Program-made: the position numbers and the translations under genes | Assembly: GCF_000455265.1 (NCBI RefSeq) | Contig: NZ_HG005141.1 | Coordinates: forward strand, 62,001 to 126,000 | Direction: 5' to 3' | Length of the DNA: 64,000 nucleotides | Origin: Paenibacillus antibioticophila | Lineage (GTDB): Bacteria; Bacillota; Bacilli; Paenibacillales; Paenibacillaceae | Notes under the pieces: model-generated | What the model was told of the DNA's origin: nothing | The model's input: only the letters and a program-made list of their open reading frames with translations | Database searches by the model: none | In this document: one piece after another, positions 1 to 64,000 of the stretch | Layout: each line of letters opens with the position of its first letter | Position numbering within the stretch: the first letter of the stretch is position 1

Positions 1-318
1 ATCGGTACGGTCATGGGATTAATCCACGTCCTGGGCAGTCTGACGGAGCCGACCTCGCTCGGGCCCTCCATCGCGCTTGCTTTTACGGCTACCTTATACG
101 GCGTCGCCAGTGCAAACCTGATTTTCCTGCCGATTGCATCGAAGATTCGCGCCCGTGGCGAGGATGAGACATCACGGATGGAACTGATGCTGGAAGGTAT
201 GATTTCGCTGCAAAACGGAGATCACCCGATGCTGGTCCGCCGCAAGCTGGAGTCCTTTTTGACAGATCGGGAACGGAAGCCGCAGCTGTCGGCCTCATCC
301 GAGGAGTCAGAGCTGTGA
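1..318 (+). CDS. motP: Flagellar stator subunit of the MotA/MotP family (5' truncated)
   Basis: C-terminal 105 residues of an ion-channel subunit of the flagellar stator; the start lies before the window. It would sit in the membrane with its MotB-type partner and couple ion flow to flagellar rotation. The sequence around residues 1-45 (IGTVMGLIHVLGSL, then EPTSLGPSIALAF and TLYGVASANL) contains the last two membrane segments. It looks more like MotP/PomA (sodium type) than Bacillus MotA, which has no EP..LGP stretch; this is from memory of the families, not a search. The stop codon overlaps the start of the next gene, so the two are translationally coupled. Confidence 0.85.
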   Translation: MGTVMGLIHVLGSLTEPTSLGPSIALAFTATLYGVASANLIFLPIASKIRARGEDETSRMELMLEGMISLQNGDHPMLVRRKLESFLTDRERKPQLSASSEESEL

Positions 319-1184
319 TGCGCGGCAGAGACAGAGATATCCGGTCAGGTACAGGACGCCGTCGTTCTGCAGGACCGAAAGATACCAAAGACCGCTGGAT
401 GATTACCTATGCCGACTTGATCACGCTGCTGTTGATCTTTTTCGTGGTCATGTATGCGATGAGCCGGCTTGATGTCGAGAAATATGAAGTGGTTACCCAA
501 TCTCTTCAACATACCTTCAAGAGCGGTAATTCTCTGCTGGATAAAGGCACCGGTGTTCTGGGCAGTGAGGATCAATACGATTACAATAATCCGCCGGACA
601 GACAAGGCGCCGAGAATGGACAGGGACCGGAAAGTACAGGCGGCGAGGGCAGCGGCAACACCTCTCCCCCCTCCACTCAGCAGCCGTTAACCGAGCGGGA
701 GCTGGCGTTTCGCGAGCAGGAACAGGAATTAGCGACATTAATGGGACGGATTGAATCCTATATTAAAGATAATCAACTGGACGATCAGATCAAGGTAACC
801 GATCTTCCGAAAGGAATTTCGATCACATTAAGCGACCGGTTTCTGTTCGACACTGGCAGAGCCGATCTGAAATCCGGATCCGAGGTGACTCTTGCGCAGC
901 TCGCCAGCCTGTTTAAAGAGCTCGATACCGTCATCAGCATCGAGGGACACACCGATAACCAGCCTATCGGCCGGGCCTCCTCCTTTGAGGATAACTGGGA
1001 GCTGTCCGGCGCCCGGGCACTGTCCGTGCTTCGTTTCTTCCTAGAGAAAGAGCAGCTTGACCCGGAAGTCTTTCAGTATGCCGGTTATGCCGATACCCGG
1101 CCCGCCGCCGACAACACTACTTCAGCCGGGAGGCAAAAGAACCGCCGCGTAGAAATTACCGTACTTCGGCAGCTGCAGCAATAG
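315..1184 (+). CDS. motS: Flagellar stator subunit of the MotB/MotS family
   Basis: 289 residues from GTG at 315 (ATG at 318 is an equally good start; both overlap the stop of the upstream stator gene). A single membrane helix at about residues 28-50 carries the ion-binding Asp34 (ITYADLITLLL). A Gly/Ser/Pro-rich linker follows, then a C-terminal OmpA/MotB peptidoglycan-binding domain (FDTGRADL, IEGHTDNQPIG, NWELSGARA, GYADTRP, NRRVEI). The overall wording resembles Bacillus MotS more than MotB, yet the residue 11 positions after the Asp is Val45, the residue reported in proton-type MotB (Leu in MotS). Ion specificity is therefore uncertain. Confidence 0.85.
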   Translation: MMRGRDRDIRSGTGRRRSAGPKDTKDRWMITYADLITLLLIFFVVMYAMSRLDVEKYEVVTQSLQHTFKSGNSLLDKGTGVLGSEDQYDYNNPPDRQGAENGQGPESTGGEGSGNTSPPSTQQPLTERELAFREQEQELATLMGRIESYIKDNQLDDQIKVTDLPKGISITLSDRFLFDTGRADLKSGSEVTLAQLASLFKELDTVISIEGHTDNQPIGRASSFEDNWELSGARALSVLRFFLEKEQLDPEVFQYAGYADTRPAADNTTSAGRQKNRRVEITVLRQLQQ

Positions 1185-1189
1185 ACAGA

Positions 1190-1236
1190 AAAAGCACCGT
1201 TTGCCTTTTTTCACTAAGGCGTGAACGGTGCTTTTT
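1190..1236 (+). terminator. Intrinsic terminator after the stator operon
   Basis: The arms AAAAGCACCGTT and AACGGTGCTTTTT form a 12-bp stem directly after the motS-like stop codon, and the 3' arm runs into a T tract. The A-rich 5' arm could also let it act from the other side. Confidence 0.85.
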
Positions 1237-1308
1237 GTAATACCCCATCAGACAAGCAACTTTTACACCTAAGGGCCGCAATTTTTTCCTTCGTTTATCT
1301 CTTCCTTC

Positions 1309-2538
1309 TTACACAATCAGTATACTTTCCAAAAATTCATCTGAAATCCTATAACTTTTAGGCCTTTGGCTAATCAGGATCACATATCCCTCTTCCTCCA
1401 AGTTACTCATCATCTGATTTACTTTATATCTTGACTGTCCGGATATTTCCATCAACATGTTCACAGGAAAATCGGCTTCATTTACAAACACATTAAGGCT
1501 TGTCATAATACGCAATAAACTGCTTTCTTCACGGCGCCCATCCCATTTATTTGTCTCAAAAAAGTCATTTATGCGTTGATATTTGGATAGATTCAAGTCT
1601 AAATCCTCAATGATCCCCTCTTGACCTGATGAAAGTAAAGCCAGCATATCCATCAAATAAAATGTTAATTCCCCTTTATTCAAGGGCGAAGGAATCTCTT
1701 CCAGCGCTTTATAATACTTTGATCTGTTCTTATTAATAGCATAAGAAAAAGTGATTGCAGAATATCTATCTAAGTATCTCGATAAGTAACTGCACACGAG
1801 TAAACGCCCTGTTCTTCCATTCCCATCATAAAATGGGTGTATATACTCATAATAATAGTGGGCAGCCATAAAGCGGTATAATTCCGGATGTTGCTCATCA
1901 TTCAGAAACTTTATTAATGTATTTAACATTTCAATAATTTTATTTTCAGAGATAACACCTATGTGAGTGGTATGGCTGCCATCATTTACTTCTACGTAGC
2001 CCTTTCTAAACAATTTACCATCAGGTTCATCTTCAGGGGAAATTTCATTAGATACCAAATCATCATAAAGCTTTCTAAAATCTTCAACATTAGTGAAGGG
2101 CTTTATTTGATCAATGAATAAATAGGTTTTCATTAATCCTATAAACCGTTTATGTTTACTTTCAGACTTCATTAATCCGTTCAATACTTCTTGCAGCTCC
2201 CTTTTAGTACTGCGAATTCCTTCAATTTCATTATTGCTTTGCGCTTCATTAATAATCAATTTTCGAAAATAGGGCTCAACGACAAACTTGGGGAGTCTGC
2301 TGATTAAAGCGGATATTTTGGAACTATTCATTAGTACTCTATTATTTAAGGTCATTAATTCATGGATATTTACATAAAACAATGAATAGGTTTCTTTAGT
2401 GGTTTGACCTTTTCGAAACCCTTTTATGGTGAATGGGGTCAAATAGCTGCCATAACTATTTTTTCGATGATTAATTTCCTGCGTATAGTCGATCTCGCCC
2501 ACTTTATAAAAAATCTTCGATAATTTTTCATATCCCAT
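1309..2538 (-). CDS. Fic/DOC family protein with C-terminal winged helix
   Basis: 409 residues. The Fic core motif HPFYDGNGRTGR lies at about residues 234-245 and has the catalytic His and all glycines and arginines expected of an active AMP- (or other NMP-) transferase. An N-terminal Fic_N-like region holds the likely inhibitory helix at about residue 100-106 (NNEIEG); the Ser/Thr four positions before the Glu in the usual S/TxxxEG motif is Asn here, with a Ser one step earlier. The last ~70 residues look like a winged helix (NMLMEISGQSRYKVNQMMSNLEEEGYV spans it). ATG start is preceded by AAGGAGG. The gene is clearly AT-richer than its neighbours and has no partner gene, which suggests acquisition by transfer. 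Target unknown. Confidence 0.85.
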   Translation of the reverse strand: MGYEKLSKIFYKVGEIDYTQEINHRKNSYGSYLTPFTIKGFRKGQTTKETYSLFYVNIHELMTLNNRVLMNSSKISALISRLPKFVVEPYFRKLIINEAQSNNEIEGIRSTKRELQEVLNGLMKSESKHKRFIGLMKTYLFIDQIKPFTNVEDFRKLYDDLVSNEISPEDEPDGKLFRKGYVEVNDGSHTTHIGVISENKIIEMLNTLIKFLNDEQHPELYRFMAAHYYYEYIHPFYDGNGRTGRLLVCSYLSRYLDRYSAITFSYAINKNRSKYYKALEEIPSPLNKGELTFYLMDMLALLSSGQEGIIEDLDLNLSKYQRINDFFETNKWDGRREESSLLRIMTSLNVFVNEADFPVNMLMEISGQSRYKVNQMMSNLEEEGYVILISQRPKSYRISDEFLESILIV

Positions 2539-2581
2539 CTAATTCCACCCTCCTTATTTTAAATTATTGCCGTTTTTTCAA

Positions 2582-2610
2582 ATTATATAACTTGAATTAT
2601 GTTAATTCAA
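2582..2610 (-). promoter_or_regulatory. Sigma-A type promoter of the fic gene
   Basis: On the minus strand TTGAAT (2610-2605) and TATAAT (2587-2582) are separated by 17 bp, 44 bp before the start codon. This is a near-consensus housekeeping promoter. Confidence 0.65.
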
Positions 2611-2712
2611 TTAAAAAATTTGATATCCTTCCTGAATGTTTTACCCTTCGGGCGGTATTTCCCCCCACAATGGACTCTCACCAAATAGTTGGTCGCCATG
2701 CGTGGCACACTG

Positions 2713-2757
2713 CAATAGGCCCCGCCTGTCACTGGACAGGCGGGGCCTATTGTTTTT
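2713..2757 (+). terminator. Strong hairpin between fic promoter and the RCC1-SLH gene
   Basis: A perfect 18-bp GC-rich stem (2713-2730 with 2735-2752, loop of four) is followed on the plus strand by TTTTT. No plus-strand gene lies upstream, so its natural client may be the minus-strand RCC1-SLH gene that ends at 2771, although the minus strand has no T tract after the stem. It may shield the fic region from antisense transcription. Confidence 0.6.
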
Positions 2758-2770
2758 CTTATGCGATTGC

Positions 2771-5700
2771 TTAGTCAATCATCCCGCTCTTCTTCAGCAT
2801 GCGCTGGATAAGTGCGGCAGCTTCCCCTCTGGTTAATGCTTGCTTCGGCATCATCATGCCATCCGGCGAGCCTTCCAGAATGCCAAGACTGACAAGCTCT
2901 TCGGCTGAAGTCCGTGCCCAGTCCGGCAAGCTGTCCAGATCCTTGAACAGCAAGCCCGAAGCCGTTGACGAGCTTGTTTGGGCCGTGCTCTGGAATTCTT
3001 CTTCCGCTATAGACCGAGCAATAATAACAATCGCCTCCTGACGGCTGATTGCTTGACGGGGGCGGAAGTCTCCCGCTGCATCTCCCTGGATTAATCCATG
3101 CTCTACCGCCAGTGCAAGCGGATCATGGAACCAATCCGTGACGCTGACATCCTTGAAGACCGCGGCCGGAACAGACGAATCGTACAGACCTAGCGCTCTT
3201 GCCATCAAAGCTGCAAACGCTGCGCGCTCCATAGGCGCCTCCGGAGAAAACTGCCCCTCCGCTGTTCCCGTGATAATCAGCCTCGAGGCCAAATCATTCA
3301 CCGCTTCGCCGGACCAATGGGAGACCGCATCCGCAAATGCTGCCGGCTTCGATATCAAGGCAAACGAGCCATTATGCATGCTCTTCAGCACCGCATGGCG
3401 AGTGCCGTCTTCCAGAGTCTCGTGCCGAGTCGGCACTGAGATGACGGTCCCATCCTCCCCAATAAAGACGCCGGTCGTTACAGTATCAGCTTGCTCCGGA
3501 GGAACAGGCAGGCTGCGCTGCACATACCGTCCCCACTTCTCTATCGGATGAATGTGTTCCCCGACCTGTATGGCCGCTTTAAATTGAACGGGAGATAGCA
3601 GCGTCACAAAATGCTGCTCTGCCTCCGCCCGGGCAAGCTGCTCCTGCACTTTGCTCGCGCTGCCGCCCAAGGTAAAGGTAACTATGGCCTGACTGGCAGA
3701 TTCTTTATCCGCCTCAGCCCCATAGCGTTCAAAAGCTTCGGCTAGCTCCCCTGCTGCGAAACGGAAGCCGCCAAGGGAGGAACGCAGCTCCAGGGAGCCT
3801 TCCCTTTCAGCAAACAATTCCATGGCTTGAGCGTCCATACTCAATTCAATAAGCTCAGCCTGCTGCCCGAGAATGAGGAACAGGCTCGAATCACTCCCTG
3901 GCATTTCCATTGCGGCTTTTAATTTTGTGGAATCGAGCCTGAGCGATACAACTTGCTTAGCTCCATCGTTACGAAGTCCAGCATGAACTATGCTGTCCTG
4001 AGGCTGGTGGTTTAAAAGCACCTGGAGATCAAGCTGCTTCGAAGGAGGCTGTGATACATTGCCCTCCGGCGACTGTCCTGACCTCCCCGGCTCGCTTCCT
4101 CCGCCCGTACCGCCTTCGCCAGGGTTATCCGGCCCTTCACCCGGGTTGCCCGGCCCTTCACCCGGGTTGCCCGGTCCTTCACCTGGTTCGCCCGGTCCTT
4201 CTCCCGGATTGCCTGGTCCTTCACCTGGTCCACCCGGTCCTTCTCCTTCTCCCGGGTTGCCCCCAGGCACGCTGTCCCGGGTCAAGACGATCCGATACTC
4301 CTGTTCCTGGCCATCCGGCATCCTCACGACAACCGACAAATAGGCTGCTCCTTCTCCCACAGTCAACTCCTCACTGGGAACTCCAAACACCAGCGGCACC
4401 GGCCCCTGCAGGAGCTGTCCGGTCTCCCCGTAGACGCTTGCCGTCACACTGGCTGCTGTGTCGTAGACGTCCGCCGTGACTGAAAGCCGATCCGTAGCTT
4501 CAGCAAGTCTAAGGTTGTAAGTGTATTGGTAGCGGCCGAAGCCGGGATTCAATGCCAAACCGCTCTCTTGCGCCGACTGTACGGATAGTTGCCGCAGGGT
4601 CGGATCGTGCAGCGGAGCCAGCGGTCTTGTCTTCACGCTCAGCATCGGATAAGCGCTCTTGTTCCCTGCACTGTCCCTGACAATGACACTGAAATAGTAG
4701 GTTTGGTCCGGGACAAACAGCCGCATCGCCGCACTCGTCTGATTTTTTTCATAGGGTCCCAGAGCCATCCCGTTTTGTTCTACCTGCTCAACCGTGCTTA
4801 AGTTATCCCTGCCCGATAAATACAGCCTGTACTCCAGTTCGTCCGGATCATCAAGATTGTCGGAAGCAGCAGCCCACTGCAGCTCTATGGAATCCGTTGT
4901 GACCTCGACAGCCTCGATCAGGCCTCCCGGCACCGGGGCTGTAGTATCCAGAATAGCCTTGCTTAACACGGGAACCATGCTTGTACTCCAGGTTCCGTCA
5001 CCAAGCTGACCATAACCGTTGTATCCCCAGCCCCAGACGCGCATATCCTCCGTCACCGCCACGCTGTGAAAGCCGCCGGCAGAGATATCGATCACAGGCG
5101 TCAAATCCTGAATCCGGGCAGGAACTCTATCACTGGAGGTGCCCGAACGTCCTAGCTGGCCGTAATTCCCCAAGCCCCAACTCCATACGGCACCGTCCGC
5201 ATCCAAAGCAAGGCTATGGTAGCCACCTCCGGCAATATCCACAATATTTTCCAAATTCAAAACCCTCACCGGCAGGTTTCGGTTAGATATTGTTCCATCC
5301 CCTAATTGGCCCTGACTGTTGGAGCCCCAGGCCCATACCGTGCCATCCCGCTTGACTGCCAGGGAGTGCGAACCGCCCGCGGCAATCCTGATAACATCGC
5401 TAAGACCCGCAACCTGCACCGGCAGGAGCTTGTCCGTGAGCGTTCCGTCGCCGAGCTCTCCGTTCTGGTTCGTTCCCCAAGCCCAGACAGTCCCGTCCTC
5501 CTTCAGAGCAAAACTGGAGTAGCCTCCTGCGGCAATCGCCGTAATTCCGTTTAAACCGTTAACTTGAACAGGCGCGTTTTTCTGGACCTTTGTTCCATCC
5601 CCCAGCTCGCCGCTGTCATTCTTCCCCCATGTCCACACTGTGCCGTCCTCGGCAAGCGCCATGCTATGGTAGCCAAGCCCGCCCGATATAGCTGTTATTC

Positions 5701-6106
5701 GGACGTCTTCCAAGGCTGTGACCCTTGTCGGAACGGTCGTGTTGACCAAGGATCCGATCCCGAGCTGCCCGTTCTCGTTCATCCCCCAAGTCCAGATCGT
5801 TCCGTCAGCCTGAAGCGCCATGGAACTGCGTACGCCGGAGTCGATCTCGATAACCTGGTCCAGATCTTCGATCACAACAGGAGTATTTCGATTACTACTC
5901 ATCCCGTTGCCCAATTGCCCCTTGTCATTCCCTCCCCAGCTATACACTTGTCCTCCACTGGTCAGAGCTAATGTATGATAGTAGCCCACAACCAGCTTGG
6001 GAGGCATTGCCGAGGCCGCAAACACCCTAGACGAGTTGCTCATCCATTGCAGATGTACGATAAGCAAGCTTATGCACAGTACGATTTTTCCGATACGCTG
6101 TCTCAT
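2771..6106 (-). CDS. RCC1-repeat surface protein with SLH anchor
   Basis: 1111 residues, ATG with AGGAGG upstream. A signal peptide (residues 1-31) is followed by about seven RCC1-type beta-propeller repeats (residues ~33-390, repeating units such as DGTVWTWGKNDSGELGDGT). A fibronectin-III-like segment follows at ~395-490 and a cadherin-like beta-sandwich segment at ~500-610. Then comes a Gly/Pro/Glu linker of 7-residue repeats (PGEGPGN) at ~617-665. A poorly recognised region follows, and two to three SLH motifs at ~935-1108 (AAFAALMARALGL, SRQEAIVIIARSI, TRGEAAALIQRML) should bind secondary cell-wall polymer. Expected to be exported and wall-anchored; ligand unknown. Divergently placed to a MalT-like regulator, which could control it, but that is only positional inference. 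Confidence 0.85.
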   Translation of the reverse strand: MRQRIGKIVLCISLLIVHLQWMSNSSRVFAASAMPPKLVVGYYHTLALTSGGQVYSWGGNDKGQLGNGMSSNRNTPVVIEDLDQVIEIDSGVRSSMALQADGTIWTWGMNENGQLGIGSLVNTTVPTRVTALEDVRITAISGGLGYHSMALAEDGTVWTWGKNDSGELGDGTKVQKNAPVQVNGLNGITAIAAGGYSSFALKEDGTVWAWGTNQNGELGDGTLTDKLLPVQVAGLSDVIRIAAGGSHSLAVKRDGTVWAWGSNSQGQLGDGTISNRNLPVRVLNLENIVDIAGGGYHSLALDADGAVWSWGLGNYGQLGRSGTSSDRVPARIQDLTPVIDISAGGFHSVAVTEDMRVWGWGYNGYGQLGDGTWSTSMVPVLSKAILDTTAPVPGGLIEAVEVTTDSIELQWAAASDNLDDPDELEYRLYLSGRDNLSTVEQVEQNGMALGPYEKNQTSAAMRLFVPDQTYYFSVIVRDSAGNKSAYPMLSVKTRPLAPLHDPTLRQLSVQSAQESGLALNPGFGRYQYTYNLRLAEATDRLSVTADVYDTAASVTASVYGETGQLLQGPVPLVFGVPSEELTVGEGAAYLSVVVRMPDGQEQEYRIVLTRDSVPGGNPGEGEGPGGPGEGPGNPGEGPGEPGEGPGNPGEGPGNPGEGPDNPGEGGTGGGSEPGRSGQSPEGNVSQPPSKQLDLQVLLNHQPQDSIVHAGLRNDGAKQVVSLRLDSTKLKAAMEMPGSDSSLFLILGQQAELIELSMDAQAMELFAEREGSLELRSSLGGFRFAAGELAEAFERYGAEADKESASQAIVTFTLGGSASKVQEQLARAEAEQHFVTLLSPVQFKAAIQVGEHIHPIEKWGRYVQRSLPVPPEQADTVTTGVFIGEDGTVISVPTRHETLEDGTRHAVLKSMHNGSFALISKPAAFADAVSHWSGEAVNDLASRLIITGTAEGQFSPEAPMERAAFAALMARALGLYDSSVPAAVFKDVSVTDWFHDPLALAVEHGLIQGDAAGDFRPRQAISRQEAIVIIARSIAEEEFQSTAQTSSSTASGLLFKDLDSLPDWARTSAEELVSLGILEGSPDGMMMPKQALTRGEAAALIQRMLKKSGMID
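4114..4262 (-). repeat. 21-nt tandem repeat encoding the PGEGPGN linker
   Basis: Inside the RCC1-SLH gene, six or so imperfect 21-bp units (7 codons) encode PGEGPGN/E/D. Unit number is likely to vary between strains. The reverse frames over this stretch stay open only because of the repeat. Confidence 0.8.
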
Positions 6107-6312
6107 ATTATCCTCCTGAAAATGATCTATCAGGAAGAGGCTAACAAAATAAATGGAGTGAAAGAATTGACATTCGTTAACTTTCCTTAAAATTCTTCGT
6201 ATAATCTATTCTATGATCTACTTTATTTGACGAATCTGCCTTTTTCGACACTGTCAGCAATGTAATTAATCAGATTTGCTAGGATAGAAATCAAAATGAG
6301 CGAGGTAAGTCT

Positions 6313-8967
6313 ATGCGCCGAACGTCTAGTCCTTTGTTAAAAACTAAATTGTTCGTTCCCGAATCGAAGGACCGGCTGGTTCAGCGGGAGCGCCTGCTCC
6401 ATTCGATCTCTGAGGGCTTCCGGCTGGGAAAACGCTTAATCGCTGTCGTGGCTCCAGCAGGCTACGGCAAGTCCACCCTGCTCGCCCAATGGGCCAACCA
6501 TGCCGGAATGCCTTGCGCCTGGCTATCGGTTGATGCACGGGACAATGATCCTGTACGCTTCTGGAGATATTTTACCGCTTCAATAGCCTCTGCCCTGCCC
6601 GAGCAGCATCGTCAGCAGCTTGAAGCCAATTGCCAGTTGCAGGACGGGGTCTCCATCTATACTTTTTTGGACGCCCTCATTAGCGGACTGCCCGAAGAAA
6701 CGGATCATAAGCATGCTTTTGCGCTTCTACTCGACGATCTTCACGAAATCACCACCCCCTCTATTCTTGAGGGATTGTCTTATCTGTTCGACTATATGCC
6801 TGATTCGATGCACGTGCTTCTGTCCTCCCGCTCGGAGCTCATGATCCCCGGTATAAAGCGGCTGGCAAATGGAGAAGCCATGGTGGTCGGCATGGGCCAG
6901 CTCCAATTCACAGCGAGCGAGACCGAGAGCCTGTTTCGCATGGTTAACGGGGAGCCGCATACAGAATGGACGTCCGCCCAGCTGGACGAGCTTCAGCGGA
7001 AGACGGAGGGATGGATTACCGGACTGCAGCTTCTCTCCTTATCGCGCCCCTTTGGCAACGACAGTCTCATGCATCTGGCCTACGACGGAGAGTCATTTAT
7101 TTCCGATTATTTGTTCCAAGAGGTTTTACATCTGCTTTCTTCCGATTTGCATGATTTCCTTCTTCGGACCTCCGTGCTGTCTAGAATGGACGCTCCGGCC
7201 TGCAATGCGTTGACCGGACGGACCGACGGCGGGCAGCAGTTGGAGGAGCTTCAGCGATTGAATCTGTTCCTGATCCCGCTTGATGGAACGCGGACCTGGT
7301 TCCGTTATCACCACCTGTTCGCACAGTTTCTGCAAGGCCAGCTTCGACGCAGGGATGAGAAAGCGTATGCTGCAATGCACCGAGCAGCCGGGCTGCATTT
7401 TTCTGAAATCGGTGCTATGGAGGATGCTATTGACCACTTGTTTGAAGCCGGTGAGATTATGCTCGCCATCCAGGCCCTGGAGCGACACCTGCCTGCAGCG
7501 CTCAGACAAGGGGATCTATCTACACTGTTGAATTGGTTTCGCAGAATTCCCGAGGCCTGCTCCCTGACGCTTGAGTTGTCCCTGCTTCACGCCTTCCTGC
7601 TTGTGCTGGCCGGTGATCTGGAGCGCTCCGGACGGGTATTGGAGCAGCTGGAGGAGGAAATAGACAGACTGAGCCCTTCCAGCCGGCAGGACCAGCTTCG
7701 AAGCAGCTTATTGTTCGTCCGTTCTAATTTGGTCTTTTTAAATGGGGACTTTGCAGGGTGGCTGGCCTCGAGCGAAAAGGTACGAGATCATCTCGCTCCG
7801 GACAACCCAGTCTATTACCAATTCGACTATAACCGCCAAGAGCCTTATGTCCGGCGCACCTCGCTGGGCATGAAAGGAAGGCTGTCCAAGGACACTGAAA
7901 AAGTCGGAAAATTGTTCATCGAGGTATTGGAAGGCCACGGCTGGAAAAACTCTCTGCTCCACCTGTACGTAAAGCAGTGCCTCGCCGAAGGCTATTACGA
8001 GTGGAACCGCCTGGTCGATTGCCGCGAGCTGTTGATGCAACTGCGCAACTCGGACAAGCTGCGGGAGACGCCAGGTCTGCTTATTCCGGTTCTTCTCACG
8101 GAAGCGCGGCTGCATGCTGCCGAAGGCAAGTCCGCCTTGGCTTATCACACCCTGGACGAAGCGGCTGAGGCCGCCGCGGCCTGCATTCCTGACGGGGGAC
8201 GCTGGGGTCGCTATGTACGAGCCGTACGGAGCAATCTGTACTTACGGGACGGTCGATTGGGCGAGGCGAAAAAGGAACTGGCCCCATTGCATATCGGTTC
8301 CGGAAGCAAGCCGGTATACAGCCGGGAAACCGAGTTTCTCGCGTTGGTTCGGCTGCTTGGGAGGCAGCGCAAGGAGGCTGAGGCTCTGCCGATGCTCGAA
8401 CTGCTCAAGCTGCAAGCGGAGCGGGAACAGCAGATCGCCTGCCGGGTAGAGATTACCTGTCTCCAGGCATTGCTGGAAGCTCAGCGGGGCCAGCGCTTGC
8501 TTGCCTTCAGCCTGATCGAGGAAGCGCTCGTTCTGGGTAAAGACAACGACTACCGCAGAACCTTTGTGGACGAAGGAGCCGATATGCAGTTGCTGCTGAA
8601 GGCTTACCTTGCTGATCGGTACAATGTGCGCGCTTCTGCTTCCGGCTCCGATCAAGGACTAGAGCAATTGGGCCCTCTCCTGGATTATGTGGAGAAGCTG
8701 ATCCATGCCTTTCCTGGCACGCCAGGAATTCCTGCACATCAGAGGAGCCTCCCGGTGCTCGACCTTCTCGAACCCTTGAGCAGCAAAGAGCTTCTCCTCC
8801 TGGAGCAGCTCCGGCTCGGAGCGACCAACAAGCAGATGGCCGCAGCGCTTGGATTGACCGAAGGCACCATCCGCGTGTACTTGTCCCGTTTGTACGAGAA
8901 GCTGGGCGTATCCACCCGCACCCAGGCGCTGGTTAAAACCCAGAGCCTGCCGTTGTCGGGGAAGTAA
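6313..8967 (+). CDS. MalT-type LuxR family regulator (STAND ATPase)
   Basis: 884 residues. N-terminal STAND NTPase domain with Walker A APAGYGKSTLLAQW at about residues 51-64 and Walker B-like FALLLDDLHEI near 136-146. The middle ~450 residues are helical, TPR-like and probably sense a ligand. The C-terminal LuxR helix-turn-helix (LSSKELLLLEQL, ATNKQMAAALGL, TIRVYLSRLYEKL) spans ~818-873. The family (large ATP-binding LuxR regulators) activates transcription when bound to an inducer and ATP; the inducer here is unknown. ATG is preceded by a GAGGTAAG-like site. It is divergent from the RCC1-SLH gene with a 206-bp shared control region in which I found no convincing promoter pair. Confidence 0.85.
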   Translation: MRRTSSPLLKTKLFVPESKDRLVQRERLLHSISEGFRLGKRLIAVVAPAGYGKSTLLAQWANHAGMPCAWLSVDARDNDPVRFWRYFTASIASALPEQHRQQLEANCQLQDGVSIYTFLDALISGLPEETDHKHAFALLLDDLHEITTPSILEGLSYLFDYMPDSMHVLLSSRSELMIPGIKRLANGEAMVVGMGQLQFTASETESLFRMVNGEPHTEWTSAQLDELQRKTEGWITGLQLLSLSRPFGNDSLMHLAYDGESFISDYLFQEVLHLLSSDLHDFLLRTSVLSRMDAPACNALTGRTDGGQQLEELQRLNLFLIPLDGTRTWFRYHHLFAQFLQGQLRRRDEKAYAAMHRAAGLHFSEIGAMEDAIDHLFEAGEIMLAIQALERHLPAALRQGDLSTLLNWFRRIPEACSLTLELSLLHAFLLVLAGDLERSGRVLEQLEEEIDRLSPSSRQDQLRSSLLFVRSNLVFLNGDFAGWLASSEKVRDHLAPDNPVYYQFDYNRQEPYVRRTSLGMKGRLSKDTEKVGKLFIEVLEGHGWKNSLLHLYVKQCLAEGYYEWNRLVDCRELLMQLRNSDKLRETPGLLIPVLLTEARLHAAEGKSALAYHTLDEAAEAAAACIPDGGRWGRYVRAVRSNLYLRDGRLGEAKKELAPLHIGSGSKPVYSRETEFLALVRLLGRQRKEAEALPMLELLKLQAEREQQIACRVEITCLQALLEAQRGQRLLAFSLIEEALVLGKDNDYRRTFVDEGADMQLLLKAYLADRYNVRASASGSDQGLEQLGPLLDYVEKLIHAFPGTPGIPAHQRSLPVLDLLEPLSSKELLLLEQLRLGATNKQMAAALGLTEGTIRVYLSRLYEKLGVSTRTQALVKTQSLPLSGK

Positions 8968-8972
8968 GTAGA

Positions 8973-9140
8973 GGGATTGGCTGGATAGAAGGCCAGATAG
9001 AGAGTTGGATAGAGTGCTGAATAGGGAACTGGATGGGGAGCTGGATAGGTTGCTGGATTTGGGGAGTTGGTAACAGGGAGTTGGTAACGAGGAGTGGGTT
9101 GTGGGGAACTGATAATGGAGTTTGGTGGTAGGAAGCTGGT
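8973..9140. repeat. Degenerate G-rich ~12-bp tandem repeats
   Basis: Directly after the LuxR gene the plus strand repeats variants of GGGAGCTGGATA (GGCTGGATAG, GTTGGATAGA, GCTGAATAGG, GCTGGATAGG, GTTGGTAACA, GTTGGTAACG) about a dozen times with little sequence between. No coding potential seen. Together with the next array it fills the 584-bp gap before the MinJ-like gene. Confidence 0.65.
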
Positions 9141-9208
9141 TTTAGAGAGCTGGCTTTAGCTGTTTGAGGCTCTTGTGGAGTAATTTAGTTGCGTTTGGGT
9201 CTAGACTC

Positions 9209-9370
9209 CTCGCATGAACTCCCGGGCCGGTAATTTTAATGCCTTTTGGCACTAAAATCGTCGCGTGAACTCCCACACAAGTAATTTTAATGCCTTTTGT
9301 CATTAAATTCGTCGCATGAGCTCCCAAGCCAGGAATTTTAATGCCTTTTGGCACTAAAATCGTCGTGAGA
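9209..9370. repeat. 51-bp tandem array, family F1, locus 1 (three units)
   Basis: AATTTTAATG starts at 9232, 9283 and 9334, an exact 51-bp period. Each unit contains TTTTAATGCC and GGCACTAAAA separated by TTTT, i.e. a 10-bp near-perfect stem with a T4 loop, followed by CGTCGCRTGARCTCC. The same unit forms five copies at 28484-28740. Because 51 is a multiple of three, the minus strand shows an open 137-codon frame with 17-residue repeats that I regard as a by-product. Confidence 0.85.
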
Positions 9371-9484
9371 GTATATGAGAGTACAAGGTGCAATTTTATC
9401 GGTGAAATGAAGCCAGTGAGTGGGAAATTAGCGCTTTTAGCAGTTATGCCGTCATATGTGCTGGCGAATGAACGCAGAGTGAGC

Positions 9485-9532
9485 CAGCAAAGAAGCAGCC
9501 CCTGAGATTTCCACATGGATCTCAGGGGCTGC
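9485..9532 (-). terminator. Terminator after the MinJ-like gene
   Basis: The arms GCAGCCCCTGAGAT and ATCTCAGGGGCTGC (9495-9508, 9519-9532) form a 14-bp stem 20 bp after the stop codon of the minus-strand gene, followed on that strand by TTCTTT. Confidence 0.75.
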
Positions 9533-9551
9533 AATAATGCCGCAGCGCGGG

Positions 9552-10883
9552 TCAACGCGCTGCGTCGCTCGCCTCCGCCGGGGACGACCCGGCAGCGGCG
9601 GAGGCGGCTGCGCCGCCGTGGCGCACGCCCTGCGCACCGCGGCGCGGCGACAGCAGCTGCAGCAACGACAGCGGCTGCAGCTTCACAGCTACCGGCGCCT
9701 GCTCGTCCGGCGCCAGGATCACGCCGAGCTGATGATGATCGCCGGCGTATATGGCGCGCTGGAGGAACTTACTCTCGCCTGCGAGATTGCGTACCTCCAG
9801 CTTGCAGAATGCAGGCTGCATGCGCAGTGCCGCATGCAGCTCTTCCTTCGTGGGAACGGGCACGCCGTTCACACGCATAACCGTCTCGCCGGCGGCAATG
9901 CCGAGCTCGGCCGCCGGACTGCCGGGCAGCACCGCCAGCACCTTGAGCCCGCCCTGCGGGTGCACGAACAAGGGGCTCCTCTGCTGCTCCTCGAAGCGGC
10001 TGAGCACGATCAGCCCTTCATGCAGCAGAATCGCGGCCAGTGCTGCCACAAGCAGGACTGGCGTCCACCAGTGCGACGCCAGCGCAAAGGCGATGACGAC
10101 CGTACCGTAGGCGAGCAGGCGCCCGGAAGTGATCCGGGCTTTCTGCTGCGGCAGCAGGCCGGTCGTCACCTCGGAGAAGCCGATGATCGCCGGCAGCGCG
10201 ATGAGCGCAAAGCCGCCTTGCCAGGCTTCTCCGCCGAACAGCGGCGTCCAGGGAAGGATGCCGCCGCTTGTCTGAGCCGGGATAAGCAGCAGCAGCGGCA
10301 CCGGCCACAGGCTCTGCATCTGGTATCCGCCGACAAGCTTGCCCCGCTTGCCCTCAAAAAAGAGAGGGCCTGCAAAAGAAGCAGCCTGACTTCGTACCAG
10401 CAGCCCTTCAGCCAGATGCAGCAGCCCTACCAGTACGAGCAGCGCCGGGATATTCAACTCGCGCACCACCCGGATTGCCGTTCCAATCCAGCCTTCGCTG
10501 GCGTAGCCCGGGAACAAATTCAGGATAAACTGCACGATTCCCAATAAGCCCACGGAATAAGCCAGGCAAAAATAGCGGACACGAATCATCAGCAGCAGGA
10601 TCGTAACGATCCAGAGACACAGCACGCCCTCCAGTGTGAGCGTCATTCCCACAAAGGCTGAAATCAAAGAAATACAGGCGCCTGCCGCCAATCCTCCCAG
10701 CACGGTCCTCCAGGTTTGACTCACCCAATTGTGCAGTCTTGCATGGAACAATCGACGCTCAAGCAATACCTGTCTGCGGTAAATCAACATAATAACAAGG
10801 ATTGAGATATAGTAAAACGGCTGCAGCAAGAGCTGCAAGCCCGTATTCAGCACCTTCCACAATGCTTCCAGTAACAGATCCAA
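9552..10883 (-). CDS. PDZ-domain multi-pass membrane protein, MinJ-like
   Basis: 443 residues from a TTG start (10883) with GGAG about 15 bp upstream. Roughly eight hydrophobic segments lie between residues ~15 and ~290. A PDZ domain follows at ~300-400 (GGLKVLAVLPGSPAAELGIAAGE is its carboxylate-binding region), and a short Ala/Ser/Gly-rich tail that is extremely GC-rich at DNA level. Position directly after ctpB in an ftsE-ftsX-ctpB cluster matches Bacillus subtilis minJ, which links DivIVA to the Min system at the septum. Function is therefore inferred from architecture and gene order; MinJ itself is poorly conserved in sequence, so I leave the symbol blank. Confidence 0.7.
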   Translation of the reverse strand: MDLLLEALWKVLNTGLQLLLQPFYYISILVIMLIYRRQVLLERRLFHARLHNWVSQTWRTVLGGLAAGACISLISAFVGMTLTLEGVLCLWIVTILLLMIRVRYFCLAYSVGLLGIVQFILNLFPGYASEGWIGTAIRVVRELNIPALLVLVGLLHLAEGLLVRSQAASFAGPLFFEGKRGKLVGGYQMQSLWPVPLLLLIPAQTSGGILPWTPLFGGEAWQGGFALIALPAIIGFSEVTTGLLPQQKARITSGRLLAYGTVVIAFALASHWWTPVLLVAALAAILLHEGLIVLSRFEEQQRSPLFVHPQGGLKVLAVLPGSPAAELGIAAGETVMRVNGVPVPTKEELHAALRMQPAFCKLEVRNLAGESKFLQRAIYAGDHHQLGVILAPDEQAPVAVKLQPLSLLQLLSPRRGAQGVRHGGAAASAAAGSSPAEASDAAR

Positions 10884-10954
10884 AAGAATTCACACTCCGA
10901 TCTCCGGGCAAGTTAAATTCTAACACAAGTTCAACTTGAATTGAGTCATAGACA

Positions 10955-10982
10955 GAAAAAAAGAAGGCTCTTTGGCCTTCTT
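10955..10982 (-). terminator. Terminator overlapping the ctpB stop codon
   Basis: The arms AAGAAGGC and GCCTTCTT with a short loop sit so close to ctpB that the TAA stop (10983-10981) is part of the stem; a T tract follows on the minus strand. The MinJ-like gene beginning at 10883 must then depend on read-through or its own promoter. Confidence 0.75.
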
Positions 10983-12450
10983 ATTTCTTCGACACCGCTG
11001 CACCGATCTCCTTCCGGATAACCTCGATTGCCCGGTTCATTTGAAGATCGTTCTTCGGATCACGGATGTGCTCAATCAACTGGCGCTCCAGAGCTGCGGC
11101 TGTCTTTTCATCAATAATCCCCGTGGCCTCCAGCTTCTGATCGCCCTGGAATTTCTTCACCGCTGCTTCGGTCGCCCGATTAAAGTAACCGTCGCTGCGG
11201 CCCGGCTCATAGCCGAGTCCCTTCAACATCACCTGAGCGCTCTTGATATCCTCACCGAGCATATCATACTTATACGTATTCTCCTTATTGATCGGAGCTA
11301 CCGTGAAATAATCCGGCTGCGATACCGCAACATTCGGTTCGATCCCCTTCTTATGGATCCACTCGCCGCTTGGCGTCAGCCATTTGGCAATCGTCACCTT
11401 GAGCAGGCTGCCGTCGCCAAATTCCTTCGTGAAGCTCGTCTGCACGGTTCCCTTGCCATAAGTGGCGTCTCCAACCAGCGTTGCACCAGCCGATTCCTTA
11501 AGGGCCCCTGCAAGAATTTCGGAAGCACTGGCGCTCCCTTTATTCGTCACGACGGCGATCGGATAGGCTTTGCCTGCACCCGAGGAAAATGTCTTCTGAC
11601 GTTGCTTGTTCTTATCCTCTACCTGGACAATGACCTTGCCCTTAGGTACGAACAGCTCCGTCATCTCCTCCACGATTTGCAGCACACCGCCCGGGTTATT
11701 CCGGACATCGATCACAAGACCCTTCATCCCTTGCTTTTCCAGGGCGTCCAGCTCTGTCTTGAAGCGCTCCGCCGTATTCATGGAGAACTCCGTAATTTCA
11801 ATCACGCCTACTCCATCTGATTTCATCTCGGCATAGACGGTCTCTAATGCGATATCGTCCCGGATAATGGAATACTCCATCGTCGCGGATGCTCCCGCCC
11901 GCTTGACCTTGATCTTTGCTTCGGTTCCCTTCGGACCCCGAATCTTGGCAACGGCCTCATTCAGGCTGAGCCCTTCAAACGACTCTCCGTTCACCGATAA
12001 CAAGATATCCTTCGGCTGAATTCCGGCCTTCTCTGCCGGAGAACCCTTGATCGGCGAGACGACAACGACATTGCCGTTCTCCATCGACACCTCTGCGCCA
12101 ATTCCGCTGAAGGAGCCTTCGATCTGTTCCGAAAACTGCTGAGCCGTCTCCGGCCCCATATAGGAGGAGAACGGATCTCCAACTGCACTCATCATTCCGT
12201 CGATGGCTCCGTCAACCAGCTTCTGCCTGTCGACACCTTCGACATAATTATTTTCGACAAGCTTGAGCGCCGTTTCGATTTTTTTAATATCGTCCTTATT
12301 GGTGCTTGTCCCGGGGCTGTCGGCAAATAAGCCGCTCTGAAGCGGGCTTGTCCCGGCAAAGCTCCATTGCCCGGTCAGGGTTAATGTAAGCAGGCTGCTG
12401 ACGATCATCGCACCTACTACAACTATGGCTACTGTTCGTTTCTTATACAT
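10981..12450 (-). CDS. ctpB: S41 family carboxy-terminal processing protease
   Basis: 489 residues. One N-terminal membrane anchor (residues ~8-33), a PDZ domain (~110-195), the S41 protease core, and a C-terminal peptidoglycan-binding domain 1 (~400-460, AQVMLKGLGYEPGRSDGYF). The Ser-Lys dyad is visible: Ser in GSASASEILAG at about 305-310 and Lys in YGKGTVQ about 25 residues later. In Bacillus, CtpB cleaves SpoIVFA between the spore membranes to trigger sigma-K processing; the same cluster (ftsE, ftsX, ctpB, minJ) is found there. A hairpin repeat element separates it from the upstream M23 gene. Confidence 0.9.
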   Translation of the reverse strand: MYKKRTVAIVVVGAMIVSSLLTLTLTGQWSFAGTSPLQSGLFADSPGTSTNKDDIKKIETALKLVENNYVEGVDRQKLVDGAIDGMMSAVGDPFSSYMGPETAQQFSEQIEGSFSGIGAEVSMENGNVVVVSPIKGSPAEKAGIQPKDILLSVNGESFEGLSLNEAVAKIRGPKGTEAKIKVKRAGASATMEYSIIRDDIALETVYAEMKSDGVGVIEITEFSMNTAERFKTELDALEKQGMKGLVIDVRNNPGGVLQIVEEMTELFVPKGKVIVQVEDKNKQRQKTFSSGAGKAYPIAVVTNKGSASASEILAGALKESAGATLVGDATYGKGTVQTSFTKEFGDGSLLKVTIAKWLTPSGEWIHKKGIEPNVAVSQPDYFTVAPINKENTYKYDMLGEDIKSAQVMLKGLGYEPGRSDGYFNRATEAAVKKFQGDQKLEATGIIDEKTAAALERQLIEHIRDPKNDLQMNRAIEVIRKEIGAAVSKK

Positions 12451-12500
12451 TATTTCACCGCCTATGTTAGTCTCCTAAGTATATGTCCAGTTTCCCCACA

Positions 12501-12691
12501 ATATAAGAGGTTGTTCAAAAAACATCTTTTGATCACGAAGTACTTCAAGTGGTTGATTCGACATCGAATCTTGCGTTCACCCTTGAAGTCCGGTACTCAT
12601 GTAGGTACTGCCTACACTCCGTTCCTCCTTCTTCAGGTTCTCGCAACCTTCTCGGTGCTGAAAAGCTGACTTTTTGAACTCGCACTTATAT
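12501..12691. mobile_element. 191-bp MITE-like element with imperfect terminal inverted repeats
   Basis: The left end ATATAAG-AGGTTGTTCAAAAA pairs with the right end TTTTTGAACTCGCACTTATAT. There is no ORF of note inside, and the sequence contains GAAGTACTTC and other short palindromes. Only one copy is in this window. It lies in the gap between ctpB and the M23 gene, upstream of the ctpB ribosome binding site. Its ends resemble, but are not the same as, those of the five-copy hairpin element. Confidence 0.6.
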
Positions 12692-12716
12692 GCCCGACCC
12701 TAAAAAAGCAATCACG

Positions 12717-12762
12717 AGCAAAAAACGGACAAGCCGTCTCTGCAAGACGAGTTTATCCGTTT
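12717..12762 (-). terminator. Terminator after the M23 hydrolase gene
   Basis: On the minus strand AACGGA and TCCGTT close an imperfect ~17-bp stem (inner part GTCT/AGAC) followed by TTTTTTG, 20 bp after the stop codon. Confidence 0.75.
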
Positions 12763-12782
12763 CCATCGACTAATCTATTTTA

Positions 12783-13991
12783 TTACAAATACGGCATCGG
12801 GTCTACTGGCGTCCCGTTAATCCGAACCTCAAAGTGGCAATGCGGTCCTGTTGAATTGCCGGTGCTTCCGACCTCGGCGATCTTCTCGCCCTTCTTGACC
12901 TGCTGCCCCTTCTCGACCTTGATCCCCCCGTTGCGGATGTGGCCGTATAGAGTCCATACATTATCGCCATGATCGATGATGACTGTATTGCCATAGCCGC
13001 TCCACCATTCGGCAACGATAACGACACCGCCAGCCGCCGCGTGAATGTCCGTTCCCTGCGGTGCGGCAAAGTCAACTCCGGTATGTTTCTTTTTCACACC
13101 CGTGATCGGATGTATTCTTGTTCCATAACCGGAAGACAGGCGTGCTCCGTCTACAGGAAGACCCATGGAACCGCCATTTCCTTTAAAGCCGGAGGAGGAC
13201 TTTTTATACGTATAGACTTGGGCTGCCTTCAGCTTGTTCTTTTCCTTCTCCAATGCAGCGCGCTTGGTAGCGAGCTCAATGAGCAGCGCTTCCTGCTCCT
13301 CACTGATATCGTCGGATTCCTCGATCTCTGCATGATACTTCGCAATCAGTTCCTGCTTCTCCTGTTCCTTCTCTTCCAAAATGCTCTTCCGGTTCTCCGC
13401 ATCCGCATAGAGTGCCTTGACCTTCGCATAGTCTGCTTCCAGCTGCACCTGCTGCTCATCCAGCAGCTCCTTGTCATGCTTGTGCTCGTCCAGCAAAATA
13501 TGATCCTGGTTAGCGATCGCCTGCAGCGAATCCGCACGCTCCAGGAAATCCGAGAAGCTGGTCGACGACAGCAGCACATCCAGATAAGAGACGGTGCCAT
13601 CGGTATACATCAGTCTCACACGGGAATCCAGCAATTCGGAGCGCTCCGCAATCCGCGCCTTGGTCTCCTCCAGTTGAACCGCAGTATCTCTCAGGCTCTG
13701 CTCGGTATTTTCAATATCTACAGAAATTTGGGCAAGCTCATTGCTGACCGCGTCCATTTGTGCCAAAACCTGCTTCAAGTATTCCTGGTTTTTATTCACA
13801 TAATGCTCGGCATTTTGCTTTTTCTCAGCAGCAGCTTCCTGCTGCTTCTCGGCTTCCTTTGCCTGTTGCTGGAGCTGCTTAAGCTCCTTATCGATCTCAC
13901 TGATCGTCTTCGACTTGGCCAAGCCCTCCGTAGGCTGGATGACAGCAGCGACTAAAGCGACAACGGCAACAACAGTAATCCATTTTTTCAA
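12783..13991 (-). CDS. EnvC/CwlO-like coiled-coil M23 peptidoglycan hydrolase
   Basis: 402 residues from TTG (13991). Signal peptide (residues 1-25), long coiled coil (~28-245, rich in Glu, Gln, Lys), then an M23 metallopeptidase domain. The Zn ligands are seen as HTGVD (His and Asp) and HCH in GPHCHFEV; YGNTVIIDHGDNVWTLYGH is typical. Adjacent to ftsEX, whose complex activates such hydrolases from the inside: EnvC in Gram-negatives (there without catalytic residues) and CwlO in Bacillus (NlpC/P60 catalytic domain). Here an M23 domain with intact ligands suggests a directly active hydrolase in cell elongation or division. Confidence 0.88.
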   Translation of the reverse strand: MKKWITVVAVVALVAAVIQPTEGLAKSKTISEIDKELKQLQQQAKEAEKQQEAAAEKKQNAEHYVNKNQEYLKQVLAQMDAVSNELAQISVDIENTEQSLRDTAVQLEETKARIAERSELLDSRVRLMYTDGTVSYLDVLLSSTSFSDFLERADSLQAIANQDHILLDEHKHDKELLDEQQVQLEADYAKVKALYADAENRKSILEEKEQEKQELIAKYHAEIEESDDISEEQEALLIELATKRAALEKEKNKLKAAQVYTYKKSSSGFKGNGGSMGLPVDGARLSSGYGTRIHPITGVKKKHTGVDFAAPQGTDIHAAAGGVVIVAEWWSGYGNTVIIDHGDNVWTLYGHIRNGGIKVEKGQQVKKGEKIAEVGSTGNSTGPHCHFEVRINGTPVDPMPYL

Positions 13992-14061
13992 GTTCGTTTC
14001 CCCGTCCTTTTGTTCATCTTCTATAATCTGACCTGAATCTGACCTGCCCGGCAGCCAGCGG

Positions 14062-14979
14062 CTATACCTTCAAGAACTTTCGAATCGACATGGTGCTTCC
14101 CCATATTCCGATCAAAATCCCTAATCCAATCAACAGTCCGGCCAGCTTGAGATCCACTTCCTGCAATGGAACCAGCGTGAAGGCCAGCGTAATATCGGAC
14201 TGCATCGTCGTAACCAACTGACCATATCCAACAAACAATAGCGCTACCGTGACGACGGAGCCGGCAACCCCGATAAGCGCGCCTTCCACGAAGAACGGCC
14301 ACCTTATGAACATATTCGTTGCGCCAACCAGCTTCATAATGCCAATTTCGCGGCGGCGGGCAAGAATCGTTACACGAATCGTATTGGAAATCAGGAACAT
14401 CGCCATCAGCGTAAGTCCTGCGACAAAAGCAAATCCGATATTGCGCACCATATTGGTAATCTTGAACAGCTTCTCTGTCGTTCCCTGTCCGTAACGAACC
14501 TTATAAATCGGCAGCTCGTCCGCATATTTCTCATTCAGGGCTTCAATTTTACCTGCCACATAGGGCACGGTAGTCGGTTCAATGACTTCCACCTGAAACG
14601 TATCGGGAATCGGATTGGTTGTCTCGTCATACCCTTCCAGCAAATCCTTGCCTTCTTCCCCGAGCTTTTCCCTGAAATCCTTCAGACCCTGTGACTTGGG
14701 AATCAGTGTCACCTTGCTGACTTCCGCCATCGCTGCAATATCGCTATTCACCTTCTGAAGCAATGCTTCATCCACATTCCCAGCCAGGAAAGCCTTGATC
14801 TGAACCTGACTGTCCGCCTCATCCGCGAAGGAGTTAACATTCAGCACCAGGAGAATGAATACACCCAGCATGAATAAAGACACTACAATTGACGTAATAG
14901 AGGCCAGGGACATCCAACCGTTACGGATTACGCTCTTCGCACCTTCACGGATGTGTCTGAAAAAGGTGCTAAAACTCAT
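14062..14979 (-). CDS. ftsX: Cell division ABC transporter permease FtsX
   Basis: 305 residues using ATG 14979 (MSFSTFFRHIREG), preceded by GAGAGGGGAA; longer frames upstream would run further into ftsE. Typical FtsX: N-terminal membrane helix (~20-45), a ~120-residue extracytoplasmic loop, then three helices near the C-terminus with the FtsX/MacB-like ARRREIGIMKLVGAT motif. Overlaps the end of ftsE by 11 bp, so translation is coupled. Transmits ATP-driven conformational change to the M23 protein encoded downstream. Confidence 0.93.
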   Translation of the reverse strand: MSFSTFFRHIREGAKSVIRNGWMSLASITSIVVSLFMLGVFILLVLNVNSFADEADSQVQIKAFLAGNVDEALLQKVNSDIAAMAEVSKVTLIPKSQGLKDFREKLGEEGKDLLEGYDETTNPIPDTFQVEVIEPTTVPYVAGKIEALNEKYADELPIYKVRYGQGTTEKLFKITNMVRNIGFAFVAGLTLMAMFLISNTIRVTILARRREIGIMKLVGATNMFIRWPFFVEGALIGVAGSVVTVALLFVGYGQLVTTMQSDITLAFTLVPLQEVDLKLAGLLIGLGILIGIWGSTMSIRKFLKV

Positions 14980-15655
14980 ATCCGTATTCCCCTCTCTGCT
15001 GGTCTCGCACGATGTTGCCATGCTCAATGGCGATAACGCGCTTGCGCATCGTATTCACAATATCCCGGTTATGCGTCGCCATCACAATGGTCGTCCCCCG
15101 GAAATTGATCTCATCCAGCAGCTGCATAATTCCCCAGGATGTCTCGGGGTCAAGATTCCCTGTAGGCTCATCCGCCACAATGACGGAAGGGTTGTTAACG
15201 ATCGCTCTGGCAATCGCAACACGTTGCTGCTCTCCTCCGGACAGCTGCGACGGGTCCCGGTTCGCCTTGTTTTTCAGCCCGACGAGCTCTAGCACCTCCA
15301 TCGTCCGCTTCTTGATGACCTTTTTCGGCGCCTCGATCACCTCAAGGGCAAAGGCGACATTTTCAAAGGCGCTAAGCTTGGGCAACAATCGGAAATCCTG
15401 AAAAACAACGCCGATATTTCGGCGGACATACGGAATTTTTCGGGCCTTCAGCTTCCCTATATTAAATCCGTTAACAGAAATTTGGCCTTTGGTGGGCACC
15501 TCTTCACGGTAAATCAGCTTCATAAAGGTCGACTTCCCCGCTCCCGAGGGACCGACAAGGTATACGAATTCATTGCGGTCGATTTTGACAGAGACTCCCT
15601 TCAGGGCATGCGTCCCGTTCGGGTAAGTCTTCCAGATATCCTGCATTTCTATCAC
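14969..15655 (-). CDS. ftsE: Cell division ATP-binding protein FtsE
   Basis: 228 residues. Walker A GPSGAGKST (~36-44), ABC signature LSGGEQQRVAIARA (~139-152), Walker B VIVADEPTGNLD (~159-170) and the switch His in VMATHNRD. First gene of the ftsE-ftsX-M23 operon on the minus strand. FtsE pairs with FtsX at the division site or lateral wall. Confidence 0.95.
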   Translation of the reverse strand: MIEMQDIWKTYPNGTHALKGVSVKIDRNEFVYLVGPSGAGKSTFMKLIYREEVPTKGQISVNGFNIGKLKARKIPYVRRNIGVVFQDFRLLPKLSAFENVAFALEVIEAPKKVIKKRTMEVLELVGLKNKANRDPSQLSGGEQQRVAIARAIVNNPSVIVADEPTGNLDPETSWGIMQLLDEINFRGTTIVMATHNRDIVNTMRKRVIAIEHGNIVRDQQRGEYGYEF

Positions 15656-15763
15656 TAGATCACGTCCTAAACCTTGATTCCTTACACTTGGCTGTCTGCT
15701 TTAACATTCGACATGTTCGCGTCAATTCCTTTTCAAGACGAGTTATTTCTTCGATAGGCGGGG

Positions 15764-15821
15764 CTTTTCTGCCGCAAACGAGCGCTTTCCTCGAGTGCCG
15801 AGTCTTTTCTGCCGCAAACGA
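15764..15821. repeat. 18-bp direct repeat upstream of ftsE
   Basis: CTTTTCTGCCGCAAACGA occurs at 15764-15781 and 15804-15821, 40 bp apart, within the 443-bp gap between ftsE and the MFS gene. Two copies on one face of the DNA could be a regulator site, but nothing identifies the factor. I found no convincing promoter in the rest of this gap. Confidence 0.6.
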
Positions 15822-16098
15822 TTCCTTTCACCAGTCCGATTTATATTGTAACAAATATGTTACCAGTTGAGTACCAGTAGTTTTCCAGAATTGCTATTTT
15901 AATATATTTGGAGCGCACATCAGCAGTTATTTCGTTAAATCCTGTATTGATACGTCAACTTTTCTTATGATAAGGTAGTCTCATCGCATTTCTCCGACAG
16001 AGAACGACTGGGTAGGACAATCCCGACAAGCTCGTGTCAAGAACATGACAGGCCCCCGCCAAGCGTCTCTGCGGAATATAGAGAGGAATTCATGCCAA

Positions 16099-17367
16099 AT
16101 GTCATCTCATGATCCATCATCACAAAGAAACGCCGGTATACTGACGATAGTAGCCGTGCTATTAACCGCCGCTGTACTTCGTTCTCCATTAACAGGTGTG
16201 GGGACGCTGATTACAGAAATTCAAGCCGACACGGCTTTATCCCATACGCTGGCCGGCCTGTTGACGACGCTGCCGCTCGTTGCCTTCGCCGTATTTGCAC
16301 TAGTGGCGCCAGGCCTGTCCAGCCGCTATGGCATTGAAAGAACGCTGCTCTATTCCACAGTCCTGCTAGGGGCCGGCCTTATCGTCCGCTCGCTGCCATC
16401 TATTCAGCTCCTGTTCGCAGGAACCGCCTTAATTGGCGTGGGGATCGCTGTGGCTAATGTACTGATTCCTGCCATGATCAAGCAAAGCTTTCCGCTGCGC
16501 ATCGGCTTGATGACTGCTTTGTATACCTCATCCATGAATCTCTGGTCAGCAATCGCTTCGGGCATCAGTCTCCCCCTCTCCCGAAGCGGACTGGGATGGC
16601 GCGGTTCGTTGGCCTTCTGGGGGCTGTTCGCCGTTGCGACCGTGCTTGTCTGGATCCCGCTCACACGCCGGGTGCCTATGCAAGACTTGCAAACAAAGGG
16701 TATGAAGCAGCCTGCAGCCGCTGGAGGCGTGCTCACTGCGAGCATCTCCGCTCAAACGGACGGCTCCGGGCTCACTCCATCGCCTAGTCCTGCAATATGG
16801 CGTTCACCAAAGGCATGGACGATTACTTTATTTATGGGATTTCAGTCGATTATGTTCTATGTAGGCGTATCCTGGCTTCCGGAAATCTTGCATGAAAAAG
16901 GAATGAGCATGGATAGTGCGGGATGGATGCTCTCCCTGATGCAAATCCTGAGCATGGTTGGTTCGTTTTTCATGCCTTTCATCGCAACGCGAGCAGAAAG
17001 CCAAAGCTCTCTTGCCGCCTTGTCCGGCGCCTTTTTCCTGTTCGGGTTCGGCGGAATCTGGCTGGCTTCCGAAGCATGGTCGATCTTGTTCATTTCTCTG
17101 ATCGGACTTGGCTGCGGTGCAACCTTCAGCCTGGTTATTCTCTTCTTCAGCCTTCGTACTCACTCAGCCAAGCAGGCCTCTCAATTATCAGCCATGGCTC
17201 AGTCTCTGGGCTACTTGCTGGCCGCTGTCGGTCCGACCCTGTTTGGATTCATTCACGACCAGAGCGGCGGCTGGAGTATTCCGCTTGCTACGATTACAGC
17301 CATGTCCGTGATCACGATTCTTCTGGGCTTTATCGCCGGCAAAAAAGGCCGGATTTCCGAGCTTTAA
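16099..17367 (+). CDS. MFS transporter of the CynX/NimT type
   Basis: 422 residues with ATG 16099 (GAGAGG 12 bp upstream); an in-frame ATG at 16045 would add 18 unlikely residues. Twelve hydrophobic segments. The first helices (AVLRSPLTGVGTL and LLTTLPLVAFAVFA) match the cyanate/nitroimidazole (CynX, NimT/YeaN) subfamily. Substrate not determinable; cyanate, nitroimidazole-like compounds or other small organics are known for relatives. A 6-codon frame MPNVIS (16092-16112) overlaps the start in another frame and might be a leader. Single-gene unit. Confidence 0.82.
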   Translation: MSSHDPSSQRNAGILTIVAVLLTAAVLRSPLTGVGTLITEIQADTALSHTLAGLLTTLPLVAFAVFALVAPGLSSRYGIERTLLYSTVLLGAGLIVRSLPSIQLLFAGTALIGVGIAVANVLIPAMIKQSFPLRIGLMTALYTSSMNLWSAIASGISLPLSRSGLGWRGSLAFWGLFAVATVLVWIPLTRRVPMQDLQTKGMKQPAAAGGVLTASISAQTDGSGLTPSPSPAIWRSPKAWTITLFMGFQSIMFYVGVSWLPEILHEKGMSMDSAGWMLSLMQILSMVGSFFMPFIATRAESQSSLAALSGAFFLFGFGGIWLASEAWSILFISLIGLGCGATFSLVILFFSLRTHSAKQASQLSAMAQSLGYLLAAVGPTLFGFIHDQSGGWSIPLATITAMSVITILLGFIAGKKGRISEL

Positions 17368-17379
17368 TTGCTCAAAATG

Positions 17380-17550
17380 CAACTATTACGATAAAGTGTG
17401 AGCCGATTGGGAGATTAACTGTATTTCCTGCAACTATTACCCTTCATTTAGTGGAGAATGACATCAACATATCAATATAAATGCCTTTCATACAACTAGC
17501 TCTACATTTGCAGCCTTTTGTTAGAGCTTTAATTGCAGTTTCTACAACTA
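17380..17550. repeat. Degenerate ~51-bp array, family F3, locus 1 (four boxes)
   Basis: CAACTA boxes start at 17380, 17431, 17493 and 17545 (spacing 51, 62, 52). Each belongs to a longer motif which on the minus strand reads TAGTTGYAGRAA followed by about CAGTTA (e.g. TAGTTGTAGAAACTGCAATT). The array fills the 303-bp gap between the MFS gene and argH. The related locus 31243-31428 has boxes in both orientations. Confidence 0.65.
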
Positions 17551-17595
17551 AGCAATTAAAGAATTAATCAACATAGATTTTTTGGACGCCCCATG

Positions 17596-17638
17596 CAAAA
17601 ATCCCCGGCTCCCTTCGTGAAAGAGGGACCGGGGATTC
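17596..17638 (-). terminator. Terminator of the arginine gene cluster after argH
   Basis: The arms AAATCCCCGG and CCGGGGATT enclose a further imperfect CTCCCTT/AGAGGGA stem. On the minus strand the stem is followed by TTTTTG, 30 bp beyond the argH stop. Confidence 0.85.
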
Positions 17639-17670
17639 TTGTTCTACTTGCGCTACTTGTTCTTCTTGTT

Positions 17671-19086
17671 CTACTTGCTCTTCTCGGCATATTCCTTCGC
17701 CCATTGGGCGGTTGCGGCAAGGCGCTCCTCCGCCCGTCCAATCGCGGCGCTTACTTGCGCCGTGGCTGTGCCGCCGTATACATTACGGGCATTCACCACG
17801 GTCTCCGGCTGCAGCACCTCATAGATGCTCTCGTCAAAGAGCGGCGAGAATTGCTTGAATTCCTCCAGCGTGAGATCCAGCAGGAACTTATTCTGCTGAA
17901 TGCAGTACAGCACCGTCTTGCCGATGACCTCATGAGCCTGGCGGAACGGAAGGCCTTTGCCGGCAAGGAAGTCGGCGATGTCGGTCGCATTGGAGAAGTC
18001 CTTGTTGACCGCCTCGCGCATCTGCCCGCTATTCACCTTCATGGTGGCAATCATCGGAGCAAACAGCTGCAGCGCGCCGCGCAGCGTCTCCACCGTATCG
18101 AACATGCCTTCCTTGTCCTCTTGCATATCCTTGTTGTATGCCAGCGGCAGCGACTTCAGCACGGTCAACAGCCCCATCAGGTTGCCGTATACGCGCCCCG
18201 TCTTCCCGCGCACCAGCTCCGGCACGTCCCGATTCTTCTTCTGCGGCATAATGCAGCTGCCTGTGCAGAAGGCATCATCCAGCTCCACAAACCGGAATTC
18301 CGTGCTGCTCCACAGCACGAGTTCCTCGCTCAGACGGGAGAGGTGCATCATCAGGATCGAAGCGTCCGCCAGGAACTCCAGGATGAAGTCGCGGTCGCTG
18401 ACGGCATCGAGACTATTTTCATATACGGCGTCAAAATGCAGCTGCTCCGCCACAAAATGGCGGTCGATCGGGAAGGTCGTGCCTGCCAGCGCCCCTGCTC
18501 CGAGCGGCAGCACATTGATCCGCTTATAGCTGTCCTGCAGACGTTCGATATCCCGCTGGAACATCGAGACATAAGCCATCAGATGATGGGCGAACAGGAT
18601 CGGCTGGGCCCGTTGCAAATGAGTATATCCGGGTACGATGGTCTCCAGATTGTCTTTGGCTTGTCCGATCAAGGATTCCTGCAAATCATGGAGCAGGCCG
18701 ACGAATTCCACCACCCGCTTGCGCAGGTACAGGTGCATATCCGTAGCCACCTGGTCGTTGCGGCTGCGTCCGGTATGCAGCTTGCCGCCAACCGAGCCTA
18801 CCTCATCAATCAGGTTCTTCTCGACATTCATGTGAATGTCTTCATCGGAAACCGAATACTCCAGCTCTCCCCGGCGGATTTTGCCGAGCACCGCATGCAG
18901 TCCTTCCTTGATCTTCTCCACATCTTCTTCCGGTAAAATCCCGCATTTGCCCAGCATGGTCACATGTGCCATACTCCCCTGCACATCCTCCTCGGCCAAG
19001 GCTTTATCAAATCCGATCGAGGCCGTATACTGCTCCACCAACCGGTTCGTCTGCTTCGTAAAACGTCCGCCCCACAACTTGCTCAC
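17671..19086 (-). CDS. argH: Argininosuccinate lyase
   Basis: 471 residues. Cleaves argininosuccinate to arginine and fumarate, the last step of arginine synthesis, in the cytoplasm. Start chosen at GTG 19086, giving the canonical MSKLWGGRF and an AAGGAG site 8 bp away; the GTG at 19095 would leave no spacing. The fumarase-superfamily signature [12 protein letters not shown] carries the flexible catalytic Ser loop near residue 280; [12 protein letters not shown] is the substrate-binding region near 110. Last gene of the cluster; separated from argG by 540 bp of repeat-rich DNA. Confidence 0.96.
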
Positions 19087-19220
19087 CTGACTCACTCCTT
19101 AGTCAATATTCTGTTGATCTACAACAAACAGCCGTCCATCCGCATAACCTAAATAGTCCTCATTTCCCATGGTATACGCCGTCCCTCTCGACTCGGGCGC
19201 TTGACCGCTCGCAAGCGCTA

Positions 19221-19264
19221 CACTATTCACACCTTACACTATTCACAAGCGCTGCACTATTCAC
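19221..19264. repeat. Three copies of CACTATTCAC
   Basis: CACTATTCAC at 19221, 19237 and 19255, with CAAGCGCT between copies. Short clustered repeats just upstream of argH; no known operator recognised. Confidence 0.5.
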
Positions 19265-19297
19265 GATCGCTACTCCAATCTCGGGTGCTAGGCCTGC

Positions 19298-19475
19298 AGT
19301 GAAAAAAGTTACCTTAAATACGCGCAACATGGTGGAAATGCGGATATAGTGAATTTTTTTCGCTTAAAGTTCGCTGGATCGGCTCTTAAACCGGTTTTCG
19401 ATTATCTAAGGTCATTTTTTTCACTAAAGTTACAATATAGGCTCGGGCGAGATTTCTAAGGTAAATAATTTCACT
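19298..19475. repeat. 178-bp four-box element, family F2, locus 1
   Basis: AGTGAA boxes start at 19298 and 19348, and inverted TTCACT boxes at 19420 and 19470: spacing 50, 72, 50. Each box is the head of a ~24-bp motif, TAGTGAAA then about six variable bases then CCTTAAAT. Two further elements with identical spacing lie at 56179 and 57415. Located between argG and argH. Confidence 0.85.
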
Positions 19476-19497
19476 AAATCAGGCCCCTATCATATAT

Positions 19498-19548
19498 TGT
19501 ATCAACTTAAAACGCCCGCCGTCGCGGCAGGCGCATCAAGTTGATACA
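19498..19548. other. Long inverted repeat between argG and argH
   Basis: TGTATCAACTT (19498-19508) and AAGTTGATACA (19538-19548) are perfect inverted arms. A GC-rich stem CGCC.GCCG / CGGC.GGCG lies inside them. No T tract, so not a clear terminator. It could stabilise or process the argG-argH transcript, or be an operator. Confidence 0.6.
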
Positions 19549-19626
19549 GCGTAACGCACGCCCTGTTCAGCAGCCTTGTCATTGGCTAAACCAGCTATGC
19601 GACTGAACAGCACTGCACAGCTACTG

Positions 19627-20871
19627 TCAATTCCTGCGGCCTTGTTCCTGCTCCACACCTGCGCTAACCTTCAAGCGCAAGGCATTCAGGCGGATAAAGC
19701 CTGTAGCATCGCCTTGGTCATAAGCCTGGGTCGGATCAGCCTCCATCGTAGCGATCTCCGGATTGTATAGGCTGACCGGGCTTTTCACGCCTGCGGCAAT
19801 AACGTTGCCCTTGTACAGCTTCAGACGTACTGTGCCGGATACATTGCGCTGGCTTTCGGTTACCAGTGCTTGCAGCGCAAGGCGCTCCGGAGCAAACCAG
19901 AAGCCATTGTACACCAGGTTGCTGTAACGGCTGATCAGGCTGTCACGCAGACTCATGACCTCGCGGTCCATGGTCAGAGATTCCATTTTCCGGTGAGCGG
20001 TGAACAGAATCGTGCCCCCCGGCGTCTCATATACGCCCCGGCTCTTCATGCCGACAAAGCGGTTTTCCACCATATCTACACGTCCGATGCCATGCTTGCC
20101 GCCCAGCTCATTCAGCTTCTCCATCACACCCAGCGGATCCAGCGATTCACCGTTCAATGCGACGCAGTTGCCTTGTTCAAATTCAAGCTCGATCACCTCC
20201 GGCTGGTCCGGCGCATCCTCAGGCGATACGCTGAGCAGGTACATCTCTTTGTTCTCCGGTGCCGAGGCGTCAAACCACGGATCCTCCAGCATGCCGCTCT
20301 CATAGCTGATATGCAGCAGGTTGCGGTCCATCGAATAAGGCTTCGCTGCCGATGCTGTAACCGGAATGCCATTCGCTTCGGCGTAGGCGATCATCTCAGC
20401 ACGTCCCGGGAAACGGTCACGGAACTCGCTAAGCCGCCATGGCGCAATCACTTCGATATCCGGCGCAATCGCTGCAGCGTTCAGCTCAAAGCGAACCTGA
20501 TCATTGCCTTTGCCTGTCGCACCGTGGGCAATTGCTGTTGCCCCTTCCGCGCGTGCGATTTCTACCATCCGCTTGGCGATCAACGGACGGGCAATACTCG
20601 TACCGAGCAAATATTGTCCTTCATACAAAGCCCCGGATTGGAACATCGGGTAAATAAAATCCTTGGCGAACTCCTCGCGCAGATCATCGATATAGACCTT
20701 CGATGCCCCCGTTGCAAGCGCCTTTTCCTCGAGGCCGTCCAGTTCCTCCTTCTGCCCGATATCCGCCGTAAAGGCGATAATCTCGGCATCATACGTCTCC
20801 TTGAGCCATTTCAGAATGACCGAAGTATCCAGACCGCCGGAATAGGCCAGTACAATTTTTTCTTTTGCCAT
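19627..20871 (-). CDS. argG: Argininosuccinate synthase
   Basis: 414 residues, ATG with AGGAGG. Joins citrulline and aspartate using ATP. The P-loop-like [10 protein letters not shown] near residues 9-18 is the ATP pyrophosphatase signature; [13 protein letters not shown] near 115-127 is the second family signature. Length is usual for the family. Follows argF after 92 bp. Confidence 0.97.
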
Positions 20872-20963
20872 AACGATATATTCCTCCTGTAAAAAGATTA
20901 CCTGCTACAAGCACCGTCTTCTTGTCCCTTCAGGACATGAATGCCAGGGTGTCATGCATCATG

Positions 20964-21923
20964 CTAGGACATCAATGCAACCATCAGCGCCTTTTGCGCA
21001 TGCAGCCGGTTCTCGGCCTGGTCAAAAATAATCGAATGCGGCCCGTCAATGACGCCTTCGCTGACTTCCTCACCGCGGTGGGCCGGAAGACAATGCATGA
21101 ACACATAATCCGGCTTGGCATGCGAAGCCAGTTCTTCATCCACCTGATACGAGGCAAATGCCAATTCCCGCGCCTTCTGCTCCTCTTCAAAGCCCATGCT
21201 GGCCCAAACGTCGGAGTAGATCGCATCCGCATGCTGGACTGCGGCCATCGGATCGCGCACGACTTCGATTACCGCGCCCGTCTCCCTGGCAATTGCCTGA
21301 GCTGCAGCAACAACCTGAGCATCCGGCTCATAGCCCTCCGGACTGGCAATACTGACATGCACGCCGAGCTTGGCTCCTCCGATCATAAGGGAATGCGCCA
21401 TATTGTTGCCGTCTCCCACATAAGCCAGCTTCAGACCGGCCAGTTTGCCTTTATGCTCCAGAAGGGTCTGATAGTCTGCCAGTACCTGGCACGGATGCGC
21501 CAGATCGCTCAAGCCGTTAATCACGGGGATGCTCGCATAGCGGGCCAAATCCACCACCTTGTCATGCCCGAACGTCCGGATCATAATTCCGTCCAGGTAG
21601 CGCGACATCACGCCAGCCGTATCGGCAATCGTCTCGCCGCGGCCGAGCTGGATATCATTCTTGCTCAGAAAGAGCGCATGGCCGCCAAGCTGGAACATGC
21701 CGACCTCGAAGGACACCCGGGTACGGGTCGAGGATTTTTCAAATATTAATCCGATCGTCTTGCCCTTTAGCGGCTGATAGACTTCCCCGGCTTTGTGCTT
21801 GGCCTTGATATCGATAGCCAAATCCAGCAAATAACGAATTTCTTCTGACGTATAATCATCCAGCTCCAGCAGATCGCGTCCGCTCAAGCTGTTCTTCAAT
21901 GGTTTATTTTCGGTCAGGCTCAT
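20964..21923 (-). CDS. argF: Ornithine carbamoyltransferase
   Basis: 319 residues. Makes citrulline from ornithine and carbamoyl phosphate. The carbamoyl-phosphate motif SSTRTR (~60-65), HPCQ (~140) and the ornithine motif HCLPA (~270) are intact. ATG with GGAGG; its start overlaps the argD stop by 4 bp (ATGA), so the two are coupled. Anabolic role is inferred from the cluster. Confidence 0.96.
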   Translation of the reverse strand: MSLTENKPLKNSLSGRDLLELDDYTSEEIRYLLDLAIDIKAKHKAGEVYQPLKGKTIGLIFEKSSTRTRVSFEVGMFQLGGHALFLSKNDIQLGRGETIADTAGVMSRYLDGIMIRTFGHDKVVDLARYASIPVINGLSDLAHPCQVLADYQTLLEHKGKLAGLKLAYVGDGNNMAHSLMIGGAKLGVHVSIASPEGYEPDAQVVAAAQAIARETGAVIEVVRDPMAAVQHADAIYSDVWASMGFEEEQKARELAFASYQVDEELASHAKPDYVFMHCLPAHRGEEVSEGVIDGPHSIIFDQAENRLHAQKALMVALMS

Positions 21924-23227
21924 TGGTTCTCCTCCTTTTCCGCCGATGATGCGGCAGTATGGGTGTTAATCAGCGCGGCAAGGGTATCCACCGCCTGATC
22001 GATCTCTTCCTTGGATACCTTCAGGTTCGGCAGCAAGCGAATCACATTCGGACCGGCGGTAACGAACAACAGCTTGTTCTTCTGCCCCGCCGTCACCAGT
22101 TCAACCACCGGCGCCGCGCATTCGATGCCGATCAGCAGGCCGAGCCCGCGGATTTCCTTCACGAACGGTTGATCCGCAAACGCCTCGCGCAGCCGCTGCT
22201 GCAAATACTCTCCCATTTCCTTGACCCGTTCCGGAATTTGCTCCTCCAGCATCGTCTCGATCGTTGCCACAATGGCTGCCGCCGAGACCGGGTTGCCGCC
22301 AAAGGTAGAGGCATGCGTTCCGGCCGTGAAGGCTTCGCGGAGATAGCCCTTGGCAAGCAGGGCTCCGGCGGGAAGACCGCTGGCGATTCCCTTGGCCGAG
22401 GTGAAGATGTCGGGCTCAATGCCGTATTGCTGATGCGCAAACCAGCTGCCAGTCCGGCCCATGCCGGTCTGTACTTCATCAATGATCAGCAGCAGGCCTT
22501 CCTGCTTGCACAGGGCCGCAACTTGCTGGACAAATTCCTTGTCCACCGGATATACGCCGCCTTCGGCCAGCACCATTTCCAGCATGACGGCAGCGCTATG
22601 CGGACCGATGGCCGCTTTGAGCGCCTCCAGATCATGCAGGGGCACAGTAACGAATCCGGCAGGAAGCGGGAGAAAGCCGTCCTTGACCTTCTGTTGTCCG
22701 GTTGCCGTCAGGGTCGCCAAAGTACGTCCATGGAACGACTGCTCAAAGGTAATCACTTCATAACGCTCTTCACCTTTGACCTTCTGGTGATAACGGCGAG
22801 CCAGCTTGATCGCCGCCTCATTGGCTTCAGCACCGCTGTTGCAAAAGAACACCGCGTCCGCGCCGGTCACTTGGGTCAGCAGACGAGCGGCCTGCTCCTG
22901 CTGAGGAATGCCGAACAGATTGGATACATGCCAGAGGGTATCGAGCTGTGCCTTTACTTTTTCTTTGACTTTTTCAGGAGCATGCCCCAGGTTGGTTACG
23001 GCCAGACCGCTCATAAAATCCAGATACCTGTTGCCTTGGTCATCCCATAGCCAGCTTCCATGTCCTCTTACCAGATTCACCGGATAGCGGGCATAGGTCT
23101 GCAGCAGGGCGCTGCCTCCTGCCTCCGCCGCATAGGCCGCCTGATCCTTTACCTTGCCTGCCGGCGCTGTCCCGTTTGCAATGGAGTCCGTGCTTGCTGT
23201 GCTGTCCTGTAATCTGCTATGTGCCAA
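21920..23227 (-). CDS. argD: Acetylornithine aminotransferase
   Basis: 435 residues from TTG 23227; the AAGGAG site lies 9 bp upstream of this TTG but directly abuts the in-frame ATG at 23236, so TTG is the better start. PLP-dependent class III aminotransferase: FCNSGAEANEAAIKLAR, DEVQTGMGRTG and the PLP-Lys in FTSAKGIASGLPAGA. The family's usual start corresponds to QTYARYPVNLVRG, so ~40 extra N-terminal residues of low complexity precede it. A ~200-bp hairpin element ends its mirror arm only ~25 bp upstream of the start. Confidence 0.95.
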   Translation of the reverse strand: MAHSRLQDSTASTDSIANGTAPAGKVKDQAAYAAEAGGSALLQTYARYPVNLVRGHGSWLWDDQGNRYLDFMSGLAVTNLGHAPEKVKEKVKAQLDTLWHVSNLFGIPQQEQAARLLTQVTGADAVFFCNSGAEANEAAIKLARRYHQKVKGEERYEVITFEQSFHGRTLATLTATGQQKVKDGFLPLPAGFVTVPLHDLEALKAAIGPHSAAVMLEMVLAEGGVYPVDKEFVQQVAALCKQEGLLLIIDEVQTGMGRTGSWFAHQQYGIEPDIFTSAKGIASGLPAGALLAKGYLREAFTAGTHASTFGGNPVSAAAIVATIETMLEEQIPERVKEMGEYLQQRLREAFADQPFVKEIRGLGLLIGIECAAPVVELVTAGQKNKLLFVTAGPNVIRLLPNLKVSKEEIDQAVDTLAALINTHTAASSAEKEENQ

Positions 23228-23251
23228 CCTGCTCATCTCCTTTTTTAGGGG

Positions 23252-23450
23252 TATATAAGTTGAACTACTGAATTTTACGTTTTGGGGGCAACGTGTGAAG
23301 TGTTCTTACGATCGCTGTTGTTCGCGGATTTCTCTAATTGAACTAAGATATTATACGGTAGAAATCCACTCACAAAGGCGAACGCTTTCGCTTCTTCAGC
23401 ACACTTCACACTTATGCCCTTTTACGTAGCTTTATAGTTCAACCTATATA
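23252..23450. mobile_element. Hairpin repeat element, copy A (short form), between argB and argD
   Basis: 199 bp bounded by TATATAAGTTGAACTA and TAGTTCAACCTATATA. The inner arms also pair: GGCAACGTGTGAAGTGT with ACACTTCACAC..TATGCC, and GGATTTCT with AGAAATCC, so a transcript could fold into one long stem. No ORF. Four more copies in this window at 24386, 30988, 35004 and 50087. Confidence 0.88.
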
Positions 23451-23484
23451 GTTCAAAAAATTATCTTTTGAAAGCTACTTCACT

Positions 23485-24327
23485 TTACATCCGGACAATA
23501 CGGGTTCCTACAGAATCCCCGTTCAGCACCTTGCCGAGAATGCCAGGTACGCTGCCGTCCACAATAATCACTTCATTTACCTTGCCGCTGATGCAAGCGA
23601 TCGCCGCGCGCACCTTCGGAATCATCCCGCCGTAGATTTCTCCGGTCTGAATCATATCCTCGATTTCCTGTACGGTGACGGAAGGAAGCACTCTCTTCTC
23701 GCCATGGACCATCTTCATGATGCCCGGCACGTCCGTTACTACGATCATTTGCCGCACGCCCAGCATGGAAGCCACGGCTCCAGCGGCTGTATCTGCATTA
23801 ATATTGTAACGCTGTCCTTCCTTGCTGACACCTACCGGTGCAATAACCGGTAAAAAGCCCAGCCTCACAATGCCCTCGATCAGCTCCTGATTCACACCGG
23901 TGACTTCGCCGACCAGACCCACCTCAGCCGCATTGGCAACCGGCTTAGCCTGAATCAGAAGTCCATCGGCCCCGGACAAGCCCACGGCCTTGCCCCCTGC
24001 CCCGGTGATCCGGCGCACAATCGATTTATTGATGCTGCCAGCCAGGACCATTTCCACAACATCCAGCACTTCCTCTGACGTATAGCGAAGGCCGTTCACA
24101 AAATGTGTCTCAATGCCCAGCTTGCCTAATGTCTCCGAGATTGCCGGTCCGCCGCCGTGCACGATTACCGGCTGAGAGCCGCTCTCCTGAAGGTCCGCCA
24201 AATCCTTGAAAAAAGACTCCGGCAGCTCCTGAAGCGTGCTTCCTCCGCATTTCATTACAAATGTACGCCCTGCCGACAGGCTCAGGCCGGCAGCCGATAA
24301 TTGGCCGCCCTCCAGTACGATTCTCAT
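23485..24327 (-). CDS. argB: Acetylglutamate kinase
   Basis: 280 residues, ATG with GAGAGGAG 10 bp upstream. Phosphorylates N-acetylglutamate, the second step. Amino-acid kinase fold: MKCGGSTL (~25-32), VIVHGGGPAISETL (~54-67), NINADTAAGAVASML (~173-187). About 20 residues longer at the N-terminus than the minimal family form. Lies between argJ and argD, but isolated from each by a hairpin repeat element. Confidence 0.95.
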   Translation of the reverse strand: MRIVLEGGQLSAAGLSLSAGRTFVMKCGGSTLQELPESFFKDLADLQESGSQPVIVHGGGPAISETLGKLGIETHFVNGLRYTSEEVLDVVEMVLAGSINKSIVRRITGAGGKAVGLSGADGLLIQAKPVANAAEVGLVGEVTGVNQELIEGIVRLGFLPVIAPVGVSKEGQRYNINADTAAGAVASMLGVRQMIVVTDVPGIMKMVHGEKRVLPSVTVQEIEDMIQTGEIYGGMIPKVRAAIACISGKVNEVIIVDGSVPGILGKVLNGDSVGTRIVRM

Positions 24328-24385
24328 TGATTTGACGCTCCTCTCTTTGGAAGTCGGGGTGATAAGCTGCCCTAATACCTATACC

Positions 24386-24619
24386 TATATCGTTGAACTA
24401 AAGATTGTACACTGGAGGCAACGTGTGAAGTGTGCTTACGATCGCTGTTGTTCGCGGATTTCTCTAATTGAACGAAGTTATTATAAGGTAGAAATCCACT
24501 CACAAAGGCGAACGCTTACGAGCATATGCTCCCGAAGTAGCTTCCTTTCAGAAAGCTTTTACTTCAGCACACTTCACACTTATGCCCTTTCTGTGTATTT
24601 TTCTAGTTCAACTTATATA
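24386..24619. mobile_element. Hairpin repeat element, copy B (long form), between argJ and argB
   Basis: 234 bp. The left end is degenerate (TATATCGTTGAACTA) and the right end is TAGTTCAACTTATATA. Contains the same core as copy A plus an extra ~35 bp with the palindrome GAGCATATGCTC and a CTTTC..GAAAG hairpin, shared only with the copy at 30988. Confidence 0.85.
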
Positions 24620-24640
24620 GATGAAGTAGGGAGCGATTTG

Positions 24641-24818
24641 TACGATTTTCCGCACAAATCATTCTCCGAACCCATTCGAATTGTGCATGTTGTACGAAAA
24701 ACCATATAAAAAGCAAGCCCCAGCACCCGTCAATCGAATAGTTATACGGTTTTTCATATAAAATACCCGTCATTGCCTTGAAATGCCCGTTTTTTGTACG
24801 AAACATCGTATAAAACTG
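24641..24818. repeat. 52-bp tandem array, family F4 (four units)
   Basis: TACG heads start at 24641, 24693, 24745 and 24797, exactly 52 bp apart. Consensus about TTGTACGANNNNTCNTATAAAA followed by ~30 diverged bases; units 2-4 share TATAAAA. It fills the gap between hairpin copy B and the argJ stop. Confidence 0.75.
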
Positions 24819-24883
24819 GCTCGTCGTCCCTGAGCACGCACCAACAAATATTATCAGGGGCATACTGCATTAGAATGACCCAT

Positions 24884-26122
24884 TTAAGTGCGGTATGCCG
24901 CATTAATTCGTACGTAGTCATAAGTAAGATCGCAGCCCCACGCAGTGGCTGTGCCGCTGCCGTGATGCAGGTCGACATGGATGTGAACCGTGTCGCCCTG
25001 CAGATAGACGAGGGCTTCGTCCTCGTCGAACGGCACCGGGCGTGAACCCTCCAGCACGACGATATCGCCTAGGCGGATATCGACCGTATCCGGGTTCACG
25101 GGCTCGCCCGCGCGGCCCACCGCCGCGATGATCCGGCCCCAGTTGGCGTCGGCCCCGAACATGGCCGACTTGACCAGGCTGGAGCCGATCACGGTCTTCG
25201 CGATAGCGCGGGCCGAGAGGTCGGTGACGGCGCCCTGCACCGTCACCTCCACCAGGCGCGTGGCGCCTTCACCGTCGCGGGCGATCGCCTGCGCGAGGTG
25301 CTGGCACACGTGCCGGAAGGCGGCAGCGAAGGCCGCCCAATCGGGATGGCCGGGCTGAAGCGGGCGGTTGCCCGCCAGGCCGCTGGCCATCGCGACGAGC
25401 ATATCGTTGGTGCTCGTATCTCCATCGACCGTGATCATGTTGAAGGTCACGTCGGTCACTTCACCGAGCAGTTGGCGCAGCGCCTGCGGCTCGACCTCGG
25501 CATCCGTCGTCATAAAGGCGAGCATCGTCGCCATATTCGGATGGATCATCCCCGAGCCCTTCGCAGCGCCGGCAATCGCCACCTCACGCCCATCCACCGT
25601 GAGGGAGACGCAGATCTCCTTCTTCACGAGATCTGTCGTGAGGATCGCCTGGCTGAACTGCTCCGCACCGTTGCCGTCAGCGGAGATTGCCGCCGGCAGG
25701 GCGGCAATTCCGCTGTGCACGCGGTCCATCGGCAAAAGCTCGCCGATGACGCCGGTAGAAGCAACGGCCACGTCCTGCTCCGCCAGGCCGAACGCGGCCG
25801 CAGTGGCTGCGCGCATGGCGTAGGCATCGACCTCGCCCTGCTGGCCGGTGCAGGCGTTGGCGTTGCCGCTGTTCACGACCACGGCCCGCAGCCGCCCGTC
25901 TGACGCGATACTCTCTCGCGTCACTTTCAGCGGGGCAGCCTGGAACACATTGGTCGTGTACACGCCCGCCGCCACCGCCGGCACTTCGCACAGAATGACG
26001 CCCAGGTCATTCCGGCCTGATTTTTTCAGACCGCAGTGCAGTCCGCCTGCCCGAAATCCTTTGGGGACGGTAATCCCTCCCTCTTGCAATATATGAAATA
26101 CAGCAGCTTCACCAACTCCCAT
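24884..26122 (-). CDS. argJ: Bifunctional glutamate N-acetyltransferase/ornithine acetyltransferase
   Basis: 412 residues. Transfers the acetyl group from N-acetylornithine back to glutamate (and can use acetyl-CoA), closing the acetyl cycle; no argA or argE is seen here, in line with this. The self-cleavage site is GMIHPNMATMLAFMTTDA near residues 188-205, with Thr of ATML as nucleophile. The coding DNA is markedly GC-rich compared with neighbours. Follows argC after 33 bp. Confidence 0.95.
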   Translation of the reverse strand: MGVGEAAVFHILQEGGITVPKGFRAGGLHCGLKKSGRNDLGVILCEVPAVAAGVYTTNVFQAAPLKVTRESIASDGRLRAVVVNSGNANACTGQQGEVDAYAMRAATAAAFGLAEQDVAVASTGVIGELLPMDRVHSGIAALPAAISADGNGAEQFSQAILTTDLVKKEICVSLTVDGREVAIAGAAKGSGMIHPNMATMLAFMTTDAEVEPQALRQLLGEVTDVTFNMITVDGDTSTNDMLVAMASGLAGNRPLQPGHPDWAAFAAAFRHVCQHLAQAIARDGEGATRLVEVTVQGAVTDLSARAIAKTVIGSSLVKSAMFGADANWGRIIAAVGRAGEPVNPDTVDIRLGDIVVLEGSRPVPFDEDEALVYLQGDTVHIHVDLHHGSGTATAWGCDLTYDYVRINAAYRT

Positions 26123-26155
26123 GACTAGCCGTGCCCCCTTCGCAAATTCGTTCCT

Positions 26156-27208
26156 TTATGGATACACCGGACTCAGCTTGAGCCCGCAATCTTCCTCCCA
26201 GCCCATGGCAAGATTCAAATTCTGAATCGCTTGCCCTGCTGCGCCCTTGACGATGTTATCAATGACCGAGATGATGGTGACTCTTCCCGTCCTCTCATCA
26301 ACAGCAAAGCCGATATCGCAATAGTTCGAACCGAACACCTCTTTGGTTGCCGGCCAGCTCCCCGCCTCACGAATCCGGACAAAAGGACGTCCTTCATAAC
26401 GCTTGCGGTATAAGCCGATCAAATCTGCCTCAGTGTAGTTCCCTTTTAATGTCGCATACATCGTACTCATAATCCCGCGTGTCATCGGGGTCAGGTGGGT
26501 GGTAAAAGTTACGGTTACATTCTCACCTGCCGCTTCCGACAGCACCTGTTCTATTTCAGGAATATGCTGATGACGGTTCATTTTATAGACCTTCAGGTTT
26601 TCATTAATCTCGGCATAATGGGTCATCAGGCTTGTTCCTCTGCCTGCGCCCGATACCCCGGACTTGGCATCGATGATGATAGACGCCGGGTCAATCCAGC
26701 CTGCCTCGACTGCCGGAATTAACCCTAGTAACGTAGCCGTAGGATAGCAGCCGGGATTGGAGATCAACTCTGCTCCCTGCACCTGTTCTCCAGTAATCTC
26801 GGCAAGTCCGTACACGGCTTGTGCAAGCAAGTCTGCCTGAGGCGCCTCATGCTTATACCAATTTTCATAGATTTGCCCGTCCTTGATCCGAAAATCTCCG
26901 GAAAGGTCTATGACCTTAAGACCGGCATTCAGCAGCTCAGGAACAAGCTTGCCGCTAACTCCGGACGGCGTCGCTGTGAATACCACATCCGCCTTCTCTG
27001 CAATCAGCTCGGGATCCACGCCATCCAGGTTTTGCACGATAATCTCCGTCAGGTGCGGAAAGCCTTCACTAATCGGAACGCCGCTGCTGGACGATGAAAT
27101 GACCGAGGTGATCTCAACCAGGGGATGGCCTAATAAAAAACGAATCAGTTCCACGCCGCCGTACCCCGTGGAACCGACAATGGCAACCTTCACTTTTTCT
27201 CCGCTCAC
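26156..27208 (-). CDS. argC: N-acetyl-gamma-glutamyl-phosphate reductase
   Basis: 350 residues from GTG 27208 with AAGGAG upstream. Reduces acetylglutamyl phosphate with NADPH. N-terminal Rossmann GSTGYGGVEL (~13-22) and the active-site Cys in NPGCYPTAT (~153). First gene of the cluster, with a promoter at 27277-27305. Confidence 0.96.
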   Translation of the reverse strand: MSGEKVKVAIVGSTGYGGVELIRFLLGHPLVEITSVISSSSSGVPISEGFPHLTEIIVQNLDGVDPELIAEKADVVFTATPSGVSGKLVPELLNAGLKVIDLSGDFRIKDGQIYENWYKHEAPQADLLAQAVYGLAEITGEQVQGAELISNPGCYPTATLLGLIPAVEAGWIDPASIIIDAKSGVSGAGRGTSLMTHYAEINENLKVYKMNRHQHIPEIEQVLSEAAGENVTVTFTTHLTPMTRGIMSTMYATLKGNYTEADLIGLYRKRYEGRPFVRIREAGSWPATKEVFGSNYCDIGFAVDERTGRVTIISVIDNIVKGAAGQAIQNLNLAMGWEEDCGLKLSPVYP

Positions 27209-27276
27209 GATTTAACTCTCCTTTGCTGTATAACATCTATAATCGAAATCGTTTATCCGAATTGTAATTACGAATT

Positions 27277-27305
27277 ATTATACATTCATATTAATATATA
27301 TACAA
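27277..27305 (-). promoter_or_regulatory. argC promoter with possible ArgR/AhrC half-sites
   Basis: On the minus strand TTGTAT (27305-27300) and TATAAT (27282-27277) are separated by 17 bp. The spacer and -10 read TATGAATGTATAATAATTCG, which contains both halves of an ARG box (TATGAAT, ATTC) but with 8 rather than 4 bp between the cores, so the operator reading is tentative. Confidence 0.6.
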
Positions 27306-27443
27306 TGCTGTTTCAGAAATATGTTTACTTCATTTGTTATGTATTTCAGAAATGGATGCCATAATTTGGATTGACTGACTTTCCGATTACAATTATGCTT
27401 GGACTGATTGGATTTACAAATGATGGAGGAGGAATGAAACTTA

Positions 27444-28295
27444 ATGATTTGCTCGAAGTGTGGTCACGTTTTTGAAAATGAACAGGGCTCCATTACGGAA
27501 TGCCCGGTATGCGGTGCGGCTCTGGCTCCGTCCTGGAATGAGAAGACGGGGGATACTAGCGCCCGAACCGAATCTGCAGCAACCGGAGAATCTTCACCGG
27601 AGATCGGAACCGAGTCTGGCCACTCAGGTGCCCCTGCTCCAGGAGGAAAGGCTTCCGGCGATCTCACATGGAAGCAGGTCAAAGAGAGTCAGGCCTTTCA
27701 ACAAGGCGCTGAAATCAGCAAGCAGTACGGCGGATTTTTCCTGAATGCGCTGCTTCATCCGTTAGCTTCTTCCAAAAAAATTGATAGGGCGCATTTTTTG
27801 AATGGAATCATCACTATGGTAATCATCGCTATACTCCTTCCGCTTGTCCTATATATACCAAGCCTGCGCTCTGCTTTTCCCGATGCGTTCGGTGCCGGTT
27901 ATCTCCGCCCCTTCATTCTGGTTGTGCTCGCCTTTGCGGTTGCCGTCTTTGCGACCTATGGAATAATGCGGCTTGGAAAGGTTTCAGCGGATCCTCGTAA
28001 TATCACGGCCAAGCTCGGCACCTTGCTGGTACCCTCGACAGCCGCACTGTTGATCAGTGTTATTTTTCAAATCATCGGCCTTGGGATTGGACTTAGCGGG
28101 CTGTTCCTATTCATTACGGTTCTTTCATTCTTCGTAGCCATCACTTTGCTGATTCATCAAGAAATGAGTCAAAGCACTTCTGCCTTGGATCCGCTCTATA
28201 GTTCCCTGATTGTCAACGTGCTCTTCGGATATATTCTGTATAGAATTGTTCTTGTAAGTATCAGTTATATGCTCGGCGGATTTTTTAGTCTATAA
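27444..28295 (+). CDS. Zinc-ribbon membrane protein of unknown function
   Basis: 283 residues. N-terminal zinc ribbon CSKCGHVF...CPVCGA (residues 3-26), a Ser/Gly/Pro-rich stretch to ~75, then a helical membrane domain with five to six hydrophobic segments (~110-283). ATG with GGAGGAGG 11 bp upstream. Such zinc_ribbon_2-plus-Yip1-like proteins are common in Firmicutes without assigned function. Divergent from argC, followed by its own terminator. Confidence 0.75.
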   Translation: MICSKCGHVFENEQGSITECPVCGAALAPSWNEKTGDTSARTESAATGESSPEIGTESGHSGAPAPGGKASGDLTWKQVKESQAFQQGAEISKQYGGFFLNALLHPLASSKKIDRAHFLNGIITMVIIAILLPLVLYIPSLRSAFPDAFGAGYLRPFILVVLAFAVAVFATYGIMRLGKVSADPRNITAKLGTLLVPSTAALLISVIFQIIGLGIGLSGLFLFITVLSFFVAITLLIHQEMSQSTSALDPLYSSLIVNVLFGYILYRIVLVSISYMLGGFFSL

Positions 28296-28339
28296 CATCT
28301 AGATAGGCTATCCAATTGCCTTCTAAAAAATTGGACGAG

Positions 28340-28386
28340 AAAAGGGACCGTCCCCCAATTGTGAGAAAGGGGGCGGTCCCTTTTTT
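28340..28386 (+). terminator. Terminator after the zinc-ribbon gene
   Basis: The arms AAAAGGGACCGTCCCCC and GGGGGCGGTCCC form a stem of about 15 bp with one mismatch, followed by TTTTTT. Confidence 0.9.
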
Positions 28387-28465
28387 CCGTCCAACAGTAT
28401 CGTTGTCATAATCTAACTACTCTGGGTTGACAAACATTAGCTGGTTTTTTTGCTCACTCGCCGCA

Positions 28466-28740
28466 CGAGCTCCCTGCACCAGTAATTTTAATGCTTTTTG
28501 TCACTAAAATCGTCGCATGAGCACCTACATCAGAAATTTTAATGACTTACTGCACTATAATCACCGCAAGAGAGCCCACACTAGAAATTTTAATGCCTTT
28601 TGGCACTAAAATCGTCACGCGGGCACTTATGCCAGCAATTTTAATGCCTTTTGCCATTAAAATAACCCCACAAGCTCAACCGTCAGCCATTTTAATGCCC
28701 TCCGGCACTTATTTTGCTGCACAAGCTCCAACACACATAT
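28466..28740. repeat. 51-bp tandem array, family F1, locus 2 (five units)
   Basis: AATTTTAATG heads start at 28484, 28535, 28586, 28637 and 28688 (last one CATTTTAATG), exact 51-bp period. Units carry TTTTAATGCC..GGCACTAAAA stem-loops and CGTCGCATGAGC-like spacers, as at 9209-9370. It occupies the 3' flank of the yitT-like gene. Confidence 0.88.
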
Positions 28741-28813
28741 TTCGCGTGGTGGCAGTTCGTTTTGCTCATTATGATGCACATAAGTACTTATTTCCGCAAA
28801 GCATAGCGAAAAC

Positions 28814-29701
28814 CTAACTCCGTTTGAAGCCTTCGCCCAGGACCTCGTGCGCATTCGTAATGATCACGAAGGCTGTTGGCTCCAGCGTCTGTACGAGCGT
28901 CTTGAGCCGGGTCACTTCGCTCTGGCCGACCACCACCATCAGGACGGTCCGGTCATCGCCAGTATAACCGCCCTGCGCATTCAGCTTGGTTAATCCCCGA
29001 TCCAGTTCGCTAAGCACGGCCTTTGAGATGGCCTCGGTATTATCCGCAATAATATAAGCCACTTTCGTATAGCCAAAGCCCAGCTCGATCAGATCGATCA
29101 ATTTACCGGTGATATATAAGCCGATCAGGGCGTACAGCGCCTTTTCCGGAGATAGAATAAAGCCGGCCAGCCCAATGACCAGGCCATCCATCAGCACTAC
29201 GCAGACCGAAAGGCTCAGTCCGCTGTACTTCTGAATGATCTGTGCAAGCGTGGATAAGCCGCCCGTTGACCCGCGTCCCCGAAAGACGATGCCAAGACCG
29301 ATCCCTACACCGATCCCGCCATAAAGCGAGGCCAGCAAGGCGTCTGTGGTCGGCACCGGGAAGCTCCGGGTCAGAAAGACAAATAGCGGGAGCACGATGG
29401 TTCCCAGCAATGAGCGGATCGCATAATCCCGCCCTAGCAGCAGAAACCCTGCAAAGAATAAAGGAATATTAAGCCCCCATTGGATATAAGCCGGTTCAAT
29501 CCCGAACTGCGACTGTGTAATAACTGAAATCCCCGATACGCCGCCTGAAGCGATTTCGTTCGGAACCAGAAACAGATTGAATGCCAGCGCCGTAATCAGG
29601 GAGCCGATGACTATCATGAATGTATCGATCGTGTGGCGGACAGGGCCGGTGACGGGGATTGCCTGGCTCCATCTGCGTTTGCGAGGTGTAGAAGACACCA
29701 C
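28814..29701 (-). CDS. YitT family membrane protein
   Basis: 295 residues, GTG start after AAGGAGG. Five to six membrane helices (residues ~28-190; signature NLFLVPNEIASGGVSGIS, GRGSTGGLSTLAQI) and a C-terminal DUF2179 soluble domain (~225-290, LTKLNAQGGYTGDDRTVLMVVV). Function of the family is unknown; no transport substrate can be named. Lies downstream of prfB on the same strand. Confidence 0.88.
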   Translation of the reverse strand: MVSSTPRKRRWSQAIPVTGPVRHTIDTFMIVIGSLITALAFNLFLVPNEIASGGVSGISVITQSQFGIEPAYIQWGLNIPLFFAGFLLLGRDYAIRSLLGTIVLPLFVFLTRSFPVPTTDALLASLYGGIGVGIGLGIVFRGRGSTGGLSTLAQIIQKYSGLSLSVCVVLMDGLVIGLAGFILSPEKALYALIGLYITGKLIDLIELGFGYTKVAYIIADNTEAISKAVLSELDRGLTKLNAQGGYTGDDRTVLMVVVGQSEVTRLKTLVQTLEPTAFVIITNAHEVLGEGFKRS

Positions 29702-29772
29702 GGTTCCTCCTTACTAATCAGAAAGGTGCGCCCGGCAAAGATAACTCGCCTGGCGCACTGTGTCTTGGAATA

Positions 29773-30886
29773 TTATTGGGGATCGCTCTTGATCTGACTT
29801 CGCAGATAGCCGTCGATAAAGGCATCCAGATCGCCGTCCATCACAGCACCGACATTGCCCGTCTCTACAGAGGTCCGATGATCCTTAACCATGCTGTACG
29901 GGTGGAAGACATAGGAGCGGATCTGGCTGCCCCATGCAATGTCCGACTGCTCTCCGCGAATCTCGTCCAGTTCCTTCTGCTGTTCTTCGAGCTTCCGTTC
30001 ATGCAGCTTGGAGCGAAGCATCGTCATCGCACGCTCTCTATTCTTGATCTGGGAGCGTTCGTTCTGGCAGGTCACGACAATTCCGGTTGGAATATGCGTA
30101 ATCCGCACCGCAGAGTCCGTCGTATTAATATGCTGTCCGCCTGCGCCGCTCGCCCGATACGTATCAATCTTGAGATCCTCGGTACGCACATCGATATCTA
30201 CATCATCGGTAATCTCCGGAACTACGTCACAGGATACGAAAGAGGTATGTCTCCGGCCAGAGGAATCAAACGGAGAAATACGGACCAGACGATGAACGCC
30301 CTTTTCTGCCTTCAAATAGCCGTAAGCATTAAATCCCTTGATCGACAGGGTTACACTCTTGATCCCCGCTTCATCCCCTGGCAAGTAGTCGAGCGTCTCT
30401 ACCTTGAACCCGCGCTTCTCTGCCCAGCGGGTATACATCCGAAGCAACATCTGGCCCCAGTCTTGAGACTCGGTGCCGCCTGCACCAGGGTGAAGCTCGA
30501 GAATCGCATTCATTTTATCATAGGGCTGATTCAGCAGAAGCGTTAACTCAAAGTCCTCCAGCTTTTTTACAAGTGCGGATACGGAAGCGCCGATTTCCGC
30601 AGCCAGAGCCTCGTCGCCTTCCTCTTCCGCAAGCTCGGCCATCATTTCCGCATCATCATATTCCTGCTGCAGAGCGCCGTATTGGTCCACTGATGACTTG
30701 ACGGCATTCATCTCTGCAATGATCCCTTGCGCCTTGTCATTATCATCCCAAAAGTCCGGCGCAGCCATTTTCTCTTCAAAGTTCGCAATCAGTTCCTGTT
30801 TGTAATCTAAGTCAAAGAGACCCCCTAAGGTTTGATAATTTCTTGGCAATCTCTCGCATGTCTTGCTTAACATTCGGATCCAGCAT
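29773..30886 (-). CDS. prfB: Peptide chain release factor 2, with programmed +1 frameshift
   Basis: 370 residues after the shift. Frame one starts at ATG 30886 ([17 protein letters not shown]) and meets UGA at 30814-30812. A +1 slip at CUU-UGA-C continues as LDLDYKQEL. The Shine-Dalgarno-like AGGGGG lies just upstream of the slip site, as in the classic autoregulated prfB. Motifs: SPF (stop-codon UGA/UAA recognition) at ~203 and catalytic GGQ in [16 protein letters not shown] at ~245. Reads UGA and UAA; low RF2 favours the shift. Confidence 0.96.
30811..30829 (-). promoter_or_regulatory. prfB: prfB frameshift site
   Basis: Minus strand AGGGGGTCTCTTTGAC: Shine-Dalgarno-like AGGGGG, slippery CTT, in-frame TGA (30814-30812), then C. 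All parts of the known RF2 autoregulation signal are present. Confidence 0.95.
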
Positions 30887-30987
30887 GCTGTATTCCACCT
30901 TTCCAGTTTACATTACAAGTTTGAGAAATCAATTCGTGTTTATTGTGCAGCATTTGTGCGTTTACCACCTACGTCCCGGCTCTATGA

Positions 30988-31225
30988 TATATAAGTTGAA
31001 CTAAAGATTATTCACTAGAGGCAACGTGTGAAGTGTTCTTACGATCCCTGTTGTTCGCGGATTTCTTTGACTGAACTAAGCCCATCATTGAGTAGAAATC
31101 TGCTCTCAAAGGCGAATGCTAACCGAGCATATGCTCCCGAAGCAGCTTTCTTGCAGAAAGCTTTCACTTCAGCACACTCCACACTTATGCCTGTTCTGTG
31201 TAACTTTCTAGTTCAACATTATATA
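30988..31225. mobile_element. Hairpin repeat element, copy C (long form), upstream of prfB
   Basis: 238 bp bounded by TATATAAGTTGAACTA and TAGTTCAAC-ATTATATA. Long form with the extra GAGCATATGCTC segment, like copy B. Lies 102 bp upstream of the prfB start and directly next to an F3 array. Confidence 0.87.
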
Positions 31226-31242
31226 GTTCTGCAGGTTATAGA

Positions 31243-31428
31243 TAGTTGGACTATTTACAGCTAAACGAGGTCTTACAGGGCCAACTATAAGTTTAGTTGT
31301 AAAAACAGCACTTCAATCACACAAATTCAAGCAGTTAATCTTAATTTAGTGATTATAAGTGTACTCTTTGCAACTAGAATAGATGTGCGCCCATCTATTT
31401 CATAAGTTAAGTGCTGTTTCTGCAATTA
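31243..31428. repeat. Four-box array, family F3, locus 2
   Basis: TAGTTG boxes start at 31243 and 31294; inverted CAACTA/CAATTA boxes at 31371 and 31423 (spacing 51, 77, 52). Motif about TAGTTGNARAAACAGCACTT. Two direct plus two inverted boxes, the same architecture as family F2 with a different motif. Confidence 0.7.
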
Positions 31429-31509
31429 TTCTCTTGCAGTCGCAACCTTACTCGCACTCCAGGAGGCTTCAGCACTTTTCAAGCGACCATCAAACCGCTG
31501 CATTCCACA

Positions 31510-31544
31510 GAAAAACGGGGTGCCATCCAAACGGACGGCCCCCG
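31510..31544 (-). terminator. Terminator after secA
   Basis: On the minus strand GGGGGCCGTCC and GGATGGCACCCC form an ~11-bp imperfect stem followed by GTTTTTC, 45 bp past the secA stop. Confidence 0.8.
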
Positions 31545-31588
31545 CTATTATTCCGGAGCTTGAGAACAGGAGTCCCCGCCGCTCTTGC

Positions 31589-34096
31589 TTATGCGTTCTG
31601 ACCGTGGCAGTGTTTGTACTTCTTACCGCTGCCGCAAGGGCACAGGTCGTTACGGCCAATCTGCTCCCCGCGTTGAACCGGGCGTTTCTCAGCTGGTTCT
31701 CCACTGGTCGAGATTTTATCCTCGTCAACAACCGCTTGACGCTCCTGATTGCTCTCCACTTGAGCCTTCATGATGTACATGGAGATCTCTTCCTGGATAT
31801 TCGCAACCATTTCGTTGAACATCTCGTAGCCTTCGAACTGATATTCGCGCAGTGGATCCGTACCTCCATAAGAGCGAAGGTGAATCCCTTGACGCAATTG
31901 ATCCATCGCATCAATGTGGTCCATCCACTTGCTATCTACAGAACGAAGAGCAATAACCTTCTCGAACTCGCGAACCATTTCGGAGCCAAGAGCCTCTTCA
32001 CGCGCATTATACTTCGCCATCACCTTTTCGAAGATGAACTCCGTAATTTCAGGCGCTTCTTTGTTCCACAGATCTTCCTTCGTAATCGCTCCTGCATCGA
32101 GCATCTTGCTGTTCACATACTCGGCGATATCCTCCAGCCCCCACTCCTCCGGGAGCTCCTCGCTGGTATGGGCTTCCACAATACGCTCAATCGTAGCCTT
32201 GAGCATATCCACAACAATCTGCTTAATGTTCTCGGACTCAAGAAGCTCACGGCGCTGCTTGTAAATGATCTCCCGTTGCTGATTCATTACATCATCATAC
32301 TGCAGGACGACTTTACGGATATCGAAGTTATTCCCTTCCACCCGCTTTTGGGCAGATTCAACGGCACGAGTAATCATCTTGCTCTCAATAGGCTGATCCT
32401 CTTCAAAGCCAAGACGATCCATCATATTCAAGACATTGTCCGCACCAAAGCGCTTCATCAACTCATCGCCAAGGGACAGATAGAATTGAGTCGATCCAGG
32501 GTCACCCTGACGGCCAGCACGGCCGCGGAGCTGGTTATCGATCCGGCGGGATTCATGGCGCTCAGTACCAATAATATGCAAGCCTCCGACTTCGGAGACA
32601 CCTTCACCGAGCAAAATGTCCGTACCGCGGCCTGCCATGTTCGTGGCAATCGTCACGGCGCCAGGCTCACCTGCACGGGAAATAATCTCAGCCTCTTCGG
32701 CATGATATTTAGCATTCAGGACTTTATGCTGCACGCCTTTGCGTTTCAGCATTTCAGATACCCGCTCGGAATTCTCGATGGATACCGTACCAACCAGTAT
32801 AGGCTGGTTCTTTTTATGACGCTCCACAATCTCGTTGACAACGGCCTTGAACTTGCCGTCTTCACTCTTGTAGACCACATCCGGCATATCCTGGCGCTGG
32901 TTCGGACGGTTCGTCGGTACTTGCAGCACTTCCAAACCATAGATTTTCTTGAATTCTTCCTCTTCCGTCTTGGCCGTACCGGTCATTCCCGCGAGCTTGC
33001 GGTACATCCGGAAATAGTTCTGGAACGTAATCGTTGCCAGGGTCATGCTCTCATTCTGTACCTCGATGCCTTCCTTCGCTTCAATTGCTTGGTGAAGACC
33101 ATCGCTGTAGCGCCGGCCCTGCATGATCCGACCAGTAAATTCGTCAACAATCAGTACTTCGTCTTCAGTCACCACATAGTCGACGTCACGACGCATAATC
33201 ACGTTTGCCTTGAGGGCCTGTACAACGTGATGGTTCAGTGTAATATGTTTAGGATCGTAGAGGTTGTCGATACCGAAAGCCTTCTCTGCTTTGGCTACGC
33301 CATTTTCCGTCAGTGCAACTGCCTTAACCTTAATATCAACAGTATAATCCTCTTCCGCTTCCAGGCGCTTCACAAACCGGTCCGCTGCATAATACAGCTC
33401 GGTCGATTTCTGAGCTTGTCCGGAAATAATAAGCGGTGTCCGCGCTTCATCAATGAGAATGGAGTCCACTTCGTCAATAATACAGAAATAGAGCGGGCGT
33501 TGTACCATTTGTTCTTTGTACAGCACCATGTTGTCCCGAAGGTAATCGAATCCAAATTCGTTATTCGTTCCATAGGTAATATCACAAGCATATGCTTCCT
33601 GTTTCTCAGCATGTTCCATGCCGTTCAGGTTCACACCGACGGTCATGCCCAGGAAGTTATAAATCTGGCCCATCTGCTCGCTATCCCGTTGAGCTAAATA
33701 ATCGTTTACTGTAACTACGTGCACGCCTTTTCCAAGGAGCGCATTCAAATAAACCGGCAGGGTCCCAACCAGGGTTTTACCTTCACCGGTTTTCATCTCT
33801 GCGATCCGGCCCTCATGCAATGCCATCCCGCCGACCAACTGCACATCAAAGTGACGCATGCCGAGCGTTCTCTTGGAAGCCTCCCTAACGGTTGCAAATG
33901 CTTCCGGAAGCAGCTCCTCCAGCGTCTCTCCCTTTTCGATGCGTTCCCGAAACTCTACAGTCTTGGCCTGCAATTGCTCGTCCGACAGGGCCTCGAATTC
34001 GGGTTCCAGTTTATTAATATGGTCTACCGTCTTCATCAGACGTTTGACATCACGTTCGTTAACGTCGCCAAAGATCTTCTTCACTAATCCTAGCAT
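31589..34096 (-). CDS. secA: Protein translocase ATPase SecA
   Basis: 835 residues, usual for Firmicutes. Motor ATPase that drives preproteins through SecYEG. Walker [10 protein letters not shown] (~100-108), Walker [19 protein letters not shown] (~204-221), the second NBD with [10 protein letters not shown] (~490) and [11 protein letters not shown] (~525), and the C-terminal SEC-C zinc site [13 protein letters not shown]. Minus strand between hpf and prfB, the usual Bacillales order. Confidence 0.98.
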
Positions 34097-34207
34097 GGTT
34101 TACCCCTTTCACGCAGAAACAGATGATTTGCCTAAATTGTAACAGTTTGTAACGAATGCCGCAACACAGACGCTTACAGCCGCGGCCAAAATATTCCATC
34201 ATCTATA

Positions 34208-34244
34208 CGAATAAAGAGCCCCATCCGCATGCGGATAAAGGCTC
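34208..34244 (-). terminator. Terminator after hpf
   Basis: On the minus strand GAGCC and GGCTC enclose the palindrome ATCCGCATGCGGAT, followed by TTTATT. Separates hpf from secA. Confidence 0.7.
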
Positions 34245-34329
34245 GTTCCTTGTGCTTCAATTGTAACAATTACCACTCATAATCCAACATTCATGAGATT
34301 AACGATTGCGTCGGATCACACTGCGGTTC

Positions 34330-34887
34330 TCAGGCTTTCTCGATCAAGCCGTATTTACCGTCATTGCGCTTATAGACTACGTTAACTTCCTGGTTGTCGA
34401 TGTTGGTAAAAACAAAGAAGTTGTGACCGACCATATTCATCTGCAGGATTGCCTCTTCTACATCCATAGGCTTCAGATTGAACCGTTTGGTGCGGACCAA
34501 TTCAAGCTCCTCATCGCCCTCGTCCAGCGTGGCAACATGACCATTGCCTGCCGTGCTCTCAACGAACAACGACTTCAAGCTGCCTTCCTGGCGGAATTTG
34601 CGGTTCACCTTCGTCTTATGCTTGCGGATCTGACGCTCCAGCTTGTCCACGACGGCATCCATCGATGCATACATGTCATCACTGCGGTCTTCAGCCCTGA
34701 GCATAACGCCGGTCAGAGGTATCGTTACCTCTACCACGTGCAAGCCTCGTACGACACTCAAGGTAACTGTACCATCCGAGGTAAGGGGTGCATCAAAGTA
34801 CTTGTCAAGCCGGCTGAGCTTCTTGTCCACGTAATCTCTCAAGGCCTCAGTCACTTCAATTTGCTGTCCACGAATACTATAATTCAT
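34330..34887 (-). CDS. hpf: Long-form ribosome hibernation promoting factor
   Basis: 185 residues. N-terminal HPF/YfiA domain (~1-100) binds the 30S decoding site; the C-terminal ~60 residues (RTKRFNLKPMDVEEAILQMNMVGHNFFVF region) dimerise two ribosomes into 100S particles. ATG with GGAGGAG. Upstream is a TGaTATAAT extended -10. Same strand and place as Bacillus yvyD/hpf next to secA. Confidence 0.95.
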   Translation of the reverse strand: MNYSIRGQQIEVTEALRDYVDKKLSRLDKYFDAPLTSDGTVTLSVVRGLHVVEVTIPLTGVMLRAEDRSDDMYASMDAVVDKLERQIRKHKTKVNRKFRQEGSLKSLFVESTAGNGHVATLDEGDEELELVRTKRFNLKPMDVEEAILQMNMVGHNFFVFTNIDNQEVNVVYKRNDGKYGLIEKA

Positions 34888-34914
34888 AGGGCACTCCTCC
34901 TTTGCTTTGCACCT

Positions 34915-34924
34915 TCATTATATC
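34915..34924 (-). promoter_or_regulatory. Extended -10 element of hpf
   Basis: Minus strand TGATATAAT about 30 bp before the hpf start. No good -35 at 16-18 bp, so a weak or alternative-sigma-assisted promoter is possible. Confidence 0.45.
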
Positions 34925-35003
34925 ACAACTATTAACGCAAAGTAAAAATCATCAGCAGGATGTAAAGCGAGCCGCAATGACTCTGGAGTAGCGCCATCTA
35001 TCC

Positions 35004-35202
35004 TATATAAGTTGAACTAATAAATTTTACGTTCTTGGCAACGTGTGAAGTGTTCTTACGATCGCTGTTGTTCGCGGATTTCTCAGATTGAACTAAGCCA
35101 TCATAAGATGGAAATCCTCTCACAAAGGCGAACGCTTACGCTTCTACAGCACACCTCACTCTTATGCCCTTTCTACGTAGCTTATTTAGTTCAACTTATA
35201 TA
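35004..35202. mobile_element. Hairpin repeat element, copy D (short form), overlapping the vanZ-like 3' end
   Basis: 199 bp bounded by TATATAAGTTGAACTA and TAGTTCAACTTATATA. Its right end runs 12 bp into the vanZ-like gene and supplies that gene's last codons and stop. Confidence 0.9.
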
Positions 35203-35751
35203 ATAGCCAGGCTTTCCTCGCCGCTTTCTGCTTCGCCAACGAATCAACAATATTGTGAATAACCCTCCACAAATTGCTCCAAACGTATCGAGCAGAACAT
35301 CCTGCACCAGAGCCGTTCGCCCCGGTGTCAGACTCTGATGCAACTCATCTGAGCAAGCATATAGAAATGACAACAGAACGGAGTAAAAGAGGAGAGCGCG
35401 CAGCTTTTTTCCTGAGAAGCTCCTCTTTTTATCAGCAGGCGCGCTTCCCATCAAGGCAAAGATAAACAGGGCAGCCAATAGTGCATAGCAGAAAAAATGA
35501 GCAGCCTTGCGGATGAAAAATTCTATAAAGCTCGCTCCGCCCACGCTCTCCACACTGATCTCATGCCCGCCGTAACTAAAGCTAAGCTCGCCGAAAAAGT
35601 CAGCGATTGATCGCTCTGAGGTGCTTTTTTCAATATTCGGTACCAGCGTCTGTTCTTGATAAGACTGCGAAGAAGAAAGGAAAAGGAGCGACATCAGTAT
35701 GACCGCTGGCAGCCAGCGGAGCCAAGAATACATATTGCGCAGAAAAATCAC
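35191..35751 (-). CDS. VanZ family membrane protein
   Basis: 186 residues from GTG 35751; ATG 35733 is an alternative start. Four membrane helices and the VanZ signatures RKAAHFFCYALLAALF (~85-100) and DELHQSLTPGRTALVQDVLLDTFGA (~130-155 in shorter stretches). VanZ relatives give low-level teicoplanin resistance in some hosts; the family's biochemical role is unclear. The last residues YYIS and the TGA stop are encoded by the end of hairpin copy D, so the natural C-terminus was probably changed when the element arrived. Confidence 0.85.
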   Translation of the reverse strand: MIFLRNMYSWLRWLPAVILMSLLFLSSSQSYQEQTLVPNIEKSTSERSIADFFGELSFSYGGHEISVESVGGASFIEFFIRKAAHFFCYALLAALFIFALMGSAPADKKRSFSGKKLRALLFYSVLLSFLYACSDELHQSLTPGRTALVQDVLLDTFGAICGGLFTILLIRWRSRKRRGKPGYYIS

Positions 35752-35771
35752 CTCATTTGGAAAAGGAGCAT

Positions 35772-35801
35772 AAAACGAGAAAACCCCGGGTTTCCCCGGG
35801 G
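35772..35801 (-). terminator. Terminator after csp
   Basis: CCCCGGG and CCCGGGG around a GAAA-type loop, followed on the minus strand by TTTTCTCGTTTT. Confidence 0.88.
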
Positions 35802-35867
35802 ATCTGCTAGCGAATCTTCAATTGTTAACCATCAACCCGTTATATGTAGGTCGGCTGTGCCGGATGA

Positions 35868-36065
35868 TTACAGTTTGATTACGTTAGCTGCTTGCGGTCC
35901 GCGAGCGCCTTCAACGATTTCGAACTCAACGGATTGCCCTTCTTCCAAAGTCTTGAAGCCTTCGGACTGGATCGCGGAGAAGTGTACGAAAACGTCGCCG
36001 CCTTCTTCAGTTTCGATGAAGCCATAACCCTTCTCAGCATTGAACCATTTTACTTTACCTTGCAT
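35868..36065 (-). CDS. Cold-shock protein (CspA/CspB family)
   Basis: 65 residues, a complete cold-shock domain: [18 protein letters not shown] with RNP1 KGYGFIE and RNP2 DVFVHFS. Binds single-stranded RNA/DNA and melts mRNA structure. Own promoter (36128-36157) and terminator, so monocistronic. Likely CspB/CspD-like, but paralogues cannot be told apart here. Confidence 0.95.
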
Positions 36066-36127
36066 GCACTAACATTCCCTTCATTATCAAATAAGAGTGT
36101 GATCCTGTAACCAGCCTCACATTTCTG

Positions 36128-36157
36128 ACTATACCATTCAAGCTTCTCCAGTGTCAA
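36128..36157 (-). promoter_or_regulatory. csp promoter
   Basis: On the minus strand TTGACA (36157-36152), 18-bp spacer, TATAGT (36133-36128). Gives a ~55-nt 5' leader. Confidence 0.75.
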
Positions 36158-36298
36158 TTACCAAGGATTAGGTTTTACTGGAAAAAAATGTAGAACCATG
36201 TCGTTTGGAATGACATAAGCATTCTATGCGCAGGTATTTTACAGGATACTTTATTTATTTACCCAGCTTAACTCAAGTTGAAACAGGGAGGTTCGTGC

Positions 36299-36634
36299 TT
36301 ATCTTCTTCGATCCATAAGAACACTATCTGAAGCGTAAACCACATCATAAGCATTACGCTGTGCCTTGGCCTGACCGCGCTGCTGCAGCCAGTTAGCCGC
36401 CTCTGTCTTTTGAGCTTCCATACTATACCGCAGTTTGTCCTCATTCATCTGAATAGAAGAGAGTCGGTTTCTATGTTCAGGCGCTAATGGACTTGCTTCT
36501 GTCCGTTGAATCAACATATCTACGAGCTGTTGCCTATGATCCATAAAATCCAGCCACTCTTCTGAGGAAGCCTCATCACTTTTTAGAATCATTTGCTTAT
36601 CCAGTTCCTCTAGCCGGGTTAGCAGTTCATCCAT
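36299..36634 (-). CDS. fliT: FliT-like flagellar chaperone
   Basis: 111 residues, mostly helical, no clear motif. Assignment rests on size, composition and position: its start overlaps the end of fliS by 8 bp in a flaG-fliD-fliS operon, exactly where fliT sits in Bacillus. FliT chaperones the cap protein FliD. Confidence 0.75.
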   Translation of the reverse strand: MDELLTRLEELDKQMILKSDEASSEEWLDFMDHRQQLVDMLIQRTEASPLAPEHRNRLSSIQMNEDKLRYSMEAQKTEAANWLQQRGQAKAQRNAYDVVYASDSVLMDRRR

Positions 36635-37025
36635 TTGAATTCACTTGCTCCTGACCTGAGATTACGACCTTCGAGGCTTGAATCCAGCTTTCTCTCAGAT
36701 CAACGAGATAATCTACCGCTTCTGTTGCTTTCGCTGCATCCTTCCGAATGTTGGCTTCAATAAGCAAGTAATTAATATATTCATATAGCTTATCTAGTTG
36801 TGCAGATATCTCATAGCTATGATTCAAGGTTGCTCTCAACTCACTCACAATCGCTTGCGCCTTGCCAATGAGCTCATTTTTCTTCTGAATATCTTCCGCA
36901 TTAATCGCTTCTACTGCTCCACGTATAAACCGAATTGCACCATCATAGAGCATAATTAGCAACTGAGCCGGCGTAGATGTCTGTACAGAAGACTGCTTGT
37001 ATTTCTCATAAGGGGATGTGATCAT
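36627..37025 (-). CDS. fliS: Flagellin export chaperone FliS
   Basis: 132 residues. Start MITSPYEKYKQSSVQTSTPAQ with LLIMLYDGAIRFI is the family hallmark. Binds the flagellin C-terminus in the cytoplasm and, in Bacillus, competes with FliW for flagellin. ATG with AAGGAG. Confidence 0.95.
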   Translation of the reverse strand: MITSPYEKYKQSSVQTSTPAQLLIMLYDGAIRFIRGAVEAINAEDIQKKNELIGKAQAIVSELRATLNHSYEISAQLDKLYEYINYLLIEANIRKDAAKATEAVDYLVDLRESWIQASKVVISGQEQVNSNG

Positions 37026-37050
37026 GATTGTTCACTCCTTGTTACTATTC

Positions 37051-38535
37051 TCATTGTGATAAAAGATTCGTGATGCTGGCAGATTGAGAGTTCAGCTTGT
37101 TGATTGCCGTTTCCATAGCCGTAAACTTATTGTAGTAATTTGTCTCTAATGTTACCATCTTTTTGGTTAATTCACTGATGCGCGTATTAAGAGTTCTAAG
37201 TTCCTTCCCCATTGTACTTTCTTCATTAAGTGCTTGGGTAATATCACTGCTGTATTTAGATGTGCCTGATTTATCCGAGATTTTCCCCAATGTAATTAAG
37301 GTTGAATCATAAAGTTTATCAAATATTCCTGTAGTGCTTCCATCAGCAGAACCCATGAAGAGTTCCCTGATCTTATCAGGATTTTCTGATATAGCTTTCT
37401 GGAGTTTTTCCTCATCTAAGTAAAGCTTGCCGTTTTCAGTGTAAGTCCCTGTTGTAATTCCGATATCGGGTAAAGAAATGGATCGGTTATCAAGCTTGAC
37501 AGAAGAACTAATGAGGATGTTGCGCATATCCATGAGTCCTTCACTAATAATTGTATCTCCACGCAATAGCCCGCTTTGCGCCTTTTCTGTCCATAGCTTG
37601 ATGTCGTCCTCATTCATTTCCTTCTTTTGCTCTGATGTTAGTGGAGTATAATCTGAATATCTTTTTTCGCTAATTTTGGAATTCAGGCTTTTGATTAGTG
37701 AATTATATTCCTCAATGAATGATTTAATCGTCTCAATGGCTTTCTTACCATCTGCCTTGGTTGTAATATTGGAAGTAGCGTTTTCTGCACTCTTTTGCAG
37801 CAGAGTGATTTCAACGCCGTTAATAACCGTCATATTCCCAAAAAACTTAACTTTCGTACCATTAATCGTAACATCAGCTTCTTCTTCGGCAACACTTTTC
37901 AAACCATAGTTCAGACTGCCGCTCATTGTAACATCACTACCGAATGTTTTCGATTTAATTACAATCTGCCTTGACACTTCATCAAATGTTGCTGTGACAT
38001 TGGCCTCCTTATCACCATTAAGCTTATCAAGAACATTCTTAATCGTATCTGAGCCAGAGAACGTATAGGACTTCCCTGAAATATTAAGCGTATAGTTGCC
38101 AGTAGCCGTGGTTTGATCCGCGGTAGTGCCATCTTCTTGTGTTGCACTCACCGAAAGCCCGCCTAATGTGGAAGAAATAGTTGTCCCCTCTGCGAAGCTT
38201 GCTGATTTGAGCATAGCAGGTGAAGCAAGACGATTCACCTTTACATTCATTTGTGTCAAGTTAGATGTACTCGTTGCTCTAACACTAATTGCTTCTTTAT
38301 CACCTGTAACCTCTGAGGAATACATGCTCATAGAAGCTGCTTTTCGATATTCATTACCTAGCTTATTCTGACGGAAATCAACAAGGCTGCTATTAACTTG
38401 CTTGTAGTTATCCCGGCGCCACTCTAAGATTTGCTTATTTTGACTCAATTTATCCAGAGGCGCACGTTGTGTTAACATATACTGCTTAACAATACTATCA
38501 ATATCCATCCCTGTTGCTAAACCAGATACTCTCAT
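37051..38535 (-). CDS. fliD: Flagellar hook-associated protein 2 (filament cap)
   Basis: 494 residues. FliD_N: RVSGLATGMDIDSIVKQYM (~2-20) and FliD_C coiled coil to the end (LNTRISELTKKMVTLETNY...). Forms the cap on which flagellin polymerises. Preceded by AAGGAGG; 13 bp after flaG. Confidence 0.95.
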   Translation of the reverse strand: MRVSGLATGMDIDSIVKQYMLTQRAPLDKLSQNKQILEWRRDNYKQVNSSLVDFRQNKLGNEYRKAASMSMYSSEVTGDKEAISVRATSTSNLTQMNVKVNRLASPAMLKSASFAEGTTISSTLGGLSVSATQEDGTTADQTTATGNYTLNISGKSYTFSGSDTIKNVLDKLNGDKEANVTATFDEVSRQIVIKSKTFGSDVTMSGSLNYGLKSVAEEEADVTINGTKVKFFGNMTVINGVEITLLQKSAENATSNITTKADGKKAIETIKSFIEEYNSLIKSLNSKISEKRYSDYTPLTSEQKKEMNEDDIKLWTEKAQSGLLRGDTIISEGLMDMRNILISSSVKLDNRSISLPDIGITTGTYTENGKLYLDEEKLQKAISENPDKIRELFMGSADGSTTGIFDKLYDSTLITLGKISDKSGTSKYSSDITQALNEESTMGKELRTLNTRISELTKKMVTLETNYYNKFTAMETAINKLNSQSASITNLLSQ

Positions 38536-38548
38536 CCCTTAATCCTCC

Positions 38549-38923
38549 TTATAAACGCTCATCAATGATGAGACCTGCAAATTCCATCATCTTCGCTACA
38601 ATTTCCAAGGTTTTTTCCGGTGGAATTTCACGGATCAGATCCCCGGTGTCCTTATTCAAAACCTTAATCATAATTGCATTTGTTTTCTCGTGCACACTGA
38701 TTTCTACTGTCGTCTCCGGGCCTTGCAGCGCCTTTACTGCCTTATCAATGGAACGGATCAGTTCCTCTTCTCCCAAAGAAACAGAACGTCCTTGCAGTTC
38801 CGCATTTTGCAGCTCCCGTCCATTTCTAAGCGGTACTGTATCTTGTATAGCAGTCTTAGGTGGTTGAGGATAACTCCCTGAACTCATACCTTGAGTTCCT
38901 GAAAATGAAATTTGCAGATTCAT
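38549..38923 (-). CDS. flaG: FlaG family flagellar protein
   Basis: 124 residues from ATG 38923 (a tandem ATG at 38926 and a TTG at 38941 are in frame; AGAAGGTG favours the ATGs). The C-terminal FlaG domain (VHEKTNAIMIKVLNKDTGDLIREIPPEK region) is clear. Influences filament length in other bacteria. First gene of the sigma-D operon flaG-fliD-fliS-fliT. Confidence 0.9.
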   Translation of the reverse strand: MNLQISFSGTQGMSSGSYPQPPKTAIQDTVPLRNGRELQNAELQGRSVSLGEEELIRSIDKAVKALQGPETTVEISVHEKTNAIMIKVLNKDTGDLIREIPPEKTLEIVAKMMEFAGLIIDERL

Positions 38924-38959
38924 CATTACACCTTCTCTCAAATGATCCTACTATTTGTT

Positions 38960-38987
38960 ATATCGGATGATGAGGTGAATTGGTTTA
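38960..38987 (-). promoter_or_regulatory. Sigma-D promoter of flaG-fliD-fliS-fliT
   Basis: On the minus strand TAAA (38987-38984), 16 bp, TCCGATAT (38967-38960), close to the TAAA-N15-GCCGATAT consensus. Lies right after the flagellin terminator. Confidence 0.75.
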
Positions 38988-38992
38988 GCAAA

Positions 38993-39028
38993 ACACAAAA
39001 AAAGAGATTCCGAAAACTCGGAATCTCT
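38993..39028 (-). terminator. Terminator after flagellin gene 1
   Basis: The arms AGAGATTCCGA and TCGGAATCTCT form a perfect 11-bp stem followed on the minus strand by TTTTTTTG. Confidence 0.92.
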
Positions 39029-39050
39029 GTAAGGCAAATACAAATGGATC

Positions 39051-40205
39051 TTAACGAAGCAATTGCAGTACGCCTTGTGGTTGTTGGTTTGCTTGTGCCA
39101 ACATTGCTTGAGCAGCTTGAGTAAGAATGTTGTTCTTTGTGAAGGACATCATTTCTTTCGCCATATCCACATCACGGATACGGGATTCAGCAGCTGTCAA
39201 GTTCTCGGAAGTAGCACCCAGGTTGTTGATGGTGTGTTCCAAACGGTTTTGGTTCGCACCCAACTTAGAGCGTTCTTCGGAAACTGCGTTCAAAGCGTTG
39301 TTGATTGTAGTGATTGCAGCATCTGCTGATTTTTGAGTAGAGATATTAACCCCTAGCTCATCACTTTCAACACCTGCATCAATAGCACCCGCTGTAGCAT
39401 CCATAGCCGCTGCAGCAGCTTTACCATCCACACCATCAGCAAATTTCACGTCAATACCAGCAGCTTGTAATGCTTTGAGAACATCATCTTTAGTAGCAGC
39501 ATTTTCAAACACAGCTGGATCTGCTGCTGTTGGTTTATTTGCAAGAGTTACAGTCACATTTCCATCATCGTCAATTGCTGCAGTTGTTTTTGCAACAGCT
39601 GCAGTTGTATCAACTGCCCCAATAACAACAGCAAAGCCAGCGCTTGATCTGTTTGTAACTACGAAGTCACCCGCAGTAGTTTCCGATTTGTATCCGTTAA
39701 CGCCCAATTCCTTATTGCTCATATCCCCAATGGACAATTTAATGCTTTGACCAGAGTTAGCACCGATATGGAATACTTTATCGTTAAAGTCCCCATTCAG
39801 CACCTTTTGGTTATTGAACTCCGTGTCTGTAGAAATACGCTTGATTTCTTTGGACAATTCGTCAACTTCGGATTGAAGCTTTTGGCGGTCAACGCCTTCG
39901 TTGGTATCGGAAGAAGCTTGAACTGCCAGCTCACGCATACGTTGAAGAATGCTGTGCGTTTCAGTCAACGCGCCTTCAGCGGTTTGAATCAAGGAAATAC
40001 CGTCTTGAGCGTTCTTCTGAGCCATATCCAAACCGCGAATTTGTCCACGCATTTTCTCAGAAATAGCCAAGCCGGCAGCATCGTCACCAGCACGGTTGAT
40101 GCGAAGACCGGAAGACAATTTCTCCAGATTCTTGGAAGATGCGCCAGTGTTAGCGCCCAGTTGACGGTGAGTATTCAGTGCAGCAATGTTGTGGTTGATA
40201 ATCAT
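39051..40205 (-). CDS. hag: Flagellin 1
   Basis: 384 residues from ATG 40205 ([17 protein letters not shown]), AAGGAGG upstream. D0/D1 N-terminal helices (~1-185) and C-terminal helices (~295-384, ending [11 protein letters not shown]) are almost identical to flagellin 2; the middle (~190-290, Ala/Thr/Asp/Val-rich) is the variable surface-exposed part. Exported by the flagellar type III system with FliS. The 5' leader has a CsrA hairpin and no own sigma-D promoter was found, so it is probably transcribed from the promoter of flagellin 2. Confidence 0.96.
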
Positions 40206-40210
40206 TGTAA

Positions 40211-40249
40211 ATTTCCTCCTTGAAATAAATTCATTCCACATCCTTGTGG
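40211..40249 (-). promoter_or_regulatory. CsrA binding region in the flagellin 1 leader
   Basis: Minus strand CCACAAGGATGTGG (40249-40236) forms a 5-bp stem with loop AGGA, matching the CsrA consensus ACARGGAUGU. A second GGA lies in the Shine-Dalgarno CAAGGAGG (40221-40214). This mirrors the two-site arrangement of Bacillus hag. Confidence 0.8.
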
Positions 40250-40256
40250 TTGTTTT

Positions 40257-40290
40257 GCCGTGACAAACTTGCTGTAACTCTTGTCACGGC
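40257..40290 (-). other. Hairpin between the two flagellin genes
   Basis: GCCGTGACAA and TTGTCACGGC pair perfectly over 10 bp. No T tract follows, so it is more likely an mRNA stability or processing element than a full terminator. Confidence 0.65.
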
Positions 40291-40314
40291 ACGTTAACGA
40301 TTAGATACCAATTC

Positions 40315-41514
40315 TTAACGAAGCAATTGCAGTACGCCTTGTGGCTGTTGGTTAGCTTGTGCCAACATCGCTTGAGCAGCTTGAGTAAGAATGTTATTCT
40401 TCGTGAAGGACATCATTTCTTTTGCCATATCTACGTCGCGGATACGGGATTCAGCAGCTGTCAAGTTCTCGGAAGTAGCACCCAAGTTGTTAATTGTGTG
40501 TTCCAAACGGTTTTGGTTCGCACCCAACTTAGAGCGTTCTTCGGAAACTGCGTTCAGGGCGTTGTTGATTGTTGTGATTGCTTTATCAGCAGAACGTTGG
40601 GTAGAGATGTTAACACCAACCGTATCATCTGCTACAGTTGCTTCCGCTACATCAGTGTCTGCTGCAGCTGCAGCAGTAATATCAGCAGCAAGAACAGCAT
40701 CAGTAGCATCGGTTCCACTAGCAACCTCAGCTTCAAAACCAAGAGATTTCAGAGCATTTACAACGTCTTCATAAGTACCAGTAACAGCTCCTGCCTCAGG
40801 ATCACCAGCTCCATCCACACCAGGTGCAGCTTGCTTGATGGTAATAGTGATTAAACCATTTTCATCCATAGTAGCTGTAGTCTTCTTAACTTCCGCTCCA
40901 GTCTCATCTTGTGCAGCAGTTACTTTAATCTTGTAAGCTTCATTATCTTTGTTTGTAATAATAATTTTGTCATTAAGAGCCTCAGATTCTACACCTACAT
41001 AACCATTAACGCCTAACTCAGTATTGCTCATGTCACCGATGGACAATTTAATGCTTTGACCAGAGTTAGCACCGATATGAAACACTTTATCGTTAAATTC
41101 GCCATTCAGTACTTTTTGGTTATTGAACTCTGTGTCAGTAGAAATACGTTTAATTTCCTTAGACAATTCGTTAACCTCGGATTGAAGCTTTTGACGGTCA
41201 ACGCCTTCGTTGGTATCGGAAGAAGCTTGAACTGCCAGCTCACGCATACGTTGAAGAATGCTGTGTGTTTCAGTCAATGCGCCTTCAGCTGTTTGAATCA
41301 AGGAAATACCGTCTTGAGCGTTCTTTTGAGCCATGTCCAAGCCGCGGATTTGTCCACGCATTTTCTCGGAAATAGCCAAGCCGGCAGCATCGTCACCAGC
41401 ACGGTTGATGCGAAGACCGGAAGACAATTTCTCCAGATTCTTGGAAGATGCGCCAGTGTTAGCGCCCAGTTGACGGTGAGTATTCAGTGCAGCAATGTTG
41501 TGGTTGATAATCAT
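40315..41514 (-). CDS. Flagellin 2
   Basis: 399 residues from ATG 41514. N-terminal ~185 residues and C-terminal ~90 residues nearly identical to flagellin 1, also in DNA and in the leader; the central ~110 residues differ (Asp/Ala/Glu/Val-rich). Proximal to the sigma-D promoter at 41612-41639 and preceded by its own CsrA hairpin. A recent tandem duplication or one maintained by gene conversion. Confidence 0.96.
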
Positions 41515-41519
41515 TGTAA

Positions 41520-41558
41520 ATTTCCTCCCTGAAATAAATTTATTCCACATCCTTGTGG
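41520..41558 (-). promoter_or_regulatory. CsrA binding region in the flagellin 2 leader
   Basis: Same CCACAAGGATGTGG hairpin (41558-41545) and GGGAGGAAA Shine-Dalgarno (41529-41521) as in flagellin 1. The two GGA motifs are about 24 nt apart, suitable for bridging by one CsrA dimer. Confidence 0.8.
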
Positions 41559-41611
41559 TCCGCTTGCTTTCGTTAAGGTCGGCCGCCCCTCCGAAATAGC
41601 GTCTTATACAT

Positions 41612-41639
41612 ATATCGACATGGATAATTCGGAAATTTA
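41612..41639 (-). promoter_or_regulatory. Sigma-D promoter of flagellin 2
   Basis: On the minus strand TAAA (41639-41636), 16 bp, GTCGATAT (41619-41612). One mismatch to the -10 consensus; gives a leader of about 90 nt containing the CsrA sites. Confidence 0.65.
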
Positions 41640-41670
41640 GAGCAAATGGACTATTTTTCCTAAAAAATAT

Positions 41671-41910
41671 TCAAGATTCAGAGGACTGGTTAAATCTCTC
41701 CATCAGTTTCTCTATATCCGCCTGTCCATGTGCGATAGATTGTCTGTTCAACTCCTGGATCGACAAATAAATTTCTTTGCGGAACACTTCGACTTGTCTA
41801 GGGGCTTTAATGCCTATGCGAACATTGTCCCCCTCAATACCCAGGATGGTTATCTCGATGTTATCCTGAATAACGATAGACTCACCTTTTCTGCGAGATA
41901 GTACAAGCAT
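41671..41910 (-). CDS. csrA: Carbon storage/translational regulator CsrA
   Basis: 79 residues from ATG 41910 ([14 protein letters not shown]), one base after the fliW stop. Full CsrA core with the RNA-binding strand [10 protein letters not shown] and the region [15 protein letters not shown], including the conserved Arg. Represses flagellin translation when not sequestered by FliW. Longer frames upstream only read into fliW. Confidence 0.96.
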
Positions 41911-41911
41911 A

Positions 41912-42352
41912 TTATTCGGCCCCCTTCTCCGGCGCAGAACTCCCCCACAACAAATGACGCGAGGTGTAGGGACTGTCATGCAGAATGACTTGTCTGGCTA
42001 CGTTGCTTGCTGTATTGAAGACCAGCGGCGCAAGCAAATTCAGGGTGGATTGCTGCATCTCACCCTGCAGGGTGACAATATTGCGAATCTGAATCTCTGT
42101 ACCCAGTTCTAGTTCTTCAATCACCGAGACGGGCAATTCAAATTCATAATCTTTATAGAACACAAAAGGATCGGTAATCAGAAGTGATATCTCACGCTGG
42201 ACTAAAGACTGCAAGTATGAAAAAGGGGTGCCTTCTATGTCAATAATCGCGAACCGGTCGTGTTCTTCGAATCCGGGAATTCCTTTTGGAAAACTATAAA
42301 TTTGCGAATCCGCTATACCTATTCTTCCAAATTGCGCTGTTTCAATTTCCAT
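41912..42352 (-). CDS. fliW: Flagellar assembly factor FliW
   Basis: 146 residues from ATG 42352 ([13 protein letters not shown]) with GGAG upstream; ATG 42367 also in frame. Contains [18 protein letters not shown] and [17 protein letters not shown] typical of FliW. Binds flagellin or CsrA in a partner switch: free FliW releases CsrA repression of flagellin. Directly followed by csrA. Confidence 0.95.
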
Positions 42353-42449
42353 CGTAATCAACTCCATCGCTTGAACTTGTATTGAAATAGAAATAGCTAT
42401 AGCCGGACTGCAAACCGCTATAGCTATCTTTCACACATGTGATAATCTA

Positions 42450-43013
42450 TTATACCACTACATCCAGTTCAGGAGGGATGATCTCTACTGAGGCATACTG
42501 CTTCACTTGAACATCAAGCTTCCCTGGATGGTAATTAATATCCGGTATATAAGCCTGCGCACTAATCTGTGGCGGATTCGCCTGAGCCTGTATGACGGGG
42601 TTATTGCGCTGTACATGTATATCCACATTATCATAGGAGGCAGGCGCACGATATTCAACGAAGGGATCCCGCTTCCAATCTCCTCCATATACCTCTGCAA
42701 TAGAACCGCCGGGCTGATGGAACTGTGCCAGTTGATTGCCTTGCTCTACCCTTTTTGCCAGACCTTGCAGGAACAGGCTGGGCAGGTTGGAATAAATCTG
42801 CTGATTCATCTCCAACGGATGACCGCCTGTATAGGCGCGCCACGCTTCGTGCTGATCGATCTCCATTGCAGGTCTGGGCTGTTCTATATGCAGGTCGGCT
42901 CTTCGGGTTTCAATACTAAAGTCAGGTCGCTGTTGGTGTATTGATAGCGAAGCGTTCGTAGATTCAATGGACAACAGCGCAGGTTGCTGGCGAATTTGAA
43001 GTTGAGGGATCAT
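42450..43013 (-). CDS. yviE: YviE-like protein (DUF6470 type)
   Basis: 187 residues, rich in Gln, Pro and Ile, with alternating beta-like stretches (LQIRQQPALLSIES, LSIHQQRPDFSIE, LHIEQPRPAMEID). No catalytic motif. Identified by place between flgL and fliW and by its composition; the function of YviE is unknown. Confidence 0.8.
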   Translation of the reverse strand: MIPQLQIRQQPALLSIESTNASLSIHQQRPDFSIETRRADLHIEQPRPAMEIDQHEAWRAYTGGHPLEMNQQIYSNLPSLFLQGLAKRVEQGNQLAQFHQPGGSIAEVYGGDWKRDPFVEYRAPASYDNVDIHVQRNNPVIQAQANPPQISAQAYIPDINYHPGKLDVQVKQYASVEIIPPELDVVV

Positions 43014-43027
43014 AGAACCTTCACCGC

Positions 43028-43957
43028 CTACCTCAGGAAATCAGCTAATGAGTTAGAGATTATTTTGGCTCCGGTAGATAAGGAGGCATTATAGATGCTT
43101 TCTTGAATCTTTGCATTTAAAATAGCCTTCTCATAGTCTACATCCTCAACACTTGCCTGCATATCGTTCAGGTTAACTTCAAGATCAGTTAGCCTGCTTT
43201 GCATCAGCTCGACTCGATTCGTTTTTGCTCCCACTTGCGATCCGGCAGTTAACACCTTGTCCAGTCTCGTATTGATGAGATCTAACTGATCAGAAATAGT
43301 ATCAAAGTCACTTGCTTCAAGCGCCACGCTGAGTCTATCCAGCATCGTAAAGATATGATCGCCATCCGCATCAGCGGGACTACCGAAGATATCATTACCA
43401 GTAACATTCACGCTTAATTGAATGTTGTCTCCAATAAAATAATTAATCTCGCTTGCATCTGTTGCCAAATCTCCTGCAGCGGAGGTATCGGATAAATTAT
43501 CTGCTCCTTTAGGAAAGTCGTATGGCTTCTTGTCATAGGTCTGACCATTAAAAATATATTTTCCGTTTATTTTACTGTTTCCGATATCCAGCAATTGCTC
43601 CTTGAGCTGCTTGATCTCCGTATTGATGCTATCCAGTGCAGAGTCTGGATTCGTTGAGTTAGATGCCTGAACGGTTAATTCCTTCACGCGATGCAGTATG
43701 CTCCCTACTTGATCAATTGCTGTGTCCGTAGCCTCAAGCCAGGATTGGGCGCTATCCACGTTCTTCTGATACTGCTCATTCGAGGACAGCTCCGCCCGAT
43801 AGCGCATAGAGTACGTAATGCCGACAGGGTCATCAGAAGGCTTGTTAATTTTGCGGCCTGTAGCTAGCTGGGTCTGTAATTTATTTAAATTCACGCCATT
43901 GCGATTCAAGTTAAGCAGCATTTGATTATTCAGCATATTGGAGGTTACACGAATCAT
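43028..43957 (-). CDS. flgL: Flagellar hook-filament junction protein FlgL (HAP3)
   Basis: 309 residues. Start MIRVTSNMLNNQMLLNLNRN and the flagellin-like N-terminal helix KLQTQLATGRKINKPSDDP are diagnostic; the C-terminus is flagellin-like. ATG with AAGGAGAG. 14 bp after flgK. Confidence 0.95.
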   Translation of the reverse strand: MIRVTSNMLNNQMLLNLNRNGVNLNKLQTQLATGRKINKPSDDPVGITYSMRYRAELSSNEQYQKNVDSAQSWLEATDTAIDQVGSILHRVKELTVQASNSTNPDSALDSINTEIKQLKEQLLDIGNSKINGKYIFNGQTYDKKPYDFPKGADNLSDTSAAGDLATDASEINYFIGDNIQLSVNVTGNDIFGSPADADGDHIFTMLDRLSVALEASDFDTISDQLDLINTRLDKVLTAGSQVGAKTNRVELMQSRLTDLEVNLNDMQASVEDVDYEKAILNAKIQESIYNASLSTGAKIISNSLADFLR

Positions 43958-43971
43958 CTAGTTCACTCTCC

Positions 43972-45567
43972 TTATCTACCTACTATACCAGTAGAGTTAA
44001 TTAATTTATCCAGCAACTGATCGAAGGTGGTCATGAAACGCGCAGCAGATGTATAGGCATGCTGGAATTTCATCATGTTAGAGAGTTCTTCATCCAGAGA
44101 GACTCCGCTAATGGACTGACGGTGTGACTCAACCTGTGTCACTAATATGTCTGAGTTCTCGGCCTGCCGCTGAGCTTCTTCCGCCTTGACACCGAGTATT
44201 CCCACCATCGCTGCATACTGCGAATTTACTGTCGATTGTGTTCCATCAGCAGCTGTGAACTTGGCTTCATTCAAGCTAGACATAAGCAATGCCAGGGTGT
44301 TATTTCCCTTAACCACCGCGCCAGTCCCCGCTCCCTCCGTACGAAGTGAGGTCGCAAGCAGATTAGAATTGCTAAGAATAGCCGGGTTAATCCTCAAACT
44401 GCCTGCATCTGTTCCCACAAAGAACGGCAAACCGCGATCCGTGGTTCCATTCAAAGTAAAACCAAGCTGATGCAGGCCATTAAATCCATTCACATCAATT
44501 GTGGTCGCGCTCTTCAAAACGCTATTAGCCGGCAGAGGGCTTCCGGCCGTGACAAGCTGATCTGCACCATTAACGGTTACAGTTGTATCCTGTTTTACGA
44601 CAGTGCCTTCTGGCAGCATTGAGCCTGCAGGAATAGGTATATTCTCAATCCGGCCATTCATAATTGTATTTACCAGATTGTTCAGTTGAGCCTTGCTGTC
44701 CACAACATAACTGTCACGGGAATAGATAATGCCATAAGCTTCACCGCCCTGCAAAGTCCCTGCCGCATAGCCTTGCATCAGGAAGGACGCGGAAGGATCC
44801 CCAGCCGGCGCTTGTTGCACCTGCACCGCATTTCCCTGCAGAAGCGGGGTAGTGCCCATCATAATATTATAACCTGTCTCTTCTTCAGTAACTGTAATAT
44901 TCACAATTTTGGACAGCTTGTCTGTGAGCAGATCGCGTTGATCCCGGAGATCGTTAGCGTCGTCACCAAGCCCCTCCAGCCTTGCAATGGAAGCGTTCAG
45001 GTCTGCAATAGAGCTTAAATAGCCGATCGCTTCCTGATCCTTCATGCCTATGCTTGTTGTCAAATCAGCTGAGAGATTATCCAACTGTCGATTCATATAA
45101 TTAATAGCATCTGTCATCGCCACACCGGTCTCCAGCACGATCTTGCGGGCCGTCGAATTCTCCGGATCCTTGCTTAGATCAGACCATGCCTGCCAGAACT
45201 TGTCCAGCACGGCCCTGAGTCCGGAATCAGAAGGCTCATTCATAATACCTTCCAGCTTGGACAGATTCTCCGCCTGAATAGTCCATCTGCCGTTGCTGCT
45301 GTTTTCCCCACGGAACTGCCCGTCCAAAAAAACATTGCGAATCCGTGTAATCGAGTCAAATTCAACCCCTGTCCCCAGCTGACCAGGAGAAATCGAGCGA
45401 TTCACCCCGTAGGCCTCCATCGACAAAGAAGCCTTCATATTCACAACCTGTCGTGAGTAGCCCTCTGTATTGGCATTTGCCACGTTATGACCTGTTGTAT
45501 TTAACGCCGCAGTTTGGGTAAGTATACTGCGTTTTGCCGTTTCAATCGAATGAAATGTAGATGCCAT
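43972..45567 (-). CDS. flgK: Flagellar hook-associated protein FlgK (HAP1)
   Basis: 531 residues. N-terminal rod/hook motif TALNTTGHNVANANTEGYSRQVV (residues ~18-40) and C-terminal LDEELSNMMKFQHAYTSAARFM region. AAGGAGGG before ATG. Confidence 0.95.
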   Translation of the reverse strand: MASTFHSIETAKRSILTQTAALNTTGHNVANANTEGYSRQVVNMKASLSMEAYGVNRSISPGQLGTGVEFDSITRIRNVFLDGQFRGENSSNGRWTIQAENLSKLEGIMNEPSDSGLRAVLDKFWQAWSDLSKDPENSTARKIVLETGVAMTDAINYMNRQLDNLSADLTTSIGMKDQEAIGYLSSIADLNASIARLEGLGDDANDLRDQRDLLTDKLSKIVNITVTEEETGYNIMMGTTPLLQGNAVQVQQAPAGDPSASFLMQGYAAGTLQGGEAYGIIYSRDSYVVDSKAQLNNLVNTIMNGRIENIPIPAGSMLPEGTVVKQDTTVTVNGADQLVTAGSPLPANSVLKSATTIDVNGFNGLHQLGFTLNGTTDRGLPFFVGTDAGSLRINPAILSNSNLLATSLRTEGAGTGAVVKGNNTLALLMSSLNEAKFTAADGTQSTVNSQYAAMVGILGVKAEEAQRQAENSDILVTQVESHRQSISGVSLDEELSNMMKFQHAYTSAARFMTTFDQLLDKLINSTGIVGR

Positions 45568-45584
45568 AATTTCCCTCCTTTGGG

Positions 45585-46085
45585 TTAAGCCCGTGCATCG
45601 AAAAATCCCGTTTTTTGTTGCGTTGCATTTTTTGATGCGGGATTCTGGTATGTTGCTTCCTGCTCCCCGTTGTTCCCTAGCAAATTTAATGAGTAATCCA
45701 CGAAGGCCAATGATTGCTCTATTAACTGTTGGTTCAAATCATTAACGCGCTTTAACTCTCCCAGCGTCCATGACAACCCGGATTGAGCCTGTTTCAGCGC
45801 TTCCTTCTCTTCTGGATCGAACACAAGTCTTGTCAGTTCCGTCAGGTTCAGATTAAGCAGCGATTTAATGCCTTTTTCCTGAAGAAAAACCTGGCACGCT
45901 GCAAGTCGTTGCTCATCCAATGCAGAGATCTTCTTCACTAACCGGGATTCCTGATTCATGATTCCGATCAGTGTATCTATGTCGTTGGCCACAATTGCGG
46001 TACGTTTTGCTTCTCCTAATGTCAACATGTTCTGATGAGCTTCGTTAAGCTCATTAAGCGAGTCAATTAATTGCCAGATCGCCAT
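45585..46085 (-). CDS. flgN: FlgN family flagellar chaperone
   Basis: 166 residues, helical coiled-coil protein with typical FlgN spread (LTLGEAKRTAIVANDIDTL, LNLTELTRLVFDPEEKEALKQ). Chaperone for FlgK and FlgL, encoded just upstream of them. AGGAGG before ATG. Confidence 0.9.
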   Translation of the reverse strand: MAIWQLIDSLNELNEAHQNMLTLGEAKRTAIVANDIDTLIGIMNQESRLVKKISALDEQRLAACQVFLQEKGIKSLLNLNLTELTRLVFDPEEKEALKQAQSGLSWTLGELKRVNDLNQQLIEQSLAFVDYSLNLLGNNGEQEATYQNPASKNATQQKTGFFDARA

Positions 46086-46094
46086 TGCAGCCTC

Positions 46095-46379
46095 CTAATT
46101 ATCTGAAGATGACTTGAAGTAAGGCAGAAGCTTGTCAACGAGCTTGCTGGTCTCCACCTGATAAGTACCCGTAGATACCAATGTCTTCAGTTCCTCAATC
46201 CGCGAACTTCGTTCGGCTCCTTGAACTCCTTCTTGTGCCTTCAACAGCTCCATCGCTTCGCTCGAAATAGACACCTCATCCTTTCGGCGAGTCTTGTTTT
46301 CCGTATCTTTGCGCTGCGACTCAATATGGCGTTGATAACTATTTATGGCTCCCAGCCGTCCGGTCTCATTAATTTTCAT
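46095..46379 (-). CDS. flgM: Anti-sigma-D factor FlgM
   Basis: 94 residues from ATG 46379 (MKINETGRLGAINSYQ), AAGGGTG upstream. The C-terminal half (RSSRIEELKTLVSTGTYQVE and KLVDKLLPYF) is the sigma-binding part. Holds sigma-D inactive until exported through the completed hook. Its sigma-D promoter overlaps a terminator (see 46401-46456). Confidence 0.93.
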   Translation of the reverse strand: MKINETGRLGAINSYQRHIESQRKDTENKTRRKDEVSISSEAMELLKAQEGVQGAERSSRIEELKTLVSTGTYQVETSKLVDKLLPYFKSSSDN

Positions 46380-46400
46380 GGGGTTCACCCTTTCTTCCAA

Positions 46401-46439
46401 AATAAAAACGCCGATAATCTTTACTAAGTTTATCGGCGT
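46401..46439 (-). terminator. Intrinsic terminator just upstream of flgM
   Basis: ACGCCGATAA and TTATCGGCGT form a perfect 10-bp stem followed on the minus strand by TTTTTATTTT, only ~20 bp before the flgM start. It would end transcripts coming from comFA-comFC-yvyF. Confidence 0.85.
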
Positions 46440-46456
46440 GTAATGAATCATATTTA
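46430..46456 (-). promoter_or_regulatory. Sigma-D promoter of flgM, -10 inside the terminator stem
   Basis: On the minus strand TAAA (46456-46453), exactly 15 bp, GCCGATAA (46437-46430): a perfect sigma-D/sigma-28 match. The -10 octamer is the 5' arm of the terminator stem; the expected start lies in the loop, so the new transcript lacks that arm. Confidence 0.88.
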
Positions 46457-46506
46457 ATAGCGAAGCATTGGATGTTCATGAATATTATGCCAAGATAGCC
46501 CGTTTT

Positions 46507-46932
46507 TTAGCGTGACGGCCCACGGAATTTGTCGACAACTCCGTATGCTCCTCCACCCCGGTTGTCATTCGAGCCCCTGGAAGACTCCTCTTCTTTTGCA
46601 ACTGCAGATAAATCACGCGCTAATCTTGACCGGCAGGAGTCGCACATATTGCCCTCCCGAATCAGAACCCCGCAAACCTCGCAAGGATACATCATATTCG
46701 GATTGTTGGCAATTGAAATACGGCCCTCTCGGATAAACTTGGTAATCTGCTTGATCGAAACCCCCGTCGCTTCTGAAACCTCCTGAATCGTCGCCGTCTT
46801 CTCCGCGCGCAAATATTCCAGGCAAAGCTCATATTCCCGCTCTATATCCTTTGAACATGCAGGGCAAATATCTCTGAAGTTTTTGGCAAACAGCTTTCCA
46901 CAGCGTGGACAATTTCCCAAATTCATATCCAT
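46507..46932 (-). CDS. yvyF: YvyF-type flagellar operon protein
   Basis: 141 residues. Two Cys pairs at the N-terminus (CPRCGKLF...CPAC), a MerR/HTH-like middle (TIQEVSEATGVSIKQITKFIREGRI) and a second zinc-binding CEVCGVLIREGNMCDSC. Matches the protein family found between comFC and flgM; proposed regulator of flgM expression in Bacillus, not firmly established. Confidence 0.88.
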   Translation of the reverse strand: MDMNLGNCPRCGKLFAKNFRDICPACSKDIEREYELCLEYLRAEKTATIQEVSEATGVSIKQITKFIREGRISIANNPNMMYPCEVCGVLIREGNMCDSCRSRLARDLSAVAKEEESSRGSNDNRGGGAYGVVDKFRGPSR

Positions 46933-47034
46933 ACGATGCTCGTCCTTTCAATTACATCTATTGCTGATAGATTACATGATTTTTACATTTTCGTCCATGC
47001 CTTTTATTTGTTAATACGTTAACTTAAACCTCCC

Positions 47035-48087
47035 TCAGGAGCGGGCCCATGTTAGACTATAGATTTCAGTCTTAACATCTGTTGTCATGAACAACTCCTG
47101 CAAAGCGTGTGCGCAAGCATCCACGGTGCTCCCTGTAGTATATACATCGTCAATAAGCAGTATCTTTAACTCTTTTTTGCGAAGGACATTCACCCTTAAC
47201 GACTTTACTTGCTCCTCAGCGTCATCTGCTGGAATGAAAATACCGTACAGATCCTGTATCCGCTGTCTGCGGCTTTTACTGCTCTGCTTGTCCGTATGCC
47301 GGGAACGCTGAAGCAGTTCAAGCAGAGGAACTCGCCCAACCCTGGCCGCTTCGACCGCCAGAAGCCTTGCTTGATTAAACCCCCGTTCCAGCATCCGTTC
47401 ACTGCTTATAGGCACATAGGTCACTATATCAAAAAATGACGTTTTTTTTCGGCTGCAGCTCAACCTTAATTCACACTCCAGCCGTTTCATGCCGTCACCT
47501 ACCATTCGAGCAAGGATCCCTCCAAGCGCTTCATCTCCTCTGAATTTAAAACGAGCTAACCAGTCCCGCATCAGCGGAGTATAGGAGACAACACTGCGAT
47601 TGAGCACAAAATGTCTGGGCTCCAGCGTCTCCCGCGTGCAATCCGGGCAGCCTGCAGCTCTTCCGCAAATGCTGCATTTAATATGACGGATCCAGGGAAT
47701 TGAACTATAACAAGCAGAGCAAATCTCCGGGTATCCCTTGGCACTGTCAGAAATGATCTTGCCGCAGGCAAGACAAGGATATGCGGGCGGAGCCAATAAT
47801 TTATGTAACGGGATTAGAGCAGATTCGAGTGCCGAACCCCAATCTATATAAGTATAAGGTACTCGTGAATATTCATGGATCGAGACTTGTTGATCCAGAT
47901 GCTCCTCAGACTCCTTCTGTCCAGGGGCAGATTTAGTCATAAGCGGTTCGCTCTGTTTTGAAGCCTCGTAGCTGGAAGGGTGCTGATACGTATACAAATT
48001 GGAAAATTTATGGAGGCCGCCGTTTTTAAAAAGGACTTGTCTATAGTTATTCGATGGGTGCACGTTCTTATTTGAAGCATTCGACAT
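47035..48087 (-). CDS. comFC: ComFC, late competence phosphoribosyltransferase-like protein
   Basis: 350 residues from ATG 48087 with GGGAGGGGG. Zinc fingers CLACGKII..CSACYSS and CSICGRAAGCPDC (~130-190), and the type I PRT signature LLIDDVYTTGSTVDAC (~315-330). About 100 N-terminal residues without similarity precede the zinc fingers, so it is longer than the ~240-residue Bacillus form. Needed for DNA uptake in competence. Starts 4 bp past the comFA stop. Confidence 0.9.
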   Translation of the reverse strand: MSNASNKNVHPSNNYRQVLFKNGGLHKFSNLYTYQHPSSYEASKQSEPLMTKSAPGQKESEEHLDQQVSIHEYSRVPYTYIDWGSALESALIPLHKLLAPPAYPCLACGKIISDSAKGYPEICSACYSSIPWIRHIKCSICGRAAGCPDCTRETLEPRHFVLNRSVVSYTPLMRDWLARFKFRGDEALGGILARMVGDGMKRLECELRLSCSRKKTSFFDIVTYVPISSERMLERGFNQARLLAVEAARVGRVPLLELLQRSRHTDKQSSKSRRQRIQDLYGIFIPADDAEEQVKSLRVNVLRKKELKILLIDDVYTTGSTVDACAHALQELFMTTDVKTEIYSLTWARS

Positions 48088-48091
48088 ATGA

Positions 48092-50050
48092 CTATGCCCC
48101 CTCCCGAATAAGATATCCTTGCTTAAGGGCAATTTTGTTCATGGTGCGAATCTGGCGAATCGCCCCGCGCTGTGATTGAGTCCACTCCGGAGAAGCGAAG
48201 AGCACCTTTCCCGCGGGATCCCCCTGGGAACGGCCTGCCCGGCCGGCCATCTGGACCAGTGAGGCTTCATCAAACAGTTCACTATGCGCATCTAATATGT
48301 ATACGTCACTTTTAGGTATGGTGACTCCTCTTTCCAGTATCGTAGTTGTTACCAATAGACGAATCCTGGAAGCACGAAATTCCTCCACCTTGCTGCCTCT
48401 CTCCGCATCTTGCGAGGAGGTGCCGCCGATCGGATAGTCCGGAAAACAACTCTGCAGCAGCAGCACTAAAGGAGCAATATGCCGGATTCTGGACACAAAG
48501 CAAAACACCTGGGCTCCACGTTCCAGCGAGCTCCGCATTTTTCCTGCCAAAGCAGAAGGGATTGCCTGCTTAGTCAGGCAATGATTAACCGGCCGCATAG
48601 AGATGCGCCCTGGAACCGGGAGCGGGTAGCGATGATAACGAACAGGCACTCTGGCGTAAGGCAAATGTCCGGATCGGGCTTCCCGCTGTAGCCCGGCAGG
48701 GGGAGTTGCCGAGAGATAAATAAAACTCCCTTCCAGCTTGCAGCTTGCCTCTGCCGCATAAGCCAGCATAGGATCGTTATGATACGGATAAGCGTCCAGC
48801 TCATCAATAACAACCAAATCAAAGGCCTGATGAAACCGCATAAGCTGATGAGTTGTGGCCAGATAGAGCTTGCCTTCTTCCCAACGGTGCGGACTTCCTC
48901 CGTATAACACCACTGGCTGTGTCTCCGGGAAAGCCTTGGCCATTCTCGGAGCCAATTCCAATACTACATCCCGCCGGGGTGTTGCTACTAGAGCCTTTCC
49001 TCCGCGAGCCAATGTATATTGAAGCAGAGGGAAAATCATCTCCGTCTTGCCTGCTCCGGTAACGGCCCACAGCAGAAAGCGCCGCTGGTGCTGTGCCAGG
49101 GAATGCAGCGCGGCGGACGCCGCAACGCGCTGCGCCGGGCTTAGCCCCCACCGGTCCAGCATGGACTCGGTGGGGCTTCCCGCCGCCGCGGGCCCTTCGG
49201 GCGCCCGCGGCGACCAGGCGCTGCTGCCGCGCAGCAGCAGCGCACAAGAGCGGCTGCGCCCCATTGCGAGGCAGGCCTCGCAGTAGGCGCAGCCGCTAAG
49301 GCCGCACGACCCGCAGGGCGTGCGGCGATTCACCCCGCTGCCGCAACGCCGGCAGCGGAGGCCCTTGCCCCGCCGGAGCAGGCGGCGGGGCCGGCCGTGG
49401 GCGTCGCCAGCTTGCGCGACGCCCGGGCCGAGCAGCACGCGCCCTTGCAGGTATGCGTGCTGCAGCGCGGAGCGCCATGCCGGTGCCAGATCCGGCATGC
49501 GCTCCGCAAGAAGCTGCTGGAGCTCGCCTTCCAGCAGCGACCGACCGGTCAGCGCGTCTGCCAGGCGCGACGCCTGCTCCTCCAGTGCTGCCCAATGATT
49601 TCTGCCTGCCCCTCCCCTTTCCTTCTTGTCTTCCTCCCTCCGCGCTTTGCTAGCCTCTATTTTTTGAATATGTATCACCTTTTCTAACAACGTGCTACTT
49701 GCTTCTCTATGACCTAACCTTTGCTCCATAGCAAGCTCGGCATGCAATTCCTTAACTATGTATTCCTTCCACTGTTTAAATGCCCATCTGTCATACATTA
49801 CGGACGGCTTAAAGCGATCGCGAAGCCGCACAGCCCATCCTAAGGGCATCGACTCTGACAACAGAATAATCCGGTTAGTCAGCCCGCCCCTATACCCTTT
49901 GTTATTACCCGAAGCCTTCCTCCTGCCTATTGAGCTGTATTGCTGCATGTGCCCATTCTCTGTCCACCACAGGACGTCAACTCCCAAGTCCAGACTAATT
50001 TCCATCTCCCATCCCGCCTTGATTCTGACCACATACAAGCTGACTCTCAT
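48092..50050 (-). CDS. comFA: ComFA, DEAD-box DNA translocase for competence
   Basis: 652 residues from ATG 50050 with GAGGAGG 7 bp upstream (the open frame reaches 50125 but without such a site). A ~220-residue divergent N-terminal part is followed by a four-Cys zinc finger CRRCGSGVNRRTPCGSCG..CEAC (~235-260). The helicase core has Walker A TGAGKTEM, box II DELD, YLSATPP, and the C-terminal TTILERGVTIP with QMAGRAGR. Drives single-stranded DNA across the membrane. The segment 49080-49600 is strikingly GC- and Arg/Ala-rich. No comFB lies between comFA and comFC. Confidence 0.92.
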   Translation of the reverse strand: MRVSLYVVRIKAGWEMEISLDLGVDVLWWTENGHMQQYSSIGRRKASGNNKGYRGGLTNRIILLSESMPLGWAVRLRDRFKPSVMYDRWAFKQWKEYIVKELHAELAMEQRLGHREASSTLLEKVIHIQKIEASKARREEDKKERGGAGRNHWAALEEQASRLADALTGRSLLEGELQQLLAERMPDLAPAWRSALQHAYLQGRVLLGPGVAQAGDAHGRPRRLLRRGKGLRCRRCGSGVNRRTPCGSCGLSGCAYCEACLAMGRSRSCALLLRGSSAWSPRAPEGPAAAGSPTESMLDRWGLSPAQRVAASAALHSLAQHQRRFLLWAVTGAGKTEMIFPLLQYTLARGGKALVATPRRDVVLELAPRMAKAFPETQPVVLYGGSPHRWEEGKLYLATTHQLMRFHQAFDLVVIDELDAYPYHNDPMLAYAAEASCKLEGSFIYLSATPPAGLQREARSGHLPYARVPVRYHRYPLPVPGRISMRPVNHCLTKQAIPSALAGKMRSSLERGAQVFCFVSRIRHIAPLVLLLQSCFPDYPIGGTSSQDAERGSKVEEFRASRIRLLVTTTILERGVTIPKSDVYILDAHSELFDEASLVQMAGRAGRSQGDPAGKVLFASPEWTQSQRGAIRQIRTMNKIALKQGYLIREGA

Positions 50051-50086
50051 AAATTCCCTCCTCAGTTTGTTTACTAGTCTAGCTAC

Positions 50087-50286
50087 TATATAAGTTGAAC
50101 TATTGACTTTTACGTTTCGGGGCAACGTGTGAAGTGTGCTTACGATCGCTGTTGTTCGTAGATTTCTCTAATTGAACTAAGATATTATAAGGTTGAAATC
50201 CACTCACAAAGGCGAACGCTTTCGCTTCTTCAGCACACTTCACACTTATGCCCTTTCTACGTAGCTTATTTAGCTCAACTTATATA
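50087..50286. mobile_element. Hairpin repeat element, copy E (short form), upstream of comFA
   Basis: 200 bp bounded by TATATAAGTTGAACTA and TAGCTCAACTTATATA, ending 37 bp before the comFA start, so the comFA promoter must lie in or beyond it. The rest of the gap to 50540 is AT-rich and shows nothing further. Confidence 0.9.
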
Positions 50287-50539
50287 GAATAAGAAAGCTC
50301 TATTCTGCCTGACTCCTGTTTCTCAAGCATTCTAGTTAATGTTTCTCCAGCTTATGTCCTAATCCTGTCCTCCCAACACTTACTTTCACTTATTCTCCTT
50401 TCTACCACCTTTCAACTATATTCTAGTTCTTAAGTCATTATAATCCATAATATACCACAATATTACATGCATATATATTAAAATGGGATTTTTTAATTTA
50501 ATTTATTGGGCTATACAGGAAAGTTTCAGAATAGACACA

Positions 50540-50582
50540 AAAAGGCACACTCTCAGCATTGAACTGCTCAAGAGTGTGCTTC
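50540..50582 (-). terminator. Terminator after the 142-residue gene at 50615
   Basis: AAGCACACTCT and AGAGTGTGCCTT pair over ~11 bp, followed on the minus strand by TTTTG. Confidence 0.8.
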
Positions 50583-50614
50583 ACGTCCTGCATGTGGCTA
50601 TTTTAATTATTTCG

Positions 50615-51043
50615 TTATATTCGGGAATGGACATAAGGGATTTTAGCCGCCTCCTGCGGCACGCGCAGATCAACGTGCACCCTGTTCTCCCTGTCCGCAG
50701 ATTCTGGACTCTTGTTGAGTACTTTGTCAGCCGTATCAGACATATCGATGACATTTAAGCGAATTCCCGACTCATGATAAAGCCGCCTAAGAATCGCAAG
50801 TGTGTCATCCTCCGAGGCCTGATCCAACACCGTAACACGGATACATTCTCCACGAATTCTCGCATACCAGGATAGTGCCCGGATATACCATTCCAATTGA
50901 AGCTCGTGATTACGAGTCACCAGGATATAATGCGTTTCCAAGACATCCTTTTGTGTCCTCCGAAGAAAACGTCTATGCAAAAGATGTACCAACAATGCGG
51001 CAAGTCCATAACCGACCACAATCCAGCTCATGTAGGTGAACAT
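50615..51043 (-). CDS. Small membrane-anchored protein with glycosyltransferase-2-like start
   Basis: 142 residues from ATG 51043 (AAGGAGG upstream). One N-terminal membrane helix (~5-27), then ETHYILVTRNHELQLEWYIRALSWYAR and RVTVLDQASEDDTLAILRRL. The latter recalls the nucleotide-sugar-binding beginning of GT-A glycosyltransferases (D followed by S/A-xD), but the rest of such an enzyme is missing. Between degU and comFA. Function unknown. Confidence 0.65.
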   Translation of the reverse strand: MFTYMSWIVVGYGLAALLVHLLHRRFLRRTQKDVLETHYILVTRNHELQLEWYIRALSWYARIRGECIRVTVLDQASEDDTLAILRRLYHESGIRLNVIDMSDTADKVLNKSPESADRENRVHVDLRVPQEAAKIPYVHSRI

Positions 51044-51234
51044 GGACACCCCTCCTTTAAAAGGGCTGTTCAGAGATTACTGCAGTGCAGCACACTAAAC
51101 AAATCCTCTATAGCGACAATATATGCCGCAGTCGGCAGGTCGGTTCATGGTCAAGAGCTTCAGAATCTGTATGTATACCATCGAGCATTCAATCAGCTCA
51201 ACTTTTACATAAATTCAATCTATTCCATACAATC

Positions 51235-51963
51235 CTACAGGGTTACCCAGCCAAATTTAATGGCATTGATTACCGCTTGCGTACGATCGTCCACATCCAT
51301 CTTCTGTAAAATACTGCTAACATGGTTCTTCACAGTCTTCTCACTGATAAACAAATGCTCGCCAATCATTTTGTTACTGCGCCCCTCGGCCATCAATCGT
51401 AATACCTCGGCTTCCCGGCGAGTAAGCGGATTGTCTTCGCTCGGTACGAATTTGACGCCAGCCTCACGGATTCTATTATCCTCGGCAATCGCACCCGTTT
51501 CGCTTAAATACTCCATACGGCGAAGCTGCTGAATCAATTTACCTGTTACCTTCGGATGAATAAAGGCGTTGCCCTCTGCCACCGTGCGAATCGCATTAAT
51601 TAATGATTCGGCCTCCATATCCTTGAGCAAATAACCTGTTGCACCTTTTCTAAGGGTCTCAAATACATAGCTCTCGTCATCATGAATCGATAAGATGATC
51701 ACCTTAATGTCGGGATGCAGCTCGCGAAGCTCAGCGGTAGCATCCACCCCGTTCAATAATGGCATGTTGATATCCATTAATACAATCTCAGGGGGCTGCA
51801 ATTGACAGAACTCAAGCACCTGGGTTCCATCTCCACATTCACCTACGACCTCAATATCCTCCTCCATATTCAAAATCCGTTTCAGACCTTCTCTGAACAG
51901 CTGATGGTCATCCGCTAGAAGAACCCTGATTTTGTACTTGCCTTCAGTAATAAGGTTGTCCAT
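51235..51963 (-). CDS. degU: Response regulator DegU
   Basis: 242 residues. Receiver domain with DDH near 16-18, phospho-acceptor Asp in VLMDINMP (~61) and Lys in LKDMEAE; C-terminal LuxR HTH (LTRREAEVLRLMAEG, FISEKTVKNHVSSILQKMDV). Controls exoenzymes, motility and competence in Bacillus. 5 bp after degS. Confidence 0.95.
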   Translation of the reverse strand: MDNLITEGKYKIRVLLADDHQLFREGLKRILNMEEDIEVVGECGDGTQVLEFCQLQPPEIVLMDINMPLLNGVDATAELRELHPDIKVIILSIHDDESYVFETLRKGATGYLLKDMEAESLINAIRTVAEGNAFIHPKVTGKLIQQLRRMEYLSETGAIAEDNRIREAGVKFVPSEDNPLTRREAEVLRLMAEGRSNKMIGEHLFISEKTVKNHVSSILQKMDVDDRTQAVINAIKFGWVTL

Positions 51964-51968
51964 TCCGG

Positions 51969-53153
51969 TTACTCCCTTCTTTTTTCTGTCTTTGTCGGAA
52001 TGTGAATAATGATCTTGGTCCCTTCGTTCGCTGTTGATTCGATATCCATTCTACCCTCAAGCAGCTCTACCCGTTCCCTCATTCCGATAAGCCCAAAGTG
52101 CGTGTGTCCCTTGTTCCGCTCCTCCAGTTGATCCACTTTGAAGCCAAGACCGTTGTCTTGTATGACAATGCGAAGCATCTCTCCCTGATAGTTGATATCC
52201 ACACCGACAAACGTGGGAAATGCGTGCTTTGCGGCATTGTTTAGGGCCTCCTGAACCAGCCTGAAAATTGCCGCCTCCATCGGAGAGGACATGCGATGCT
52301 CTTTGCCTCGGGTCTCAAAGGTCGTACGAATTTTTGTCTTTTCCTCAAAGTCATGGACATACTTTCGGAGTGTCGGAATTAATCCGAGGTCATCCAGCGC
52401 CATCGGACGCAAATTAAAGATCACCTTACGCATTTCTTCCAGACTTGAGCGTACTTGGCTCTTTAAGTCTATTATTTCGTCTTGCACCAGCTTGAAATCC
52501 TGCTTGGAGATCATTCTTTCGACAATTTCCGTCCTAAGAACTAGATTTGCCAGCAGTTGGGCAGGACCATCGTGAATCTCTCTCGAGATCCGTTTACGTT
52601 CTTCCTCTTGCGCCAGAATAATCTTCAATCCAATCATTTGGCGGTTTTTAGCCGACTCAAGAATCCGACTGACCTGACCAAGCTCTCCAGATAAGTACTC
52701 CAGAACTACTGCCATTTGCGAGCTCACCGTTTCCGCACGTTCAACGGACTTCTCGACATTTTTTGCCCGCTTCTGCAATTCATCCCGTCTGGCTTTAAGA
52801 TACATTTCCTTCTCCCGATAGATCATCAGATCCAATTGAAGCTGGGTTGCTCTCTCATAGGCTTGCTTGATGTCCTCTTCCTTATAGCGCACAAAATCCC
52901 GGCTGACTTCTGTCAGCCGGATCCGGGACCTTCTAAAATTTATCTCAAGTTGATCAACCTTCTCAACCGTCTCAGCGGTTTCCTTGATCACCTGCTGCAG
53001 CTCATTATTGAGCGTATTCAGCTCGCTTCTGGCTGCCTCCAGAATTTCAAGGATCTGCAGCTTGCTGTTTTCCATGACGCCAACAGCATTTTTAATGACG
53101 CGGTCAATTGCATCAGCTTGGTACTCTGCCACTTCATCCTTCTCCATTCCCAT
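51969..53153 (-). CDS. degS: Sensor histidine kinase DegS
   Basis: 394 residues if started at ATG 53153; the start is uncertain because no good ribosome binding site is seen (GTG 53171 also possible). Cytoplasmic, long coiled coil (~20-190), HisKA_3 with His in REIHDGPAQLLANL (~200), HATPase box FRLVQEALNNAAKHA (~305) and DNGLGF. Phosphorylates DegU. Confidence 0.93.
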   Translation of the reverse strand: MGMEKDEVAEYQADAIDRVIKNAVGVMENSKLQILEILEAARSELNTLNNELQQVIKETAETVEKVDQLEINFRRSRIRLTEVSRDFVRYKEEDIKQAYERATQLQLDLMIYREKEMYLKARRDELQKRAKNVEKSVERAETVSSQMAVVLEYLSGELGQVSRILESAKNRQMIGLKIILAQEEERKRISREIHDGPAQLLANLVLRTEIVERMISKQDFKLVQDEIIDLKSQVRSSLEEMRKVIFNLRPMALDDLGLIPTLRKYVHDFEEKTKIRTTFETRGKEHRMSSPMEAAIFRLVQEALNNAAKHAFPTFVGVDINYQGEMLRIVIQDNGLGFKVDQLEERNKGHTHFGLIGMRERVELLEGRMDIESTANEGTKIIIHIPTKTEKRRE

Positions 53154-53185
53154 GCTTAAGTGTCCGTGCACTAAGAACTATCATA

Positions 53186-55912
53186 TCATGATTGCAGTGT
53201 GATAGACTTGGTTTTCTGTTCCCAATTTACGGTAATACCAAGCTGCTCGGAAACCATGCGCAATGGGACTAAAGTCCTTCCATTTGTGATTAACGGTGTT
53301 ACTGTTCCTTGTTTGGCAGCGCCATTCAGCAAAAATTCCTTCTTGCCTACAGTCAGCTCCAATACTGTTAATCCCCGTGTGACCGTGATTTTCTTCGAAG
53401 CGGCTGTCCAGGTTGCCTGTCCGCCAAAAGCATCTACTACATATCGAATCGGCACATAGGTCACTCCATCCTTAATGAGGGGAACAGCATCCATCGTTAC
53501 TTTTTTCCCGTCAACCGTCATCGTCTTCGATCCGGTCACCATTACAGCCGTTGCGCTTGGCAGTCCAGTATCTCCGCCCGTGACGGGTGCAGTAAAGCGA
53601 ATGTTATCAAAGGATATGCTGCCCGTAAGAGCCCGTTCATCCTGGCCATCCTCCAGATTCACAACGTACAAACGCTTCAGCTTGACCGGGTGCTTCAATG
53701 CGCTTGCTGTTAAATCAGCCGTTAGCGTTCTCCAGCCTGTGAAGTCAAGCGGACGAATCAAGTCGGCATAAACCGCCTTTCCGTCGGCGTCCTCAAACTC
53801 TGCCCGCAGCCAGTTCAGGCTGGCATCGCCAAGCACGTCTATCGACATAGAGGTCGCTCCCTCCGGTATCGTTCTGCCTGTCGTTCCGTTCAGTTGGGCA
53901 TAAGCAAACTTGTTACCGGTACCTAAGGTAAGATCATAATCCAGTTGAAGGACCTTCGATTTTTCACGTTCCCCAGTACCTTGAACAACCGATACTTTGC
54001 CTGTCGCCTCTGCCGGCAATCCGGTAAAGCTTACAGGGTAGCTGATATTTTCAAAGGTCTCCCATACTTGTTCTGCAGATACCGAGAAGACGATCGGTGT
54101 TCCGCTAAAGCCGTCATAGCTTGGCGTCGCATAGGCCACCTTGGCTCCATTATTAATGGACTGTATCGTCAAGACACCATTTTGCACTGCGGCTTTCATG
54201 CCGCTGAATGTCCATTTCAGCGACTCATCCGGAATATTGACCGTACTTCCGCTCTTCAGCTTCGCTGTAACCGGTACGGAGACGCTTGTTCCCGCTTCTA
54301 ACGGTGCATAAGTAGTAACAGGAGTGAGTGTATCAAGGTCTGTTCCTCCAAGCACAGTCACATCCATACTGCTTGTTGCGGATCCGCTGGCAGCTGTAAT
54401 TTTAGCCGTTCCTGCCTTCACTCCCTTGAAGCCGTCCCCCGTCCAGCTTACATTGCTGTTGCTGGCGCTCCAGGTCGCTTGGATGCCTGAAGTATCAATC
54501 GGGTTGTAGTAATTGTCGTAGCCTTTCAACGTATAAGGAACCGTCTGCCCAATAAGCAGTGTCTTGCTGCCGCTTACCTTCAGCCCCTGCAAGGTCCCGA
54601 CAGGCGCAGTGGAATAAACCCCCAACCCATTCACAACGGCGCGCTGCCCTGCGGAGCCATTCGAGGTGGTGAAGGTCAATTGTGCGGTATTCTCCGCCAG
54701 AGGACGGGTAACCAATGTCGTTGATCCGCCGCCATCGAGGTTCATTCCTTTCCAAACGCCGATGGATGTCATGAATTTCTGCAATTCAGCCAACGTTAAG
54801 CCAGTGCTTGCAGAATTTTTCTCCGCCGTAATAAGATAAACCTTCGTTCCATCCTTTGAGTAGCCCACAGCCGTACGAGCTACTGCACTGCTCCCGCTGA
54901 TCGAGTTCGTTGAGCGGGTGAAGGAAGAGGCAGCGCCTTGGTCCACCAGCAAGGTATGTCCTCCGATAACCATCTTCAGATCTGAAGGATTATATTCAAT
55001 TCCACTGCTCCGAGAGACAAGTCGGTAATTCGTATCTACCCGCTGTCCGATCTGCATATGGGATGCAATGAAGTCCGCTGCCAACCCATGGGCGCGCAAA
55101 ATATACCCATCCGCCGGCACTGTGCCAGGAATGGCAGATTTATAGCTTATTTGCTGAATGACTCCGCCCTGAACCAATACCTCCGTTGGGGTCGTTCCGC
55201 TTGCCTTCGGTCTTTCCTCGGATTTCCAGTCACTAGTATAAATAAACATGTTATTAACGTGGCTGTATCCATTATCCGGCTCTGTTCGATAGGACTCCTG
55301 ATTCATCCCGGTTAGCGGGAATACTGAGCCATCTTCAGTGATCACAGATCCATTAAAGCTGAATTGATCAATCATTGGCGTATTATCGCTCTTCACCGCA
55401 AAGGCAAACATCCCTGTCAATTGTGCGGGACTCGTGACAAGCACTCCTTGGGAGACTGCTGCTCCCATCGCAACACCTTGCCCGCTGGTTGCAAAGAAGT
55501 CGCCATTGATACCGGCAACTGCCCCTGTCTCTTGGGCCATTCCCTCTACGGACTGCCGAGTAGTCACCTGGCCATTTTTGCCGGTCATTACGTCTAGTTG
55601 GACATAAGGATTGCTCAGATCCACCTCGACCACATCAGCCAGTACCTTGACCGATTTGCCGGAGCGGGTTGTTGTGTATTGATATTTAACCAGCTTCGCA
55701 CCAGAGGTAATCATCTCGCTGCTGAGCTGTACGGTCTGACTATCCGCCGCATACGCCTTCGATGTTGTTCCTGTGAAAGACTCCAGCACTGAGAAAGGCT
55801 GAATCCAGATCATTCCTGCCAAAGACACCAGCACCAGCTTCTTACCGTGCACCGCCGCCAAACGCGCTATTTTCTTCGTCATCTTACCGTCGTGCTTCTT
55901 GTGTGCTACCAT
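53186..55912 (-). CDS. Exported phosphodiester glycosidase (NAGPA domain) with copper amine oxidase-like C-terminus
   Basis: 908 residues. Signal peptide (~12-55); NAGPA/DUF2233 domain (~75-430) with AGINGDFFATSGQG, AVGYSKDGTKVYLITA and the hallmark MNLDGGGSTTLV. Ig-like/Big region (~440-610), a beta-rich carbohydrate-binding-like region (~620-780) and a C-terminal copper-amine-oxidase N1-type domain (~795-908, KDGVTYVPIRYVVDAFG, GRTLVPLRMVSEQLG). The family cleaves phosphodiester-linked sugars; probably acts on cell-wall glycopolymers. Ends ~30 bp before degS with no terminator, so read-through into degS-degU is possible. Confidence 0.85.
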   Translation of the reverse strand: MVAHKKHDGKMTKKIARLAAVHGKKLVLVSLAGMIWIQPFSVLESFTGTTSKAYAADSQTVQLSSEMITSGAKLVKYQYTTTRSGKSVKVLADVVEVDLSNPYVQLDVMTGKNGQVTTRQSVEGMAQETGAVAGINGDFFATSGQGVAMGAAVSQGVLVTSPAQLTGMFAFAVKSDNTPMIDQFSFNGSVITEDGSVFPLTGMNQESYRTEPDNGYSHVNNMFIYTSDWKSEERPKASGTTPTEVLVQGGVIQQISYKSAIPGTVPADGYILRAHGLAADFIASHMQIGQRVDTNYRLVSRSSGIEYNPSDLKMVIGGHTLLVDQGAASSFTRSTNSISGSSAVARTAVGYSKDGTKVYLITAEKNSASTGLTLAELQKFMTSIGVWKGMNLDGGGSTTLVTRPLAENTAQLTFTTSNGSAGQRAVVNGLGVYSTAPVGTLQGLKVSGSKTLLIGQTVPYTLKGYDNYYNPIDTSGIQATWSASNSNVSWTGDGFKGVKAGTAKITAASGSATSSMDVTVLGGTDLDTLTPVTTYAPLEAGTSVSVPVTAKLKSGSTVNIPDESLKWTFSGMKAAVQNGVLTIQSINNGAKVAYATPSYDGFSGTPIVFSVSAEQVWETFENISYPVSFTGLPAEATGKVSVVQGTGEREKSKVLQLDYDLTLGTGNKFAYAQLNGTTGRTIPEGATSMSIDVLGDASLNWLRAEFEDADGKAVYADLIRPLDFTGWRTLTADLTASALKHPVKLKRLYVVNLEDGQDERALTGSISFDNIRFTAPVTGGDTGLPSATAVMVTGSKTMTVDGKKVTMDAVPLIKDGVTYVPIRYVVDAFGGQATWTAASKKITVTRGLTVLELTVGKKEFLLNGAAKQGTVTPLITNGRTLVPLRMVSEQLGITVNWEQKTKSITLQS

Positions 55913-56178
55913 TTTTGTGCGCTACTCTCCCATCATATGCAGTCTATCTCAGAGAACTTTCAGTTCAGTTCCCCGGAATCTAGTATACAATTAATAGACT
56001 ACATTAGAACGGAAAAGTTACGAAAAAAAGCAAATTTCATGGAAAATGGTAGGGGATTGGGTATTCACGGCATCTCGATGGGAGACGCGGGCCCCGCAGG
56101 GGCGAGAGCCCCAACTAGGGGTGAGGTGTCAGCGGTGTAGGCACGCTCTTTACCGTGTAGGAACGACCTCTTAAATTT

Positions 56179-56356
56179 AGTGAATATTTTTCTATTAAAT
56201 TCACGAAAATGAGCACTATTGTGATTTTAGTGAAATTTTTTCCCTTAGAATCTGGAATTCAACACCCTCACCTTATATCGCAAAATTTAAGTGCAAATAT
56301 TTCACTATATCTCTCAACAAAGCATTTTGGCAGGATCTAAGCGAACTTTTTTCACT
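56179..56356. repeat. 178-bp four-box element, family F2, locus 2
   Basis: AGTGAA at 56179 and 56229; inverted TTCACT at 56301 and 56351 (spacing 50, 72, 50). Intervening sequence diverged from the other copies but of identical length. Lies in the 650-bp gap between the glycosidase and nuclease-like genes; the rest of the gap shows nothing clear. Confidence 0.85.
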
Positions 56357-56562
56357 AAATCAGTCCGAGTCTGGAGTAGCCGATCCGAGCACCAGTACAT
56401 GTCACTATCAATGCAACCGATCCGACCAGCGCATCAGAGCCAGCACGTACGCGCCAACTTGCCTCTTGCTCCCACCTTCCTACCAAAGATCCCCTACCGT
56501 CTTTATATTACTTAACTAACTTAATGCTCCATCCGATGCCCCCTCGAATTACGGTTAAATGC

Positions 56563-57240
56563 CTATCCAATCAAATCTCCTTTCCCGGGAACAAGCTCAT
56601 AAAAATGAATTCGAGCACTCCCCCTATTACTAACTGGCCTTAGGATCCCTTTGCTGCATAGAGATTGAAGATACTTTCCGGCCGTCCGATTACTTATCTG
56701 TAAATGATGCGCTACCTGCTTTGGCCTAATCGGCCCCGGCGAACCAAGCGCCAGTCGAATCACCTCTGACTCGGCAACCTGCCACCTTTGAATCGGTTGA
56801 TCACTGACCAGGTAACGCCGAAGCAAGAAGTCCAGCATATTCATGCACAGGTCAGGCCTGTTATCGACATCGTCATAAGCAAAGGATGCTATTCTATATC
56901 CTAACGTTTGTAAGTACAACTCACGATTTAACTCATTGCAATACTTTTTCCGGTCCATATCACGAACATGCGGTCCATAACCTTTAATCTCAATCATCAG
57001 CTTCAACTGGCCCGGCAAAAACGCAAAATCTCCAAAGTAAGGCCTGCCCCGCCAATCCGTGATTTCATATTCCGGATGCAGATGATCAAAGTTCCGGTAG
57101 AGCGGCCACCAGACATTTTTAAGAAATAGTTTCTCCCCATGACCATGTCCTCGCTTTAGGCGCCCTTTGCGTTCACCCGACCTGCGAGCCAGATGCGATT
57201 GGATAAACATCTCATGCTTATCCTCAAATTCCTTATCCAT
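56563..57240 (-). CDS. PD-(D/E)XK nuclease-like protein with winged helix
   Basis: 225 residues, ATG with GGAGGAGG. The first ~140 residues resemble the DUF559/Vsr-type nuclease fold: PEYEITDWRGRPYFGDFAF (Asp), then LKLMIEIKGYG (ExK), then RIASFAYDDVDNRP. The last ~60 residues (IRPKQVAHHLQISNRTAGKYLQSLCSKGIL region) form a winged helix. Could nick DNA or be a nuclease-derived regulator; no restriction or repair partner is nearby. Framed by terminators, no operon. Confidence 0.7.
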   Translation of the reverse strand: MDKEFEDKHEMFIQSHLARRSGERKGRLKRGHGHGEKLFLKNVWWPLYRNFDHLHPEYEITDWRGRPYFGDFAFLPGQLKLMIEIKGYGPHVRDMDRKKYCNELNRELYLQTLGYRIASFAYDDVDNRPDLCMNMLDFLLRRYLVSDQPIQRWQVAESEVIRLALGSPGPIRPKQVAHHLQISNRTAGKYLQSLCSKGILRPVSNRGSARIHFYELVPGKGDLIG

Positions 57241-57271
57241 CCAAGCCTCCTCCGATTCCCATCAGGTTTAC

Positions 57272-57312
57272 AAAAAAAGTCCTGACCCTCTGATTGCTCA
57301 GTTAGTCAGGAC
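57272..57312 (-). terminator. Terminator upstream of the nuclease-like gene
   Basis: GTCCTGAC and GTCAGGAC (57305-57312, 57279-57286) with TTTTTTT on the minus strand. It insulates the gene at 57240 from transcription of the large SLH gene. Confidence 0.85.
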
Positions 57313-57414
57313 GTTCTTCGTCACATATTTGAGTTGATTATATCATTCGTCTTCAAAACGAACAAGATTAAGACTCTGTAATCTGCACCGGACAAATCCG
57401 GACCGATTGAAAAT

Positions 57415-57592
57415 AGTGAAATTACTTCCCTTAAATCCTCGCAATAATGGTATTTACCACATCTAGTGAAATAAACAACCTTAAATTCCAGCATTTTCAG
57501 CTTTTGCACTAAATCCTCATATTTAACGTCAAAAATTTCACTAAAACAGCCAATACCCAGATATTACTCAATTTAAGGTAACTTTCTTCACT
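57415..57592. repeat. 178-bp four-box element, family F2, locus 3
   Basis: AGTGAA at 57415 and 57465; inverted TTCACT at 57537 and 57587 (spacing 50, 72, 50). Full motifs: TAGTGAAATTACTTCCCTTA and TAGTGAAATAAACAACCTTA in the direct half, and their inverted relatives in the right half. Between the large SLH gene and the terminator at 57272. Confidence 0.88.
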
Positions 57593-57733
57593 ATATCACA
57601 ACCGCCCGCTCTAGACGTACGAGCATGACAATGCTCGCTCTAAACCTACGTGTATGGCTAATTGTATCAGCCGTAAGAGCAAGACATCTGCTGCCCAAAA
57701 ATACGGGTAACCCCGATAACAGGCACCTTTATC

Positions 57734-60700
57734 CTACTGTGTCAGCTTATCCAATACCCGCTTCAGCATAACCGCTGCTTCTGCACGGCTGGCATTTCCA
57801 GCAGGCTGGAACTGGAATCCGGTGCCGACATTCACGCCTTGAATAATCCCTTCATTCACAGCCTTTGCAACTGTGTCCTTGGATTGGATCTTCGCCGCAT
57901 CCTTGAACCGGGACAGCGTTGTTGACGCACCGCCGCCTGTGTTCATCTTATAGCCCGTATACTCCATCGCACGGACCATCATCAGAGCCATCTGCTCGCG
58001 AGTAATATTATTGTTCGGCTTGAACGTCCCATCCGTATTACCGTTGATAATCCCCGCTGCCGTAGCCGCACGTATATATTCGGCTGACGGATCCGATGAG
58101 GAGACGTCCGGGAAGCTAAGCGTTCCTGACGAACCAGCGTTGTCAGCGCTAAGTCCCAGGCCTTTCGCGATAAACGTCGCAAATTCGGCTCGGGTAATGT
58201 TCCGATTCGGCTCGAATTTATAGCTTGTTCCGCCGCCTGTTGATTCTATAACCATTTTACCCGCAAGGTCAAGGATGTCATCCTTCGCCCAATGGCGAGA
58301 CGTGTCCTCGAAATATCCGTATCCAAGCGCAGGCCCTACAATCGAGTTCCCGCTCACTGTGCCGGAGAATACACTGCCTGTTCCACTGCTCTTCATCCCC
58401 GACAGAATATAATTTACCTTGCGATTAGCGGTATTGTATTTAAGCAGCATTCCACTGACAGAGGAGGATTGTCCGGCCTCCCGAATGTAGATTTTCCCCT
58501 TATGACTGGTATCGTGTAATAAACCGCCGCTCGTGCTCGCTCCAACAAATACCTCCAAAGGATCGTTCACGGCACTGACCGTAGCTGTCCCGCTCGAAGG
58601 AAGTGATGGCACACTATCACGCGGTATATTTTCCAGCCGCACAAGCAAGTATACTCCATCCAGCGTACTGTTTCCCGTAATGCTTGATATTCCCGAGAAG
58701 GAGATGTCCTTAATCTGCTGCACATACATATTATCACCAAACTTCACGCCAATGGACGCGGTTTTCCCGCTGGTAAAGGCATCCTTCAACGGGCCGAGCG
58801 GTATGGCTACCGATCCGGCCTTCTCCGTATTAGGAACCTCAAACACCATGATCTTATCCCCTGATGCAGAACTGGAACTATTCGTCAGAAAATCAAGGGC
58901 TCCCTTTACCTGATCCGTAGCCAGGGTGTATCTATTCACCGACTTTCCGTAACGCGAGTTGTCGGCGGTCTTCGTAGCAGCACTCTGATCCAGCATATAG
59001 CTTCCGTTAATGCCAAAGGTTGTTCCATTCATTAATGTCAGATACGAAGGCTGAGTAGTAGTAGTAGTAGTCCCCGTGCTCGTTCCAGTTGAGGCTCCTG
59101 ATGTCAGATTCGTTACCGCCAGCCCGCTAAAGCTCTTCATCGCATTGCCCGAAGTATCATAGAGCAACACAGAACCCGTCATATACGAAACCTCAACCGC
59201 TTGTGAAGCTGCAACCGCACTGGCGAGCTTGAGGGTTACCGTGTCCCCGCTCACACTCACAGACTGGATGGAGCGAGGATCCTTGTTCACCGATACATAG
59301 AACTGGCTTGCCGGGAACGTCGAAACCGAGCGCAGCGGGGAGCTATACGTAATTGTGAGTGTATCCCCACGGACAACTGCAGATCGAATTCCCTCTATAA
59401 CTACCGCATAATTGATCGGCTGAAGATCAATGTATCCCGCGAGGTTGCCATTCAGATCCGCAATCCCTCCCGGCCCGGATACATAGGAAATCGTCACATT
59501 TTGATCCTTTGTAAAAGAAGAAGCCAGTGTCAGAAGCACCCGATCCCCTGAAATTTCCACCTTCGTTACATAGATTGGGGCGTTGTTGACCAGCACCGAG
59601 AACTGGCTTTTCATCGGAACGCTGGTAGTGCGAAGCGCCTCGTCATAGGTCAAAATAATGCTCGTGCCAGAGCCCTCCACACTTGTGAGCTTCGGCGGAA
59701 CTGTATCATACGAATTGCGGACATAGTAATCGGCAAATCCTGCAATATTTTGGCCTCTCAGATCCTGAAGCGGATAAGAGCCGGGGGAATAAGAAACTCT
59801 GACTACTTCCCCATTGCCAACAGAACTGGACAGATACAATGTAACTGTTGAGCCGCTCTGGGAAATTCGATCAATTCCTTTAGAGTAGCCGTCAGCCGTT
59901 ACTGTAAACTGTTCATAAGCGTAGGTAGACACACTTTTCATAGAGTCGCTGAAATACAATGTTAGTATACTTCCGGAGACATAGCCGTCCTTCGGCTTCG
60001 GCATGACCGAATCGATACCGTTCGTCACGTCCTTGCTTGAAATACCCCCAGCCAAGTTGCCAGCCAGATCCCGAATGGGACGCAGGCTGCCCTGGCTATA
60101 GCTAACCCGAATGTTCTGACCGACAGCTACTCCAGTCTCCAGAACCACGTATGCACTATTTCCCGAAATATAGGCGTTGCTGAGTTTTCTCGTCTCTCCA
60201 TTCACCGTCACAGTGAAGCTGGATGTCAGCAGAGTAACCGTAGAATCCAGTGACTCATCATAGGTCAGACGAATCGTTCTGTTCCCTTCCATTGTGGCCG
60301 TTTGCAGCACAGGAGGCGTCTTGTCTATAGACACGGTCTGGAAGGCCCAACTGGAGGCTCCGTTCAAGGCCGTGTTGAGCGTGCCCGTTGCAGTATCCTT
60401 CACTGCACCAGCCGCAATATCAATGTAATAGGTGGAGCCTTCCTGCAAAGCACTGGAGGGAACGATGTTTAATCTAGCTCCCGAGGCAGTGATGCTTGCC
60501 GGAATCGCCGTAGTTGTTCCTTGCTTGCGCAGCGTCACTTTACTGGCATCCTCCAACGTAATAGGGTTGCTGAACGTTGCATAGATGCTGGTAGTCAGGC
60601 TTATTCCTGAGCTATTATTAGCTGGAAATACGGAAGAAATACGAAATGTGCCAGAAGCTGAGCTGCTTCCCGTTGTGAAAGTCCAATTACGAGCCTCCGT

Positions 60701-61789
60701 CGAATTTCCATCTGTATCCTTGAATGCCCCCACAGGAACATCCACTCTGTATGCTGTGGAATAGCTTAGAGCAGGCAGGGTGATCGTAATACTTGAAGTT
60801 CCTCCGCCCTTTACATCCGCCGAAGTAACTGCTATATCGCGCATCTTCGTGCCATTAGCGTTCAAGGACAAAGTGATTACTCCACGATCCGGATAGACAG
60901 GACGAGAAAAGTTCAATTTCAGAGTCTCATTAATCCCAACTCCTGTAGCCCCAGCAGCAGGTTGCGTTGAGCTCCAGGCTACGGCGTTCCCTCTCACATT
61001 GACGAACCATTCCTGGGCACTGGAGATCCCTGCAAAGGCCTGACCATCACTATCTACAAATGCCCCTTGATCAACCAATACATAGTAACGCTCCCCTCTA
61101 GCCAAGCCAGTCACTGTCCAGGAGGCTGTTCTGTCTGCGATCATGGCTGCCGTAGCAGCGGCACTGAACACAGTTGCATTTGAAGAAGCGCTCTTCACGG
61201 TCACACTGCCTGTTCCGGCCAATACGGGCTTATCAAACGTGAGACTGAACGTAGTGGACGTCCCAACCAGGTCTACTATAGCACCCGATGCCGGCAAGAA
61301 GGGATTCTCCTCAGCCTTCACTGGCGGCCGGCTGTTTGAATCGCTTAAGCTTGTGAATGATAATTCGAAGGCAGCACTTGAAAGCGATGAATCCACGGCA
61401 TCAACAAATGCCCCCTCACTACCGATCACATGGTACACTTGACCTTCTGTCAAACGCTTTCCCGCTGGAATATCAATTTCCATACTTAAAGTAGTAAATA
61501 CCGGTGAAGGCGTCACACCAACTTCATGGAACAAGGTTCCACCTTCAACAATCTGTATGGTTCCATTTCCCGGTTTAACTGGGCGATTAAAATTCAGTAC
61601 GATCTTATCCGTATCCAGCGATACTCCCTTAGCCCCGTTCGCCGGAACCATACTCTCGATCAACTCGAACGGGTCTCCTGGAGCCGCACTCGCCCCTCCT
61701 ACACCAACTAGTAGATTCAGCAACAAGCATACCGCCAGCAGCAGCGACACCTTTCCTCTTGAGCTCTTCATCCTTGTCATTTTGTTCAT
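57734..61789 (-). CDS. Large SLH surface protein with Ig-like and SwmB-type repeats
   Basis: 1351 residues, AGAGGAG before ATG. Signal peptide (~8-36). Four Big_5/SbsA Ig-like domains (~40-490; each opens with a P-x-x-G pattern and LNFSRPV-like strand). About four SwmB-type repeats (~495-910; units with LTYDEAL..SQFSVLVN and VTISYVSGP). A Thr/Ser linker of repeated Gly-Thr-Ser at ~918-932, an unassigned ~220-residue region, and three SLH motifs (~1170-1350; FEDTSRHWAKDDI, FPDVSSSDPSAEYI, NASRAEAAVMLKRVL). Likely wall-anchored adhesin or S-layer associated protein. Confidence 0.85.
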   Translation of the reverse strand: MNKMTRMKSSRGKVSLLLAVCLLLNLLVGVGGASAAPGDPFELIESMVPANGAKGVSLDTDKIVLNFNRPVKPGNGTIQIVEGGTLFHEVGVTPSPVFTTLSMEIDIPAGKRLTEGQVYHVIGSEGAFVDAVDSSLSSAAFELSFTSLSDSNSRPPVKAEENPFLPASGAIVDLVGTSTTFSLTFDKPVLAGTGSVTVKSASSNATVFSAAATAAMIADRTASWTVTGLARGERYYVLVDQGAFVDSDGQAFAGISSAQEWFVNVRGNAVAWSSTQPAAGATGVGINETLKLNFSRPVYPDRGVITLSLNANGTKMRDIAVTSADVKGGGTSSITITLPALSYSTAYRVDVPVGAFKDTDGNSTEARNWTFTTGSSSASGTFRISSVFPANNSSGISLTTSIYATFSNPITLEDASKVTLRKQGTTTAIPASITASGARLNIVPSSALQEGSTYYIDIAAGAVKDTATGTLNTALNGASSWAFQTVSIDKTPPVLQTATMEGNRTIRLTYDESLDSTVTLLTSSFTVTVNGETRKLSNAYISGNSAYVVLETGVAVGQNIRVSYSQGSLRPIRDLAGNLAGGISSKDVTNGIDSVMPKPKDGYVSGSILTLYFSDSMKSVSTYAYEQFTVTADGYSKGIDRISQSGSTVTLYLSSSVGNGEVVRVSYSPGSYPLQDLRGQNIAGFADYYVRNSYDTVPPKLTSVEGSGTSIILTYDEALRTTSVPMKSQFSVLVNNAPIYVTKVEISGDRVLLTLASSFTKDQNVTISYVSGPGGIADLNGNLAGYIDLQPINYAVVIEGIRSAVVRGDTLTITYSSPLRSVSTFPASQFYVSVNKDPRSIQSVSVSGDTVTLKLASAVAASQAVEVSYMTGSVLLYDTSGNAMKSFSGLAVTNLTSGASTGTSTGTTTTTTQPSYLTLMNGTTFGINGSYMLDQSAATKTADNSRYGKSVNRYTLATDQVKGALDFLTNSSSSASGDKIMVFEVPNTEKAGSVAIPLGPLKDAFTSGKTASIGVKFGDNMYVQQIKDISFSGISSITGNSTLDGVYLLVRLENIPRDSVPSLPSSGTATVSAVNDPLEVFVGASTSGGLLHDTSHKGKIYIREAGQSSSVSGMLLKYNTANRKVNYILSGMKSSGTGSVFSGTVSGNSIVGPALGYGYFEDTSRHWAKDDILDLAGKMVIESTGGGTSYKFEPNRNITRAEFATFIAKGLGLSADNAGSSGTLSFPDVSSSDPSAEYIRAATAAGIINGNTDGTFKPNNNITREQMALMMVRAMEYTGYKMNTGGGASTTLSRFKDAAKIQSKDTVAKAVNEGIIQGVNVGTGFQFQPAGNASRAEAAVMLKRVLDKLTQ

Positions 61790-62017
61790 TTCATCTGGCT
61801 CCTCTCACAGGCATTCAGAATCTGTTAGCATAATCAGTTCTATGTATTTCAGCACAAATGGCTGCTAAGCACATACCTACTTTTATTAACGGCATAAGTT
61901 CAATAGTTTTTTAGTGTTTTACCTGAATCATCCAATTTTAACCTTATCAGGTTCACATTGTTCAGAAAAATACGGGGTTAAAAAATGAGCCACATATTTC
62001 AATTACTTTCATTTCGC

Positions 62018-62056
62018 AAAAAAGCAGACCCCTCTGCCAAGGCAGCGAGTCTGCTT
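62018..62056 (-). terminator. Terminator after metK
   Basis: AAGCAGAC and GTCTGCTT with an inner CTGCC/GGCAG stem, followed by TTTTTTG on the minus strand. The remaining 346-bp gap up to the SLH gene start shows no other feature. Confidence 0.85.
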
Positions 62057-62135
62057 GTTATCAATTATTGCTGTGGCGTCGTGTTCAAGCACGACTTGTC
62101 ATTCATCAAATACAACACACGCTTCATTTCCCCGC

Positions 62136-63338
62136 TTACAGTCCAGCCTGCTCCTTCAACACCCCAGCCTTATCTACACGCTCCCAAGGAAGATCGAGAT
62201 CTGTACGGCCAAAGTGACCATAGGCAGCGGTCTGGCGATAAATTGGACGGCGCAGATCAAGCATGCGAATAATACCGGCAGGACGAAGATCGAAGTTCTC
62301 ACGAACCAGCTCAACCAGCTTCTCCTCTGGAACCTTTCCTGTACCATACGTGTCGACATTGATCGATACCGGATTGGCCACACCGATTGCATAAGCCAAC
62401 TGGATCTCTACCTTATCGGCAAGGCCGGCTGCAACGAGGTTTTTCGCTACATAGCGCGCTGCATAAGCTGCAGAACGGTCCACCTTTGTCGGATCCTTAC
62501 CCGAAAAGGCGCCCCCGCCGTGACGGGCATAACCGCCATATGTATCAACAATGATTTTCCGTCCGGTCAGCCCAGCATCCCCTTGAGGTCCCCCAATGAC
62601 AAAGCGCCCTGTCGGATTTATGAAATACTTGGTTTCAGCATCCAATAGCTCAGCAGGAACGATCGGCAGGATGACCTGCTCCTTGATGTCCCTCTGGATC
62701 TGCTCCAGGGTGATCTCCTCGGCATGCTGTGTCGATACCACAATCGTATCCACCCGCTTCGGTTTGCCATCCACATACTCAATCGTGACCTGAGTTTTCC
62801 CATCCGGACGAAGATAGTCCAGCGTTCCATCCTTACGAACCTCCGACAATCGACGAGCAATACGATGTGACAGTGAAATCGGAAGCGGCATCAGCTCCTC
62901 CGTCTCATTTGTGGCAAACCCGAACATTAAGCCCTGGTCACCTGCACCAATATTCTCCGTCTCCTGATTCATCTTCTCCGGATCCCGGTTCTCAAGCGCT
63001 GCATTTACTCCTTGAGCAATGTCAGCGGATTGTTCATTCAATGAGGTCAATACCGCGCATGTATTATAGTCAAACCCGTACTTGGCACGGGTATACCCGA
63101 TCTCCTTCACCGTCTTACGAACAATGGCTGGAATATCTACATACTCTGACTTTGTACTAATTTCCCCAATGACAAGCACCAAGCCCGTGGCTACGGATAC
63201 TTCACATGCAACACGTGCATAAGGATCATTCTCTAGAAAAGCGTCGAGCACCGCATCCGAAATCTGGTCGCAGATCTTGTCCGGGTGTCCCTCCGTTACA
63301 GACTCAGATGTAAATAAATGGCGTCCTTGAATGGACAT
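62136..63338 (-). CDS. metK: S-adenosylmethionine synthase
   Basis: 400 residues from ATG 63338 ([21 protein letters not shown]), GGGGAGG 9 bp upstream. Makes SAM from methionine and ATP. Signatures [10 protein letters not shown] (~120) and [16 protein letters not shown] (~270) intact. The leader 63339-63524 does not show S-box consensus elements, only the upstream gene's terminator. Confidence 0.97.
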
Positions 63339-63439
63339 GAAATTCAACCTCCCCTATACCTAATATGGCGGCTGGCGATGATTCCATACATTAGAATAAT
63401 TAGAATCCGCTTCAGCCGTCCATGAAAAAGGCTAATCAA

Positions 63440-63472
63440 AAAATGAACCTTCTCCTTGACGGAAAAGGTTGC
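63440..63472 (-). terminator. Terminator after the spore protein gene
   Basis: AACCTTTTCC and GGAGAAGGTT with a 5-nt loop followed by CATTTTTTG on the minus strand; lies in the metK leader side of the gap. Confidence 0.75.
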
Positions 63473-63524
63473 ATCTACAGTCCTTAATTGTCATATTAAC
63501 TTATTTGCAAGATGATGTCAAAAA

Positions 63525-63800
63525 TTAGTGCAGTAAAAAGTCTTGCTGTGCCTTGGCTACAAGCCTTTTTGTAATCTCTCCGCCAACGGATCCATTCTCT
63601 CTGGATGTCAGATGTCCCCAACTGCCTCCATAGCTACTGCTTGCTCCCATGGCTCCAAGCTCTCCTGCAAACTCCGTGTCGGTTGAGCCGCTAGTAGCCC
63701 CTCCGCCTACAGGAAGTCCAAATTCCGCTGCAATCTCATATTTCCACTGCTTCAGAACCTCACGGCATTCCGGTATGACCTTACTGTTATTCCTTGCCAC
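63525..63800 (-). CDS. Alpha/beta-type small acid-soluble spore protein
   Basis: 91 residues from GTG 63800 (GGAGGTGG upstream). Both conserved blocks are there: WKYEIAAEFGL (Gpr cleavage site E-I-A-x-E) and SRENGSVGGEITKRLVAKAQ. Between them is a ~30-residue Gly/Ser-rich insert containing TDTEFAGELG, which resembles the gamma-type SASP Gpr site TEFASE. Coats and protects spore DNA. Confidence 0.92.
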   Translation of the reverse strand: MARNNSKVIPECREVLKQWKYEIAAEFGLPVGGGATSGSTDTEFAGELGAMGASSSYGGSWGHLTSRENGSVGGEITKRLVAKAQQDFLLH

Positions 63801-63900
63801 GGCATTTCCACCTCCATCATTATTCTTTCAGGTGTAGTATGCCTGACTAGTAATTGAAATAAGCTGATGAATGTTTGCTACTGGAGGTAAAATGTGTATT

Positions 63901-64000
63901 CTAACGTATCGAGTACGATCCGCGTACCATTACAGTCAAGCTATATTTATTCCCTTCCAATACCTGAATGCCCCGGCCTTCACGCGGAAAAGAAAGCAGA
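63901..64000 (-). CDS. Possible C-terminal end of an unknown protein (cut by window end)
   Basis: 33 codons open from the window edge to a TAG at 63901, ending VLEGNKYSLTVMVRGSYSIR, which alternates like a beta-rich C-terminus. Too short to identify. A competing plus-strand start (ATG 63893 with GGAGG 5 bp upstream) reads MCILTYRVRSAYHY and stays open to the window end; I find it less protein-like. Confidence 0.35.
   Translation of the reverse strand, partial: LLSFPREGRGIQVLEGNKYSLTVMVRGSYSIR

Follow-up and report, generated by a model that had tools for sequence, protein, structure and literature searches.

Four short boxes are held 50, 72 and 50 bp apart in a 178-bp element of Paenibacillus antibioticophila, and the same kind of layout recurs with boxes of unrelated sequence elsewhere in the order. 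That geometry is what is conserved here we consider very probable. On balance, we also lean towards the view that the element represents a single family within a class of dispersed, intergenic DNA elements of ~180–200 bp that is spread across the order and would be mobile-like and non-autonomous; the full reading, with mobility included, is held with moderate confidence. An element would comprise four imperfect-palindromic sites of ~22–26 bp. From centre to centre the outer distances are 50–52 bp and the middle one is 60–63 bp, or in two families 51 or 72 bp; at about 5-6-5 turns, this spacing is predicted to place all four sites on the same side of the helix. Each box family would have a putative dimeric, sequence-specific protein of its own, which would bind the four sites and may bend or wrap curved DNA into a compact complex, and a putative recombinase- or transposase-like activity in trans would disperse the elements as non-autonomous units. 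More tentatively, the class may be conserved across the order in three-dimensional geometry and not in letters, with putative proteins of interchangeable specificity wrapping the four dimer sites. The joint form of that idea, in which 5-6-5 turns, one helix face and curved DNA bearing A/T tracts at ~10-bp intervals come together and coexisting families spread unseen by homology searches, is plausible, although we stop short of favouring it.

The window, by which is meant the whole stretch of 64,000 nucleotides that was analysed, contains three copies. The best, at 57415–57592, has boxes at 57415–57436 and 57465–57486 on the plus strand and at 57521–57542 and 57571–57592 on the minus strand, and is matched by a profile model at C3:119414–119593. 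The second, at 56179–56356 (model match C3:118178–118357), has its boxes at 56179–56200 and 56229–56250 (plus) and at 56285–56306 and 56335–56356 (minus), and the third, at 19298–19475 (model match C3:81298–81476), at 19298–19319 and 19348–19369 (plus) and at 19404–19425 and 19454–19475 (minus); the elements as wholes are given unstranded. Each of the three has AGTGAA at offsets 0 and 50, followed by TTCACT at offsets 122 and 172. An earlier, sequence-only reading had placed three copies here at 50, 72 and 50 bp, and both the coordinates and the spacing, measured between box starts, prove exact. It had also taken each box for the head of a longer motif, which stands in a corrected form, namely a site of ~22 bp that reads roughly AGTGAA-N8-CCTTAAAT. 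The 50-72-50 pattern had no match in 100 dinucleotide shuffles. The window copies are divergent in sequence and have unrelated flanks; the best adjoins a gene for a 1351-aa protein with swm_rep_I repeats (57734–61789).

A pattern search allowing at most three mismatches was made of the whole genome that carries the window (G000; 5.58 Mb in nine contigs). It found 51 copies at 50-72-50 and none of the reversed pattern, a frequency above that expected by chance. The element measures 178–183 bp and its outer boxes are inverted. Because such a search itself selects for spacing, the core DNA was also searched with no demand on spacing, and at least 40 matches at 83–100% identity were obtained (40 of 67 candidates scored). 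Most of the copies are thus closely related and not independent. Among these 40 scored matches, 38 show no length change, being aligned at 178 bp, or at 176 where an end box was mismatched; one of the remaining two is of 179 bp and the other is partial. A profile model that tolerates indels gave 58 strong loci among the 150 of 1243 candidates that were scored. All are of full length except two damaged ones, one of which is cut by an assembly gap whilst the other lacks the first box; these two, together with a fragment close to one, are the only partial model matches in G000 that stand out from noise. The distances are exactly 50-72-50 in 51 of the 56 full-length copies, differ by a net ±1 bp in four and carry a compensating +1/–1 in one. 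In G038, of the same genus, the model found further copies, one with 9 bp lost from a spacer and another, at a contig edge, also with indels. The proposal that the spacing is fixed to the base therefore holds for 51 of the 56 copies and fails for the other five and for the G038 copy with the 9-bp loss; free variation of the spacing was not seen, a few copies differing by 1–9 bp. Conservation of the spacing is very strong, not absolute.

Roughly 40 copies lie inside a larger repeat of ~1.1 kb with homologous flanks, whereas in others (among them the three of the window, L007, L023–L025, L027 and L028) the core stands alone and collinear homology of the flanks ends at the outer boxes. The larger repeat is intergenic and is a long nested inverted repeat, as seen at L018:1800–3500 (contig C2 of G000) and at ~40 similar loci. 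Part of it (L018:3090–3330) is matched, often in several copies, in 32 of the 39 same-genus genomes searched, its own included, and it is a separate, genus-wide repeat family. One other location is also repeated in two species: L012, L026 and L092, of which two are in G000 and one in G038, have a common left flank ending gacaaaaaacgttcatagc.

The larger repeat allows the core to be compared with its surroundings, a comparison of indels and substitutions that the sequence-only reading had called for. When 22 copies were aligned, the gap fraction was 0.00–0.01 in the core versus 0.01–0.38 in 50-column blocks of the flanks. Counted by pairs, the cores of these copies, which had been preselected for spacing, have no gaps against 5377 substitutions, and the six neighbouring flank blocks have 8.3–12.8 gaps per 100 substitutions; substitutions per site are lower in the core too (0.13 versus 0.19–0.41). 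Presumed orthologues of G000 and G038, paired by their outer flanks and in some cases on one side only, give a similar picture. Five pairs of cores differ by 77 substitutions and no gap, and a sixth by 14 substitutions and one 9-bp gap; their flanks hold 584 substitutions and 54 gaps in nine alignments of at least 70% identity, a count that leaves out two alignments below 50% identity and one of 45 bases. It could be supposed that there is no selection at all, recent common descent having kept the spacing in copies that were themselves chosen by spacing, and the close kinship of most G000 copies accords with this. We nevertheless regard such an explanation as highly improbable: the core is free of indels in the very repeats whose flanks are rich in them, copies at 48–60% identity still keep the spacing, and independent box families have a common geometry.

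This last point emerged from weak matches of the AGTGAA model in other species. These were first taken for chance; they resembled four-box arrays with different letters, and a scan was therefore made for any 6-mer arranged as w, w, w', w' at whatever distances. Over 400 kb of G011, the non-CRISPR arrays lie at outer spacings of 50 (boxes TAACGG and CTAACG) or 52 (TGCAAA), bar one at 120, among the 60 of 180 matches listed; an equal length of G008 (400 kb) gave four matches, all belonging to one array of spacing 50 with the box TAACGA. With shuffled sequence the counts were 0 and 1, respectively. A CRISPR-like array with a period of 66–68 bp (L142; G011 C1:4260001–4280000) dominates the direct-repeat statistics of its region, and the 8-mer distance spectra were dominated by the CRISPR array and other repeats. 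The elements themselves are not a CRISPR array: their boxes are two direct followed by two inverted, and their spacers are common to the copies. With mismatches tolerated, and with the CRISPR piece L142 left out, 1.24 Mb of the genus yielded 55 arrays, 38 of them (a few overlapping or GC-rich matches included) with an outer spacing of 50–52, compared with 3 of 31 in the reversed and 8 of 25 in the complement control. We believe that the complement control is raised by partial self-matching of A/T-rich palindromic boxes. Other genera gave 4 of 6 arrays at this spacing (reversed 0 of 3, complement 1 of 2) and other families of bacteria 4 of 7 (reversed 0 of 7, complement 0 of 3); 200 kb of E. 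coli gave none. Distances are rigid within a box family, for example, from 5' end to 5' end, 50-82-50 for TAACGAAAC and for TAACGGAC and 52-73-52 for TGCAAAAG. Of 392 genomes drawn from the order (presumably Paenibacillales), 132 carry the TAACGR form exactly, as do 32 of 49 genera; a single genome has up to 103 copies, and the reversed control had none.

Since G000 holds TAACGR arrays and other box families besides AGTGAA, several families coexist in one genome. A second family, TGCAACTA/TACAACTA, is found in the window at 17378–17550 (unstranded), with boxes at 17378, 17429, 17491 and 17543 (51-62-52), and its counterpart in G038 (L101, boxes at 147, 198, 260 and 311) is spaced 51-62-51. A third consists of palindromic ATTTTAATGCCTTTTGGCACTAAAAT-like boxes in 51-bp steps, likewise unstranded: five at 28485–28715 (28486, 28537, 28588, 28639 and 28690) and three at 9233–9361 (9234, 9285 and 9336). 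At both places (9234–9361 and 28485–28715) the palindromes ATTTTAATGCC..GGCACTAAAAT are repeated at exactly 51 bp, and these arrays are perhaps the other family of which the sequence-only reading spoke.

Because the boxes are imperfect palindromes, it is the distance from centre to centre that is meaningful. Among the 48 arrays with an outer spacing of 50–53, the 37 with a palindrome score of at least 0.5 were counted; the other 11, mostly of TAACGG type, have unreliable centres. The middle distance is 60–63 in 28 of the 37, 51 in two, both from one window locus, and 71–72 in three, the 71 being a TAACGG array that is probably mis-centred. Four lie elsewhere (20, 67, 76 and 116) and are GC-rich, mis-centred or overlapping. 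The value of 72 belongs to an ATAGCGG family in two genomes and that of 51 to the ATTTTAATG family, three loci in all for the two families that depart from 62. Such steps of 10–11 bp match a single turn of B-DNA, and 50–52 bp, the outer distance, amounts to about five. The helical phasing that the sequence-only reading had surmised is thereby upheld, although its count of five and seven turns is better given as 5-6-5 between site centres. If the middle segment must be of whole turns in so short an element, the quantisation would be explained.

The spacers are phased as well. In 32 TAACGR arrays they are A/T-rich at 19–23, 29–32, 39–42, 46–48, 69–73, 79–82 and 89–91 and low between, and this periodicity of ~10 bp, tested at positions picked after a first profile had been seen, was reached by none of 2000 rotation controls in 27 non-redundant TAACGR arrays, nor by any of 2000 in six divergent AGTGAA copies. 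Identity of letters between TAACGR spacers is 0.39; agreement in A/T versus G/C is 0.64, as against 0.52 after rotation. AGTGAA arrays and TAACGR arrays are in the same phase (r = 0.72; none of 5000 controls). For seventeen arrays from other families, agreement with the TAACGR phase falls short of significance (r = 0.38; 413 of 5000). Taken together these seventeen are periodic (0 of 5000), as are TGCAAAAG-type arrays alone (0 of 5000); in the ten that remain without the TGCAAAAG type the periodicity is not significant (894 of 5000), which tells against the mobile phased-element reading, and the DNA immediately flanking the elements shows no significant periodicity either (1504 and 418 of 5000). 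The spacers of three families thus keep a pattern of A/T and not their letters. Selection on geometry, as had been suggested, finds support in the core when set beside its flanks, in the orthologous cores, in the geometry common to unrelated boxes, and in the quantised distances and phased A/T tracts.

Sites of this kind might also serve the architecture of the chromosome, as anchors for nucleoid or gyrase-like proteins of the sort proposed for BIMEs, their spread being incidental. The elements are intergenic, are helically phased and have A/T phasing, and there is about one array of outer spacing 50–52 per 33 kb of the genus sample (38 in 1.24 Mb), all of which would suit such a role. One essential architectural function is difficult to reconcile with a patchy distribution (132 of 392 genomes for one box type), differing copy numbers and coexisting families, and we judge the proposal unlikely, if still deserving of attention.

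The context of 72 distinct arrays was determined with a simple ORF caller. Seven have no neighbour in the stretch and eight run into an ORF of 100 codons or more; the 57 that remain comprise 30 in tandem, 24 in convergent and three in divergent gaps, compared with 142, 55 and 49, respectively, for background intergenic gaps of at least 250 bp. By Fisher's test, P is 0.006 for fewer divergent and 0.004 for more convergent positions, although the 57 are not independent because many are related G000 copies. Divergent promoters are avoided, which argues against a classical operator.

Between protein binding and a folded RNA, both of which the sequence-only reading had offered, the evidence leans towards protein. 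An RNA made from the element could be suspected from the folding of two copies, whose inverted layout folds better than shuffles (z = –3.1 and –4.7). The two folds differ, and covariation beyond shuffles was found neither in nested (b1:b4, b2:b3) nor in crossed (b1:b3, b2:b4) pairing of the boxes, for which reason a folded RNA was rejected. Rfam has no match on the elements, its three matches elsewhere in L180 being a cobalamin riboswitch and two tRNAs; with neither covariation nor an Rfam match, membership of the structured non-coding RNAs was likewise not accepted. Quantisation at ~10.5 bp fits B-DNA, and a structured RNA is accordingly very unlikely.

The elements are dispersed as discrete units. 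Copy numbers differ between the close species G000 and G038 (51 versus 7 for AGTGAA; 16 versus 1 for TAACGR), the G038 counts being too low because its draft assembly leaves some copies at the edges of contigs. Together with the unrelated flanks of discrete units, this suggests dispersal by an activity in trans. With at most two mismatches, the AGTGAA pattern occurs in 2 of 117 genomes searched, G000 and G038. An exact scan that covered 84,980 species by a single genome each, from which records very close to the window's own are possibly excluded, found it in five stretches of Paenibacillus brevis MSJ-6 only, and a contig of 29,001 bases bears an element at 6813–6990. The family had no blastn match in phages or plasmids and no exact match in viral contigs, and a phage or plasmid origin was rejected on these grounds; the TAACGR type is present in four viral contigs.

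Some observations weigh against mobility of the phased elements. No target-site duplication was found, the longest direct repeats averaging 2.77 versus 2.44 for mismatched pairs in 13 G000 copies and 2.42 versus 2.09 in 12 others. No clear autonomous element with half-array ends, judged by box layout, was seen in ~2 Mb of 13 genomes; the far half-array matches listed (12 per set) are mostly pairs from neighbouring complete arrays, with a few unexplained (G011 7950, G008 132659 and a cluster in G100). Nor did G038 provide a clean empty site for the window copies or L028, a comparison that is uninformative because the intergenic DNA is unrelated over hundreds of bases. The larger repeat was never met without the core, all 17 own-genome matches of one left flank adjoining known cores, and copies tolerate changes of ±1 bp and, in one case, of –9 bp.

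These observations bear also on the possibility that the elements are the ends, collapsed into MITEs, of a DDE transposon of Mu- or Tn7-like type, each end of which bears a pair of transposase sites. Inverted two-site ends and dispersed units with fixed termini are what such an origin would give. It would be expected to leave target duplications, which are absent, and half-arrays bounding a longer element, which are not clear in the ~2 Mb among the matches listed. Random internal deletion would not yield a common middle distance across unrelated box families, and we think this origin distinctly unlikely. Less probable still, to an extreme degree, is movement of REPIN- or BIME-like elements by a RAYT, an IS200-like Y1 transposase, even though dispersed intergenic imperfect palindromes without target duplications recall them. 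Y1_Tnp (PF01797), the one transposase family searched, exceeds its cut-off in none of G000, G031, G011 and G008, which disfavours mobility of the REPIN type; G000 has one fragment of 22 bits against a cut-off of 23, which is passed by matches in G038 and G006. RAYT/REPIN was set aside on the G000 result. The trans-acting, non-autonomous dispersal proposed at the outset remains the reading that we prefer.

The elements can be compared with known systems. They resemble MITEs in being short, non-coding, intergenic and dispersed in many copies with inverted termini, the flanks of core-alone copies being unrelated; they differ in that neither a target duplication nor, in the ~2 Mb sampled, a clear parent transposon was found, in carrying two sites in each half and in keeping the middle distance fixed. 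Tn7- and Mu-type ends, at which several transposase sites per end enclose the transposase genes, have a similar site layout. The bcr1 repeat of the Bacillus cereus group is a dispersed repeat of roughly 155 bp. A title in the reference list of PMC2267715 describes it as having characteristics of a mobile element and as specific to one group. It is alike in being a dispersed repeat of Gram-positive bacteria and is set apart, by description, in being defined by sequence and confined to one group. In resolvase res sites and the Hin/Fis recombinational enhancer, the centres of dimer sites lie whole helical turns apart for assembly of a nucleoprotein complex; unlike the elements, these are single-copy sites beside a recombinase gene, with another number and layout of sites. 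REPs, BIMEs and REPINs are also intergenic imperfect palindromes in ordered inverted arrays. In excerpts of PMC2817692, REPs in BIMEs are called regularly spaced and reported as protein-binding sites, and the inter-REP segments of Stenotrophomonas BIMEs are said to vary substantially in length. Here, by contrast, the distances between boxes are fixed to the base, and G000 has no RAYT over cut-off. A GTAG-like REP head is absent, the boxes beginning TAGTGAA, TAACGR, TGCAAAAG, TACAACTA and so on. MITEs and REP/BIMEs each differ from the elements in at least one defining feature that was tested. Within the open-access literature, in so far as excerpts of it go, no description of such arrays in Paenibacillus was found. 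What would make the class new is its definition by conserved geometry across unrelated boxes; in the broadest sense it is a dispersed intergenic repeat.

Interspersed repeats are found and classified by similarity of sequence, and a class that conserves its spacing and its phase on the helix instead is not readily picked up by BLAST or Rfam; one box type alone nonetheless has exact matches in a third of the genomes sampled from the order. This suggests that scans based on geometry may uncover further elements of the kind. The class also predicts a new family of DNA-binding or recombining proteins, and the variants of 51, 62 and 72 bp form a natural series for experiments on DNA architecture.

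Two minor observations may be added. Within the frame of a 1111-aa protein, the window has a 21-bp tandem repeat (GGTCCTTCACC...) at 4129–4235. In the TAACGAAAC arrays of G031 and G008 (L151, L154, L176, L179, L180 and L183), the two pairs of boxes within an element are often unlike in the central 6 bp of the box, which read TACAGA/ACCATA in one pair and TGGGTA/TAGGTA in the other; this hints at an asymmetric complex.
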